Source: Sipunculus nudus
Lineage: Eukaryota > Annelida > Sipuncula > Golfingiida > Sipunculidae
Direction: 5' to 3'
Assembly (NCBI GenBank): GCA_026874595.1
Contig: CM049309.1
Location: forward strand, 9,697,076-9,761,075
Length of the DNA stretch: 64,000 bases
In this document: in pieces, positions 1 to 64,000 of the stretch
Layout: each line of letters begins with the position of its first letter
Position numbering within the stretch: the first letter of the stretch is position 1
Made by a program: the position numbers and the translations under genes
The notes under the pieces: generated by a model
The model's database searches: none
What the model was told of the DNA's origin: nothing
The model's input: only the letters and a program-made list of their open reading frames with translations

Positions 1-560
1 ACTTAACCCTCTCTGGCATAATTTTCATGAAGTTTTAATCAATTTTGCTGCATGATTTCAGACATTTTCACTGGTTTTCTAGCTTTTTCCCATAAAATGC
101 AGGTGGCACCACAAATAGCTCAATCCCACAACATTTGACAAGCGACTTGCATTTAATTTGGCTATGCCAGCTCCTGAGATATTATGGGGTAACGTACAGA
201 AGACTCCGCAAAAAAATGATGCAGGTGGCTCCACCAATACCTCATTTTCAAATATGAGTCATGAGACTAATATTTGCATAAAATTTGGTTATGCTAGCTA
301 CTGCCGTTTCTGAGTTTGTAATGTAGGTACGCTTATTTTGCCATATGACAAAGTTTAGCTTCCTATATCTCGACCAAAAGTCACCGAAAATTTATTCGAA
401 CAAACTTAAGAGTGTTTCTGGGATTACTTCTGTGAATTACTAAACAGTTTGGCTTGACAATTTTAATCCAAAGCTTCACAGGTGACCAATATTCGCATAA
501 AATTTTGTAATGCTAGATCCTGTCGTTTTTTAGATATTAAGGTTAACATATGCTCACGCT
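1..560. repeat. Diverged interspersed repeat with related short units
   Basis: Phrases such as 'cataaaatttggttatgctag' type recur at about 150-180, 262-310 and 488-540, each followed by a C/T-rich 'ctg-cgtttt' segment, and 'gcaggtggcnccac' occurs at 102 and 222. This looks like an old tandem array related to the AGGTGGCGCCACCT-bearing repeats elsewhere in the window. No coding potential seen. The unit runs off the left edge. Confidence 0.35.
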
Positions 561-987
561 CACAGGTTCACTAAAAATACTGTTTGAATATAAACAAGAT
601 CACACTGTTTGGCATATCAATTTAATTTGGTAAATTCTATATGAAAACTACTTTGGTATACAAAACTACAGACAAACTTAAGGTATAAAGTATAGCTTAT
701 TGTGGTACAAAAAGGACAATACTCAGATACATAAATACTACGATATGTACAATGGCATCAAATTCATGCAGGTAGGTAAAGTTTCTATCAAAATAACATA
801 AACACTTGATATGTACCAATGTGGCTCACATTAGAAATAGATGTACTTACACACATGCTTTAAACAGTAGAAAACATTATCTTGTATCCTATATAAAGTA
901 ACACATGCAAATTATAAATCTGATAATCTCAATTCCATCGACAGTTTTAATATTTATCCTAGCAATGCAGCACACAGTTCATATCAA

Positions 988-990
<3 letters not shown>

Positions 991-1082
<92 letters not shown>
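991..1082. repeat. (TA)n followed by (GATA)n microsatellite
   Basis: About 52 nt of TA repeats then ten GATA units. It directly abuts a TIR element (1083-1245). Confidence 0.9.
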
Positions 1083-1083
<1 letters not shown>

Positions 1084-1243
1084 TGAAACATGTCTGAAAG
1101 ACAATCTGTGTAATATTACCATCTGTCTATTAAGACAAACCTTAAATAATCTGAACCGAAAGCATTCACATTGGTTATAAATGACCTATCTAATGTGACC
1201 ACCTGGGATTAAGACCACACAGGTAGCCTTATTATACAGGTTT

Positions 1244-1245
<2 letters not shown>
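1083..1245. mobile_element. TIR element of the GTGAAACC family, between two TA microsatellites
   Basis: Starts gtgaaacatgtctgaaagac and ends acaggtttca, and shares the internal 'gaaagcattcacattggtta' phrase with the better copy at 6925-7102. Both ends run straight into TA repeats. Non-autonomous; no ORF. Confidence 0.55.

Positions 1246-1310
<65 letters not shown>
1246..1310. repeat. (TA)n microsatellite
   Basis: About 65 nt of uninterrupted TA. Next to it, 1311-1400 holds a further fragment ending 'ccaggtttccctgta', reminiscent of the same TIR family. Confidence 0.9.
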
Positions 1311-1313
<3 letters not shown>

Positions 1314-1399
1314 TAATTAATATGGTGTCTGTATTAATATAGAGGTGCCTGTTACAGGCTTTAAAATGTCCATAAAGCCAGGTTTCCCTGTATAATATT

Positions 1400-2170
1400 A
1401 CTAGGGCCACACACAAAAAATAATTGTTCTAGGTTTGCCTACACCCATTTTTCATGGACTCAATTAAAATATTTTTTTAATGTGGAAATGAAGACCAGGT
1501 CCTTGGTAATGTAGCTTATTCAAGCTACCAGTATGACACAGAGTCCCACTAAGAGTTCTTACAGGTATGGAAAATGGACAAATTTTGTGTTGATCATATA
1601 CACCAGTTTTTGTATTTTGTTGGCAAGCTGGCAAAATTCCATGCAATATGTCTCGAATTATGAAAAAAAAACTTGCCTGCTCACACCATTTTTTTTGTTC
1701 CAGGAGCCTTAGATCAAACTTTTTTTTTTATGTGGCATAAGGTCATAGAACAAATCCTGAGATCCAAACAACCATGTCCCATAGAGTATTTGGTCAGATA
1801 TGATTATATATTAACTGTCTATACATTGAAAATGTTGTCAGCTAATCTGATATAATTCATTCTCTTGTACAATGAATTTTGACAATATCCTTGTTTGAGC
1901 AAGATGTTTACACCACAGAATGGTCCAATAAACTGTGAGCAGATATATCAGTATCACTGAGTTTCCATAAAACAAATCGGGACGGTATAACCACTTCAAA
2001 TAAACACATACTATAGACAAAATGGACAGAATTTCATAATGTAATAAACAAAGAAATATGTATCTATAATTATTCTTGTTCCCTATTCCAAAAGAAATGG
2101 ATTGCTCATTTGTGAAAATTCAAAGTTTCAATTCCCCCACGAGGAAGCCTCACTAACTTGTTTATCACCA
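1400..2170. other. Downstream flank without recognisable genes
   Basis: AT-rich sequence with several stop-rich short ORFs (at most about 60 codons) on both strands, none with domain-like composition. I see no repeat of note here apart from possible TIR remnants near 1311-1400 and a T-rich duplicated phrase around 1670-1740. Confidence 0.4.
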
Positions 2171-2173
2171 TTC

Positions 2174-2313
2174 TGACCCGGTTTGGGCACTTTGTCTTTG
2201 ATTCATGTTGTTGTGGGTTTTAATAAAGTTTTAGCTTAATCCTTATATTAAGCTAAAACTTTATTAAAACCCACAACAACATGAATCAAAGACAAAGTGC
2301 CCAAACCGGGTCA
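2174..2313. repeat. Perfect inverted repeat, 67-bp arms and 6-nt spacer
   Basis: Arms 2174-2240 and 2247-2313 are exact reverse complements (start TGACCCGGTTTGGGCAC, inner end GCTTAAT), separated by ccttat. The right arm is the start of the tandem repeat that follows, so the left arm is an inverted copy of that unit's end. Confidence 0.95.
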
Positions 2314-2830
2314 CTACTATTGTCTGAGATTTATTCATTACATCTTCAATTGAACAACATACCAAACATCACCAAATATGGGATGAGTAATTCGCAGGCT
2401 CGGTCGAGACGCGTTTTACCTTCCCACAAAAATAAAAATAAAAACCAAACAGAATAAAAGCAAAAACTACAAGGAACATAGAACAACTAACACTCAGGAA
2501 TACACAATATTTTAATAAAGAACAATAATGACATAAATCAAAGACAAAGTGCCCAAACCGGGTCACTACTATTGTCGGAGATTTATTCATAACATCTTCA
2601 ATTAAACAACACACCTAAAAGTCACCTGATATGGGATGAGTAATTCGCCGGCTCGGACGAGACGCGTTTTACCTTTCCATAAAATAAAAACCAAACAAAA
2701 CAAAAACAAAAATACAAGGAACACAGAACAACTAATACTCAGCAATACACAATACTTTATTAAAGAACAATAATAACACAAATCGAAGGCAAAGTGCCCA
2801 AACCGGGACACTATTATTGCCGGAGATTAA
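2283..2830. repeat. Tandem repeat of about 245-252 bp, just over two copies
   Basis: 'aagtgcccaaaccggg' recurs near 2295, 2547 and 2792 (spacing 252 and 245), with shared 'gatatgggatgagtaattcg' and 'gacgcgttttacctt' phrases inside. Possibly the end of a larger mobile element. The minus-strand ORFs across it repeat one another and are products of the tandem structure. Confidence 0.8.
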
Positions 2831-3540
2831 AACAAGACACAACTCTGGAAAATACATATTCACCGACACAACACCGATCCACTAACCAATACTAATACAC
2901 CCCCAATTAGAATAGAGCCATACTAAACCCATGTACAAAAAATGCACCATGCTGTTTTATACACCATTAACTTTTAACAAAAAAAAAAAAAAAAAAAAAA
3001 AAAAGAGCACAATCCATGTAAATACACCACCTCACTCATCATTTTTTCATGCACACTAACCCACGTTTTTTTATGATTTTTACCGGTTTTTCTCCCTTTT
3101 GTTTTTGTATTTTTCACAATATCGACGAAATATCTGGTTATCCGACGCTCATATATAAGATATAATTACAGATTTTATTAGTAATTTACAGCATCTCCGG
3201 CAGACCAGTGGCATGGAAACTGAAGCCGGCCACTAGCAAGTGGATGGAAACTGATGCCGCCACTAGCCTCTACTACCCCCGCCCCCTCCTCTCTCAGTCT
3301 GCGCTTATATAAAAATACTTCTTATAAGTATTTCCTATAAAAGTACATGATCGTAAATATCTCTTATAAATATTTATGTGATACTTAATATAAAAGTACA
3401 AACTGAGAGCTCTACCGGCCGGCTAGATTTCTAACTATAAAGATATCTCATATAGATATCTCATTCAGGCCAATATAAGGGTAAATGATCATGAGGTATT
3501 TTCTTAAAAAATCCCATGTGATACTTATAAAATTATAAAG
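2830..3540. other. Low-complexity, palindrome-rich stretch of unknown origin
   Basis: Contains a poly(A) tract (2980-3004), a duplicated 'ggaaactga-gccg-ccactagc' unit (3215-3270), then many short TATAAA/TATTTATA-type palindromes (3305-3460, including gatatctcatatagatatc near 3440-3460). No ORF of interest. It joins the tandem repeat on the left to the GC-rich island on the right, so all three may be parts of one insertion. Confidence 0.35.
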
Positions 3541-3843
3541 AAATCTACGGCCCCCCCCCCCCCCACCCCCACCAAGGACAACTACTACCCCTGACAACCA
3601 CCAACAGCAGCATCCGACACCGACGCGCAAGTCCTGCGGCAGCCCCCCTACACCACCAGCGGAAGATTAGAGGGCACCCAGACGAGCGCACACCCCATCC
3701 GCCCACTGACAGCAACTTCCAAGACGACTACCCAGACCTACACCGGGACAGCTCCAGACAGACCAGACAAGACCCCCAACAGTCCTCTTTAGGACTAACC
3801 CCCCAACAGTCCTATTTAGGACTAATCAATCACTGATCGACCT

Positions 3844-3879
3844 GGCAGCGGACAGACAGACAACTTTAGGTCCGCTGCC
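3844..3879. other. Hairpin A: 10-bp stem, 16-nt loop AGACAGACAACTTTAG
   Basis: Stem GGCAGCGGAC (3844-3853) pairs perfectly with GTCCGCTGCC (3870-3879) around loop 3854-3869. Partner of hairpin B. Confidence 0.85.
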
Positions 3880-4017
3880 TGCCACAAGACCAAGACCCAA
3901 GACCAAGCCTCAAGACAAGTCAAGACTGGTAGCCCTAGGACAAGCCAAGAGAAGACAAGACCACCCCGACAGCCGGAACCCAAGTCAAGACTAGCAAGAC
4001 AAGCCAAGAATCCCTGA

Positions 4018-4049
4018 CAGTGGGCAGACAGACAACTTTAGGCCCACTG
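4018..4049. other. Hairpin B: 8-bp stem, the same 16-nt loop
   Basis: Stem CAGTGGGC (4018-4025) pairs with GCCCACTG (4042-4049) around AGACAGACAACTTTAG (4026-4041). Compared with hairpin A, two stem pairs differ and both are changed on both sides (C:G to T:A, A:T to G:C). Confidence 0.85.
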
Positions 4050-4594
4050 CTCGGGGACCAGCTGAAGACCAAGCCAAGACAGCCTGCCCGATCCAAGTCA
4101 CAGGAAGTCCGGCTCTTCGCGGTAGAGGTTGTTCTGGCGGCGATCTGGGTTTCCCTGCTTGTGTTGGGGTCTCTCTGTTGTGGTGCGCATTCTGCTCGGG
4201 GATGTCGCTCGCGACCGGGGTCGTGGGGGCAGCGGCTTTGCTGCTGGTATCCGTGCGGTGAGTGGCCCGCTCGGGGCTTTGTGGGTGTGGATGATGTAGC
4301 TTTCACGGTCACCGGTGCGGGGGCGTGCTGGTGGTTTTCGCGGCTCCTTGGCTTGGCTTGTGTGGCAATTTTCGACATCAAAATTATAGTCTAAAGAGAC
4401 AGGCCGGGGCGGTGGTCCCAGACCACCTCAACCGTGTCTGTCTAGTGACTCAAAATACTAGTTCTAGACTAGTCACCATTCTCAACCAGAGGGCCACTGA
4501 GCTTCACTCAATCTTCACTAGAGGTAATTCTGCGTGTGATTGTAGAGTAGTGGAGTGACCTCTGGTGCAAAATGAGCTCTAATGCAAAGTTATG

Positions 4595-4608
4595 GCGCCC
4601 TCTAGTGG
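4595..4608 (-). promoter_or_regulatory. CTCF-like motif
   Basis: Minus strand reads CCACTAGAGGGCGC, very close to the conserved bilaterian CTCF core (CCASYAGRKGGC). Similar motifs occur at 36774-36789 and, weaker, at 18350 and 18555. Binding is not shown. Confidence 0.3.
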
Positions 4609-4619
4609 AAGAGTGGGAT

Positions 4620-6890
4620 ATCACAGGAAAAGGTTGTGCTTGGTTTCACAGGTCTGAATATCATGTTTAATATACACACAATTGAAGCAGCTCTCTCAAC
4701 AATGGATCTATTACAATATGATACAGGTTTCATTGGAGTGATGACAGACAATGCAGGTTCATTAATATCAAAATAAATATTAAAACAGGTTTTCACATTT
4801 GTCACTAAGATGCTGTTATCCGTTTGTATATATCAAATTCTGGTCTCAACACCATAATTATATTTAACCGTATTTAATTAAGCAAACTATAATGCTGCAC
4901 ACAAACTAACATCACACACAAATTTAGAATTTCTTAGTATAGTCATGCCATGATGCAAAAAGGTAACCATATTCTACATCCACCATAAACAGATATGCTT
5001 TAATATTTTGATATATGTCCTTTGTATATTTATTGTAAATATCTGACTTATTAATGACTACAAAAGTAACATTCAAGTACTGAGGAACTCAAGTTTTACA
5101 GGAATGCCCTTAACTAAACCCAAACATTGCAGAATAACACATTATATTTTAGTTCTTTACAAAATGATGTAAGGTCTTTCACAGAGTTTTCCTTGATCAT
5201 AACCGGCAAGACATGTGACACCTGGACTTAATGAAATGAATAAAATGTCATTGTTTCAAATACATATATATCAAATAAATCAAACAATATAATATTTTCA
5301 GGACATTTAAACTATTAGTGATAATCCAGAACCAACAATGACTTCCAACTTTTCAACAACAAGTTTAATACCAGATTTTCTATTCAGGAAAGGGGTTGTC
5401 TTATAGGAGTTGAATGACATTTTTAAAACAGATGGCACCACCATGTTGAATAGTGGTCGGGGTCCGTTTCCATTTTATAATCAATCATCAATTTGAATAA
5501 ACCAATCAATTAATAATCAGTTACGCTGAATTTTTCAATTATCTGCGACTCAATTTTCAAACTGTATTATTCATATTTTGATCCCTAAACATCACCAAAA
5601 CTCAATGTTATTTCTTAAGCTCATTCTGAAGTTAACTGCTTGAAATTTTCAGGAAATGTTATTAATATTCTGGGAGACTTTTCTTGGGTTGGTTGGGTGG
5701 TTGCTGGTTTGAGCATTTTTTTCAGGGCTTATTGTGTTCGATATTGACTGTAATCTATAGTTATCTTTAATAATCAAGCTCTAAATACTTCACAGGAGAA
5801 AGTAAATTATATATATCTTTCAAAGATTTGTATATACTACAGGTAATGTGTCAATGTTATTTATTATATCTAATATTTCAAAACCAAGTCTGTCCCACCA
5901 GTGGGCGCCAATCTGTTATTGGCAAAAAGTATGTACAAAGTGCATGTATTTTAAAAAGTTACATGTAGTTGATTAAACCAGGTACTCTGGCAATTTTTTT
6001 TATAACAAAACAAGCACCATAGCCTGTATATAAACTGAGTGAAGCTATTCTTTTAAAATATAAGAAATTAGTCGACTTTCATCATGACAAGGTGATTGAA
6101 GTGACAGGGTCAAGGACATCTTTTGACAGATTTTGATTGGCTGATGGTATTATTTAGTACCATAAATATGATAAATTACATCCTCAGCTGTAAGACGCCA
6201 ACTTGCAATGTCACTTCATGAGGAAAACTCCAGAAAGTTGCAAAGTATACATTTAATAAGTTGGAATCAAATATCTGATTCTCTGTTGCCAGATGCCAGA
6301 ATGTTCTGTCACTGTCACATACTGAACAGAAATATTAGCATTTAAATATTATCGCCAGAATCTGATGGGCGCCTCTAGGTGGTATAGACTATAGTGGCAG
6401 ATCTGATACAGATCTGGAATAAAGCAACAGGTTGATTCATGACAAAGATATTACACTGCATATTATAAAATATTCAAAAATGCACAAATAAAAAATTGTG
6501 ACTCTTCATAATCTTTTCATACATAAAACTTTCACTCCAACTTTCACTCTTACACATAGGTTTATATGCTCACTGTGCTGCCTATACCTTAAGTATTTGA
6601 GAAAAAAAACTTACGCAATATAAGTAACATCAGAAATTAAATATGAAAATGACCACCAGAGGACACTGATTACAGTTACCACTGACCAAGAATAAATTAA
6701 GCAAGAAAAAAGGAAACTCTATGTTTTACAGAATTCTCTCATGTTTATCTTAAATAAAATTTTAATAATCAAATGATTCATCACTCAACTGCTTGAAGCT
6801 GAAGCACTGAAGGTTTTTTTTTTTCAAAGGTAGGTCATGGTCTGTTGGTGTCCGTCTATTGCATGAGGATGAAGGTAACCATAAGAGTGA
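4620..6890. other. Downstream flank without genes
   Basis: AT-rich sequence. No ORF with recognisable composition, no strong repeat structure seen apart from scattered short TA runs. A palindromic 'caccagtgggcgccaatctg' phrase lies near 5898 and a 'gggcgcctctaggtgg' phrase near 6367. Confidence 0.4.
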
Positions 6891-7313
6891 TTTTTTTTAT
6901 TGTTTAATATTTTAAAATATTATACAGTGAAACCTCTCTAAAAGACCACCTCTCTTATAAGACTACCTGTCTATTAAGACCACCCTTGGGTGAACCAAAA
7001 GCATTCACATTGGTTATAACTGACCTGTCTCATAGGACCACCTGTGAATTAAGACACCTATTAGTCAGTCCCATAGGTGGTCTCATAGAACAGGTTTTAC
7101 TGTAAGCATTGGGCTTGATATATTCATAACTTGTGGGAATGACAGTAACAAGAATTTCTATTTACTTAGAAATTTACTTAGAAAATGGTTAATGGAAGGG
7201 AGTGTGCAACAGTGACCTCTGGTGTAGGTTAGGGAAACCATTTAATATAAGGCTGACGGCACAATATAACAAAGATGGTGCAGGGATAAGCCTTGTCAGT
7301 TGATATGATGACG
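6880..7313 (-). other. ERBIN/LRRC7: Probable 3' UTR of the LAP gene with two candidate poly(A) signals
   Basis: Downstream of the stop the minus strand carries ATTAAA at 7246-7241 (about 70 nt after the stop) and AATAAA at 6901-6896. Between them lies a short TIR element (6925-7102). Use of the distal signal would put the element into the 3' UTR. Which signal is used cannot be decided from sequence. Confidence 0.35.
6925..7102. mobile_element. 178-bp TIR element with TA target duplication (pogo/Tc1-like MITE)
   Basis: Begins CAGTGAAACCTCTCTAAAAG and ends AGAACAGGTTTTACTG; the ends are imperfect inverted repeats of about 27 bp, flanked by TA on both sides (6923-6924, 7103-7104). No ORF, so non-autonomous. 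Related copies at 1083-1245 and 33240-33417. CAGT termini and TA duplication fit the pogo/Tc1-mariner group. Confidence 0.8.
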
Positions 7314-7412
7314 TCACATTCTCTCCACCACCATGTTGACGATCTGACCCGTCGTACGTAGAGTATTCACTGCAGCGGTGTGTTCTATTGAGCTGAAGTC
7401 TACCTCATTTAC
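7314..7412 (-). CDS. ERBIN/LRRC7: LAP gene coding exon 22: end of PDZ and stop (aa 1284-1315)
   Basis: ATTATTTCAG|GTAAATGAG, then reads to TGA at 7316-7314; 99 nt with stop. Encodes [19 protein letters not shown] and ends [10 protein letters not shown]. His1294 at the first position of helix B predicts class I specificity (S/T-x-hydrophobic C-termini). The protein ends just past the PDZ, as in the vertebrate proteins. The stop codon lies inside a perfect TGACGTCA palindrome (7309-7316), probably coincidence. Confidence 0.96.
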   Translation of the reverse strand, partial: VNEVDFSSIEHTAAVNTLRTTGQIVNMVVERM

Positions 7413-10400
7413 CTGAAATAATCATAAATTAAAAATTAACATGACAACATTCGACTATGATTTCCATTTATCTATTAATGCCACAATAATTATCAATAGG
7501 GGCCAACACCCTTAAGCCATACATAGGTCATTTCTACTCGAAATAAATCTCTTTCAACAAGGTACCATGGGACAGCCAGGACCACTTATTTCAACTGTCA
7601 AACTTTATATAAAACTTTGTTACATTTCACCAAAACACCTTCTGTTTACATTTCATGTGCGAATGCTTGCAAAATAAAACTTATTCTGCAAAGTCCTTAT
7701 GCATATTCAATAATCAATATGATAATATATTCTATGAGTAGGTTACTGCATATTAAGATCGCAAAAATGGAACCCTCGGAAAACTATGAAAATCGTGAAA
7801 AAAATAGCCTTGTGAATATTAAGCAAACAACAGTATCATTATTAAAGTCTTTTACCATTAATGAGAGGAAATATTCTGATGCTATCAAATTCATCATGTG
7901 ATACACGACACACTGCTTACCTCTAACAGTTTATCCCCAACACGGAGGATGTTAAACGCTGGCCCCTCAGGCTGAACTTTGGTAATGAAGATTCCCTGCA
8001 AGATAACCAAACCATGTTAAATCGGTTTGCATATTAATAATACAAATAGGACCAATGTGTTTACAGATTTACAAAACATATGTAACGGTATATGTAAAAG
8101 ATTATTACGGATATGTTTGTAAAAAAGCAAAGAGATAAATGACACATATGCCTCAGATAACGTAAATTACAGTAGATTAAGTTAACATTAAGGCAAACTC
8201 TTGTCTCAACTTAAATTTGATCCATTTTTTAAAAGAGAATGTTAACCATAAAAGACCAGGATGTGAAAATTTCAAAATGACATTCAAGCCCTTTTTCTAG
8301 GGCTAGATCAACAAATTTTCTGCTCGAAACATCCAGTATTATTATACAGGGATATTAGACAAAACCATTATGAATTTTTGAGTTTATACTGTAATGTATC
8401 AATACACCAGAAATTCATTACCCCCTAAATATTACACCTACCAGGTCATCAGGCCTGAAAGGGTTGCCAGTTGATCCCAGCCCTCCAGCAATACTGAGAC
8501 CAAGACCAGAAGTCTTCTTCAGCTGAACTCGGAACTACAATCAGAGGGGAATTAATGTTGAGTATAACCCTGTCATTCACATGCTCTAAATACACATTAA
8601 AATACTGATGAATATCTAAGCAGGAACAGGAGGTTGTATTTTAAAAGGGTCCAATCACCCATCTGACCTTTATAAACTAAAGGTAATCCCTTGGAGCTTT
8701 TATAAAAATTTCAGACATTGTCATGTATTTTGATATTATTAGATCGCAAGAGTACTTTAGTGTTACTTTTTGCTTGAAATTGGGCACCACTTAAAAATCT
8801 TTAATTTTCAAATTTGTTAAAATTTTATATGAAAATTACTAAGAATTTCATTAATATTTACATACCAAAAGAAAGAGCTCTGTACCAAGTTTAAAACTGT
8901 ATATACTTTATGGGCTCTAACATGCATCTGAAACAGCTTTTGTATTGATTTTAAATTTAGGGGTTTTTGCTGGGTTGTTGCTTTAACCACTTATATTAGC
9001 TACGTCCCCCCTAAACATTTTAACACTTACCACATGGGGTTTCTTGTGGTTACTCTCTGCATCTGAGCCCATGCCGGAGTCGCCAGGGGATTTGCCTGGG
9101 GTACTTTCCCGAGACAACACGTAATTTGGTGGTTCAAGCTCGAGGGGGGTGGTCAGCTGATTGATAGCACCTTCTTGTTTAGCTGTGGTGTTCTCTCGCT
9201 CGGGAACATCTGTAAAATATAAAGTGTTTTTTCTTTTATCTCTGTCCTCATTACTCTGCCTGTACCTGGCCTTCTTGTGATTTGAAAATAAAAGATATCC
9301 TGATTTGTGAATACTCAGTTATAAATGCAATATAATTTAATCCTGTAATTAAGTGTCCCTTTTTTTATGTTGTCCGTTTCTTTATTACAAGGTCAGCCCC
9401 TACCAGAGGTCAATATATGTATATTTCAGCCTTCTGATGGAAACTGCTTCTGAGGCCAACCTCGAATAAAAAATTAATTCATGAAGTTTTTTTTAGATTC
9501 TTATATACAGAAAATTCCTTTACTGGCTTAATTAATAAGAAAATGTATAACTAGTTCTAAAAGGAATTTAAGGGAGCAGAAACAACAACAGTGGAACAAT
9601 ATGGGAACCAAAGTTATTTCTACCTGCAACCTTAATGTTATAAAGAATCCTTTCTCCTTATAAACCTATTTAGTCTAGTTCTCTATGTATTTATAAAGCC
9701 CAAAACACAATAACACGGGCGTCACGCTTCAGGCGTCAAATCTGGAACTAGAATATCAGCAGAAGCTGACAAAAGCCCTCAGCATAAAAGAACAGTGTTT
9801 AAAGGTGGTAACAGTAACAAGTACTAAATATCTGTTCTCAAATCGATGTATATCTATACATGTCTCAGTTATAAATTTAAAATGGAGAGGTATGTTCATT
9901 GATTCATAACAATCCACCAAATGCTTCCTGAAAAACAAGCTTCTCAGTTTTATTCTATTATAAGCTCTGTGACCTTGATAAGTAGGTCAAGGTCACCCAG
10001 CTTCGATCTTGACCGAGATTTTGTCGATATACATCTTCACCAAAGAAATAAAATTCCTATTGTGAATCCTTTTAGAGATATCCCGCTCACAAGGCCCAAG
10101 TTGAAAAATCCAAGAAAAATTCATTAAAAATCAGAAATTGTAGGTGGCGCCCCAAAATCTGTGCAGCAGTTACAGACCATCAGTCCCTATGATCATAGTA
10201 AGTATTGTGAAAATCCACCCAATGGTTCCTGAGAAATAAGCTTTTAAATGTTTTTTTCTATTATCAGCTCTAAAATGTAGAAAAATAGGTCAAGGTCACC
10301 CAATTTCGAACTTGACCGAGATTTTGTCAACATACATCTTCACCAAAAAAAATAAAATTCCTAAGGTGACTCCTTTTGAAAATCTGATAAAAATTCATTC

Positions 10401-13400
10401 AAAATCAGAAATTGTAGGTGGCGCCACCAAACTTGTGTAGCAAGTACAGACTATCAGTCCCAATAATCATAGAAAGTTTTGTGAAAATCCACCAAATGGT
10501 TCCTGAGTAATAAGCATCTAAGTGTTTTTCTATAATCAGCTCTAAAATGTAGAAAAATAGGTCAAGGTAACATCCAATCTGATGCATGTCATGCGCATTG
10601 TTGCTGTGTTAGTGTGTTTTGAATTATTTGCAAGCCTCGTGTGTGGTGCATGGGCCTTAGGCATCAAACAAGCCATACAAACAAACAGACCTACACTAGG
10701 AAGGCAGAATGAAGACAGATTGAATAATTCAACATAGTTGAACCTACCTGGGCACCTTGGTTTGAAGTCTTGTCCTTTATCAGGGTGACCATGAACATAG
10801 CCGCTGTCTGTGGAGCTTGATACCTGGGAAGGAGGCTCCTGTTTATACATCGCAACATCACGGTCGAACATCCCCGCCGACGAGGTCCAGCATTGTGGGG
10901 CAGCCAGGGATGCAGCCGCTGCAGCAGCTTCAGCAGCACCAACCGCTAAGGGAACACTGTTAATTTCATCATTTGTACTTTTATCATCCGTAAATAAGCG
11001 TCTTTGGCCTCTGTGGGAAGTATCACCAGGAGTGTCTCTGGATTTATCCTCAATTTGTAAACTGTCAGGTCGAACAACTGTTGTATTCTGACTGTCTGAC
11101 TTAGATTGACTGATATCTTGTGTGTGATCATCTGACCTTGAAGTCTCTGACCTTGGCAGTGAATTTGCAGGATCTCTGTGAGCTTGGCCTGCAGGACTTG
11201 GAGTTACGAGGTGTTGGTTGGAGGTCCTAAGAGGACTAGGCGAGTGGTGGTGCATTTTGGGTAACAAGTTTGGTGTACTGGCTGCCGCAGGCCCCGCCTT
11301 GTTAGGTGGAGTGTAGGGCGGGGTGGGCTTGTAAGGCGGGGGGTGAAACATGCTGCCTGCTGTTATGGCGACATCCTGACAACAAAAGGATTACAACATT
11401 TAATAAATTCTCTACATCTAGGAAACATCAGTTAATTATACATTTATATTACATTATACATTATACTCTTTCACAATCTATAATAGCAAGACAAACACAT
11501 TATGAAAGGTGCAAAAACACACGAAAATATGGAAACATTCGCTAGCTGAATAAACAGACTTGTTACTTGGGAAAAAAAAGATATGAAACCAATTAACAGT
11601 CAAGGCAACTAACTTATTGTGTACCATATATTTTCCTTGTAATATGGAATTAACACAACTATTCCTCAATATTTATGCATATGAGCATACATGGACAGAT
11701 TATTTACATTTACAAAAGAATTAATTCGAGAATATCTTTTGAAATATAGAGTATCGACTGCACCAATATTTTATACCACATATATTTGTACACTTATTGC
11801 ATAACCCTATATCTAACAAGTGATAAATGTAAAAGGAGTTTGTCGATTCCACCTTTGGTACAAGTGTGGACCCACCTGACTACAGGGATGTTGTGACTCT
11901 GTTTGATGAGGCGTGGTGGGCGTTGATGGACTTTTCTGCATCCTGACACAGGCTCTTTGTAACTGAGCCTTCCATGCATCATCTTCATTGTTTTCGTTCT
12001 GCTGTGGTGTCCTCTGGTGGTAACTTGTGGTACTACTATCTGGATTCCCTTGAGTAATTATAAGCGACCTTCTGTCTAATGAGTCGTTGGCCCCTCTGCT
12101 ACTGCAAACTGAACCTGCTCGCCCTGGACGTGAAGCAGTACTGGTGCTGCCCCCTGATGGAGGTCGGTCCTCCCTGTGTATACTTTGCCGACTTTGGTTC
12201 AGCTGGTCTGATTTATGAGACATCCCTGCCTGAGGCCTTTGTGAGTGATTACTGGCCAGACTGTATTGACTACAGTTCAGTGCTGAGTACTGAGTACTTC
12301 GTAAGTTCTGCTGAGAAGCTGTTGTAGTCCTCAAATTTAAACTTGTCTGGCTGGCAGGTCGGGGAGATTCATGATTACGCGGTCTAGGTGGCACCACTGG
12401 TTGCTGTGGTGCATTTTTACCACTAAAGTCAGTTTCATATTTTTCATCACAAGCAAGTGTAGATTTTTCACTTATGGGAGCGTTAGTGTACGGTCTTGGA
12501 GGACCATACTGCCAGCCCATTGAACTCATTGATCGGTGGCCAGATTGTAAAGGACGGTAATACGCATGCTGTCGTCTAATATGTGCCTCGGCGTCACTGC
12601 TATAACCAACTTCACTGCGTGTGGCCCGCGGCCTTTGATGGTGATGGTAACTGTGCTGTGACATCTTGTCAATATCGCTCAAGTAACCAGAACCTCGAAG
12701 ATCATGCCTGCGCTTACGGAACATTTCAAAATCACTGCGATAACCAGTGTCTGACTCATACCCATGACCTCTTGTACCAGGTCGGTGACCCCCCTGAGGC
12801 AGCCCTGACCTAGACCTCTGTATCTGACCCCTATAATGACCTTGAAGTGACCCTGACTGCATTGGTTGCATCAGACGAGGATCTGCAGTGGGAATTTTAG
12901 ACATTGAACCTTGATGACTGAGATGCGTGTTTGACTGAGTCAGATCTGTGTTAGATGCCCGGATCTTCCTCATGGATCCGCTCAGAAAGCCACCATCATC
13001 TTCTTCATCACCTGACTTGACAGCTGTTAATGACAAAGGCAACACTGCCATCATGTATCATAATCACGTCTCTCTCAAGTAATCTTAACTCCACTGATAT
13101 TAATCATTCCCGTAATTCACATATTTTTAAGCCTGGCATCTTATGCTACTATTTGCATCTTATCATTTTTTGGGTATTATTAATTACACCTGGAACACAG
13201 AAAACTATTGAATATACTTTTAAAATATATCTTAGAAAAAATTTTATATGAATTAGATGTGTAATTATTATACTGTACAAACAAAATTGTCAAACCGTTA
13301 TTGCTTTAAAATGGAGAATGCAAACTCCAAACTGCGAATTTAATTTTCAACAAAGTGCATCATCTTGGCAATCAGCTGGCAAGTCTGGAACTGGGGGGGG

Positions 13401-16400
13401 GGGGGGGTATATGATAAAACGTATTTTCTAAGCCTGTCAATGTGTGCTGGTGTGGAAGCCAAGCGGACATGGCTGAAAACTTGGACTAAGAATAAAATTT
13501 TTTATGTTTGATCAGTTTAAGGACCATACCTTTGGAATGTCGGATTCTTTCCTTATCTTTGGCTGCCCTTTCCTGAAATCAAAACAAGAAGATAGGTATT
13601 GAAATAGGAAATCCCTTCAAAAGTCCTATACCAATACAGGGCCTATTCAGATAAAACATAGTAATTATATAAACATAGTAATTAAAAGTAGGTTCAAAAC
13701 TCAGCAATGTTGATCTGGTGCCAGAACTACTTATATGAACATACATAGTGCAGGAATGACTCACTTCATGAAAATAAAACAAAGGTGATTTACAGTTTAC
13801 CGCTGCCCCAAATAAAATCTATCTTTATGAATGCTATACATGTACTGTGGATGGCTTATTTCCACATAATTATTGTTTCCCAAGGGTTCCCTTTTTGCGA
13901 TCTGCCCATAGTGTAAACTACATAGAGTATCTCCATTATTATATGATTAGATATATTATTTGATCTGTAGGCAAATCGTATAAGTTGGATGAAAACTCAA
14001 AGCAACATTTAACAAATGGGCATTATTGTTCATTATCAGCAGAATATTGAAAGATTTTATATCATTTATTATAGCAATCTTTGATTTACAGGTACAATGC
14101 AAGATCTATCATATTTATACATCAATATTTTGATTTACTACTTCCCTTCAATGATGGGGTCTCTTGTATCGAGGGTTTTGTTTTTGTGATAATTTCCCAT
14201 TGCAAATATTACAAATGTTTAAACATCGCGAACATAAAGGCAACCACAGTATTTGTTAAAACTATGTAGTTGTGTGTTGCAGGTGGTTTTGCTTATTTCT
14301 CAAACGGTTAATCTCATACCATTTTATCCACAATCATCTGTCCCCTAATTTCATAAAACCTTTACTTTCAAGATCTTAACAAAGTGAAAAAGATTCCCTG
14401 ATCAGAATCTACTGCTTTTAAAAGACAGGAAACCATCCAAATACATCATCACACAGAAATGTATTAGGTATTTTACAAAGTCAATAGTTAGAGTTGCTTG
14501 TAGACAATGATTGCATGCAAATACAGTGACATTCCACACACAAGTTGCTGATGGTACTAAAACTCAAACAGTCATACTAGTATATCACTGATTCACGTTA
14601 AAATATACAAAGCTGTTCATGCATGCTGCGACATTGTTTCTTATAATGATAATAATGAAAGCCTCATTATGTACAATTCAATTATACAACATTTTATACA
14701 CTTTTTCCTAAATAATAATCAGCGATGTAGGACTCAAGTCCAGACTTGGACTTGAGTTAATTTTTTCAGGGACTCTGACTTGTACTGAACAGTTCTGACT
14801 TGTACTGAACAGTCCTGGACTCAAGACATGTAGTGAACAGTCCTGGACTCAAGACCTTTACTGAACGGTCCTGGACTCGGACTTGTACTCAGACTCAGAG
14901 GATGACTCAAGAGATCAATTAATTTTTTATAGTTTTCAATGAATCCTAAGGAATTTGGCATAAATTGAAAAATCTCATGAAGGGTCATCACAGGTCTATC
15001 ACAGCCCCATCTATCAGAAACTATGCAAGTGCATCCAGCACAAGATCCAGTAATATGCTAGTGAACATTCATCAGCGAAACTGTCAGTCTGAGATGGGAT
15101 CTGTTGAAAAATTCCGACAAATAATTACTCATAAACGAACACATGCAAAACAACTTATCATATTATTCAACAATGATCATTCCAGACACACTTATCATTC
15201 CATGCAAATGTTCTCAAGTGATCAAAATGCACAACTGGGCAATGGTGTAACTCGGTGTAATTTTGTTAATATGATGCATCTATCCAATCATACCTTGTGA
15301 CACATCACACAATTGTTAAAATCCATTTTACCATTTCAAATTGAGTGATGTAACTCAAATACTTAATGTCAAGTCAAACCCTCCCCCCCCCCTTCCTTCC
15401 CAGTTTTTTCTTACACCATTACCCATAAATTAATGCACAAATAACAATTAAGATGCATTCAAAAACGAACAAATGAGGCTGTGTTAAATACAACCCAACA
15501 GAACCACAAACTGTTTAATATCAAGTCATTCAGTAAGTGAAGTGACTGTGGCATTCTGCTGTGTTACCTACATCTCATGTGGCTTGGAGGGAACAAAGAG
15601 ATTTTTAATTAAAATAATAGTCATTTATACACAAATACTCTCCAGGTCAAAAACTATACTCTATTCCAACACCCCTGTTCACCTATTTTTTCATAATAAT
15701 GGTTCATGAAATCTTATCTTTTTCACTCCAGGGGCTAATCAGAAATGTGCCAGTATCTAAAAGCAAAATAAGTCTCCCTTGTATGAACTGTACATAATTT
15801 ATTTAAAATCACATATGACTATTAGTCATTGACTAAACACCATTCCAACCCCCCTGTCCACCTGATTTTTCGTAATTATTTCCACACAAAACAAATTTGT
15901 CATACAAAACTTTCACAAATGGCAGAAAGAATAAAATGCATATTTTTTTTGTACCCTACCGGCTTATGATATAAATATTATTAAATTTACGCCCTGGTTA
16001 ACACATGTCTCATATATATTTGTGGTTCACGGCATCCCTAACAAGTGGCAATTGTTTATCCTCTTTGGATATGGATATAAATAAAGCACGCGGAGAATAC
16101 AAGTCTCGCTGTAAACAAGTGCCTCTTTAGTATGTCATGTCTATTATGACATCATCACTATTCCCTGATATACCCATTTTACAGATAAGTGGCAAAATGT
16201 TGCTACAGAGTAGACTAGTTACTCATAAAATCCATAATACTTAATTTTGCAATTTCCTCTTTCTGTCCTTAAAGCAAAAAGTTTTAAAGTTCTTTGAATT
16301 ACAAAAATATAATCGCCAAAAAACAGGTGGACAGGGGTGCTGGAACGAACTATAAACATATACAGGACTGCTGCACTGCTGTAAGAGCTGACCATCTTGA

Positions 16401-19400
16401 AACAGATACAATTGAAAATACACAGAAATGACATCAAAATGACAAATGGTAAATGCTTGTGTCATTTAGACATTTTTAACATCATACATGTATCCCTCAT
16501 ACATCACAGGAATAAACAAATGGCCAATTCAAATGACACCCTCCAGCATTTTTGCAGCTCTTTCAAGACAAGTCAACACCTTGAGAGATCGCACAGAAGA
16601 TTATATTTATTTTATAATTATTTATTTTATCATAAACTATCAGACTATTTTAAAATTTAAAACCTAGTGAAATAAATTTGAAAGAAATATTGTGAAAAAT
16701 TAAGTGGCCAGGGGTAGCGGAACAGATGATAACTGCATTTCGATCATGTCCAATAATACCCATTATCATAAATGTTTGAACAAGGTTTCTGCACAGCCAA
16801 AACTGAACTTATAATCATAAGTCAAGTTATCATTAATCGGCTAAGTTTAAATACAGAAAAATAAATATTTCTTCTTGGCTCTGACTGGTATTTAACATAG
16901 CTTCCACAGAGTCCCTAGTGAATCTAGATTTTTAAATGTCATGATTTTCAACAGGCTCTTCCATCCTGAGTTTAGTCATTTACTTTGTAGATTATGCGTA
17001 ACCTGCTGTGATGTACAATGCTTCTGAGCACAAAGTAGGGGTTTACTGGCTGTACATTAAATTTGTACATGTGAGTTTGTATCAGAGCAAGTCAGTTATA
17101 TCACATCCAGCAGTTCTGTCACCTAAAAGGGATATATGGGTTTAGAGATTGATCATTTGTTGTTTCCAGTGAACACAAATAAATAAGAATAGTATATTAA
17201 TCTCTGTTCAAAATTTCATATTACAATGCTACCTCTCCAAATGGGCACCACGTTATAATATTAATAAAGGCACTTTTGAAATACAGACACCTGAAGTGGT
17301 CCAATTAGTTAATTAATAGTCTGGCAACCTCTCTTTGGATACCTCTCTTATGGACAGAAACCACAAGTCTTGACAGTGCTCATAATTAGGAGATATTCCA
17401 TATTTGTGTGTAAAATATATAAAATGTTTTACAGGGAAATTCAAAATAAAAGCAACCATAAAGAAAAATATTCTAGGGTACCTCACCCTGTATCCCCTGA
17501 GAGAGGTTCCTGTGCCATTTTTCTTTATAAAATTCCCCAAAATGAACCCAAGTATCTATACCGCTGGTGACAAAGCTGCTGAGTCTGGTATTAGTGGTAT
17601 TGTTACAAGATGCTATTTGACAGTATGTTAGTTGTTAAGGGTTGGCTTACATCAGAGTCTACCGTACTATCCTCTATCGGTTCAACCTGGTCCTGTTAGG
17701 GGAACAGTAATGCTCCATTAATTAATGACATCACACACATTCACAATGACTATCAGATCTATTCTAATCACAGTTAAATAATACTTGGGTTATTATGCAT
17801 GCATTTATACTTCAATTTTGAAATTTAAAAGAAAAACTACATAACCCAAGTTAATTTCACAGGTGTCTCTTAAAAGTTTTCACGCATAACAGGATGAACC
17901 TGTTTTTAGACAATCAAAATACAGATAATTTATCTGGAGTTAATTGTTTCTCAAATAAAAAATATTCTATCACTCTAACACTATATTCAAGCACATACAT
18001 AAAATATTTAAATGGTCCTAACTATGAAAAAAATTTGTATCCATATGAAATACTTTCAAACCATGAAACATTACATTTTCAAACAACTTGGGTTTTTTTA
18101 TATCAGTCACACTAGAAGAAATACATCTGCCATTAAAAAGACAAACCAAAGTCAACAGAAATATCACTGAAACAGATGCAGTTTGGTGTCTTAAGTTTTT
18201 TTCATTATTTTCCTATTTCCAACAGGAATTCTGAATTTTAAGTTCACAGGTTGCACTTCAGTAATCAATGTTTATCATATGGAATGGTATATTTTAACAT
18301 CAATGCAGAAGTGCATGTTTTTATAGTAAATGGAACCTCAGTTGGTCATCACTGCCACCTGGTGATTCTGCCTGAGATTATTCTTTATTTTAATTTGTTT
18401 TCTTTAATCTGATGCTTGAATTCTAGTACAAGTACATGGCCATAAACTTATTAACATATACATCTGCAATTCACTACCTTTCCATTAGAATAATTTGTAA
18501 AGGAATTTTACAGAATGCAAATCTCTACTGATTATAATTATTTCACAGAGTTCTCACCAGATGGCACTGACAATCACTAAAGGTATTTTCATCATAACTG
18601 AATTAGTGTTTCATTGTATCATAAAAATAAACTTATTCTGAACATACCTTGTCTGCCCTCAGTAGGTGATGTCTTTCCCCGAGTAGTGGGGAGGTGGGTT
18701 TTGGGCCTTGCTCCTCCACAACGCTACCACTCCCTGACCTTGCCCTCTCTGCTCTTCTGCCCTGCTTTTAACAAATTTATGTAATTTATTTCAACTGCCA
18801 TTAATCAATATCACCAAGCTAGACCAGCTGTAAATTCTCTTCTGTTAATGTCAATTTTCAACAAGAGAACTGTTAGAGTGCAAAATAAATGTGTGGTAGA
18901 TTTTGAGATCTCTGTGAATATTACATGTGACAATTAATATAATATATTATAATATAATATAATATAATATAATATAATATAATGTTATATAATGTAATGT
19001 AATATAATATAATTTTCACAGTGAATTTCATAAAATCTAACACATTCCTGATAAGTTATCGCAGCAACAGCACACAGAAGTCAGGTGACCTCTGACCTCA
19101 TTAAATACGCACAGATTTAGTAGAGAAACATACCTGGGCCAGACACTAAAGCAGTTAAGGATAGGGTTTCATGCGATCTTTTCTTACCTTCCTGAAAATA
19201 AAGGGTGACATGCAAACTTTTCTTACCTCCTTGACAGGAGATGGCTTGGTAGGTGGAACAGGCATATTGAGTTGCTTGAGTGCCAGGTTCCTCATGTGCT
19301 GTATGCGATGTTTCATTTCTTTGGGGTAGGGTGTTGGTGTCCTCTGTAGCTTGCCCTAAAATAAAGTCAAAGTCATAATTAGGATAATTAACTAGAATGG

Positions 19401-22400
19401 CACAATAATGAATAATATGTGACCCACGGGCCAGGAGGCTCGGCTGAAGACTTGAAACAAAATGTGATCACACCAAAAGTTAAAACGTGCATAAACAATA
19501 CTGTCAATATAGCAATATAGATATTGATTTAGGACCAAATTTGTCTAATTATCATGACAAATGAGATGATCTGTTCATTAAAAGATCTTTCTTGACTTGT
19601 GGTGAGAATTAAACATACATATCAAAGGTGTCTTATTTTATTTAACACCGCTAGAAAACCATGTATCTGACATTTTTGTCGTGACATTGAAACTTGTTTG
19701 CTAAAAACGGAACAGGGTGTAAGATAATCGGCATTTACCATAAACTCTGAACAACTATTTAGTCATTTTCAAACTGGGTCATTCTAATGTGCTTGGGAAA
19801 ACAACAACAAGCCATGTAGGACAAAGCAGACATTTCAGACCCGGCATGTGTATCACTTTTATATAATTAGGTCAGGTAGATATGATGTCCCCATGGACCT
19901 TTCACATGTTGTGAGTGCAAAACACTAGGTTATATTTGTGTCACGCGTTCAATGCACTTGAGGGGGGCTCTTTAAAATGATGATTGGTGAAATCAGAAGA
20001 AGTTGCTTTTTACTCAGGTGATATTTAACGAATCACAAAAAAAATATGAACTTACTAACATTTGTCAAAAGCAATAAGAAGGTAAATAATAACTGGTACT
20101 GTTACTGAAAAGACTGTAATGGGTTACCTCAGAGTCTGGAAGATCTGTGAAGTCAAACTGGATCTGCTGTCTCCTCAATCGCTCCTCCTCCCACAAGGAC
20201 GGGTGGAAGCTGTTGTTATCTTCACATGCTTCTATAAGTACAGATGTAATGCTCATTTGTAAGGAAGAATTCAATTAGCATCTCCAATTTATATTCCTAT
20301 ATGTAACACATGGTTACACTTTTAGTTTTGAGGAATGTTTGATCAGAATATATCACAACTATGCAAGGAAGTTCCAACTAATATAATAGTCCTCACGTCA
20401 AATCAATAATCAATAATATTAAAAGTAATTCTGCTTTTACTGTTATTTCGTTAAATAGGCTCAGAATGGATTTTAATATTAATTCTGCTTGTACTGTTAT
20501 TTTGTTCAACAAGCATACAATGGATTTAGCTGATCATATGACAGATGATATGTCATTATTACACTCTTTAGATTTCTATTTCACGTGATCTTGAAATAGA
20601 AAGAAAATTCCAAAATTCATAACAATTTATTACAATCATTACAATTATAACTTAGCACCATCTTTATATGTACAAAAACCAGCCCATACTGACCTTCTTC
20701 TTCACCTTGTTTCTGTTGCTGTGGCAACAAATAACACGTCAGTATCCTTTGTCCTGACACTCTATCAAGGTCAGACTGCAGTCTCACTAACGGTGTGGAC
20801 TGAAGTGAAAATTAACGGCAAAACCTAAGCAGGCAAATTATGAAAGCTAGCAGTCTGTCCTGGTAGACATATAGTTATACCATTTTTTAAAAATTTAACA
20901 TGACCTATGTCAAAATGTACTCAAGTATGCACAAGTTCTTACATTTAACACAAACAGTGTCAAAGTCAGTCACCAATTTATCCCAGTTGTCAAATTTATT
21001 TTGACTAATGTCATTATGTTCCTTTGGTTACATCAGCATTTTCACCAATATTTTTAAAATGTCCTTCAGCATGGGAGCCACAATCAGAATTACAATGTTT
21101 TAACACTTTATCAATACTCACATTGGAACCTATGGCCTCAGAAACTTTCACGCATCCAATGAATGACATATCTAGCAAATATAGGTCCAATTATTTTTTT
21201 TATCAAAACCAATGTCTACTTACCAACAGAAGAATCCCTGTTTTATCTTAAGGATGCAAAATATCACAAATTGATGGAAACACTTACCTGGTTTTCTGCC
21301 AGCCACAGTGCCTGCAGCTCTTTCAGCCTGGTAAGGCTGTATGGTAGTACAGTAAGCTTGTTATCACTCAGGTTAAGCACGCGTAGTCTGGGTATCCGCC
21401 CGATCTCGTCCGGAAGGTATGTGAGGTTGTTACTGCGAAGTGACAGCACTGTGATCCCGCTGCAACTCCCCAGCTGGCATACAAGAAAACATCCTAATGA
21501 ATATTCATAAACAACAAACCGACAGCACTGAGCTACTGAAATTCAATAGGATCAAATATTCATTGTAAATTGCAAATTAATTCATTATTTGTTTTGAGAA
21601 CAAGGAAATCTTGACAACTGAACCATACTAAACTCAACATTTGTAATGTATAATTTATATATAATGTTTGCATATTATAGCTCAAATGTAGATATTAATG
21701 AATAATGTTCTTGAATAACATAAATTAATAAAAATATGACTTTCACTAACAGTTAAAACTAAAATTTTAAACAAAACTTTCATAATGAATTTAAAATAAC
21801 TCTATTGGTAATTCTTTGCTTATACTGCAGAAAGAATGAAAGTAAGACAGTAGCCCAGAAAGCGGGAGATAGACAGAGTGAGAAAGTGAAGTAAATTCTC
21901 TCAACATCAACATCACCTGTAATAAGACAAAGCCAATGAAGAAAGCAAGTTCATGCATAAATACCCCTTACCTCTGGAGGGATTTCTAGAATATAATTTT
22001 CATCAGCATACAAGGTTCGTAGATGTCGCAGGAAACCAATACTAGGGGGCAGCTCCTGCAAATCATTCGTACTAAGGTTCAACTCTGAGAGGGACACCAA
22101 CCTAAAACAATAAAGAGATGAACTCAAAAATATATATCATTCCTCTCTGATGCAATCTTTTGTAAAAGAGGTTCACTGAAATAAGGGGTACTGGCATACT
22201 GTATATGAATGTGAAATCAATTAACATTTAATTAAATATTGTAATGGTCATGACTATAGGTATTTAAATCTTTAAATTACAAGTCTCTAAAATCAACAGT
22301 TGATCCATTTAGCTGTGAATGTATCAATTTTTACTCACTGGACTAACAGACTGGACTTGGGACTGTGCTACAAAGTGACATAAAAAATTACAAAATGATG

Positions 22401-25400
22401 ATTCTCCAGCGAACTTACCCTCCAACTGAAAATGGCAGAGATTCTAATCTGTTGTCATCTATTTTTAGTGTGGTCAAATTATTCAGTCGACCTGAAAAAC
22501 AAAACAAACACTAGCTTTATAAATAATGCTTTAACATAATTTAAATTTACATTCAACCTACTTTTAATGAGCTCTTAATTCTTCTTAATTGTTTTTTATT
22601 TTGTCAATTGTAACCGATTAGAAGTTTTTATGTGGTAGGCTACTTTTGTTTTGAATTAATTTCAATTTCATCAAATAAACCTGAAAAATCTTTGGTTGAA
22701 TTAAGCATAATGTGATCAGATAAAGTGAGAACTAATGTTTTACATTTAAATTATTTTAAGTGTCAGGAAGACATAATTTATTTCCCAAAGGCAATGATTA
22801 CTTTCTTGTTGATACAAGTTTCATCTGTTCATGTTAACAGCTTCATCCAACTGGTAGATTACAGCTACTAACCACTTCAAAAACTGTTCAAAGGGAACTT
22901 ATCTTATGCAGTATTTAAATGATGAATTTGGTCTTTTGCTATTCCCTTTTAATCATGCTCACTATGGCAGGGTTTTACTGGGTTTTGCCATAAGGTACTG
23001 GCAAAAGGCCAAGAATTTTTACACCAATGAGAGCATGGAAATGCAACATGCATCCAAGTCTATCACTCTGAATTCCCAAGTACCCCATTTTTATTGGTCT
23101 GAACATTCTTGGCCCTGTACCAGGAACCTGGTGGTGAAACCCAGTAAACCATGCCACAGAAAGCAGTGGTTAAGTGGAAGGAGTTATAGAATAAATGCAA
23201 CGTATGACAAAATGTAAGGAGTGTTATCAAACAAAGCTGATGAACTGAATAGTAAACACTGCTTAAGGAGGGTATACACGAGGCTGAAATTCCGTGATTT
23301 CTTCATTTTGAACTTTTTGCGAAGGTCACATTTTTTGTAATTGCAACAGAACCTGTACGATCGGAGTGCAGCAGTATTTGTATTGACTTTAAATTTAGAA
23401 TACATCCTACAATACCTCATTCATTTCTGGTTCAGTCATTCACTTATCATCTGTGTCATAGTTAATAGATCTCATGTGATTACTGCATGTTTTACAATAA
23501 TTAATAATTAATACCTGTATGCATGGGTGAGTTTCCATACCATGCATAAAAGGACAGCTGGTTATCTTGTTTTGAAAGCTGTAATTTCTAATCTATTTTT
23601 TCAGATACATCATCCCCTCATATTCATCTTAGTTGATAAGGCATGTTTTCTCTGAGGGTTCCATATTCATGATTTTTTCACTTTTGTTAATATTGCGTTA
23701 TTAAAACCCTCGCTAATAAAAAAGCAACCACAGTATCTAGAGAACGCAGTTGCCACTTTTTACCATTTCACACACAAACCAGTTTTTAAAATTGCTGATT
23801 GATCAAATCAGTTTCAAACCATATTGTGCATTCACATGGGCATTGAGCACTAGGGGTGGAGAGGTATATTTCATATGTGAAATAATATAACAGCATACCG
23901 ACACTAGCATCAGTGCTTGTCCTGTAACTCAGTTGATGTTTCAAAACTAGATCTAAACCATTTTGGAAGCAAACTGAGCATTTAAATGGCACTTCCACCA
24001 TTCCTGAGCTGGATTCAAAACAATTTGGCCAGAACTGATAAAAATTGCTTCTAACTTATGTGTGCATGCTAAATTTGCATTAGAAACAGTTTTAAATTGT
24101 TTTGCATTTGTCTTGTGAAAGGGGTATCAGTCAGCTTATACTACTATTAGCTTTTTATTCAAAGTGGTAGTTGTGAACTTGTACATGTGTGTGTGTGTAC
24201 ATGTGTGTATGTGTGGACTTACCAATGCTTTCTGGAAGCTGTCTCAGCAGGTTCTGGGTCAGATGGAGGTCAGCGAGGGACAGACAACCCTCAATCTCGG
24301 ACGGCAGCTCCTGTAGTCGGTTCTTTGACAGATCCAGAAATGTTAAATTTTTCAATTCACCGATGGTCTGTTAAAAGAAATAACAGGAGAATAAAAATAG
24401 ATAATGGATGACAAATATTTACTTTTTAAATCTTTCCCAATCTGAAAAAAAAATGTTTCATATAACCATATCAGATGTATTACAGACTAATTCTTTTTAA
24501 GTATGGAAAAATATATGAATGAATTTGTCATATAACATTTCAACAATAATTTCCACTTTGGTAAAAGGATGGGCAGTTCATAAACAAATGAGAGTACAAT
24601 GATTGATTTCAATACCATATGCTGGCCGGGTCAGCGGTCAAAAGTAATTGGTCAGTCTTTCGTGTGACTGGACACTACTAAATGACCTGTGGTCACTCAT
24701 GCTCTGTAATCAGCTAAATATGGATGTGATCATCTGTACAGTTTTTAACGCTACATTGCTCACATTTATAAGAAATCTTTAATTATCTTTTCTCTAATTT
24801 CTTTAAATCATTGTTCAGGAATAGAAATCAATTATATACTCCACTGGGCAATATGTACATGCATGATTCCAAAGGCTTATCTGGTCAACCATGGCATGCA
24901 CCTTCTCAATGAAATTATTATGATAAAACATCAACAATCAGTAAAAGGATGCATTTGTTTTACATTTTCAAAAGTGCCTAAACTTATTTCCATTTTCAAG
25001 GATGTGGTCCCTAAATGGACAGAAATATTATCTAAACATTGGACACCAAAAGAATATTAGGCTTATTGGGCTCATTGTGATTTTCATCTGTAAGATGAAC
25101 ACTACCCTCATAATATTACAAAACAAAACCATGAAATTTGACAAATTTATGAGTTTTATTTGATACAATGATTATTCATGCTGGATATAATTAATTCATT
25201 TAATTATTGTAGCGGCCTCAATTATAGCTGTTTAACTGAAAACTCTACCCACCTGTGAAATAATAATACTCCAGTGACTGTAATGTTGATATTACTTGTA
25301 AAGTATATATACCTGCATGTCATCTCATTTTATCATGTGACACTGGGGGAAATGGGTAGTTATGCAAATCAGCATGCAAAATAATATGCAAATGGACTTA

Positions 25401-28400
25401 CAGATGGTATATGGGTAATTTGATTTTGGTCACACCATAACTCCCACAGGCTGGTAAGGCTGCCCACTACATCAGGCTGATTGTCATGGAAAAAAATTAC
25501 ATGTTCATTAGTATGTAACATGTAAAGTAACCTCAGCATTATTATACTGCAATGATAAGATAAGAACCCTCCATCTGTTAAACATAAGACAAATTCTTTA
25601 CCAGATATGTATATCTAAATGTATATTTGCACATTCTTTGTAAAGGAAGGCATCGACCAGGCTGTTCACTTATTTCCTAATTTACTGGTCTGACACCAAA
25701 TGTCCCCTTGTACTTTAAGAACATCAAGTTAATCACTAGTGTCAATAAAAGCACCTATATACCATTTAAAGATCATCTAATTTAAGAATAAAGTGAGTTC
25801 AAAATCTTATATTTCCTACCTAATACAAATACTAGATATCAGAAATTTCACCAACACAGATCCCCTAGACAGGTGTTAACATACAAGCTACAACATGGAA
25901 TCACTAGGCATCAAAATTGTCATAGTTCCTCCATATCTGTGATCTTCTTTTATGTTGAGTTTTCATTAGAAGCACAACTGCAGAGTTTGGAATCCAAAGA
26001 GTAATGAAAAACAAAAATTTTCTTAAATGAAGAACAACAGCACCCTTAAGCTGCCTTTCCATATTATGCCTTACACTTATATATTTCAGCCTCAATCAAT
26101 CTACTCTATCCTGTTCAAACTGGACCTCTGTAAGTCTCACAAAAAAGGTGTTCTTTAGCTTGAAGTGTCAGGAGTGATGCCAAATGTGTCCTAAGGGGGC
26201 TCTTTTTCCATACTTTCCCCAAAAGGAATTTGACATTATTTTGCAAAGGGGTCCACTGAAACTTCACCAGTGAACTTTACCCATGTAACCTCGACCCATA
26301 AAAAACCTATTCTCACAAACCAAGACAAAGTCCTGCAGACCTGTCCAAACTCATAAACAGGCTATATGCTAGTAACTGACAACATTCATTGCTGCCATCG
26401 GTCACAGCTCATGTTGTCTAAGATCAGCATGTATCATCTCACTAATATTGTGAATTTTACATGACTTACTAATTCCGTGAACTGGTTGATGCCTATATCC
26501 AGCCTCTCTAGCTCAGTAAGTCTGGTGATTGACTTTGGTAATGTCTTGAGATGATTCTCTCTCACCTCCAACACCTTCAGCTTATTCAACCTGGAACATT
26601 AATATTATATACTGAGGTTAGCTTCATATTCACGAGGTTAAAGTTTTACTATTTCCAAATTTCCTGCGTTTCACAGGGGTTCAATTTTCATGATCTCACT
26701 CTATTAAAAGCCTACACCAAGTAAACCATTATCATATGAATTAACTAGAATACGGGTAGTCGACAAGCGACTACGTGTATCCGCCAAAATCAGAGAAGGA
26801 CGGGTAAAGTGAGGCATTGACTGAGTGGCAAGGGGATATAGAGTTACATGTGTTAAATATTAGAATGGATCTCTGCCACATAAACATGATTGTAGGTGGC
26901 GCCACCTGTTATTTGAACGAGAAACTATCCAAGATATACACACATGCAAAATTTCATGTGGAAAAGTCAAACCACTGCAGAGATATGAGTGATTTTAACC
27001 CCAGGCAGATGAACAGATGGACACTGTGCAAACATGGTTGCAGGTGGCGCCACCTTTTGTTGTGTATGTTATAAAGCTATCCCAGGGCTACATTTGTGTA
27101 AAATTTTTTTCCGGATCGGTCAAACGGTTCCCGAGATATATGGGATTATGTGTGGAGCTTTAACGTGAATGTAGGTGGCGCCACCTGTCACAAAATCGAT
27201 AAAGCTATCTAGGATGTATATGCATGCTGAATTTTAGGTGAATTAGTCAAATCACTGCAGAGATATGAGTGATTTTAACCCCAGGCAGATGAACAGATGG
27301 ACACTGTGCAAACATGGTTGCAGGTGGCGCCACCTTTTGTTGTGTATGTTATAAAGCTATCCCAGGGCTACATTTGTGTAAAATTTTTTTCCGGATCGGT
27401 CAAACGGTTCCCGAGATATATGGGATTATGTGTGGAGCGTTAACGTGAATGTAGGTGGCGCCACCTGTCAAAAAATCGAGAAAGCTATCTAGGATGTATA
27501 TGCATGCCGAATTTTAGGTGAATTAGTCAAATCACTGCAGAGATATGAGTGATTTTAACCCCAGGCAGATGAACAGATGGACACTGTGCAAACATGGTTG
27601 CAGGTGGCGCCACCTTTTGTTGTGTATGTTATAAAGCTTTCCCAGGGCTACATTTGTGTAAAATTTTTTTCCGGATCGGTCAAACGGTTCCCGAGATATA
27701 TGGGTTTATGTGTGGAAACAGACGCACAAACGGACGCTGGGCAGAGACGAAAGGTCAGAGGTCAAGGTCACTTGGTTAGGCACCAGTTCACATGTGACCC
27801 GATAATTTGTGTAAGTTTCAGAAAAATCTGTCCAGTAGTCTCAGAGGAGTTCTCCGGAAACGAACGCGGCGGCGGCGGAACCCGGTCAAAAACATAGTAT
27901 CCGCAAAACTTCGTTTTGGCGGATACAATTATATCAAATAATGTGAGCAAAGTCTAGATAACTTGAGAGGGACTCAACGGAACATAGATTAAGTGAATTT
28001 TATTAAAAATATCAATCATGAGACATATAAGATATATCATCATTTATTTCAAATATTAGTCTTTCACCTTTTCATTTGCCGTTTACAATGGGACCTCTTG
28101 TTTACAAAAGTTTTATTTTCATGATAAATCCCCTTTGGCGAATATCACAAATTTGAAACCCTCATGGACAGATAGACAACAACAACATGCTATTCTACAT
28201 CAGGGTACACTCTGGTGCAGTAATTCTAGAATATTACCATTATGTTACAGATAACACAGCACCAACTGTCATTTTCATGCTTTGATAACAGGACTGTAAC
28301 ATTTAATTACACAGTGTTGCAATGCAATACTAACTCAAATACTGTACTGATCTTTCCAATTCAGAGTCTGATTAATAAGTTGACACTATATAACCACTCA

Positions 28401-31400
28401 CAGAAAATCTCACATTTAACTAGTGACCTAATAATAGTCAGCAGCCTGTAAGGGAAAACATCATTGGTCAGAAACCAGTTGATCAGCATCTGATTGGCTA
28501 ACAGCTGCATGTTTAAACCAACTGAAGAGGCTGTATCATTATTCCACAAGTGTGGAGGCAAAAGCATGGTAAACCTGAACAAATTTAAAGAATAGAATGA
28601 CTTGGAATCCAAACTCTATTACTACTCATATATGTATCCTATTGTGTATCTAATATTGTGAGTGACATATCACAATACATATTTTATGATGAGATAATGT
28701 ATCCTTACAGACCTATATGACAATATGGTAGTACCATTGTCCTGATGCGTTTTTACTGATATTCCCATTTCACATTATATATCTATATCAGTTTATACAT
28801 GAACTATCCACTAACAGATACTATAAGAATTAAATGTATACACTCTTCACACAGCAGTTGTCCACCCTGGTGGTTGAACCCAGAGAACCTTGCCATAAAA
28901 AGCAGCAGTTATGAAAAAGGAGATCTGAGAAGACTGCAGTGTATAACCATTGTGTGAGGAGCACATTCAATATAAGGCCTAATAAAGCATCACAAGTGAA
29001 CTTGCAGTAGCAAATTTTAATCTGCCATAATAAACATGAAATTCCATATTTATCATTCATTACTGCAAACATAGGATCTGACTTTACTTCAATATAAGAC
29101 CTTTCTTATTTAAAGCATTAAGTAACTGCAGGCCCCAAGTGATACTCAACCTCAATACTTATTCCATATTGATAATTCATTAATGCAAATATAGTATCTG
29201 ACTTTACTTCAATATTAGACCTTCCTGGTTCAAAGCATTATGTAATTGCAGGGCCCAAGTGATACTCAACCATTGATCAGCTGACCTGGTTGTAGTCACT
29301 TATTGAACACCTGTTTTTTTTCAATGATAACTAACCTTCCAAAGCTCCCAGGCAGGTAATCGAGGAATGTGTCATTCAGGTAGAGTTCTGTTAAATTCAG
29401 CAGCTGCATGAACCCCTCCGGCAGCCTGGAAAAAAGTCACAGCATTGATTACAACAACACCAGGGATGTAACAATGCACTATGTAATCAATGTATTCCAT
29501 CAAAACCACTCATAAACTGATAATCAAATCAAGAATGTAAAAATCAGTTCATTTGAATTACTGCTTATACAGTAATTTTTCAGCTCACACCTATACTCTG
29601 TTTCAACACCCCTGTCCACCTATTTTTTTGCGATATTTCTTTCAATTGTTCTTTCTTTGCCATGACAAATTAGCTTTCATCAAAGGATCTAATGTGGTGA
29701 TTTGATGGTTTACACAAGCATGAAATAAATAAATTTACTTTGCGATGACAGGAAGGTGTTGACTTGTCTAGAAAGAGCTGCAAAAATAATGGCGTCAGTT
29801 TAAGTGGTCACATATCATGTTAATCTATGCATTGTAGGAGGGACGTATGTGTGACATAATAGACATATGACGTACAAATACCACTGCGACATCAATACTA
29901 CGATGGATGTAATTTTAGTCTGTAATCTTAGGTCATCACTGATATGTTGCAAGACCATTCATCTGTTCAGTCATATTTCTTTAGAGTATAATTTTGCTGT
30001 TAGATAATCGCCACATTGGACTCTTTTGCCTCTGGGGTAAATAAAGGTGAGCTTAAGTGCACGGTACAAAAATTATCATGTAAAATGAGGTGGACAGATG
30101 TGGTGGAATGGAGTACAGGAGGACATATAAACAATACACATAATGTACTTATAGCACCAAGTACTACTGATTAGCATGTTACTTTATATTCTTTATTACA
30201 GGTATGCACAATAATGCATGATATTATTTATTATATTAGATATGCTATGATAGTCATCTAAGCAACGCCTTAAGTTAACAGAAGACACTGAGTAGATATA
30301 TATTTCTCTGATAGAATACTAAGACTGATTGCAATCAATTAGCTTGTCAAAAATTGATAATCAATCAGAATCAAAGATACAATGTACCTAAGTATTCCGA
30401 TCTGCAAAGTTTATAAAATGTAGAGGGAAGCTACACAATCCATTCCAAAATGTTTGGTGCATTAAAATGGGCAATTATTTTTAAAAGTTCTGATTTGATT
30501 GCTTATTGTGTGAAATACCAAATACTTAACCTGCTGTCATATGAAACAATGATCATGTCATCTAGTTAATTTTCATGTATATGAGTGCATGTATTTAGAT
30601 ACTTCTAAGTTATAAAATGTGAACAAAGCTGAAAATACATTACAGTTTTCCAACATTTACTGATAGGAAATTTTCTTTTAAATGTGGGGTCAAGTAAAAT
30701 CCTCGTGTCATTCGGGCTGGACGACTTCTGGATGGACGACTTCGGGCGGGACGACATTCTGGATGGACGACCATCGGAATGGACGACTATTTAACTTAAT
30801 ACGTAATAAACGCTTGAAATGATGCTGATTGTGGGATTACTACCATGCAAGGATAACCTTGTGGCTATTTGGGTGTTGTTTTGATATTTTTATCGATTTT
30901 GTAACAGACGTGTGGCGAATATCACGGCCGCCTGCATGTCAGTATTGTCCAATCAAAATAAACGACCATTTGTTTAGATACTTATGCATTTACTTTGAAG
31001 AACAGTTACGGTGCCATTACTGTGTTGTTTGCATATTTTCATCAAATGTCTTAGTATACCCTAAGTAAGTAAATGTCACATGTTGCGATCTGTCTGTGAC
31101 TCACTGCCGATAGCAATGGACGACACATTCTGAATGGACGACGGTTTGATTAGATGGGCCAACTGACACACAAGTTAAATGACAGTGTTATACTATATGA
31201 TAGTGTTCGCTACTTTGTGTTTGCATTATTGGTATAACTAATATTATTGGTATTCTGTGCACTGTATTGTTAAATTTATTAAATATAAATTAAGAAAAAG
31301 ACTAATGGAATAAGAGGAACTGTGCTTATGGCTGCCGTCGGATTTTGATAAATTCACTCACTCACTCACTCACTCTCTCTCTCTCTCTCTCTCTCTCTCA

Positions 31401-34341
31401 TACTAATCGTTTGTCGTCCTTTCCCCCTCTTTTTTCTCTTTTAATAACATTTTATTTCCCTTTTGTTTTCAGTCTTCCTGCCTTTTTCCTTATTATCATT
31501 TTCTCTCATTCATTAATTCTGTCAATCTTCTAACTGACTTTATATTGGCTTTATGCCTGGTTGATTATGGATCCGTTAATTAGCACAAGCGCCGTGACTG
31601 AGAACCCAAAGGTTATTGTTAATACAACATTAATCTCATCAAGGGGGCAACAAAGGCATCAGTTAGCCTTTGATCACAAATCAAAGGGAATGGTGACAGT
31701 ACCAGCAATATCAGCTGTTTCATATTTTATTTTTATGAACAAAATGTTTATCATAAATATTGTCCTACTTTATATATATATCATTTATGTTTAATATATC
31801 ATTTATGTTTAATGTCACAGTATTGAACCTCGCAACAGGATGTCGCAAGCAACATGGTAATGGACAAAATTAACAACATATTAATGAAATCAATGACTTT
31901 ATAATATGAACAGGGTAAAGCGTTACTAATTATGTAATGATGTGGGTATAATTTTTTTAAATAAACAGAGTGAGAATTAGGTGTGTCGTCCAGAAACGTA
32001 AAGATTTACCAACGCAGATTTGTCCCTTACAATAATTATGCGCAATGCATCGATCCGCAGTTAACACACACAAACATACAGAGTGTACAAAACACATATA
32101 TAATTGTAGAAGAATCTTTATTAGTATAATTTATAATTTTCCGTAATCGGCATCAACACTCCGTTAGGTCTAAAGCAGGTCACCAGTCAGGCGTGTCATC
32201 CCACGAGGTCAGCTAGGCTGCGAGTCAGATAGCAACTCGTGACTGGAATTGTTTGAACATAGCTGCAGTTTTGCAAAAAGATCATCCAAATAGCCACAAG
32301 GTTATCCTTGCATGGTAGTAATCACACAATCAGCATCATTTCAAGCGTTTATTACGTATTAAGTTAAATAGTCGTCCATTCTGATGGTCGTCCATTCAGA
32401 ATGTCGTCCCGCCCGAAGTCGTCCAGCCCGAATGTAATCAAAATTCTTTGGGGTTCAGTAAATTTTCTGCCTAGCTGGGTCCCAGTGTCCGATAGAAAAT
32501 GTTGCCAATTATGAGCCCTGTATCAGGAACTTTTTTGTATATTGACTGTATCGACTATATGTATTATTAAATGTGTGCCATATACTGACTGTAATATATT
32601 AATACATTGGTCACATATGAATGGTTGGAGCCTGGCAGCTGCAGTCTTCAGTTTACTGCACATGGGGTAAATGCTCAATTACCTCTTACATAATCAATTG
32701 TAATACAATCTGCATAATCTGTTATCCAAACAAGGCATATACAAATCAAATTATTCCAAACCAATAAATTTACTTCAGTTCTTTGTGTTATTAATAGGCT
32801 AAATATAGCCAATATTGAGTGTGCTGATTGGCTTTAGCTACAGAAAAACAGATTTCAACAGTCTGTGTGTATTAGAGGGTTTAATAAGTTAATGCTTAAA
32901 AGTGATAACAGACGGCCCGATATATGTCAATGAAGAGAACAGTATAATGGACTGTAATGAAACATGGCAGATGTCTGTATATATCTTATTCAACCTAAAC
33001 AGTCAATCTGCACATAAAACAAAGCAGGGTGCTTGGCTACAGTATTATGGCAGCTCTCATTTATTTACTGCTTCCAAGCACTTTACATTACATTATTTCA
33101 TCTTTTTTTGTGTAGTATATCAAGCAAAGGCATGAAAAAAATCAACTGCTACTAGATAACCATGTTTATTATACTGTTATATCCTTCATAATGGTGACAG
33201 GTGATGAGTTTTTATGTACAAATTCTCAGAAAATTATAACAGTGAAACCTGTGTAATAAAACCACCTGTGGGTCTGGCCAAAAGTAGATTTAATTAACAT
33301 GTGGTCTTATCAGAAAACTTATCTATGACCAACCTGAAAGCTTTCATTTCACTCAAATGTTGTCTCAATAGACAGGGGGTCTTATTAGAAAGGTGGTTTT
33401 TAAGACAGCTTCCACTGTATATAAATTTTTCTAAGGATGGGGGGGGGGGGGATGTTAATTGGCATCTGAAGAGAGATGGTTTGGGAAGGTGTCCCTGCCA
33501 TGGCACCATTCAACTTTCAAATTTCAGCATAAAGTGGGGCAAGGTGGTAAATTAATGTGCTAAATATTTATTTTTTTCAAAGACTGCTGAATACCAAGCT
33601 AAAACATATTTTCCTTACATTCCAATGTTACATGCAATATTTTAATAAAACTCATGCTGCGTAATATGCACATATTTTTTGTATTCCCCCTCTAGGTCTG
33701 AATGTGTATACTTGTATGGCTACCCTCGCCCCCTTTACCCCAGTTCTATAGCCTGTGATATGGGGCAGCAATGTTTTACATATAACATTACTGAGTACAT
33801 TCTAATTAATGCATCACCTCGTTATAAGAATATACTTACTTCCCAAGAGGGTTGACACTGGCCTCCACAATACGCAGGTGCTTGCAGCATTTGATGTTGT
33901 CTGGCAGGCTCACAATACCTATAGAGAACAAATTATACCTCTGTTCTTAACCCTCTCTAAATAATTTATGCTTTAATTGGAACGCTTCCAATCATGTTAA
34001 TTATTATTTACACTGATACTTCCATTGTTTATCAGTGCTGTCTGGTTGTTTATTGTAACAAATAGAACAGATCATATAGGCATTGTTTACATTGCAAAAT
34101 CTCTTTATATACCCTAATCAAAGAGAAGATGTAGAATCAAACTGGTCAAATGACACTTCAGATAAAATGATAAGAATTCGGATAATAACAGACACTCAGC
34201 TTTCAGCTAAACATATATGAAAACTTTCTAAAACCCTTTCTGTACAACTCTCTAAGCATATAAATTTCACTGATTATAAAACAAGGTGCCTGTCATATAA
34301 CATATCTATTTTGCTCATGGTTTTACATTATATATGGGGGC

Positions 34342-34402
<61 letters not shown>

Positions 34403-37400
34403 AGGATGAAAAGACTTTAAGAGTAAGGGAATATTCAGAATCATTTAGAAAAAAAATATTCCATGTGGATCAAATAAAATTAAGAACATGAATAAATTCA
34501 ATTATTTGTCTCAAAAACTCCTTAGACACATTCTCAGCTCTGACATATTGTGGTTTGCTTTCAGTTTGCAAGTGTTATATATTTGTGATATTCCTGAATA
34601 AGACATTACCACGAAAATAAAACCTTTGTGAATAAGACACCCGACCTACACAGATCAACATTCCTACTCTATAACAAAATCAACCAATGGCTCGTCTATG
34701 CTATCTGTGCTTGTAACTTGAAAAGTTGTAACTGCAAAGACTGATTATATAAAAAATATAAGATCTTTTTATAGTATCTGTAACTCAAAGACTGGTATTG
34801 CATATAATATAAGACTTTTGTATTATCTACCAAAAATGAAGAATAATTTCCATTTTTTTTATGTGCCCATGGGTCCTCATGGGTCAAGATTATGAGCCCA
34901 TATAATTTAACTTTATCCACTTTTGGATATTCTTTGTAAATATATGTGAAGGCTGCTGTATGGCGGAAAAGCAAAGATCTCACCCTAGTGAAATACTGGA
35001 AAAGTTGAAATTGTGGAATTTTAACCTTGCAAATATGAAGCAAACCACAGTAATGTGTACAGGTAACGAAAGTTGAAAATGACAAACAGACCTGAGGGCT
35101 TGGCTCCTGTGTTGCATTAATTGCGTTCACATGTATACTTTACATAACACACCGTCTGAACATCAATATCACAGTATACCTCTGAGTAATATATACAAGA
35201 GCCAGCAGTCTATTTGTTTACACCCTGTGACCTCAAGCTGCAATATCACCATGACCTTGTGTTACAATATTATGTGTTTTATGACCTAACTTCCTCAGTT
35301 GTCATATTCATACAGCTACACAAGTATATAAAAAGAGCCGGATGGCAGAAAAAAAATTTGTAAGGGCAGCCCTTTTATAGGTCTGAGAACTTGTGTTCTT
35401 TGCCACTCAACAGATATAAAGTGTGTTGAGCAAGTGGTTTTTGGCAACAAAGCTCATTAAAGTGGAAGCAAGCACTATTGGACAAAATTGGCTAATATGC
35501 CCATACATGCTGATCTGCTACCCCGGGTGAGACTGATGGTCGGAGCCCGTCAGATTAGACAGATTCTCGAGTGCTATTGTGTTGTCTGGATGTAGACGAG
35601 GATATATGTTCGCTTAAGTAACAAGCTTTCATATGTTACTTGGAACATATAACTCCAGGCACCCTGGATGTAACATAAACACTTGTAGCGGTATGGCTAC
35701 CTGGGAGATATTGAACCTGCTCACCTGGGGCTAACGAGATAAAATTCAGGTGTGAACATGGTGTTAATGGAGTGAACCTGTACACCTGTTGTTCATGATG
35801 AAAACAAAAAGATCAGAAATGGCAAATATGGCAAAAAAAAAAAGACCAAATCATAATTTTAAATTTATTAAACTGCTCATTGATCATAAGATGATATCCA
35901 ATATTTATACAAATTAACTTCCTTTAGTGAACCCCCTCCCCCAGCAGACATTGACAATTGTATCACCTGTAACCTTACATGTTACATTTAAGGTAGGATT
36001 TCTTATTTATTGTCAGAGGTTAATTTGTACTTTGAGGAGTCTAAAAGAGGATAAGATTTTTAAAGCTACCAAGGTCTTATTGTGAATATATTAATTCAGT
36101 GTTAACGGACATCAGCACAAAAATTCAAGTCATGCAAATCATAGGTCTTGTGACCTCTGACCTCAGTAATTATGCACAAATTTGCTGAGAATCAAATAAT
36201 CAAATGATATATTTTATTGGTTAATATTCATAGTGAGTTTCATTAAACCCATCCATATCCTTAAGTTTTCACAGTGATATACAAGTGTGGTGACTTCTGT
36301 CCTCATTCAATAAGGGCATATTTTAGTAAGAATTGGATTCAGGTGAGACACTTTAGTAGTAAAAATTGTAGTGAATTTTAGGAATATCCATCAAATTCCT
36401 GATAAGTTATCATGGTGACAGCACCTTAGTAAATAGGTACAGATTTTGCCAAGTATCAAACTTAGTCCAGATAATTAATTGGTAAATTTTATATTCATAA
36501 TGATTTTTATGAAAATTGGGCAAATTCCTGGTATGTTATTGTGGTAACACCAAATGTTTATGGACAGATGGACATAGAGACAAGTACTGGCTTCTGCCTA
36601 TGTATCAGTACTATGATAATATAAGCTGTCTGTAAGACAAGCATATGGAAAGAGTTTCATTTACAAAAATGTGATACATGATAAAAATATACTTTTCAGA
36701 AAAGAAGGTGTAAAATAACAATGCCCCATCCATCATAAACCTCGGGAGGAAAAAATGTAACAAATGAGGATGACACTGCCCCCTGGAGGGTAATACAGGA
36801 ATCCAGAAGATATAATCCTCATTGTTGCTCCTGTTAAACCTTATATCTATGAATTAACCACAGATGGATAAAATGATGTAGAACTTACCCTGCACTATTA
36901 ATCAAAACCTGATGGAAAGGAAGCTTGCCAAGTAAGCAGTCCATCTACAAACTGATTTAATGGCATGTTTGTACAAGAACTGAAGGGTATAGGTTTACCA
37001 GTTAGTGTAAAATATTAGTTGTCATGTTTGATGATTAAGTCTGTTATTAATGCCAACCCAGGCTCACAGAAATGCATTTTCACCAACAGTACTTTATGCA
37101 GCATGGGCTACAATGTCAGATATTGTGTTTTTTTAAAAATCAAACATCCATGCTGTCAAATTTTGCAGTTTGCTTGGGACTTGCATTCAAGTTTATTGAA
37201 TCAACTGAGGTAGGAGAGGTATTTGGTCGTGGTGTGCCACATATAATTTATAAGTGTCAATTATTGTGTTTGTTAAAAATAAAACATCCCTGCTGCCAAA
37301 TTTTGCAGTATGCTTGGGACCTGCATTCAAGTTTATTGAATCAACTGAGGTGGGAGAGGTATTTGGTCGTGGTGTGCCACATATAATTTATTAGTGTCAA

Positions 37401-40400
37401 TTATTGTCTTTGTTAAAAATAAAACATCCCTGCTGCCAATTTTTGCAGTATGCTTGGGACTTGCATTCAAGTTTATTGAATCAACTGAGGTAGGAGAGGT
37501 GTTTGGTCGTGGTGTGCCACATATAATTTATAAGTGTCAATTATTGTGTTTGTTAAAAATAAAACATCCCTGCTGCCAAATTTTGCAGTATGCTTGGGAC
37601 TTGCATTCAAGTTTATTGAATCAGACTCAGGTAGGAGAGGTATTTGGTCGTGGTGTGCCACATATAATTTATAAGTGTCAATTACTGTGTTTGTTAAAAA
37701 TCAAACATCCTTGCTGCCAAATTTTGCAGTATGCTTGGGCCTTGCATTCCAGTTGAGTGAATTAAACTCAGGCAGGAGAAGTATTTGGTAGTGGTGTGCC
37801 AATTAATAAATTATATAAGTGACTGCTTGTTTTTTTTCATGATCGATTAAATTTTTTGCGTGACTGGTCACAAACAATAATTTACAGAAGAAGTCATGTT
37901 ATATGGGGAAAAAATATTCTAATCCTGCCAGAAATATGAGAAAGACGGGACACACAGTAGCAAATAGCATTAAAACTGAGCCTTGAGCAACAAACAAGTG
38001 TCAACAACTGGGTCCTTACCTTGAATATTCAGCATGAAGTACAAGTCAGTCTTAACTCAATATTTTAGTTATAATTCTATACAGCAGATTTCCATAGTGG
38101 TTCATATAGGACACACAAAAAATTATTTTTGCATGGGAACATGATAATTATTGAGTGGCCTCACAATACTATCGTGTGAGAACGTGATAAAAAATAATTA
38201 TCTGTGTGTTCTATACTAGCCACCACAGATTTCAGTTATATGGAAGGTAATAAAATAACTGATGAATAATAGATCATCAGCCTACTTGTTTTGATCTCAA
38301 AAAGTCCTGTTTTTAATCCAGCTTCTATAATTAATCAACGATTAGTTCTTCATAAAAGTAATACTGGAGTGGCAGAGGTGCCTAGTTATCTGTTTGTTAA
38401 CTGTATATATTATTTGCCATACTTGAGTCATGTCTTTATACAGTAATGTGCAGATTAAGTACTGGACCAGGTTACCTCTTTGGTTTCACCTTGTGTTATA
38501 TCTATAAACCAATACCATTAGACAGGTATAACCAGCACACTTCTATAACTTTATATGTTTCACATATTTTTATTATACAGGCCTTGCCATGCAATATATT
38601 ACAATCCCAAATGATTTCTGTTTCATTCTGAGCAACAGTCAGTTAACCATCAACATTCCTGCTATTAACAATAGCTCAACTGTAAAAGGCAGCCTTGGAA
38701 TGCATTGCTTATTGTCTCAAATGACAACGGTATAATACGTTGAACATCATACCAGACTTGGCACTATACAGTCAATGTGCAATGTTTTTTCAGCACACTG
38801 TCTCTTTTCTTGTTAGTATTATTTATTAGACTAGGTTTGCATTATCAGCTGTCTTTATAGTTATGTTCAACTACTGCACCCCTACCCCAACACTGCACCA
38901 TTCAGTTGGCTTGTTTTGTATAAAATCTCTAAGACAACTTGGAATAAACCATATTTCCATGTTTAATGAATCCCCTAGAATGAATTGGTCTGGCAAATTT
39001 CTCCAGGCTTCATGAAAAGAATATATCTTTGATTACAGCACATAATTTTTATAGATCAACAAAAGATACACTGTACAGCAAACATGAACACAAGAAAGAG
39101 TTAATTTAGATTATTTAAAATTCTGGGATATTTTGGGGTTGCATAGCTCACAAGCATTAGGTCAGTGTGACTTAGCTTCAATGTTCCAGTGCAGATTGTG
39201 CCCAGATTTCTGTGTAACCTGTATTCATATATACAGTCGAGCCCACTGTGTCATATCAGTTAAAAGAAAATCCTGTTTAATGTCACATAAACCTAAAATC
39301 CCAAACCATTTCCTATTTATATAATGGTAAATCTGACCGGTTTATATCACAGAATATTGTCATAATCCTGTTTATTGTCATGCTTGGAACCCTTTGCAGT
39401 GATACCAGTTTGCAGTTAATATTACATCAAACGCCGACACGGCGTTCAACGAGGCCAAGAGCTGGTAATCGGTCAGAGGTATCAAACAATCACATCTCCC
39501 ACCTGTGTGCGATGTTGGCGATCATGTTATACATAATGATCTCCTGGCCTTTGCAAGGCTGTGGTTTACACCTCAGTGACGTTTCGCCGAAATGATATGA
39601 AGCACAACTGTCAAACGTTGCTTACGACTGGAAATCCCCTTAAGGGTCCATGAAAAGCTGGAGGTTTTGTGAGCACTTCAAGCACCTGCTCCAAAATCTC
39701 AATCGCGGCGAAACGTCAGAATGTTGACAATGGCATGATGATGCCTGCTCCCAGATCAGTTCTATCATAAAGACAATCATGGAAGTTTGAGTCATTAATA
39801 GGATATCCAGAAAATAAGGCACAATAGTCGGTGAAAAAAAATATCTAGTCAAATAGTTTGCCTACGCATAACATTATAATTGTACCACATATTTCAAAAC
39901 ATTTGACCTTCTGACCCAGACACTATGTCTCTTTCTGTAGGCGAGTCCGATTTTTGTCAGTTATTGCGGCATGTTGCAAAAATCTTACAGGAAATAAATT
40001 TTAAGATTTTTAAAAATATCCATAAATTTGTCCGTTTCATTTTTATTGACGATTTATTAAATATCATTTGAGACATAACTCTTCTTGTATGACTCAATAG
40101 GACATCGATATTGAAGCCCGCATAATGTCATATCCCGGTTATTATCATAATTTTCGCATGCACCACGGATATGACAATAAGTGGGCTTGACTGTACTTGG
40201 ATTTCCTTATCCTTTCTGCTGTAATTAATGTCTAGGTGCCATTATTTTAACTACATGGAATGACATTTTTAACACTGATCCTGTAATGCAAGGTATGCCT
40301 TTGCAATAATCAGGTTGAAAATGGAAGGATCTCTGTTAAATGCCTTAATAACTAGGATAAGACAAACATTTATAATCCCAGTGGGCAGTGCTATGATCTC

Positions 40401-43400
40401 AGTCAACAAACAGGACACAGTTTCAGTTCCAGGTAGAGGGGACTGCTGATGGAAAGATGCCTAAACCACTGATTACCAGAGTTTGCCCACAGCTTATATT
40501 TATTTTGTTTCTGTCTAAGAGTCACACATGCACTTGAAGAGTCCAAACACATGGGTTAAATGACCATAAGAGATAACAACAGTAGTCTAAACAATGTTAC
40601 TCCACAGGAAAGGAAGAGCCCTGGGAGGGCAGGGTGAGGACAGTGCTGCCCCGAGAGAGCTCAGACAGGGTGAGGACAGTACTGACCGTTCTTGCTGATA
40701 TCAAGCTCTTCCAGATGGACCAGGCTGCCAATAGCGTGAGGAAGGCTGCGAAGTTCATTGTCTCCTACACTAAGCTTTCTCAGCCCATGACAGCAAAACA
40801 GCTCCTGTAAGGATGAAGGGAAAAATATCACTGATCATCACCCTACTGACAAAAAGTAAACACAGATTAATGCAGATCAGTGATGCGTAGGTCAAATATT
40901 AATATTCTTTTAATCAAAGAAGCACATATATTTTCAAGTAATGGAAAAAATGTACTTTTATTTATCATTTATGTGATTAATTGCTGAAAAAGATTTATAA
41001 ATCTCATATTAGTACGAAATACTTCCACAAGATGAAATGACCAGAGCCTTTTTTATTCCTATCCATCTGAAGACAGATATACAAACACAAAGAAATTACA
41101 TTATTTCCCCACCTGGATCTGATTATAATTCAAAATCTAATAAATTCTTCCTCCTCAAAATTAACAACTCAAAATATTTCATTGTAAGAGAGGCATCAAA
41201 CATTACAAAGAAAACATACACGGGTGAATACATGACCTCCTTCACATGTGACAGGCAGAGGTAAACATACTATTTTGTAATATTTAATTTCAGCAGTATA
41301 CAGATCATGGCTGATGGTGAAACCCAATAAATGATGGTCCCTGAAAGTATGTTTTGTATGGATTCCCATATAGAACGAAGCCAATATGAGCTGAGAAGGC
41401 AATCATGCAGTGTAGGCCTACACACAGTAAGTAAATGTGTAAAGGTTGGGAACAGTGACAGACAAAATGATGAATATATAGGTGCAAGGGCTGTGTCAAT
41501 ATAACCTGTTTGCCCTGAGAGATATTAACAAATGTATGGGATATACTTCAGTATCTCAGTTAATGGATATCCAGAAAATGTGTGGACTCTATATATAGCC
41601 AATTTAGCAAATATACTATCCATTTTGAGCCTACCTTTGTTCTCAACTTTAACCCTAGGCCCAAGGTCATCATTATAGGGGGCTTTTCCAATATCTGATG
41701 TCTATTATCAACAGATAATCCCTTTAACCATTTTATAAAATAAAAGCTTGTCCATAAACAAACATCTACATTCATCACAGAAGTGTGATAAGAACCTTTC
41801 TTGGTAGGAATTACCTATAGTTAATTCATATGTAAACAGAACAAGCCACAAAGCAAATAAATTATGCAGATAAGGCAGGTGAATAGCTGGCTTTAATAAC
41901 TGTGTTGGTGACACAATTCCACCAACCTTGTTTGTAGCAATCATGATATTCTTTGGTTAGCCTTCACTTGATACAGAAAGTTTCAAGTTGATTCATAACA
42001 AGTCATGAAGACAAGAAACAACAATAAATTAAGTTACTCTCCATGTGAAACATGTTTTGGTCACCTATACCAAACCCGATGTAACCTCACATATAATATG
42101 ATTTTTTTTTCTACTATTTACTTTTTTTATAAATATTATACTAATCACACTTAGCCTGCACACAATTGATCTTGACCATATCTTATAATTATAGCATCTG
42201 AATAACTAACAAGCTATCAAACAGGCTTGAGCGAGCATTCCATATGCAAATTCAGTATGTATGTGTATGCAGTACATATGCATATGCAACCAGAAATCAT
42301 TGGCCTGTGATTCCATTAATAGGTAATACATATATGCAAATACAATTCATATGCAGCAAAAATGGGCCTATTGTAAAGTACTGGAGGAGAAGAGAAGTCA
42401 CCTGCCAGCAGAATACCCTATCACTGACGTCAAAGTGTGGAATTCCCATGTCCATTACCATGTTTATGTGTTAAAATTGCTTTAGTGGGCGATCAAAATT
42501 TGCTGCATATACATACATACATAAACGTATGTACTGCTCACACATGTATATATGGAATAAATGCAAAGAGAATATATTGTGTCCAATTCCTAACTGCATA
42601 TGCATATGTTTGACATTCATACTGCATATATGCATATATATATAAAATGCTACAAGTTATACCATAAATATTGCTATTACAGTGTACACAGGTGTTGCAA
42701 AAATTAACAACACCAATGTATAAATCTCAAATCATTACAATATGATGAAACATGTAGTACCTTAGAAATGACAGCAGGTGTCACTAATAGGTTAAACAAC
42801 AAAGTAAAGGGCCCACCACCCCAGGTGGACCATGTGTTTCTGTGTGTATGTAAACAAGACACAGAGCTTCCTAACAGCAGGTCATAGTTTTGGGGCTTAT
42901 TCCAACAATAGGTTCAAGGGGGTAACTTTATTTTATACTGGTAATTTATCAAAATAAGCTCCTTTGAGACGCTCCACGCTTGACCTGAACCTAAGTACAC
43001 AACAACCAGAAGCCACATCTGGAACTCCCCTTGTGATAATTATCCAAATAACACCCAGGCCTCAGAGGACTGACCTAGTAAGAAAACCTCGGCAAGTATG
43101 ATGTAAATAATGGATTAGAGTCCTCTATGCCATGCTTCACAACAGAGAAAGCAAAAACGTGGGGATATCATATACATGTTTGTGCTCTCTCATCCTGTGG
43201 AATTTCGTTATTTGTCTCACATGAACAGTCTGACTTAATCAGTGCTTGTTGGGGCATGAGACAGAGAAGGAAAAGGAAAACAATTCTTATTTAAATCCCC
43301 CTGTGGTGATTATAAAATCAAATAAAGCTGGGTCTAGGTGGTGGTGCCAGCAGGGATTCAGGATAAAGACAAAATATTTATAAAGAAAACGTAAAATAAA

Positions 43401-46400
43401 AACCAGACTTACTCAGGACCATATATCACACATCACGGGTATAGTGCCATAGAATGAGCTTGTAATGGATAAAGCTACAAATCTTTTTACGCATTTATGG
43501 CCAGTATGTGGTTGCTGTACATGCAGTTGGGAAGAGGCCAATATCTTTTACATGGTTGTGGGTGTGGATATAATGAATGTATGTATGTATGTGCAATATA
43601 CATATTTAACACATAAGATAGGCCTCACATATGCTGATAAATATGTTTAATCAATGAATACACCTACTGTGAAATACACAATTAGCGGGATTCCGCATCC
43701 GACACTATCAACTAGAATTTTTTTGTCAGACAAGTCATTACATGATAAAATAAAATTTTGGTCAGATGACAGTTCAGATAGGTACGAGAACCACATAAAA
43801 GGAATCAGTCCTTCATAATATCTTCTTTCATCATAATATCATATGTTTGACTCTATTTTCACTAATACCATACCGCAGCAGCAACTGTGTACAGGAATCA
43901 TAGCTTTAGAGGTACTCATTTGGAATATCCCTAACCAGTAACAACTTAGACCTGTGTTCTGAACAGACATGCACTAATAATGTTGTATTCTCTGTCTGCT
44001 GAAGAGAGATGAAGAAAACAACATGATAATGCAGGGCTCGACATTAATGCTTACCTGGGACAAGTATAAAATTAAGAAAATAGTGATAGAAGTGGATTCA
44101 GTATAAAACTTGATCTTATATTTGATTATTTTCCAAAACTGTTTGTCCAATTTATAAGTATCAATAAACCATCCTATTCAAACATACTGATAATGCGTCT
44201 CTACCCTAAGTTACCTGTTACTTATCTGATATACAATTAAACTTGCAAAATGGTGATGTGGAGCACACTTAGCAGCCTGGCAAAATTTACTGATTTTTGT
44301 AGAGCAAGTCTAAATTAATGTAGGGCAGGTAAAAGCTAGGTGCTGCTTACCCCATGTGGGATACACCTTAAAAAGTTAATGTTGGGCCCTGTAATGACTA
44401 TTTTGTAATAATGGAGTCCCAATGTAGTACAAATACTAACTATTTCATGGGCATCAACTGTGCACTTTATCTTTGACTGAAGTACTGTGATTTTTTAACA
44501 ATCAAACCAACAGTAAAGCAGAATTTCTTGAGACGTTTAATAAGATCTCAGGAGAAACTGAGCCTTCAATAAGGCTAGATGCTCAAATAAGCAAAAGTCT
44601 GATGATGATTTGAGAAACTAGCAGAATTGTTATCATGAATATTGAGTATAAATGACTGGTTAATTTGCATACATAAATCTTAGACTGTGTTATATCCAGT
44701 TCAACACTGAAGATGGTAATAAACAAAAGATGTTGGCATGTGAATCTTTTGAAATGTCTTCAGCATAGTGCTAAAGCATGAGAGTTTGGAAGCAGTTGGA
44801 CTGCAGCGGTATAGAGAAGAGGCTGGAATTATAGCTTTGGGTGGCCACAGTCATGTTGGTGAATTACAGGATGTTAGGTCTCATAAAAAAAATACCAAAC
44901 TAAGAATGGTTGTAAACTGTTACCTTTATGAAATAATTCTCATAAATAATGCCCCGCTGTTTAATCAACAGGAAAATGGGTAAGTTATCCTAACAAAAAA
45001 TTTTGGAATCCTTAATTTGAGATTATTAATTATAACAAAATCCACAGAATTAAACTCCTACAAATCACTCTAAATCCATAGTATTCAAGAGAATCATGGA
45101 GTTTTAGATAAATATTTTAGCGTCTGCCCAGGTAGGCCCAGTGAGGCACCACAGTAAATGATTTATTAAACACAAACTTGTATAGTCATTTGTATGATGA
45201 AGCATGTTTTAAAAACAGCAGATATGGTTATACATGTATCATTTTTAAAATACAATAAGTCAACCGAGTCTAAATACCCATGAATCGTTTTCACCACCAA
45301 TAGCATGCTACTTAAATCACCTTGAAAATAACATATTAAGCACAGGTCCTAACTGATAACTAAAGCAGCATGAATAATGACCCAGCAGAGCGATGCATCA
45401 TCCATTTATCCCAGAGAACAAAGGTTAATTTAAACTAACTGATCACCCGGATGAATGGGCCAATGGAATTCAGTCCTGGGGGTCTTCGGTTTCATTAAAC
45501 TTGGTCACGTTCTTTAGGACAACTCATGTAAACCCTGATCATATGCCACATTTCACATACAAAACAGCTTTATCACATTTTGGGCCAGATGGATAAATCC
45601 AAAGAGTTAAAAAAATTCTTTGTGGCTAGAACTATGTAGGACTGTGCCTGGGTATTAATGTGTCATTGTATACAGCATTAAATAAAATGTATACCTTCAA
45701 TATGCAAAGAAAAATGTAGATATAGGCAGACAAGCTTGTGCACTGGCCACTGTTTATTGGATGTTTGCTACAAGAGCACCACAAATGCGCATAATATGGC
45801 TGTTGTACATCTTGACCTCTGACATGATTAAATGTATACCGTTGTGAACAGGTTTTGCTAAAATTACACTCAGGCAGGATACCATTTCACATGCAATGCA
45901 AAACCAGTAACGATTCAAATTATCTTGAAATATAACATGTTGATACTTTACTGATAAACATTCATATTGAGTTTCATGACAATCCATCAGATTCCTGGCA
46001 AATTGTCAGGGAGACAACAAAGAAGTCTGGTAACCTCTGACCTCATCAAATAACTAACAGTGAAAATGGGTAAAGGAACTTGTCTAGGGAACACTTATCT
46101 GGGGAAAACCAGTCATAAGAATACTCATCTAGGGACAACTGGTCTAATGCATACTGGTCTAGAGGAACACTGGTCTAGTTAACACTCATCGTGGGAAAAA
46201 AAAGGCAAAAGAAAACTCATCTAGGGACAACTGGTCTAATGCATACTGGTCTAGAGGAACACTGGTCTAGTTAACACTCATTGTGAGAAAAAAACAGTCA
46301 AAAGAATAGTCATCTAGGGACAACTGGTCTAAGGCATACTGGTCTAGAGGAATACTGGTCTAGTTAACACTCATTGTGGGAAAACCAGTCAAAAGAATAC

Positions 46401-49400
46401 TCATCTAGGGACAACTGGTCTAAGGCATACTGGTCTAGAGGAACACTGGTCTAATTAACACTCATCGTGGGAAAACCAGTCAAAAGAAAACTCATCTAGG
46501 GACAACTGGTCTAAGGCATACTGGTCTAGAGGAACACTGGTCTAGTTAACACTCATCATGGGAAAACCAGTCAAAAGAAAACTCATCTAGGGACAACTGG
46601 TCTAAGGCATACTGGTCTAGAGGAACACTGGTCTAGTTAACACTCATCGTGGGAAAACCAGTCAAAAGAAAACTCATCTAGGGACAACTGGTCTAAGGCA
46701 TACTGGTCTAGAGGAACACTGGTCTAGTTAACACTCATCGTGGGAAAACCAGTCAAAAGAAAACTCATCTAGGGACCACTGGTCTAGGGAACACTGGACT
46801 AGAGGAACCCTGGTTTATGGAACATTTGTTTTCAATATTTACATGAAAGGGGTATTTAGGAAATTCAAATAAGAGTCCATTCTATAATATACCACTGTAA
46901 CATGTAACAAGTGATGAGTATTCATATTTTTAATGGTCAATTGAAGCATTGTAATAATTTGTATAAAATCACCAATAAGGAAAAAACAACAGCAATCAGG
47001 ACTTACATGAGAACCATCCTTGACAAAAGTATGCAGAAAACCCTTCCACTGAATCATAAAATTTTGTATAGAATGGCATCTTGGTTGAGAACCTTTGTGT
47101 CAAGAACCTCTGTGAAGTGTTGTATCAACAATAAAGAGTGCATGAAGTCCATCTCTTTTTTACTGGACCAAACATCTCTTATTATTTTTTATAATGTAGA
47201 AGGAACACCTAGTGCCTTTTCTATAGATGCCAAATAAACTAGAGCATCATTTGCTGGGTAAATCTTCATTTGGCTTGATTTTCCGTATATTTGCCCCGCC
47301 AGTAGGGTATGCCTTCATTCCCGTTCATGGGTGTGTATGTGTTTGTTCTCAAAATTACTCATGCAATCATGAACAGAATCTCAAAAAAAATTTTCAGGGC
47401 ATCCAGGAATGGATAATGAAGAATCAATTAGATTTTGATGTGGATCCATCACATGGTCCGGATCCAGGAACATGACCAAGGAATAGTCACAAAACTAGAG
47501 TCACTGATGCATGAATGAACCTGGCAATGTGGGACAGAAAAGTGAATGGCTGAGGCTTGGATTGGTTAGAATGCAGATTTCTAGCTTTTTTATTAGTCAC
47601 TTTAGGATAACTGGTCAATAGTAAAATGTACTGGGTACATTTCCATATAAATATCACTGAGATGATTTTACATTTACCAGCTACTGGATAAATTATAAAG
47701 CTAGTTTTGTATTGTTCTGTCTGGACAAGCACAGAATTATTTTCTTTGAAAATGTTTGTGAGAGCTAGGTATAACTGTGAACAGAGTGGTCAGGCAAGTT
47801 GGACCCTGTGGGAACCGTATTAACAAGGTATGACTAGTTGATTCCCTCCTCATCATACAATACACAGATGTCTGAGGTAATTCAAACCATTCTACAATGT
47901 ATACCATTATATAAACAAAACCTGCCAGCCCATCTTGAGGGAGGTGTCAGATATAAACATGGGCATAGTGGGTAAAATAACACCCCTGGGGCCCTGTTGA
48001 CCATTCTGGTTACTTGGTCAGTTTGTCAGTCCACTCAGTAAACACTAAATGACCACTTCACCTGAGCTAAGTGCTCAGGTTTGAGGGTCGTTCTCAGATA
48101 CCATACCTATAAAGCCAGGTATTACTTAACATCAAAGTACTTTTAAGTCATCAACTGGTTTTAAGGTGGTAGTCCCACTCCAATCAAATGACTCCAGCCA
48201 GTCCATGGAATGCACCATTTAATCCCCATACCTGTGTACTACAAACAGACAGCTACTTAACACCGCTAATCCCGGACCTTGTAGTACTGAACTGCACTTG
48301 GGATTCTTTGAAAATTTCTCTTTTGCATATGCAGGGTTTTACATTAGCTGGAAATGTGAAGAGTCTTGTACCCTTAGTGGAAACTTCTAAACCCTCCCTA
48401 GGAAATTTTAATATCTGCACATTCATAATACTTTCTTGTAAATACACAAATATTTTACTGGCAATAGAGAACCAACAAGACTTTCTTAGGAAGTCATTAA
48501 AACCCTCTTTTTTTTACTTTTATTTATATTTTGGACAAATTTTTACTCTCTTTACATTTATATAAAGTTACAGGCAATATCTTGCTCACCTTTTATTTAT
48601 TTATATTTTTTTTGTAAAAATTTCATCAGATCCCATTGACAGGGATTACTTTAGGTGAATATTAATCATTAGCACTGGAAACAAATATGCAATGTTTGAC
48701 CTGAGAGAATCTAGCCATATAAGAGAGTTCTAGGTGCCAATTTAGAGTGCGCTTTGTTGAGCTTGTAAACAGTAGAGGTTTAAATGTAAAACTTGAGGAT
48801 ACAAATTTGATAACAACATACTTCCACCTGTTTGCCACTCATCAAAATCAGTAACCCATTTTAAGGAGGTTATGTTTTCACCCTATTCTGATTGTTTGTT
48901 TTTGGTTTGAACTTTATCAACTTAACCAATTTCTCCAAAAATTAGTGGACTGACACATAAGCCAAGGAAGGTCTTATCAAATTTTATTGTAGATGCAGAA
49001 AAAGGGGGGATCCAGAAAGAATGTCGTTCACTGGACTCATTTAAACTTGGCAGAGAAAGCACACTACTGTGTAGGTTTGGGACATCAGTTTTTTATATCA
49101 TGATAATGATATATAGAATATCATAGAATGTCATAATATTGTGATATCAGTATCTGGCACAGGAACTCCAGCACTTGTTTTCATATGAGTTGTTAATAGT
49201 AAGAACTACCTGTAAGCTGGCAAACCCTAGAGTTTTTGGAAGTGGCAATTCTGTCAGTTTCTCAAACACCAACATTTTGAACACGTCAGTATGGCTACAT
49301 GTACATATATTTTTCATATCATAATTATTATTTCTACTTTAAATTTATGTGATTCATTCAATTAAATTTGATCTTTGAAAATAAATGATTTTCTGAACAC

Positions 49401-51325
49401 AGACAGACCATGGTGATTCCATTAAATTTGAGTAATAATCCTGTAAGGGCATGTTTAAATACCAAAATTGTGGACAAAAGCCCATATCATGATAGCACGA
49501 TTACAGGGAAGTTAACAATACACTTATCACACCTGTCAGATATTGCGACAATCCTGGTTATGGGTTACCACTCCAACCCTGCTACTGAGTGAGAGCCATT
49601 CTGGTTCTAGTTCATTTTGATAACCAGACCGGACACAATACTAAGAAACTAAATTAAACAATTTCAACGACACAAATAACAGGAAGCTAAATTAAACAAT
49701 TTACACAAAACTTTGTCGGGAAGGCCCTATAAAATTTCAGTGTTGGTCTGGATTAAGCTTCAGATCCAGTTGGATTGTCTTGAACTGGCGGAGGTATATG
49801 TCTGCAGAGAATGATTCTACGTCATGTTTGTTCTGATAATCACACCCTGGAACAATACTGTGAAGTTTGGCTTTGATATCTGGCCAATTACTTTGAAGAT
49901 ATGGTGAACAGTGTTACCTGTCATCATTAAAGAACCCACACCTTCAAGTATACCAACACAGTAGGCAGACCTGACTGACCATATATATGATAAAAAATAT
50001 TATACATTGGTACGACTAACATAACACACAGTTTTAAACTTCAACCTCAAGGCCTGACATGTTGCCCTGAATATCATTCATGCAGCTCTGCTCAGGGGTT
50101 ATCGGTTTTGTTGAGTTTACAACTAACAGGGGTTTATCAGTTTATTTCTATCCATATTTGGGTAAACATTTTTTGTGAGGGAGGGGGGGGTGGGGGGGCA
50201 AAACACCATCAATTTCAATTTTTTTTTCTTTTTTCATCTTTTTATTTCTTTCTTCTTCCATTTTCTGTTTGTGCTAGATGCAACTGATTTTTAAAGCTGA
50301 AATATGGACACAATATTTGTCCTAGATCACAGCTTTCCACCTGATATATATATTTTTTACCCTGACCTGATTCCTAAGGTCGTGCCCTCCATAGTTTATT
50401 AATCATTATAGGTAAGTCGTGGGCTTCCAGGGGAGGCTTTCCCCTGAATGCTTGGCAATTGTATACATCTAGTATTTATAATTACCTATTTTACAATCAC
50501 TGCCTCTGCCAGGAGGGTATGTGTTCATCCCCTTTCGTTTGATTGTGCATGCGTTTGTTCACAACATAACTCGAGCAAATCGTGAATGTAATCTCAGGGT
50601 ATTTCAGGAATGGGCCTAGGAAGAATCAAACACATGATCCTGATTCAAGAACGCCATCAAGGAATATTCTCACATGTACAGTCACTAATGCAGGAATAAA
50701 CCTGGGAATATGGGCCAAATAAATTAATGCAAACACATGGTGGAGGCTTGCATTCCTGAGAATGCAGATTTCTAGGTTTATATTCTCTCACAATTTCATT
50801 GCAATAATAGAGACTTACATATGTTCAATTAGAGTAAACCAGAAGAATGAATTTCTTCAGTGTGTGTTACCCTTGATAATTTACTGTCTAATTATAAGTG
50901 AAACCCCAAAACCTGAGCACCTGAGTGAAGGGAGACAATGAGAAACGTCTCTGATTTCAAAGTGTTGATAGGTAACAAGTGGCAGGGGTGCCAAGCCTAA
51001 AATGGACCCTCAAATTACACACTGAGGCTCAAACAGGCTGTGGACAGGGGTTTTGTGCTAAATTGATGAATGGAATGTTGATAGAAAGGGCAATTTCATG
51101 CTACCTGAAATGTACACAAACCACTTGGCCTAGTAATGACACATGACATGTAATTAGCTCCTGTACTAAGATCACACCTGGCACACCACCAAGTCCTTGT
51201 ACATGTCTCTAAATTGAATAACTCTCACAACCTTCTGTTATTTACCCTATTTGACAATAAGCTAAAACAGTGAATCTCTTTAACTAGAATCTTCTGTGTT
51301 TAGGGGATTATATATATTCTCTCTG

Positions 51326-51372
<47 letters not shown>

Positions 51373-54300
51373 ATGTTAAACAGGAAGTATTTACTAGGCT
51401 TGTAATTGTATTACACATGCTAGGCACCTGCTTCTAAGCCAATGGCTACTGTTCATACACATATCACTGTCAAAGATATTTTCTTGAAAGATTGCTTGAG
51501 ACAATGTATTTGATTGGATTTTCAGGATCCCTGCCCGATAGCTGTATTGTATTTACAAAGGGTCTAATATTCAATAATACACACCCTTTCACTGAAGTGA
51601 ATCTCAGGAAAATGTTCACAGCACTTCCTTAGAAGGTTCTTGAGAAAATGTGTGTAGAGGAATGAGGAACAGATCTGACTGATGGACAGACAGAAAATAT
51701 GTGTGCCTGCCAATGTGGGGCCAAACAATGATAAAGAATAAATAACAGGAGATCTAGAATATTGAATATTTAAGCAACAGGAGTTACAAATATTGGCACA
51801 GCTAATATTGTTTCTAAGCAGTTGATGTATTACAGAAGTAAATACCGGTTAAAATGTTAAGAAGTCACTTGACACCAGTAACCTTTTAAATCCTGCAAGA
51901 CCTGAGTATTGCTAATCATATAACAGTTGAGCATTGCATAAATAGTAATCATGCTGAAATGAATCTTCAGATCAATAGTACAACAGTTAACTGGTTGCTG
52001 TTTGGGACGCCCCCTGGACGCCCATCACAATTTGTATTTATAAGCCACGATAACGCACAATGGACTCACCGTCCTAATCGAATTTTCGATGCTAATTATT
52101 TGCGTTAAATTCTATGCCACGCCATTGAACATGTTTCCATAAGGTTCAAGGACACCCCTACTGTAAAGTTGATAGTTTTTTATTTTTTATTTCGTGCTTT
52201 GACAAATCTCAGAATATGTTTTGAACAAAATAAATATGAAAAGATGTTCAATAAAGTTTACTAACTGAAATTCGAGAATGTTTATTATGTCTTAAGATTA
52301 AAAAAAGACGTCTGACATCGTTTTGACACTGTTAACCATCATGCAATTCCTCCGGGATTCCCCGAAAAAACTGTCACCGGGCGACAAAAAGGGAAATACA
52401 CGCTTTACCGGGAGTACCAAAATGATCTAAGTTAACATTACAAAGGTTGAAATACTTTTATAAATGTTAGATTTTACCATTCTGGTGGACTTCTGGTTAT
52501 TTTCGTGGGGTTTTATACATATTTTATGGATAAATCTGTGAGTTTACATTTTTTGTCACCTTCCTTTGAAGTTCACCTGGTCTTAATTAGATCTTCATAC
52601 CTGAACAGGTAAGCAATTGTTATTTATCCTTATATGAAATCAACATGATATTTCATGTCAAATATACAAGTATTATTTTTTTATAAATTTCTTCGAACAA
52701 ATCATATATGGTTTTGTCTAATTTATTTCAGAACTCCCCACCTATAATTACTTAAATAAGCTTAATCATATTTCATTAACCTATTTTACCTAGATCTTCC
52801 ATGACAATACACCAGGCACCATCGGATGACAATTCCCTTATTGTTCCTAAATTCTACAATGTCTTCACTGGGATATACTATAGACATTCATGTACAAATA
52901 TGCTAAAAACAACAAAGACAATATACTTACCTGAATTTACCTGGTTCTAATAATAGATATATGTGAAATTTATGATTTGTTTAGTCATTAACCTCTTGCT
53001 TGGTATCTCTGTAATATGTGTTAAAAATTTCATAAGGATCCACCAAAAATTGATCACATTATCAGTCATAACATTAATGTACAGTGTGTCAAAATTGAAA
53101 GTGTGAGGAACCTAGAATTTATCTGAACAGTAAGGGGGGTATTTTATGACAACCAAATAAGGTAAAGGGTTAATGATGCTTATGTAATATCTCAAAAAGA
53201 GTTAATGATGCTTATGTTATATTTCAACTAGAATATCAGCAGAAGCCCTCAGCCAAAAGAACAGTGTTTAGAGGTGGTAACAGTAACAAATACTAAATAT
53301 CTGTTCTCACATGGATGTATATCTGTACATGTCTCAGTTATAAATCTAAAATGGAGAGGTATGTACCATGATTCATAACAATCCACCAAATGCTTCCTGA
53401 AATATAAGCTTCTATGTTTTATTCTATTATAAGCTCTGTGACCTTGAAAAGTAGGTCAAGGTCACCCATCTTCGAACTTGACCGAGATTTTGTCCATATA
53501 CATCTTCACCAAAGGAATCTTCACCTATTGTGAATCATTTAAGAGATATCCCGCTCACAAGGACAAAGTTGAAAAATCCAAGAAAAATTAATTAAAAATC
53601 AGAAATTGTAGGTGACGCCCCCAAAACTCATGCAGCAGTTACAGACCATCAGTCCCTATGATCATAGTAAGTATTGTGAAAATCCACCAAATGGTTCCTG
53701 AGAAATAAGCTTCTAAATGTTTTTTCTTTAATCAGCTCTAAAATGTAGAAAAATAGGTCAAGGTCACCCATCTTCGAACTTGACCGAGATTTTGTCAATA
53801 TACATCTTCACCGAAAAAATAATATTCCTACGGTGAATCCTTTTAGAGATATCCCACTCACAAGCCCAAAGTTGAAAAATCCGATAAAAATTAATTAAAA
53901 ATCAGAAATTGTAGGTGGCGCCACCAAACTTGTGTAGCAGGTACAGACTATCAGTCCCAATAATCATAGTAAGTTTTGTGAAAATCCACCAAATGGTTAC
54001 TGAGTAATAAGCATCTAAGTGTTTTTCTATAATCAGCTCTAAAATGTAGAAAAATAGGGCAAGGTCACCCATCTTCGAACTTGACCGAGATTTTGTCGAT
54101 ATACATCTTTACCTAGGAAATAAAATTCTGACGGTGAATCCTTTTCAAGATATCCCGCTCACAAGGTAAAAGTGAACGGATGCCGGCTGGACGGACGGAC
54201 GGACGGACGGACGGACAGCTTGGGTGACGACAATAGCCCATCAGCCTAAGGGCTGAGGGCTAAAAAGGGTTTATGATGCTTATGTAAAATCTCAAAAAGA

Positions 54301-54781
54301 ATAACCTTTTGAGTACCAAAAGTTTGCATGTATATTGAAAGAAAAGTTGATCACGACCCAAAATTTGCTACATTACAACATGCAAGCAATACTTGCATGT
54401 AACAATCAATGGACCACTACCATGCATTTTTACTCAGAAGGATAAAAGCAGGAGCCACTAAACCTATAATTTCTACATGTACTGGCACACTGAATAGATG
54501 ACTGTCAGATTTTTTTTATTAGATGAAGAACAATAGGGCCACATCTGTGCAGCAGCACAGCTGTGGTTTATGAATAACATCTTGCATTTGGACAATAAAT
54601 CAGCACAAATACCAGTATTTTAATGAATAACAGTCCTTTATTTACTAGGCAGTTAACTCAGCTGAATAGTACTAAGCCTGAACTTTATCACCTATTTAGA
54701 TGAACTTGTGAAAAAGCATGGCTGATCTTATACTGATTCTTGTATGGAATGAAATTTTAAAAATTAAAATATATAAAATAA

Positions 54782-54857
<76 letters not shown>

Positions 54858-55547
54858 TATGCATGTGTGATGTGTATTGTTATGTACTTATCAAAATGAT
54901 AAAATAGATGTAGGCTATGCACTATTTTTGTAAACACAAAAGGATGCCATAATTTCAACACATTTTTAATATATTGAAAATTATTAAAGTAAGTTTGCAT
55001 TTTTCCTATGTGACCTTTTTGCTTCCGAATTCATTTTAATTCAAACTTCAGGATCTTTTATTATTATTTAGGAGAAATTAAACACAACTGTAATGGTTCT
55101 ATTCAATTTGCATCACTTTTGTTAATAACAAATCATGCAATTGTATAAAACGACAGTAGTGCAATAAGTGTAGCAGAAACAAGGCAGTGGTTATGGTTTT
55201 GCCCAGTTCTGTTTATCAACATTTCTGGACTAAGTAATCACAGTCACATCATACTCCTGGAAATAATCATACTCCAGCAGGGAGGCCACTTGACGTCAGG
55301 GACCTGGGTGTTTTAGAGTTAAAGGGCTCTGGATGTCAGGAGCGTGGAGTGTAAGACTAAGAGGTTAAGAGCTCACCCTGGGTAGGTCTTTAATCTGGTT
55401 GGCGTCCACAAGCAGCTCTTCCAGAGTCCGCTCGTACATGAACACTTCAGTCGGTACATGTTCCAAGCTGCTGTGTTGGTAGTCCAAAATTCTTACTTCG
55501 TTGTCCTGTGGTCGTAAGCACGGGCACCGCTTGGCAAACAATGGCAT
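7314..55547 (-). CDS. ERBIN/LRRC7: LAP-family scaffold protein (ERBIN/LRRC7-like), LRR16 + PDZ, complete 22-exon CDS
   Basis: Joined coding exons, 5' to 3' on the minus strand: 55547-55377, 40804-40687, 33918-33840, 29425-29336, 26590-26470, 25476-25402, 24367-24223, 22491-22419, 22101-21972, 21473-21288, 20799-20694, 20231-20128, 19355-19227, 18761-18648, 17692-17651, 13572-13530, 13023-11876, 11375-10748, 9209-9031, 8534-8442, 7995-7921, 7412-7314. All introns are GT-AG, phases agree throughout, and the sum is 3948 nt (1315 aa plus stop). Seen: 16 LRRs of exactly 23 residues, a LAP-specific region, a disordered linker and one C-terminal PDZ. Known of the family: LAP proteins are cortical scaffolds of basolateral membranes and synapses; the LRRs give membrane targeting and the PDZ binds C-terminal peptides. 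A single PDZ separates it from Scribble, which has four. Length is close to human ERBIN and densin. It is probably the unduplicated invertebrate orthologue of both, so either symbol is approximate. Alternative splicing is not excluded. Confidence 0.95.
7921..7995 (-). CDS. ERBIN/LRRC7: LAP gene coding exon 21: PDZ domain, part 2 (aa 1259-1283)
   Basis: CTTGCAG|GGAATCTTC to TTAGAG|GTAAGC; 75 nt, phase 0 to 0. Encodes [16 protein letters not shown] then LRVGDKLLE, strands C to E of the PDZ fold with the usual 'GI-F-x-T-x-V-x-P-x-GPA' pattern. Confidence 0.96.
8442..8534 (-). CDS. ERBIN/LRRC7: LAP gene coding exon 20: PDZ domain, part 1 (aa 1228-1258)
   Basis: CTGATTGTAG|TTCCGAG to GACCTG|GTAGGTG; 93 nt, phase 0 to 0. 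Encodes [18 protein letters not shown] then [15 protein letters not shown] (1237-1240) is the carboxylate-binding loop (GLGF-type). 'GNPFRPDD' is identical to the Erbin PDZ insert and identifies the subfamily. Confidence 0.96.
8645..8992. mobile_element. Diverged TIR element in the exon 19/20 intron (TTTAAAGGGxCC family)
   Basis: The left end (tttaaaagggtccaatcaccc) and the following 'acctttataaactaaaggta' phrase match the copy at 58550-59030. The right end (ggttgttgctttaacc) is a weak inverted match. Old, degraded copy with no coding capacity. Confidence 0.4.
9031..9209 (-). CDS. ERBIN/LRRC7: LAP gene coding exon 19: linker ahead of the PDZ (aa 1168-1227)
   Basis: ATTTTACAG|ATGTTCCCG to CCCCATGTG|GTAAGTG; 179 nt, phase 1 to 0. 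Encodes [39 protein letters not shown] and SNHKKPHV. Disordered; the last residues lead directly into PDZ strand A. Confidence 0.9.
9745..10570. repeat. Dispersed repeat with internal tandem units of about 300 bp (copy 1)
   Basis: Begins gaatatcagcagaagc. Two internal units each contain 'aggtcaaggtcaccca', 'cgaacttgaccgagattttg', 'atacatcttcacc', 'cagaaattgtaggtggcgcc' and 'gaaaatccacc-aatggttcctgag'. A longer copy in the same orientation is at 53225-54265. This copy ends within a few bases of exon 18. Confidence 0.85.
10748..11375 (-). CDS. ERBIN/LRRC7: LAP gene coding exon 18: proline-, serine- and alanine-rich linker (aa 959-1168)
   Basis: TGTTGTCAG|GATGTCGCC to GTGCCCAG|GTAGGTT; 628 nt, phase 0 to 1. 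Seen: [14 protein letters not shown] (a PPPY WW-domain ligand at 970-973), a Ser/Asp/Thr-rich stretch with many potential phosphosites, poly-Ala (about 1104-1117) and [17 protein letters not shown]. No folded domain. The first ATG inside this exon is internal, not a start: the upstream codons DVAITAGS are in frame from the acceptor. Confidence 0.92.
11876..13023 (-). CDS. ERBIN/LRRC7: LAP gene coding exon 17: large disordered region with GYxSD repeats (aa 576-958)
   Basis: GTCATTAACAG|CTGTCAAG to AGTCAG|GTGGGTCC; 1148 nt, phase 1 to 0. Seen: an acidic start (SGDEEDDGG), four GYxSD motifs at residues 663-667, 669-673, 688-692 and 715-719, a proline-rich PVVPPRPR site (784-791; SH3-ligand-like), Ser/Gln/Arg-rich low complexity, and [14 protein letters not shown] (924-937), which resembles the conserved 'DWRxQ' helix before the PDZ in Erbin and densin. 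The reading frame continues past the donor to 11813 without homology; the donor is preferred because exon 18 continues in phase. Plus-strand ORFs over this exon are shadows. Confidence 0.93.
13530..13572 (-). CDS. ERBIN/LRRC7: LAP gene coding exon 16: charged mini-exon (aa 562-576)
   Basis: GTTTTGATTTCAG|GAAAGGG to CCAAAG|GTATGG; 43 nt, phase 0 to 1. Encodes [14 protein letters not shown], a lysine/arginine-rich helix-like segment. Its phase-1 end is required by exon 17, which starts with CT completing an Ala codon, so it is not skippable alone. Confidence 0.8.
14725..14905. repeat. Minisatellite-like array of 'tcctggactcaagac' units
   Basis: Imperfect repeats of about 28 bp built from 'actgaacagtcctggactcaagac' type units, opened by an inverted pair 'ggactcaagtcc-agacttgg-acttgag'. 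GGACTCAAGTCC-type palindromes are common at ends of small animal transposons. Confidence 0.55.
15651..16735. mobile_element. TIR element split by insertion of another copy of the same family
   Basis: Outer left end near 15651 reads 'ctattccaacacccctgttc'; outer right end near 16735 reads, in reverse, 'tgttccgctacccctggccac'. Inside sits a second complete copy at about 15830-16360. Removing it leaves about 555 bp, close to the single copy at 29585-30118. The right part shares 'gacaagtcaacacctt' (inverted) with that copy. No transposase ORF. Confidence 0.65.
15830..16360. mobile_element. Inner nested copy of the CACCCCTGTCCACC TIR family
   Basis: Left end 'cattccaacccccctgtcc', right end in reverse 'cgttccagcacccctgtcc'. 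Length about 530 bp matches the intact copy at 29585-30118. Exact target duplication unclear (possibly 'taaac'). Confidence 0.6.
17651..17692 (-). CDS. ERBIN/LRRC7: LAP gene coding exon 15: 14-codon mini-exon (aa 548-561)
   Basis: TTCCCCTAACAG|GACCAGG to GACTCTGAT|GTAAGCC; 42 nt, phase 0 to 0. Encodes [14 protein letters not shown], an acidic stretch. Small size and symmetric phase make it a natural cassette exon. Support is the good acceptor and donor and the preserved frame; no homology evidence. Confidence 0.72.
18648..18761 (-). CDS. ERBIN/LRRC7: LAP gene coding exon 14: disordered linker (aa 510-547)
   Basis: GTTAAAAGCAG|GGCAGAAG to GACAAG|GTATGTTC; 114 nt, phase 0 to 0. Encodes a basic start ([18 protein letters not shown]) and [10 protein letters not shown]. 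Low-complexity and not conserved; supported by splice sites and by phase with its neighbours. The acceptor is a NAGNAG tandem (AAGCAG), so a one-Gln variant is possible. Confidence 0.82.
18933..19012. repeat. (TAATA)n pentanucleotide microsatellite
   Basis: Around 80 nt of TAATA-type repeats in the exon 13/14 intron, with a few G substitutions at its right end. Confidence 0.85.
19188..19226 (-). other. ERBIN/LRRC7: Possible alternative donor extension of exon 13 (13 codons)
   Basis: A second donor, GAAG|GTAAGAAAAG, lies 39 nt beyond the main one. The extension reads in frame without a stop ([13 protein letters not shown]). The 'catgc-atcttttcttacct' context is duplicated, so the exon end was copied into the intron. 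Use is unproven. Confidence 0.35.
19227..19355 (-). CDS. ERBIN/LRRC7: LAP gene coding exon 13: conserved PTPYP segment (aa 467-509)
   Basis: TTATTTTAG|GGCAAGC to GTCAAGGAG|GTAAGAAAAG; 129 nt, phase 0 to 0. Encodes [20 protein letters not shown] and [10 protein letters not shown]. The 'L-R-x-PTPYP' motif followed by a basic helix is conserved in Erbin and densin. The end of the exon, with its donor, is copied 39 nt further into the intron (see findings), giving a possible 13-residue extension. Confidence 0.93.
20128..20231 (-). CDS. ERBIN/LRRC7: LAP gene coding exon 12: LAP-specific region, part 2 (aa 432-466)
   Basis: CTTATAG|AAGCATGTG to GACTCTGAG|GTAACC; 104 nt, phase 1 to 0. Encodes [20 protein letters not shown] then IQFDF. 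The 'DNxSFxPSLWEExR' block is diagnostic of Erbin/densin rather than Scribble. An ORF reading past the donor into the intron is not the natural product. Confidence 0.94.
20694..20799 (-). CDS. ERBIN/LRRC7: LAP gene coding exon 11: LAP-specific region, part 1 (aa 397-432)
   Basis: TTTTCACTTCAG|TCCACACC to GAAGAAG|GTCAGT; 106 nt, phase 0 to 1. Encodes [12 protein letters not shown] and [17 protein letters not shown]. 'LTCYLLPQQ' is identical to the Scribble version of this conserved segment (family knowledge), showing the shared LAP ancestry. Confidence 0.93.
21288..21473 (-). CDS. ERBIN/LRRC7: LAP gene coding exon 10: LRR 14 to C-terminal LRR cap (aa 335-396)
   Basis: TTGTATGCCAG|CTGGGGAG to AAAACCAG|GTAAGTG; 186 nt, phase 0 to 0. 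Encodes [20 protein letters not shown], two further repeats with [19 protein letters not shown], and [10 protein letters not shown]. The LWLxxNQ end is the hallmark last repeat of LAP LRR domains before the LAP-specific region. Confidence 0.96.
21972..22101 (-). CDS. ERBIN/LRRC7: LAP gene coding exon 9: LRR 12-14 (aa 291-334)
   Basis: ATTGTTTTAG|GTTGGTG to CCTCCAGAG|GTAAGG; 130 nt, phase 2 to 0. Encodes [39 protein letters not shown] and IPPE. The intron before it is only 317 nt, the shortest in the gene. Confidence 0.95.
22419..22491 (-). CDS. ERBIN/LRRC7: LAP gene coding exon 8: LRR 11-12 (aa 267-291)
   Basis: GTTTTTCAG|GTCGACTG to GTTGGAGG|GTAAGT; 73 nt, phase 1 to 2. Encodes [20 protein letters not shown] then SVG. 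'LTTLKxDDN' is shared with densin at the same repeat. Confidence 0.95.
22973..23158. mobile_element. Small TIR element (about 186 bp) in the exon 7/8 intron
   Basis: Left end 'atggcagggttttactggg', right end in reverse 'tggcatggtttactgggttt'. Fragments of the same right end occur near 28862-28915 and 41300-41335. The overlapping ORFs on both strands have no coding character. Confidence 0.6.
24223..24367 (-). CDS. ERBIN/LRRC7: LAP gene coding exon 7: LRR 9-11 (aa 219-267)
   Basis: CTTTTAACAG|ACCATCGG to AGCATTG|GTAAGTCC; 145 nt, phase 0 to 1. Encodes [39 protein letters not shown] and [10 protein letters not shown] (GT)n microsatellite begins a few bases inside the following intron (24185-24214). 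Confidence 0.95.
25402..25476 (-). CDS. ERBIN/LRRC7: LAP gene coding exon 6: LRR 8-9 (aa 194-218)
   Basis: GACAATCAG|CCTGATGTAG to CCATCT|GTAAGTC; 75 nt, phase 0 to 0. Encodes [20 protein letters not shown] and THIPS. Exactly 25 codons, so skipping it would keep frame but break the LRR spacing. Confidence 0.93.
26470..26590 (-). CDS. ERBIN/LRRC7: LAP gene coding exon 5: LRR 7-8 (aa 153-193)
   Basis: AATGTTCCAG|GTTGAATAAG to GAATTA|GTAAGT; 121 nt, phase 2 to 0. Encodes [20 protein letters not shown], then a repeat with [14 protein letters not shown]. The '[14 protein letters not shown]' segment is strongly shared with densin. Confidence 0.95.
26777..27926. mobile_element. 1.15-kb element with 13-bp TIRs and a 280-bp tandem triplication
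   Basis: Ends GTATCCGCCAAAA and TTTTGGCGGATAC are exact inverted repeats. The right end also forms its own hairpin (GTATCCGCAAAAC-ttc-GTTTTGGCGGATAC, about 27898-27926). Inside, a unit of exactly 280 bp is repeated (starts 26966, 27246, 27526; the third is partial), each unit holding two AGGTGGCGCCACCT palindromes. Non-coding: the ORFs at 26817-27074 and 27577-27897 read through the repeat and differ in frame. Confidence 0.85.
27930..29335. other. Rest of the exon 4/5 intron
   Basis: AT-rich, no exon candidates. Holds a fragment resembling the right end of the 22973-23158 element (near 28862-28915) and a tandem duplication at 29040-29272. Confidence 0.5.
29040..29272. repeat. Tandem duplication of about 118 bp
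   Basis: 'gatctgactttacttcaata' and 'cccaagtgatactcaacc' each occur twice, about 118 bp apart, with moderate divergence. Confidence 0.75.
29336..29425 (-). CDS. ERBIN/LRRC7: LAP gene coding exon 4: LRR 5-6 (aa 123-153)
   Basis: TTTTTTCCAG|GCTGCCGG to GGAAG|GTTAG; 90 nt, phase 2 to 2. Encodes [18 protein letters not shown] then [10 protein letters not shown]. 'LTxLYLND' and 'FLxxLP' match LRR 6 of Erbin and densin nearly residue for residue. Confidence 0.95.
29585..30118. mobile_element. Single copy of the CACCCCTGTCCACC TIR family
   Basis: Left end 'atactctgtttcaacacccc' then tgtccacc; right end in reverse 'gtactccattccaccacatc' then tgtccacc. About 530 bp, no transposase ORF. Shares the central 'aggtgttgacttgtct-gaaa' segment with the outer copy at 15651-16735. 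Confidence 0.7.
30710..32433. mobile_element. 1.7-kb element with long TIRs carrying GGACGAC repeats
   Basis: Left TIR about 30710-30875 and right TIR about 32283-32433 are near-identical in inverse. They start ATTCGGGCTGGACGAC, contain several GGACGAC repeats spaced by 'ttctgaat'-like linkers, then a common 'taatacgtaataaacgcttg' segment and finish in 'gtggctatttgg'. The left TIR has one extra GGACGAC unit of about 15-19 bp. The interior has a further GGACGAC pair near 31118-31143, a (CTCA/CT)n tract and only small ORFs, so it looks non-autonomous. No clear target duplication. Confidence 0.85.
31350..31400. repeat. (CTCA)n/(CT)n microsatellite inside the long-TIR element
   Basis: Simple repeat about 50 nt long, followed by pyrimidine-rich sequence to about 31520. 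The Leu/Ser-rich ORF over it is a low-complexity artefact. Confidence 0.85.
33240..33417. mobile_element. GTGAAACC-family TIR element (178 bp)
   Basis: Starts CAGTGAAACCTGTGTAATAA, ends TTTTTAAGACAGCTTCCACTG, followed by TA. Same length and termini as 6925-7102 but with a diverged middle. Confidence 0.65.
33840..33918 (-). CDS. ERBIN/LRRC7: LAP gene coding exon 3: end of LRR 4 to LRR 5 (aa 97-123)
   Basis: CTCTATAG|GTATTGTG to CTTGGGAA|GTAAGT; 79 nt, phase 1 to 2. Encodes [20 protein letters not shown] and VNPLG. The 'IEASVNP'-type sequence at this LRR is a family signature of Erbin/densin as against other LRR proteins. Confidence 0.94.
34345..34402. repeat. (GA)n microsatellite
   Basis: About 58 nt of GA with one A substitution. 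Confidence 0.9.
36774..36789 (-). promoter_or_regulatory. CTCF-like motif in the exon 2/3 intron
   Basis: Minus strand reads CCTCCAGGGGGCAGTG, matching the extended CTCF consensus at nearly every core position. It could anchor chromatin looping within the long intron. Motif only. Confidence 0.35.
37060..37790. repeat. Tandem repeat of 140 bp, about five copies
   Basis: 'gaatcaactgaggtaggaga' type segments recur at 37201, 37341, 37481 and (as gaatcagactcagg) about 37621 and 37757. Copies are more than 90 percent alike except for the first and last. The 104- and 120-codon ORFs here simply read through the array in different frames. Confidence 0.92.
38093..38226. mobile_element. Fold-back TIR element (about 130 bp)
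   Basis: Left 'atagtggttcatataggaca' plus cacaaaaaattattttt; right, in reverse, 'tggtggctagtatagaacac' plus acagataattatttttt. The arms of about 45-50 bp make up most of the element, which would fold into one long hairpin. Confidence 0.75.
39234..40193. mobile_element. 960-bp TIR element with TA target duplication (pogo/Tc1-like)
   Basis: Left end CAGTCGAGCCCACTGTGTCAT, right end in reverse CAGTCAAGCCCACTTATTGT; about 28-bp TIRs, flanked by TA at 39232-39233 and 40194-40195. Inside, GTGACGTTTCGCCGAA (39579) and GGCGAAACGTCAG (39708) form an internal inverted pair. Only short ORFs (up to 71 codons) are present, so no intact transposase. Confidence 0.8.
40687..40804 (-). CDS. ERBIN/LRRC7: LAP gene coding exon 2: end of LRR 2, LRR 3 and start of LRR 4 (aa 58-97)
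   Basis: CCTTACAG|GAGCTGTTT to AAGAACG|GTCAGT; 118 nt, phase 0 to phase 1. Encodes [18 protein letters not shown] followed by a full LRR ending LEELDISKN. It completes LRR 2 from exon 1 with the correct 23-residue spacing although the intron between them is 14.6 kb, the largest in the gene. Confidence 0.95.
44032..44391. mobile_element. 360-bp TIR element with CAGGGC(T/C)C ends (hAT-like MITE)
   Basis: Left CAGGGCTCGACATTAATG, right in reverse CAGGGCCCAACATTAACT; flanked by a direct TAATG on both sides. CAGGG termini of this kind are widespread among animal hAT-type non-autonomous elements, though those usually make 8-bp duplications. Confidence 0.7.
46070..46810. repeat. Minisatellite, 91-93-bp period, about eight copies
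   Basis: 'catctagggacaactggtct' begins near 46125, 46217, 46310, 46401, 46492, 46583, 46674 and 46765. Within each unit ACTGGTCTAG recurs two or three times, so the array has a sub-period of about 20-30 bp. The last copies are almost identical, indicating recent expansion or homogenisation. Units have no constant-repeat plus variable-spacer pattern, so it is not a CRISPR. Confidence 0.95.
47295..47592. repeat. Dispersed repeat 'gccagtagggtatgccttca' (copy 1)
   Basis: Shares 'gccag-agggtatg--ttcat', 'atccaggaa', 'accaaggaata', 'agtcactgatgca' and 'gaatgcagatttctag' with the copy at 50497-50782 in the same order and orientation. The GGAGGCTTG---GAATGC ending is a common feature of old animal mobile elements. 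The 82-codon ORF is not conserved between copies. Confidence 0.7.
50497..50782. repeat. Dispersed repeat (copy 2)
   Basis: Second copy of the 47295-47592 repeat, about 70-75 percent alike by eye, same strand. Ends in 'gaatgcagatttctag'. Confidence 0.7.
51310..51372. repeat. (CT)n(CA)n microsatellite
   Basis: About 45 nt of CT/GTCT followed by a short CA run. Confidence 0.9.
52000..52440. promoter_or_regulatory. CpG-rich, first-exon-like patch within the 14.6-kb intron
   Basis: Against an AT-rich, CpG-poor background this stretch has frequent CG dinucleotides. The minus strand has an AATGGCG motif (about 52127-52121) and a good donor, GGACG|GTGAGTCC (exon edge 52070), the same layout as the putative first exon at 62053-62160. 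The plus strand has a 29-codon ORF with A at -3 (52341-52430; begins [18 protein letters not shown]). It could be an alternative or bidirectional promoter, or a mobile-element fragment. Confidence 0.3.
53225..54265. repeat. Dispersed repeat with three internal units of about 300 bp (copy 2)
   Basis: Same family and orientation as 9745-10570 but longer. Ends in a (GGAC)n tract (54187-54215) and 'catcagcctaagggctgagg'. AGCCCTCAGCC near its left end and GGCTGAGGGCT at its right end are exact 11-bp inverted repeats, so this looks like a complete element. Flanked by copies of a 36-bp 'gatgcttatgtaatatctca' unit (two to the left, one to the right). Confidence 0.85.
54787..54853. repeat. (TA)n microsatellite
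   Basis: About 67 nt of TA. The (IY)n ORF over it is an artefact. Confidence 0.95.
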
Positions 55548-55553
55548 GTCTCA
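55377..55553 (-). CDS. ERBIN/LRRC7: LAP gene coding exon 1: start codon, N-terminal cap, LRR 1 and most of LRR 2 (aa 1-57)
   Basis: Acceptor TTTTTTCCAG|TGAGACATG; the exon itself starts with an in-frame TGA two codons before the ATG (55547), so the start is secure, with G at -3. Protein begins [14 protein letters not shown]. Cys8 and Cys10 match the position of the N-terminal cysteines that are palmitoylated in Erbin and Scribble (family knowledge), so membrane anchoring is likely. The first LRR follows, then '[15 protein letters not shown]', near-identical to the family. Ends in phase 0 at CCCAGG|GTGAG. Confidence 0.93.
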
Positions 55554-56599
55554 CTGGAAAAAAGGAAAGATAAACAAACATTCAGTTAGCTTAAAGAATA
55601 TATATTAATTCAATGCTTACAATTCATGGTCCTAAAATATCACTCTGTATTAAAAAGGGAGTGGTTAAGTGGTAACAGCTCAACTCTGATACAGAAAAAA
55701 ACAATGGTAAATACAATTTCAGTTATTCTGCAAAGAAACCACACCAAATGAATGTTGTCTCATTTAATGGTTGAAACATACTTTTTATTCAGATGAATAT
55801 ATACCATAAATTGACACTTCATATATTCTAGTAAAGACAGTAATTTAGAAAAGGGTGCTAACTATTTTTAACATTCTTTGAATTCCCAAACTGACATAGT
55901 ATTGTTCTAATATTAACCCAAATCGATGGGTCTGTATACCTCTTGAAATTGATCATATGCACTAAAAATGCAGTGTGATGTTTTTTAATGCCATTGATTC
56001 AAAACACCTCCCCACTTTCCCTGACAAAAGAAAACAGTTCACGGCACCAAAGTCTCTGAACCAAAATTACTAACTCATAATTAGTTAATTTGGGACTTTG
56101 TCAGGAAAAATCAGTATTCTTGGTAAAGTTTTGTACGTGTGATCAGGTCTACTTTATCAGGTTTGAAACAAACTTCAATCCAGGGTTCCCAGGTTATACC
56201 TTACACCTTAGCAGCAGCAGAAAACTGAAGAAAGGGCTTGAGCAGGTCACTTATAGTACTATAAGGACCTTCACCCGCATCCTCACCAACAACAAAAGAG
56301 GATAAAATAGTTTGTTTCCAGTAATTAGGCCTCCAGATTATTGTAAGGAAAAGTATAAGTGAAGTCAGTAGACAGTATGCAACACCAAGCCAAGCTCAAC
56401 AAGATCAAAGGCCCCATCCCAGGTTAGCTCCAGAATGCCATGCACTATGTCCAAGTAACGAAGTCGGACAAGACAGAAGAGCAGCAACAACCATGCCCAC
56501 TCCACGCCATGAACCTGTACACCGCCTCCACCTGCATACAGACAGTGTTGTCAAGAACTCTTTATTTTTAATAAATAATTTTAGCTTTCATCATGAGTA

Positions 56600-57010
56600 A
56601 CCCCGACACCTGGGTAAAACTTGGGTTTTACCTGGGTAAAACATCGGCTGGGTTAAATGGGTTTTACCCAGGTATTTACCCAGGATTCCTGGGTTTTACC
56701 CATAATTCCTATTGATCAGAGTCATTTACTCTGCATAGCCAAATGTTAGTGTCGGTGGTAAATGGCAGGGTTGATATGGTCAGAGCCACTTGATTTGCTA
56801 TCAATATTTTTACAATGTGTAACTTCTGCTGGTGGGTCAGAAAGAAATTGGACGTTGGTCCTGCTTGATAAAACCATATAAATGTGGGAAAAGCTTGGGT
56901 AATAAACATGGAAAACCCTGAGTATAACATGGGTAAAATACTTTTAATCTTGGTTTTACCTTCAGGGTTGGGTAAAATAGGTTTTACCTGGGTCAAATGG
57001 GAACCCTGTT
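56600..57010. mobile_element. Element with dense GGGTAAAA/TTTTACCC repeats and inverted ends
   Basis: About a dozen copies of ggGTAAAA or TTTTACCc in both orientations, clustered at 56610-56705 and 56890-57005 with a plain middle. The right end in reverse (cagggttcccatttgaccca) resembles the left series around 56640-56690, giving a fold-back structure. The 105-codon minus-strand ORF spans it and looks incidental. Confidence 0.55.
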
Positions 57011-58261
57011 TCAAACAATATTTCAATTTATCTATATTTTCTTAGGAAGAAGAACCATAGTTTACTTTAACATAAAACATGTTAGTTGAATAAATCATGG
57101 GCTTTACAAGGATTGAAGTCATAAGGATCTCCTGGAACAATATTTGCAGTATTTGATAAAACCTAATTTTTCCTTGACATCAGCATAACCCAGGTACGTG
57201 CCGCCAAAGAATCTCATAATAAACCCTTGTAATAATCTATTAAATTTTAAATACAGTTCATTGTGACGTTTGATTATTAATGAATAAATCCAAAGAAAAA
57301 GTTGTAAAGTGTGCCTGAGAAGACATTTTCCGTAGTATCAATCAAAAAATTTTTTACATTTAACACTAACAATTTTCACTTGATAAATACAACTGATGAT
57401 ATTATTACACATAATTTAAATTTAAACATATATGCCATATTGGTCATGGATGTTTCATCCTAGGTAAGGACATCTTGTCCTCTGGTTTTCAGTCAACAGC
57501 TAAACTATGTAATTTCAATAAAATAAGCTACAGAATTAAGAGTCAAGACCATGGTCTGCTTCAGAAAAAAAGGTTATTATAAATAATGTACAGTGTAAGC
57601 AAAATAAACAGTGATTTAAAACCATGTTAATGGTGCATAGAAGAGAAATATGATTCAAAATGCCCCAGATCAATTATACAATATTTAGATTTCACAACTG
57701 GTCAACTTGAGTATTAAGAGTATAGTTTCTTGTGTCTGCTATTGTATGTACTCTCCAGTGCTAGTGGAGCACCCTTTAATACAGGTCCAGTAAGGAACAA
57801 CAGAACAATGGACCTCCTATCACACTCCTCCTGTCTGTTGACATAAATGTGCCATTCCCATACATACCACCTTCCCCATGGGTCAGTGGTCCTACAGAAC
57901 CAGATACATAATACTGGACAGGTATGTCAAGTCTGAAAGCACAGGTCCTGGTGGACATTAACAGAGGACTCATTAAAAGCCTGGCTGAGCAACACAGGGG
58001 GTAACTAGTGACCTGATAGTGCTACCTGAGGTTATTGTCCAAGAACACCAATTAATGAGCATTATATGTACTGGGACAGGTGTAACAGGGGTACCCCCAA
58101 CAGGTCTGTTATTCACAGTAAATAAAACATTTATATTCTGCACTGATTGGATCAGATGTCTTTGTAGTGTGTTATGCAAAGTAAGATGTGTATGATGTTG
58201 TATTTATATAGCTACAATACCTGACAGACAAGGATGCCAGGCCTGTCTCCAGGGGCACTGG

Positions 58262-58320
58262 ACCTCCCCCCCCCCCCCCCTCTGTAGCTGTGGAGGCATG
58301 GGGACCCCCCCCCCCCCCCC
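58262..58320. repeat. Two poly(C) tracts
   Basis: Poly(C) of about 17 nt at each end of a 30-nt segment ('tctgtagctgtggaggcatg'). Length is likely unreliable in any assembly. Confidence 0.9.
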
Positions 58321-58549
58321 AAGCCACTCAACACCTTGAAAATGGGGCTTTGTTTATTAAAAGTAGTACTACAAGTACTAAATTAATGCCTGGGGTGATT
58401 TATAAATCTATCTGTGGTTGATGTGTGTTCATGAGGTTTCAAATTTGTACATGTATCAACAAAAGGAGTCTAGTAAAAAAATATAACTGAAGTGTATAAG
58501 ACATCTAACACAGGCGAAGCGTCATTTATATATAAATATATAAAAATAC

Positions 58550-59030
58550 ACTTAAAGGGGCCAAATAACCTGCCTGACCTTTATAAACTAAAGTTAATCC
58601 CTTGGAGCTTTTATAAAAATTGGCCAGAAATGTCGATATCATCTCACACAGGCTGCTAGTTTTGTTTAAATCAACATGTTTATAATATGTGAAGGCTTGC
58701 CAAATTAATAAAAACACATTCACCAAGGGAATCTAGCGGCAAGTCAGATAAGCCAGAGTTTTGCAAATGGAGTTCTGAAACAAGTGACCTTTCTATCTCC
58801 GCATATATGCAACCTACCACCTAAGGTTACATGTTTTCCCGTTTGTCAACATTACTATGTTTACAAACATGTTGTTGATAAACAAGTTCATACATCCTTC
58901 ATGAAGGCCTGATACAAAATTTTCACAACGAAAATTGCCCATAGATTATTAATATTATATATACACAGAGGAAGCCAGAAATCACATAAATTCTTTTTCA
59001 AAAGGTAGGTGAATGGGCACCTTTAAACCT
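58550..59030. mobile_element. 480-bp TIR element (CTTAAAGGGGCC family)
   Basis: Left 'cttaaaggggccaaataacc', right in reverse 'ggtttaaaggtgcccattca'. Shares 'cctttataaactaaag' with 8645-8992 and 'aggctg-tatttttgtttaaatc-acatgtttataa' type sequence with 60590-61010. No transposase ORF. Confidence 0.65.
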
Positions 59031-60176
59031 TATTGGCATATCTTGCACATTAACCATGCCTCCTGAATCAAAATTTGAAAGGCAAGGTATATTCTAAATA
59101 GCATATTGTTTGTGTTATAACATATTATTATCATTCATAATATTTATCAGATAAAATATGTTTATTATCATTTTACATTACTTGCCAATAATGAAAAAGA
59201 ATTTCAACTTATTCAATGTTACTTCCCAAGGGTCATTGTCAAATTGTTAAGATAATTAATGGCACCAATATTTATATGATTACTGATGGCCCTGACAAAA
59301 ATCAATAAGAAATTAACAGATTATACAATCTTCATAAACTGGTAAAACATCCAAACATGTTTTATTTTTTTATTTTTAATCTGTATCATTGCAACAAATA
59401 TATTGTCCACCAAGATATTTCAAGGACATCAAAACTCGAAGTCCTATAACCTAAAACCTTTTTCTGCACTTCATCAAGACAAAGTGTAACATTTTCCCAT
59501 TTTTTTTTCTCAACTGAAGGTATTTGTTGCAGGACAGGTTTACTTTAATATTTGCCATGACTCATGACAGGAGTATAATGGTTTATTAAAACCAATTCTG
59601 CCAATTATCTGAGTAGTGCTAACTGACATTTCTGGATACAATCATGCATAGCACAGTTTAATTAATGACTAATTATTGAAATCTACATGTCTTGTGGTGG
59701 CTAAATAGAGATGCCTTGCTGTATTTTCTATCTCTATGATTTTTTTCTACGGATATTTAATATATACCATGATTCAAAAGAATCAAGACTCAAATTTTTT
59801 TTCCAAATTATAATTAATAAATTTGTCTGTACAACATAAATAATGGTAAGTATTTCAAAAACCACATTTTTACCAAATATATTTCAAAATGAAAAGAAGC
59901 TAAAATAAAAGAAGTACCTACACATTGCTCACCTTATAAATTCAAGGAGAATTTAACCAACTAAATCCAATCCTTTATTACATTGAATTTAGTTCAGTCA
60001 TTATACCTAACTTCCAATTAAATCACACTTAATTTCTATTCAAAACCAATAACATAATTTTCTTTAGACTGACATATATTTTTCACTCCTGATGGAGAAC
60101 TTTATGGTGTTGACTTGAATCCATCAGGAAAGCAACTTGATCAATGGATACGACTTGGATACAATCAATTACAGTT

Positions 60177-60199
60177 ATATATATATATATATATATATA
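60177..60199. repeat. Short (TA)n microsatellite
   Basis: About 23 nt of TA within the 5'-UTR intron. Confidence 0.85.
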
Positions 60200-60589
60200 G
60201 ATATATTACATGAGACTGTACATTATCAACTGGAGCAAGACCACACACAACTGACATGTTGATATAAACTGAGTGACAGGATACTGGATATCAGTGCAAC
60301 GATTCTGTGATCACATTACAATCACCTGTTCACTGATATGGATTTACCCCAACGTGGAGATATCAACAAGTTGGTCTGGTAGTGCAGGTTAGGGGAACCC
60401 TACACCAAGACAAGTGGTTATATCAAAACTGACTTTGCATATTGAAAATCCTGCAAGATTTAACTAAGTTCTAAATCCCTTTTGTGATTTAAGCACACCC
60501 TTTATCTTGAGTCAGCAATGTCCTGATGAAAGCTTACAATAGTTATTTAACTTGTTTTGTTAGGCAACCTTTAAAGTTTCAAGTGACCT

Positions 60590-61010
60590 ATTCTGATATC
60601 TGAAGTCTGTTATTAGTGTTAACTAAAGATAAGCCCTTGACCTAAATATTATAAAAATAGGCCAGACATGGGGTATGGTTTTAGTAATAAGTAATATTAA
60701 TAGTCTATTACAGATTTTTCATGTAATAGGCCAGAAAATGTTGATCCCATTGTACACAGGCTGGTATTTTTGTTTATATCCACATGTTTATAACATGTGG
60801 AGGCCCTGCAGAAATAATGAAAAAGAGACATCTGATGGTAAGTCACACGAACAAGAGTTTTACAAAGGGTATTCTGCAATTTATGACCTTTCAACATCCA
60901 CACGTATGTACAATCAAACACCTTAGTGGCCTAGGTTACTTGGTTTTTCCCTTTGTCAAGACTGGACACAGATCACTACTTGTTTGTTGTCATGATTTAA
61001 TCTTAATAAA
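60590..61010. repeat. Diverged copy of the 58550-59030 element
   Basis: Same order of phrases as 58550-59030 ('acacaggctgg', 'cacatgtttataacatgtgg', 'gtaagtcac', 'gagttttacaaag') but the TIRs are worn and a short stretch near 60670 is duplicated. Same orientation. ORFs on both strands are not conserved. Confidence 0.6.
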
Positions 61011-62052
61011 GGTTGCACCATGGGAAGTACTTGATTTTTTTATCACTTATAAAGAAAAAAATACACACTAAAATATCATGTTTGACAAGTTGTAAAAAAA
61101 TATATATACTGCGAAAAAAATATAATGTTACTGCCACTTTTTAAGCTAAAATGGCTTAAATGAAAAAAGGTTTTCAAATTTTTCCATTGTGGTACCATTT
61201 AATTTTCTTGATTGGAAAAACATTTGAAATTTGAACCTGGAAAAAAACTTAAATTTGTAGACCAGTAAATCATATGTCATAAGTGGTTTGAATATTTCTT
61301 TTAATTAATAATTTTTCTTTGTTAGCTTTAATTAAACCTTAATTCCTACAGAAAAGCCTGGAAGTGAAAAAACTTAAAGGTTTACAAAATTCTAAGTTCT
61401 TCAGTTATATAATGATTTCATTTTGGGTCATTTTAAATGTGCATTAAGCAGATTTCCCCATTCAATGAATTTGCAAATCTAAATGTCATATACTCTGTAC
61501 TATAATAAAGTACAATTTAAATGAGTTAAATTCAGGGACAATCATGGTTTATTAGAGTATTAGCAGATTACTGGCTATCTTCCACATGCACATGATAATC
61601 TCATCAGTCTGTAGATCTGATATTTGAATCCCTACTGGATTCAAGTGTCATTCAAATTAAGTTCAGTTACGCTCAAAGCCTGGATAACACTAGCCTGGTG
61701 CCCGTCACTGAATGAGCAGTGCAAAACGCAACGGAAATGAAGTCTAAGTCAGCAACGGTCGCCGCCCTGCACATTTAATCTGATTAAAATCCACACTCGC
61801 TATCAGTACTGCCATGTCAATCATAAATTAGTAATAATAACATAATCCTTAACGGTATAGAGGGCATGCAGTGAGACCTGTGTTTTCAGTTCAGTTATGT
61901 TCAAAGCTCTTGGAGTCTTGCGCTAGTGAAGGCAGGGGAGTCCGAATACGGAATAGTTGTATTTACAAGTCAAACTTCTGAACAGTTTTACAAAGTTCTA
62001 ACGGGACTTTACTATACAATATAAAAATAAATACAATAAAAAAGCTTCTCAC

Positions 62053-62160
62053 CTTTAAATGATATCCAATATATCCTTATGTAATGTCATACTCCGAATG
62101 TTTGGAAACTTTTCATCTTTTATCGTTCGGTCTGTTTACACGCTTGTCCGCCATTACAAC
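62053..62160 (-). other. ERBIN/LRRC7: Probable non-coding first exon (5' UTR) of the LAP gene
   Basis: On the minus strand the sequence reads into a strong donor, AAAG|GTGAGAAG (exon edge 62053). The first coding exon begins at an acceptor with a TGA in frame 6 nt before the ATG, so an upstream non-coding exon is required. This is the best candidate between 55.6 and 63 kb because it sits directly under an E-box/CRE/YY1-type promoter cluster. The upstream edge (start of transcription) is a guess; further UTR exons may exist. Confidence 0.5.
62113..62154 (-). other. Short upstream ORF (13 codons) in the putative 5' UTR
   Basis: Reads MADKRVNRPNDKR and stops at 62115-62113, before the donor at 62053. 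The ATG lies inside an AATGGCGG (YY1-like) motif. If transcription starts upstream of 62154 this uORF could lower initiation at the main ATG. If transcription starts at the YY1 motif it may be leaderless or outside the mRNA. No other sign of coding function. Confidence 0.3.
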
Positions 62161-62172
62161 GTCACGTGATCA
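62145..62172 (-). promoter_or_regulatory. TATA-less promoter cluster: E-box, CRE-like site and YY1-like site
   Basis: Seen: TCACGTGA (a perfect USF/MITF-type E-box palindrome) at 62162-62169; it overlaps TGACGT (CRE half-site, minus strand) at 62164-62159, followed by AATGGCGG on the minus strand at about 62155-62148. No TATA box is in reach. Such clusters are typical of broadly expressed TATA-less promoters, and YY1 motifs of this orientation often mark the transcription start. Placement just ahead of a good donor supports this as the LAP gene promoter. No expression evidence is available here. Confidence 0.45.
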
Positions 62173-62601
62173 CTACTGCTCATTGAAAACGAGGTCCAAG
62201 GGAATTCTGAGACAGGTGCGAATACAGGTGTGATAGACAAACAGGGCGCAGTTACCGTCTCTTGTTCCACCTGTTTGTGGTGCATGAGCACTTTTATTTA
62301 GCCCGCGGGTAGTAATTAAGAAAGGTATACCTATACATAATGCATAGTAATGAAAATGAAAGCCATTGTTCAATGAAAATTTTCCATGTAATGAAGACGA
62401 ACATTTTGTAAATACCGTACGTTATTATAAGAGAACGATTTCAAGGAAGGATAATTATAAAAACCGATGAAATATTAGAGGGACTCACAAATGTTTTGTT
62501 TATTTATTTTAATTATTTTTAATTTATCTGGAAAAGATTAAGAACTTCACAGCCCCAGTCCACAATTATATTATCACATTTGTGAACTACATAATACATC
62601 A

Positions 62602-62604
<3 letters not shown>

Positions 62605-62642
<38 letters not shown>
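62605..62642. repeat. (TA)n microsatellite upstream of the gene
   Basis: About 36 nt of TA. Confidence 0.9.
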
Positions 62643-62644
<2 letters not shown>

Positions 62645-62753
62645 TTTTTTATTTAAAAATCTAAAACAAGCATATGCTCATCAAAGGACTGATACAAGGT
62701 TGGTACGTTTTTGTTCATTTTTCTTCTTATAATATTGTCCTATATAAATTTAT

Positions 62754-62975
62754 TGATATTTTGAAATTTATTTTAATTTCTCTTCGTTTAATATTTTTGC
62801 AAAATATTTAAGACATGAATGTTTCTTGTTTTGATATTTATTAAATAATTCTCTTACGTTTAATATTGTGGCAAAATGTTTAAGACCTGAATGTTTCATG
62901 TATTGATATTTATTATTCAATTCTCGTACGTTTAATATTTTTGCAAAATATTTCAACACAGATGAATGTTGATTT
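62754..62975. repeat. Tandem repeat of about 78 bp, 2.7 copies
   Basis: 'tacgtttaatatttttgcaa' type segments occur at about 62783, 62857 and 62927, each followed by 'aatatttaaga-atgaatgtttc'. The 71-codon minus-strand ORF repeats the same peptide three times because the array is AT-rich and open in that frame. Confidence 0.8.
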
Positions 62976-63605
62976 AAACACATTTATTTCATTTGGATTG
63001 TACAAAAAGCGCTTAAGCGCTAATATAAGTACTCTCCAAGCATACAATGAGGAGATAAATATTAAAATGTCAAACAATTAAAAAGAATTGTGCTTATAAC
63101 ATAAATCCGTTTTTATAACAATAAATCAATTATTGTCTTAATAATATACAAACGGCGCAAAACCTTCAATATGGAAATGTTGAGATATCATAACCGAGAA
63201 AATGTTATCGATCATACGTAATACGATGTATCCATCATATTTTTCTATAGAAGATAAAATATAAAGAAAGAACAATCTTTATGATGCGTTCATGATTTTT
63301 TCTGTTAAACATTTGAGTCAAAATCAAGAGCGTTGCTGGAAGTTCAAACAGATCCTTTTGTTCATTATCCCGGAACACTACATGATACTTCACATATTTC
63401 GGAGAATTAACCTGCCACAAGTGGATTGCTATTTTTGAGATGTATTAAGGATGAAGAGGAAGCACTCTCCTCCAGCATCTAAGGTTGAACCTTATTCCCC
63501 AGACTTCCGGTGGATATTAATCCGGTACATATAGATGGGTCGTTTTTATCTCCCAATATCTGACTTAAAGTAGGCACACGTCTAGCGCGGCACAACATGG
63601 TGGCC

Positions 63606-63680
63606 GTGCACACGCGCGCGCGCGCACACACACACCCCCCCCCTCCCCCCCCCCACCCCACACAAACACCCCCACACACC
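63606..63680. repeat. (CG)n(CA)n and poly(C)/ACCCC simple repeat
   Basis: Alternating purine-pyrimidine 'acacgcgcgcgcgcgcacac' followed by C-rich tract. The first part has Z-DNA-forming composition. The Gly/Cys-rich minus-strand ORF across it is low complexity. Confidence 0.9.
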
Positions 63681-64000
63681 CAAACCCCCACACTGACATA
63701 TCCAATATAATAGGTCAACATTTACAATGACATTTGAAAATAAATAAATTAAAATGATATATGAACCGTACGAGTATGAAAGACTTTATTTGCTTCCATG
63801 TATAGTCTCTTATAAAAAAAATCAGCATTTACAAAGATGTCAGAATTTATCTAATTTCAATTTATTTGTTAAGAATTTACTTCCATTTTCTTTTTAAATG
63901 GATCTTAGCATACCTTAAAAGTTTTGTCAAATTCTGTTATTAAACCGCGACAGAAACAATATATATTTTACACAAATAAATAAAAGTTCATTGTTCAAAG

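Follow-up and report, generated by a model that had tools for sequence, protein, structure and literature searches.

A truncated LINE copy holds both hairpins

The window, the whole 64-kb stretch that we analyzed (C4:9697076-9761075 of the Sipunculus nudus genome), contains at 2174-4472, on the plus strand, a 5'-truncated LINE copy that consists of 3' UTR only and holds two hairpins, A (3844-3879) and B (4012-4056). Its limits are given by the end of homology to dispersed copies, by the right ends of 18 copies and by a target-site duplication, TCACCATTC, whose left (2165-2173) and right (4473-4481) occurrences are exact 9-bp repeats lying flush with both ends of the copy. The first 70 nt (2174-2243) are on the minus strand and match the reverse complement of 2244-2313 at 67 of 70 positions, with 67-bp arms; such an inverted 5' end resembles the picture left by twin priming. 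It is followed on the plus strand by 2.3 copies of a 245-nt tandem repeat (2258-2828), also present in other copies of the element, and by an internal A-run (2979-3004) whose position is shared by three copies on C5. A hairpin scan adds two small hairpins related by a 27-nt tandem duplication, AGTCCT-CTTT-AGGACT (3781-3796) and AGTCCT-ATTT-AGGACT (3808-3823). Downstream of A and B, a 3'-terminal hairpin occupies 4396-4443 (fold z of -4.75 for 4380-4480), and the copy ends in short CTAG-type repeats (4457-4472). The distance to the LINE 3' end is 611 nt for A and 439 nt for B.

The 3' UTR is mostly G-poor, with the last 360 nt being G/T-rich; a reading of the skew switch near 4110 as a bidirectional promoter was dropped after the LINE was found. 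In the frames tested, the protein reading of the window copy matches no Pfam family at the curated cut-off, and we take the copy to be dead. The same 3' UTR also carries three AT-rich hairpins (3313-3333, 3355-3375, and 3441-3461) with nearly one 5-nt loop, in which three pairs are changed on both sides, a number that 33 of 500 column shuffles reach.

Identical loops and compensated stem differences

Fold and sequence comparison assign hairpin A a 10-bp stem and hairpin B an inner 8-bp stem (4018-4049) extended by an outer stem with one bulge. An earlier note on this DNA had described both hairpins with an identical 16-nt loop, and we find them in place, with loop identity of 16/16. The unit common to A and B measures 38 nt (3841-3878 and 4013-4050), of which 33 are identical. 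Four of the five differences make up two compensated pairs among the eight of the inner stem, as had been observed before; the fifth, overlooked at that time, is an uncompensated difference at column 5 (G versus A) that gives a G-C pair in A and an A.C mismatch in B, where the bulged outer stem takes over. Local alignment stops at the edges of this unit, and the 100-nt flanks are mostly unlike, as previously claimed (31/100 and 32/100 identical in register). Their gapped similarity is slightly above that of shuffles (12/1000 and 1/1000 as good), for which C/A-rich repeats may be the source.

Both hairpins fold well on both strands, with z scores of -4.4 to -5.3 for the four folds and, for each fold, none of 200 shuffles scoring as well. 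Within the 64-kb window, A/B is the sole hairpin pair that combines an identical loop of more than 5 nt with covarying stems: the other entries in a list of 15 hairpin pairs are 13 with unchanged stems and one with a 4-nt loop, and 20 shuffles yielded 0 to 2 pairs each. When four random substitutions are placed in the 32-nt core, pairing and loop survive in 178 of 2,000,000 trials, or in 1,469 of 2,000,000 if only transitions are allowed. The invariance of the loop is weak when judged from A versus B alone (Fisher p of 0.05 by position and 0.10 by event). A covariance model finds no third copy in the window (best other E, 1.3), and it also scores A and B on the opposite strand (E of 0.017 and 0.078).

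Pairing of the loop with a downstream site in the same RNA appears highly improbable. The site, 4435-4443, holds the exact complement of the first 9 nt of the loop and is its best plus-strand target in the window (ranks 1 and 2 of 6,397 stretches), but equal local targets exist for 37 of 300 shuffled loops and, when native 16-mers from the C/A-rich part are used instead, for 111 of 134. This is near chance, and the candidate was rejected.

The loop marks a dispersed LINE family

A search of the genome for the exact loop covered 1,426,538,692 bases (1.43 Gb) and returned 182 exact sites (63 forward and 119 reverse), against 2 forward and 0 reverse sites for the loop read backwards. Among the 100 sites listed, many are paired, usually at the 172-nt spacing seen in the window, with other spacings of 173, 177, 181, and 192 nt. 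Clusters are found on C3 (12.95-13.27 Mb), C5 (80.1 Mb), and C2 (25.1 Mb, recurring every ~7.1 kb). The part downstream of B (4080-4470), used as a query, gave 385 first-look candidates in the genome (the top 40 were scored) and an additional cluster on C14 at 19.2 Mb. We observe that C3:12.95-13.27 Mb and C14:19.16-19.29 Mb form dense intrachromosomal clusters of LINE copies, which may be either full-element arrays or segmental duplications. Many sites are interior to chromosomes (e.g., C4 at 9.7 Mb and C3 at 13 Mb), and two, C1:91537 and C1:110774717, lie less than 140 kb from contig ends. All sites with flanks read belong to one LINE family except L097, which has the exact loop in flanks unlike the family and which we regard as a chance match. 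The loop also occurs at 12 sites in viral and 33 sites in prokaryotic collections, none with a stem longer than 2 bp, which we attribute to chance.

The element that hosts the hairpin pair is a LINE (non-LTR retrotransposon), some copies of which are arranged head to tail. Beside the hairpin region, domains of an APE-type endonuclease and of a reverse transcriptase are found in L070, and a reverse-transcriptase domain in L071: L070 (Pfam Exo_endo_phos_2, 2.5e-21; RVT_1, 4.1e-27) and L071 (RVT_1, 9.8e-42). The reverse-transcriptase frame precedes the hairpin region in L071. In L070, a long frame comes after the hairpin region, and then the endonuclease and reverse-transcriptase frames, which are broken into pieces; the long frame, a putative ORF1, has a weak zinc-knuckle match (zf-CCHC_4, 2.1e-4; zf-CCHC, 0.0065), both scores being below the curated cut-off.

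The window was aligned with fourteen 10-kb stretches, each surrounding a copy. Their main pieces are 83 to 98% identical to it, and all 14 have a sharp right end at 4466-4474; the 245-nt repeat region is matched in 13 of them (not in L069), with some pieces down to 69%. All 18 right ends read, namely, those of the window, of the 14 stretches (two in L067), and two in L079, stop at one point in or just after the short CTAG-type repeats, a set that includes duplicates of single insertions (L067a/b and L071/L076). Apart from these duplicates, the sequence beyond the right ends is unlike between copies. Left ends vary, that of L069 lying at window position 3801. Target-site duplications appear in five of eight copies tested (window, 9 nt; L065, 7 nt; L066, 10 nt; L072, 16 nt; L078, 8 nt) and are not clear in L069, L070, and L077; in this test, run without a shuffled control, several left ends were estimated from alignments, and the duplications of 7 and 8 nt are weak evidence by themselves.

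On C5, a ~9.0-kb unit (5682 to 14680 in joined coordinates) extends from 5' UTR across the frames as far as the 3' end; immediately ahead of it is a 3' UTR copy, and a second 3' end/5' UTR junction follows further on. Since right ends are fixed and left ends vary, we read this stretch as head-to-tail LINE copies, a reading that replaced that of its repeated 3.2 kb as an LTR or Penelope-like element. The mark of Penelope-like elements is a GIY-YIG endonuclease, and the one found here is of the Exo_endo_phos type. We therefore regard as established a LINE family with endonuclease and reverse transcriptase, a fixed 3' end, variable 5' ends, and target-site duplications, of which the window copy is a 5'-truncated insertion. 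The earlier suggestion of an unrecognised mobile element is thus borne out, the element being a LINE that is unnamed in the window; a packaging signal, also suggested, is not supported, the hairpins lying in a LINE 3' UTR.

Several copies have neighbors of note. In L067 (C2:25084001-25094000), genes for tRNA-Asp and tRNA-Val lie in a tandem unit of 7.07 kb, together with a LINE 3' UTR copy that stops inside the tRNA-Asp sequence or at its edge and has been amplified with it. In the right flank of L075, after 5656, the LINE copy stops just before a frame that by eye starts like histone H3 (MARTKQTA). A frame with a NADAR domain (Pfam, 4e-49) occupies 1735-2328 of L070, just upstream of the head-to-tail copies on C5.

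Stem and loop divergence among copies

In 41 copies picked for having the exact loop in at least one hairpin, a choice that lowers divergence near the loops and includes segmental duplicates, the letters that differ from the window copy amount to 2.4% for stem A, 1.9% for stem B, 1.5% for loop A, and 3.8% for loop B, compared with 4.4% for the linker, 4.5% for 3005-3770, and 5.8% for 4057-4390. The stems are thus less divergent than their surroundings (~2% versus 4 to 6%) in this loop-biased sample. The 3'-terminal hairpin is free of the bias, and its stems show the lowest value of the parts measured, 0.9% (5/579 letters), with only 579 letters available since many stretches end before 4396-4443. 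The loop is less rigid than the "frozen" one of the earlier note: among 37 readable copies, 25 carry G, 11 carry A, and 1 carries T as the second loop base of hairpin B.

Changes in the stems amount to 1 compensatory, 4 wobble, and 6 broken of 342 pair-cells in hairpin A and to 1 compensatory, 0 wobble, and 7 broken of 333 in hairpin B. Of the total of 675 pair-cells, 13 are thus broken, against 2 compensatory and 4 wobble; mostly disruptive changes are what is expected in dead copies after insertion, and they say little on the active lineage. Both compensatory cells, one per hairpin, fall in L093, which is only ~70% alike and has retained the two hairpins with uncompensated changes (A.A and G.U in A, C.C in B). 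L082, another far copy, has the exact loop in B and folds neither hairpin. L098 has a perfect A, with no B found in its stretch. A hairpin-independent sample of 12 copies from 11 loci shows 0/432 changed letters in stems, 1/384 in loops, 1/1656 in the linker, and 55/5091 in 4050-4474; these copies are too alike to test anything, and the elements L109 and L110 were already in the first sample.

The main rival to selection, which we consider fairly unlikely, accepts the LINE 3' UTR and ascribes the covariation to template-switch (quasi-palindrome) mutation, in which one arm is copied onto the other and hairpins stay perfect without function. Such events can create perfect stems and help maintain them, the evidence for maintenance being called "circumstantial" by the authors (PMC8794818). 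This reading accommodates the other duplicated hairpins of the same 3' UTR (3207/3239, 3781/3808, and the AT-rich trio at 3313, 3355, and 3441), the prevalence of pair-breaking changes at the copy level, and the loss of both hairpins in L082. However, it predicts neither a lower divergence of stems and loops than of the linker nor the retention of both hairpins in L093. Overall we see a moderate case for selection on A and B. Selection on a folded RNA, as the earlier note had it, stands as the better reading for the active lineage, given the lower stem divergence and the L093 compensatory change in each hairpin, but does not extend to the window copy itself, a truncated insertion with no Pfam-matching frame at the curated cut-off.

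Protein-read hairpins as the preferred explanation

We favor, with a probability of about 0.6, the interpretation that the pair forms part of the LINE 3' UTR as RNA hairpins that a protein recognises and that the active lineage has kept. The LINE RNA, which corresponds to the plus strand here, would present A and B as two isolated hairpins separated by a C/A-rich, little-structured linker. Their loop could be read by an element protein (ORF2 or ORF1) or by a host factor, and the stem would need only to pair; it would then drift by compensated changes, with little change in the loop. Initiation of target-primed reverse transcription would fall to the 3'-terminal hairpin, and A and B would act as upstream duplicate docking sites. 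For recognition by the reverse transcriptase, 4396-4443 appears to be the best candidate site and a better one than A/B.

The closest known parallel is offered by stringent-type LINEs (UnaL2, ZfL2-1, and ZfL2-2), which share the endonuclease and reverse transcriptase, a conserved 3'-end hairpin, and a short-repeat 3' end (PMC4176376). These elements need a 3'-tail stem-loop that ORF2 binds, the stem generally and the loop specifically; in zebrafish LINEs the loop gives this specificity, their known mode being loop-specific reading with an exchangeable stem (PMC4176376). That mode predicts a slow loop on a drifting paired stem, as seen in A versus B. The conserved 3'-tail stem-loop that marks the stringent type is found here at 4396-4443, in contrast to A and B, two more hairpins with one loop whose distances upstream of the 3' end are 611 and 439 nt. 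This upstream position speaks against our preferred interpretation, as do the uncompensated changes in L093, the failure of L082 to fold either hairpin, and the loop-biased, partly non-independent sample of 41 copies.

The telomeric LINEs HeT-A, TART, and TAHRE resemble the family in a long, mostly G-poor 3' UTR and in head-to-tail copies, like those on C5, where the 3' end of one copy abuts the 5' UTR of the next (PMC5537684). In contrast to their telomeric site and poly(A) end, the present family occupies many interior sites and has CTAG-type ends in 18 copies, with a G/T-rich last 360 nt.

Folded RNA signals are expected in the tail region of a LINE, and structured RNA in a LINE 3' UTR is of a known kind; the pair is real and largely familiar in kind. 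To our knowledge, a loop-identical pair at near-fixed spacing is unusual. One literature search yielded no paper on such a duplicated loop-identical pair, and the loop string, its RNA form, and the complements are absent from the set of papers searched. It is quite unlikely, in our estimate, that the pair, at its near-constant spacing of 172 nt, forms a two-site docking platform for one protein in a LINE that also sits head to tail inside a chromosome; we know of no LINE with such an arrangement.

Docking of a host protein involved in RNA export, stability, or translation seems improbable. A pair of like loops at a distance from the 3' end would suit it, as would the C/A-rich linkers, mostly unpaired in the centroid fold, and retroviral transport elements, which have two like loops, are comparable in that one RNA carries the loop twice. 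Against it, no Rfam family reaches the gathering score anywhere in the window. At E up to 10 in 2000-5000, none lies over A or B, the miRNA matches being the palindrome at 2174-2313 and three others scoring far below cut-offs. In eight 10-kb loci, Rfam yields only tRNAs, in one locus.

An anonymous covarying hairpin is now placed in a LINE with 182 exact loops and 385 first-look candidates in one genome, natural variants enough to ask which RNA features a LINE protein needs. If A and B are bound, recognition of LINE RNA would extend well beyond the 3' tail.

Other features of the window

Just outside the LINE copy, 4489-4611 contains CTCF-like motifs, with CCACTAGAGGGCGCC on the minus strand at ~4595-4610 and two weaker ones at 4516 and 4558. 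At 30711-32432, ~1.7 kb that starts with short tandem units containing GGACGAC lies between inverted repeats (157 nt, 95%) and is probably a non-autonomous DNA transposon. Finally, a dispersed tandem repeat occurs twice, at 9746-10571 and 53226-54068, the copies being 88.6% alike.
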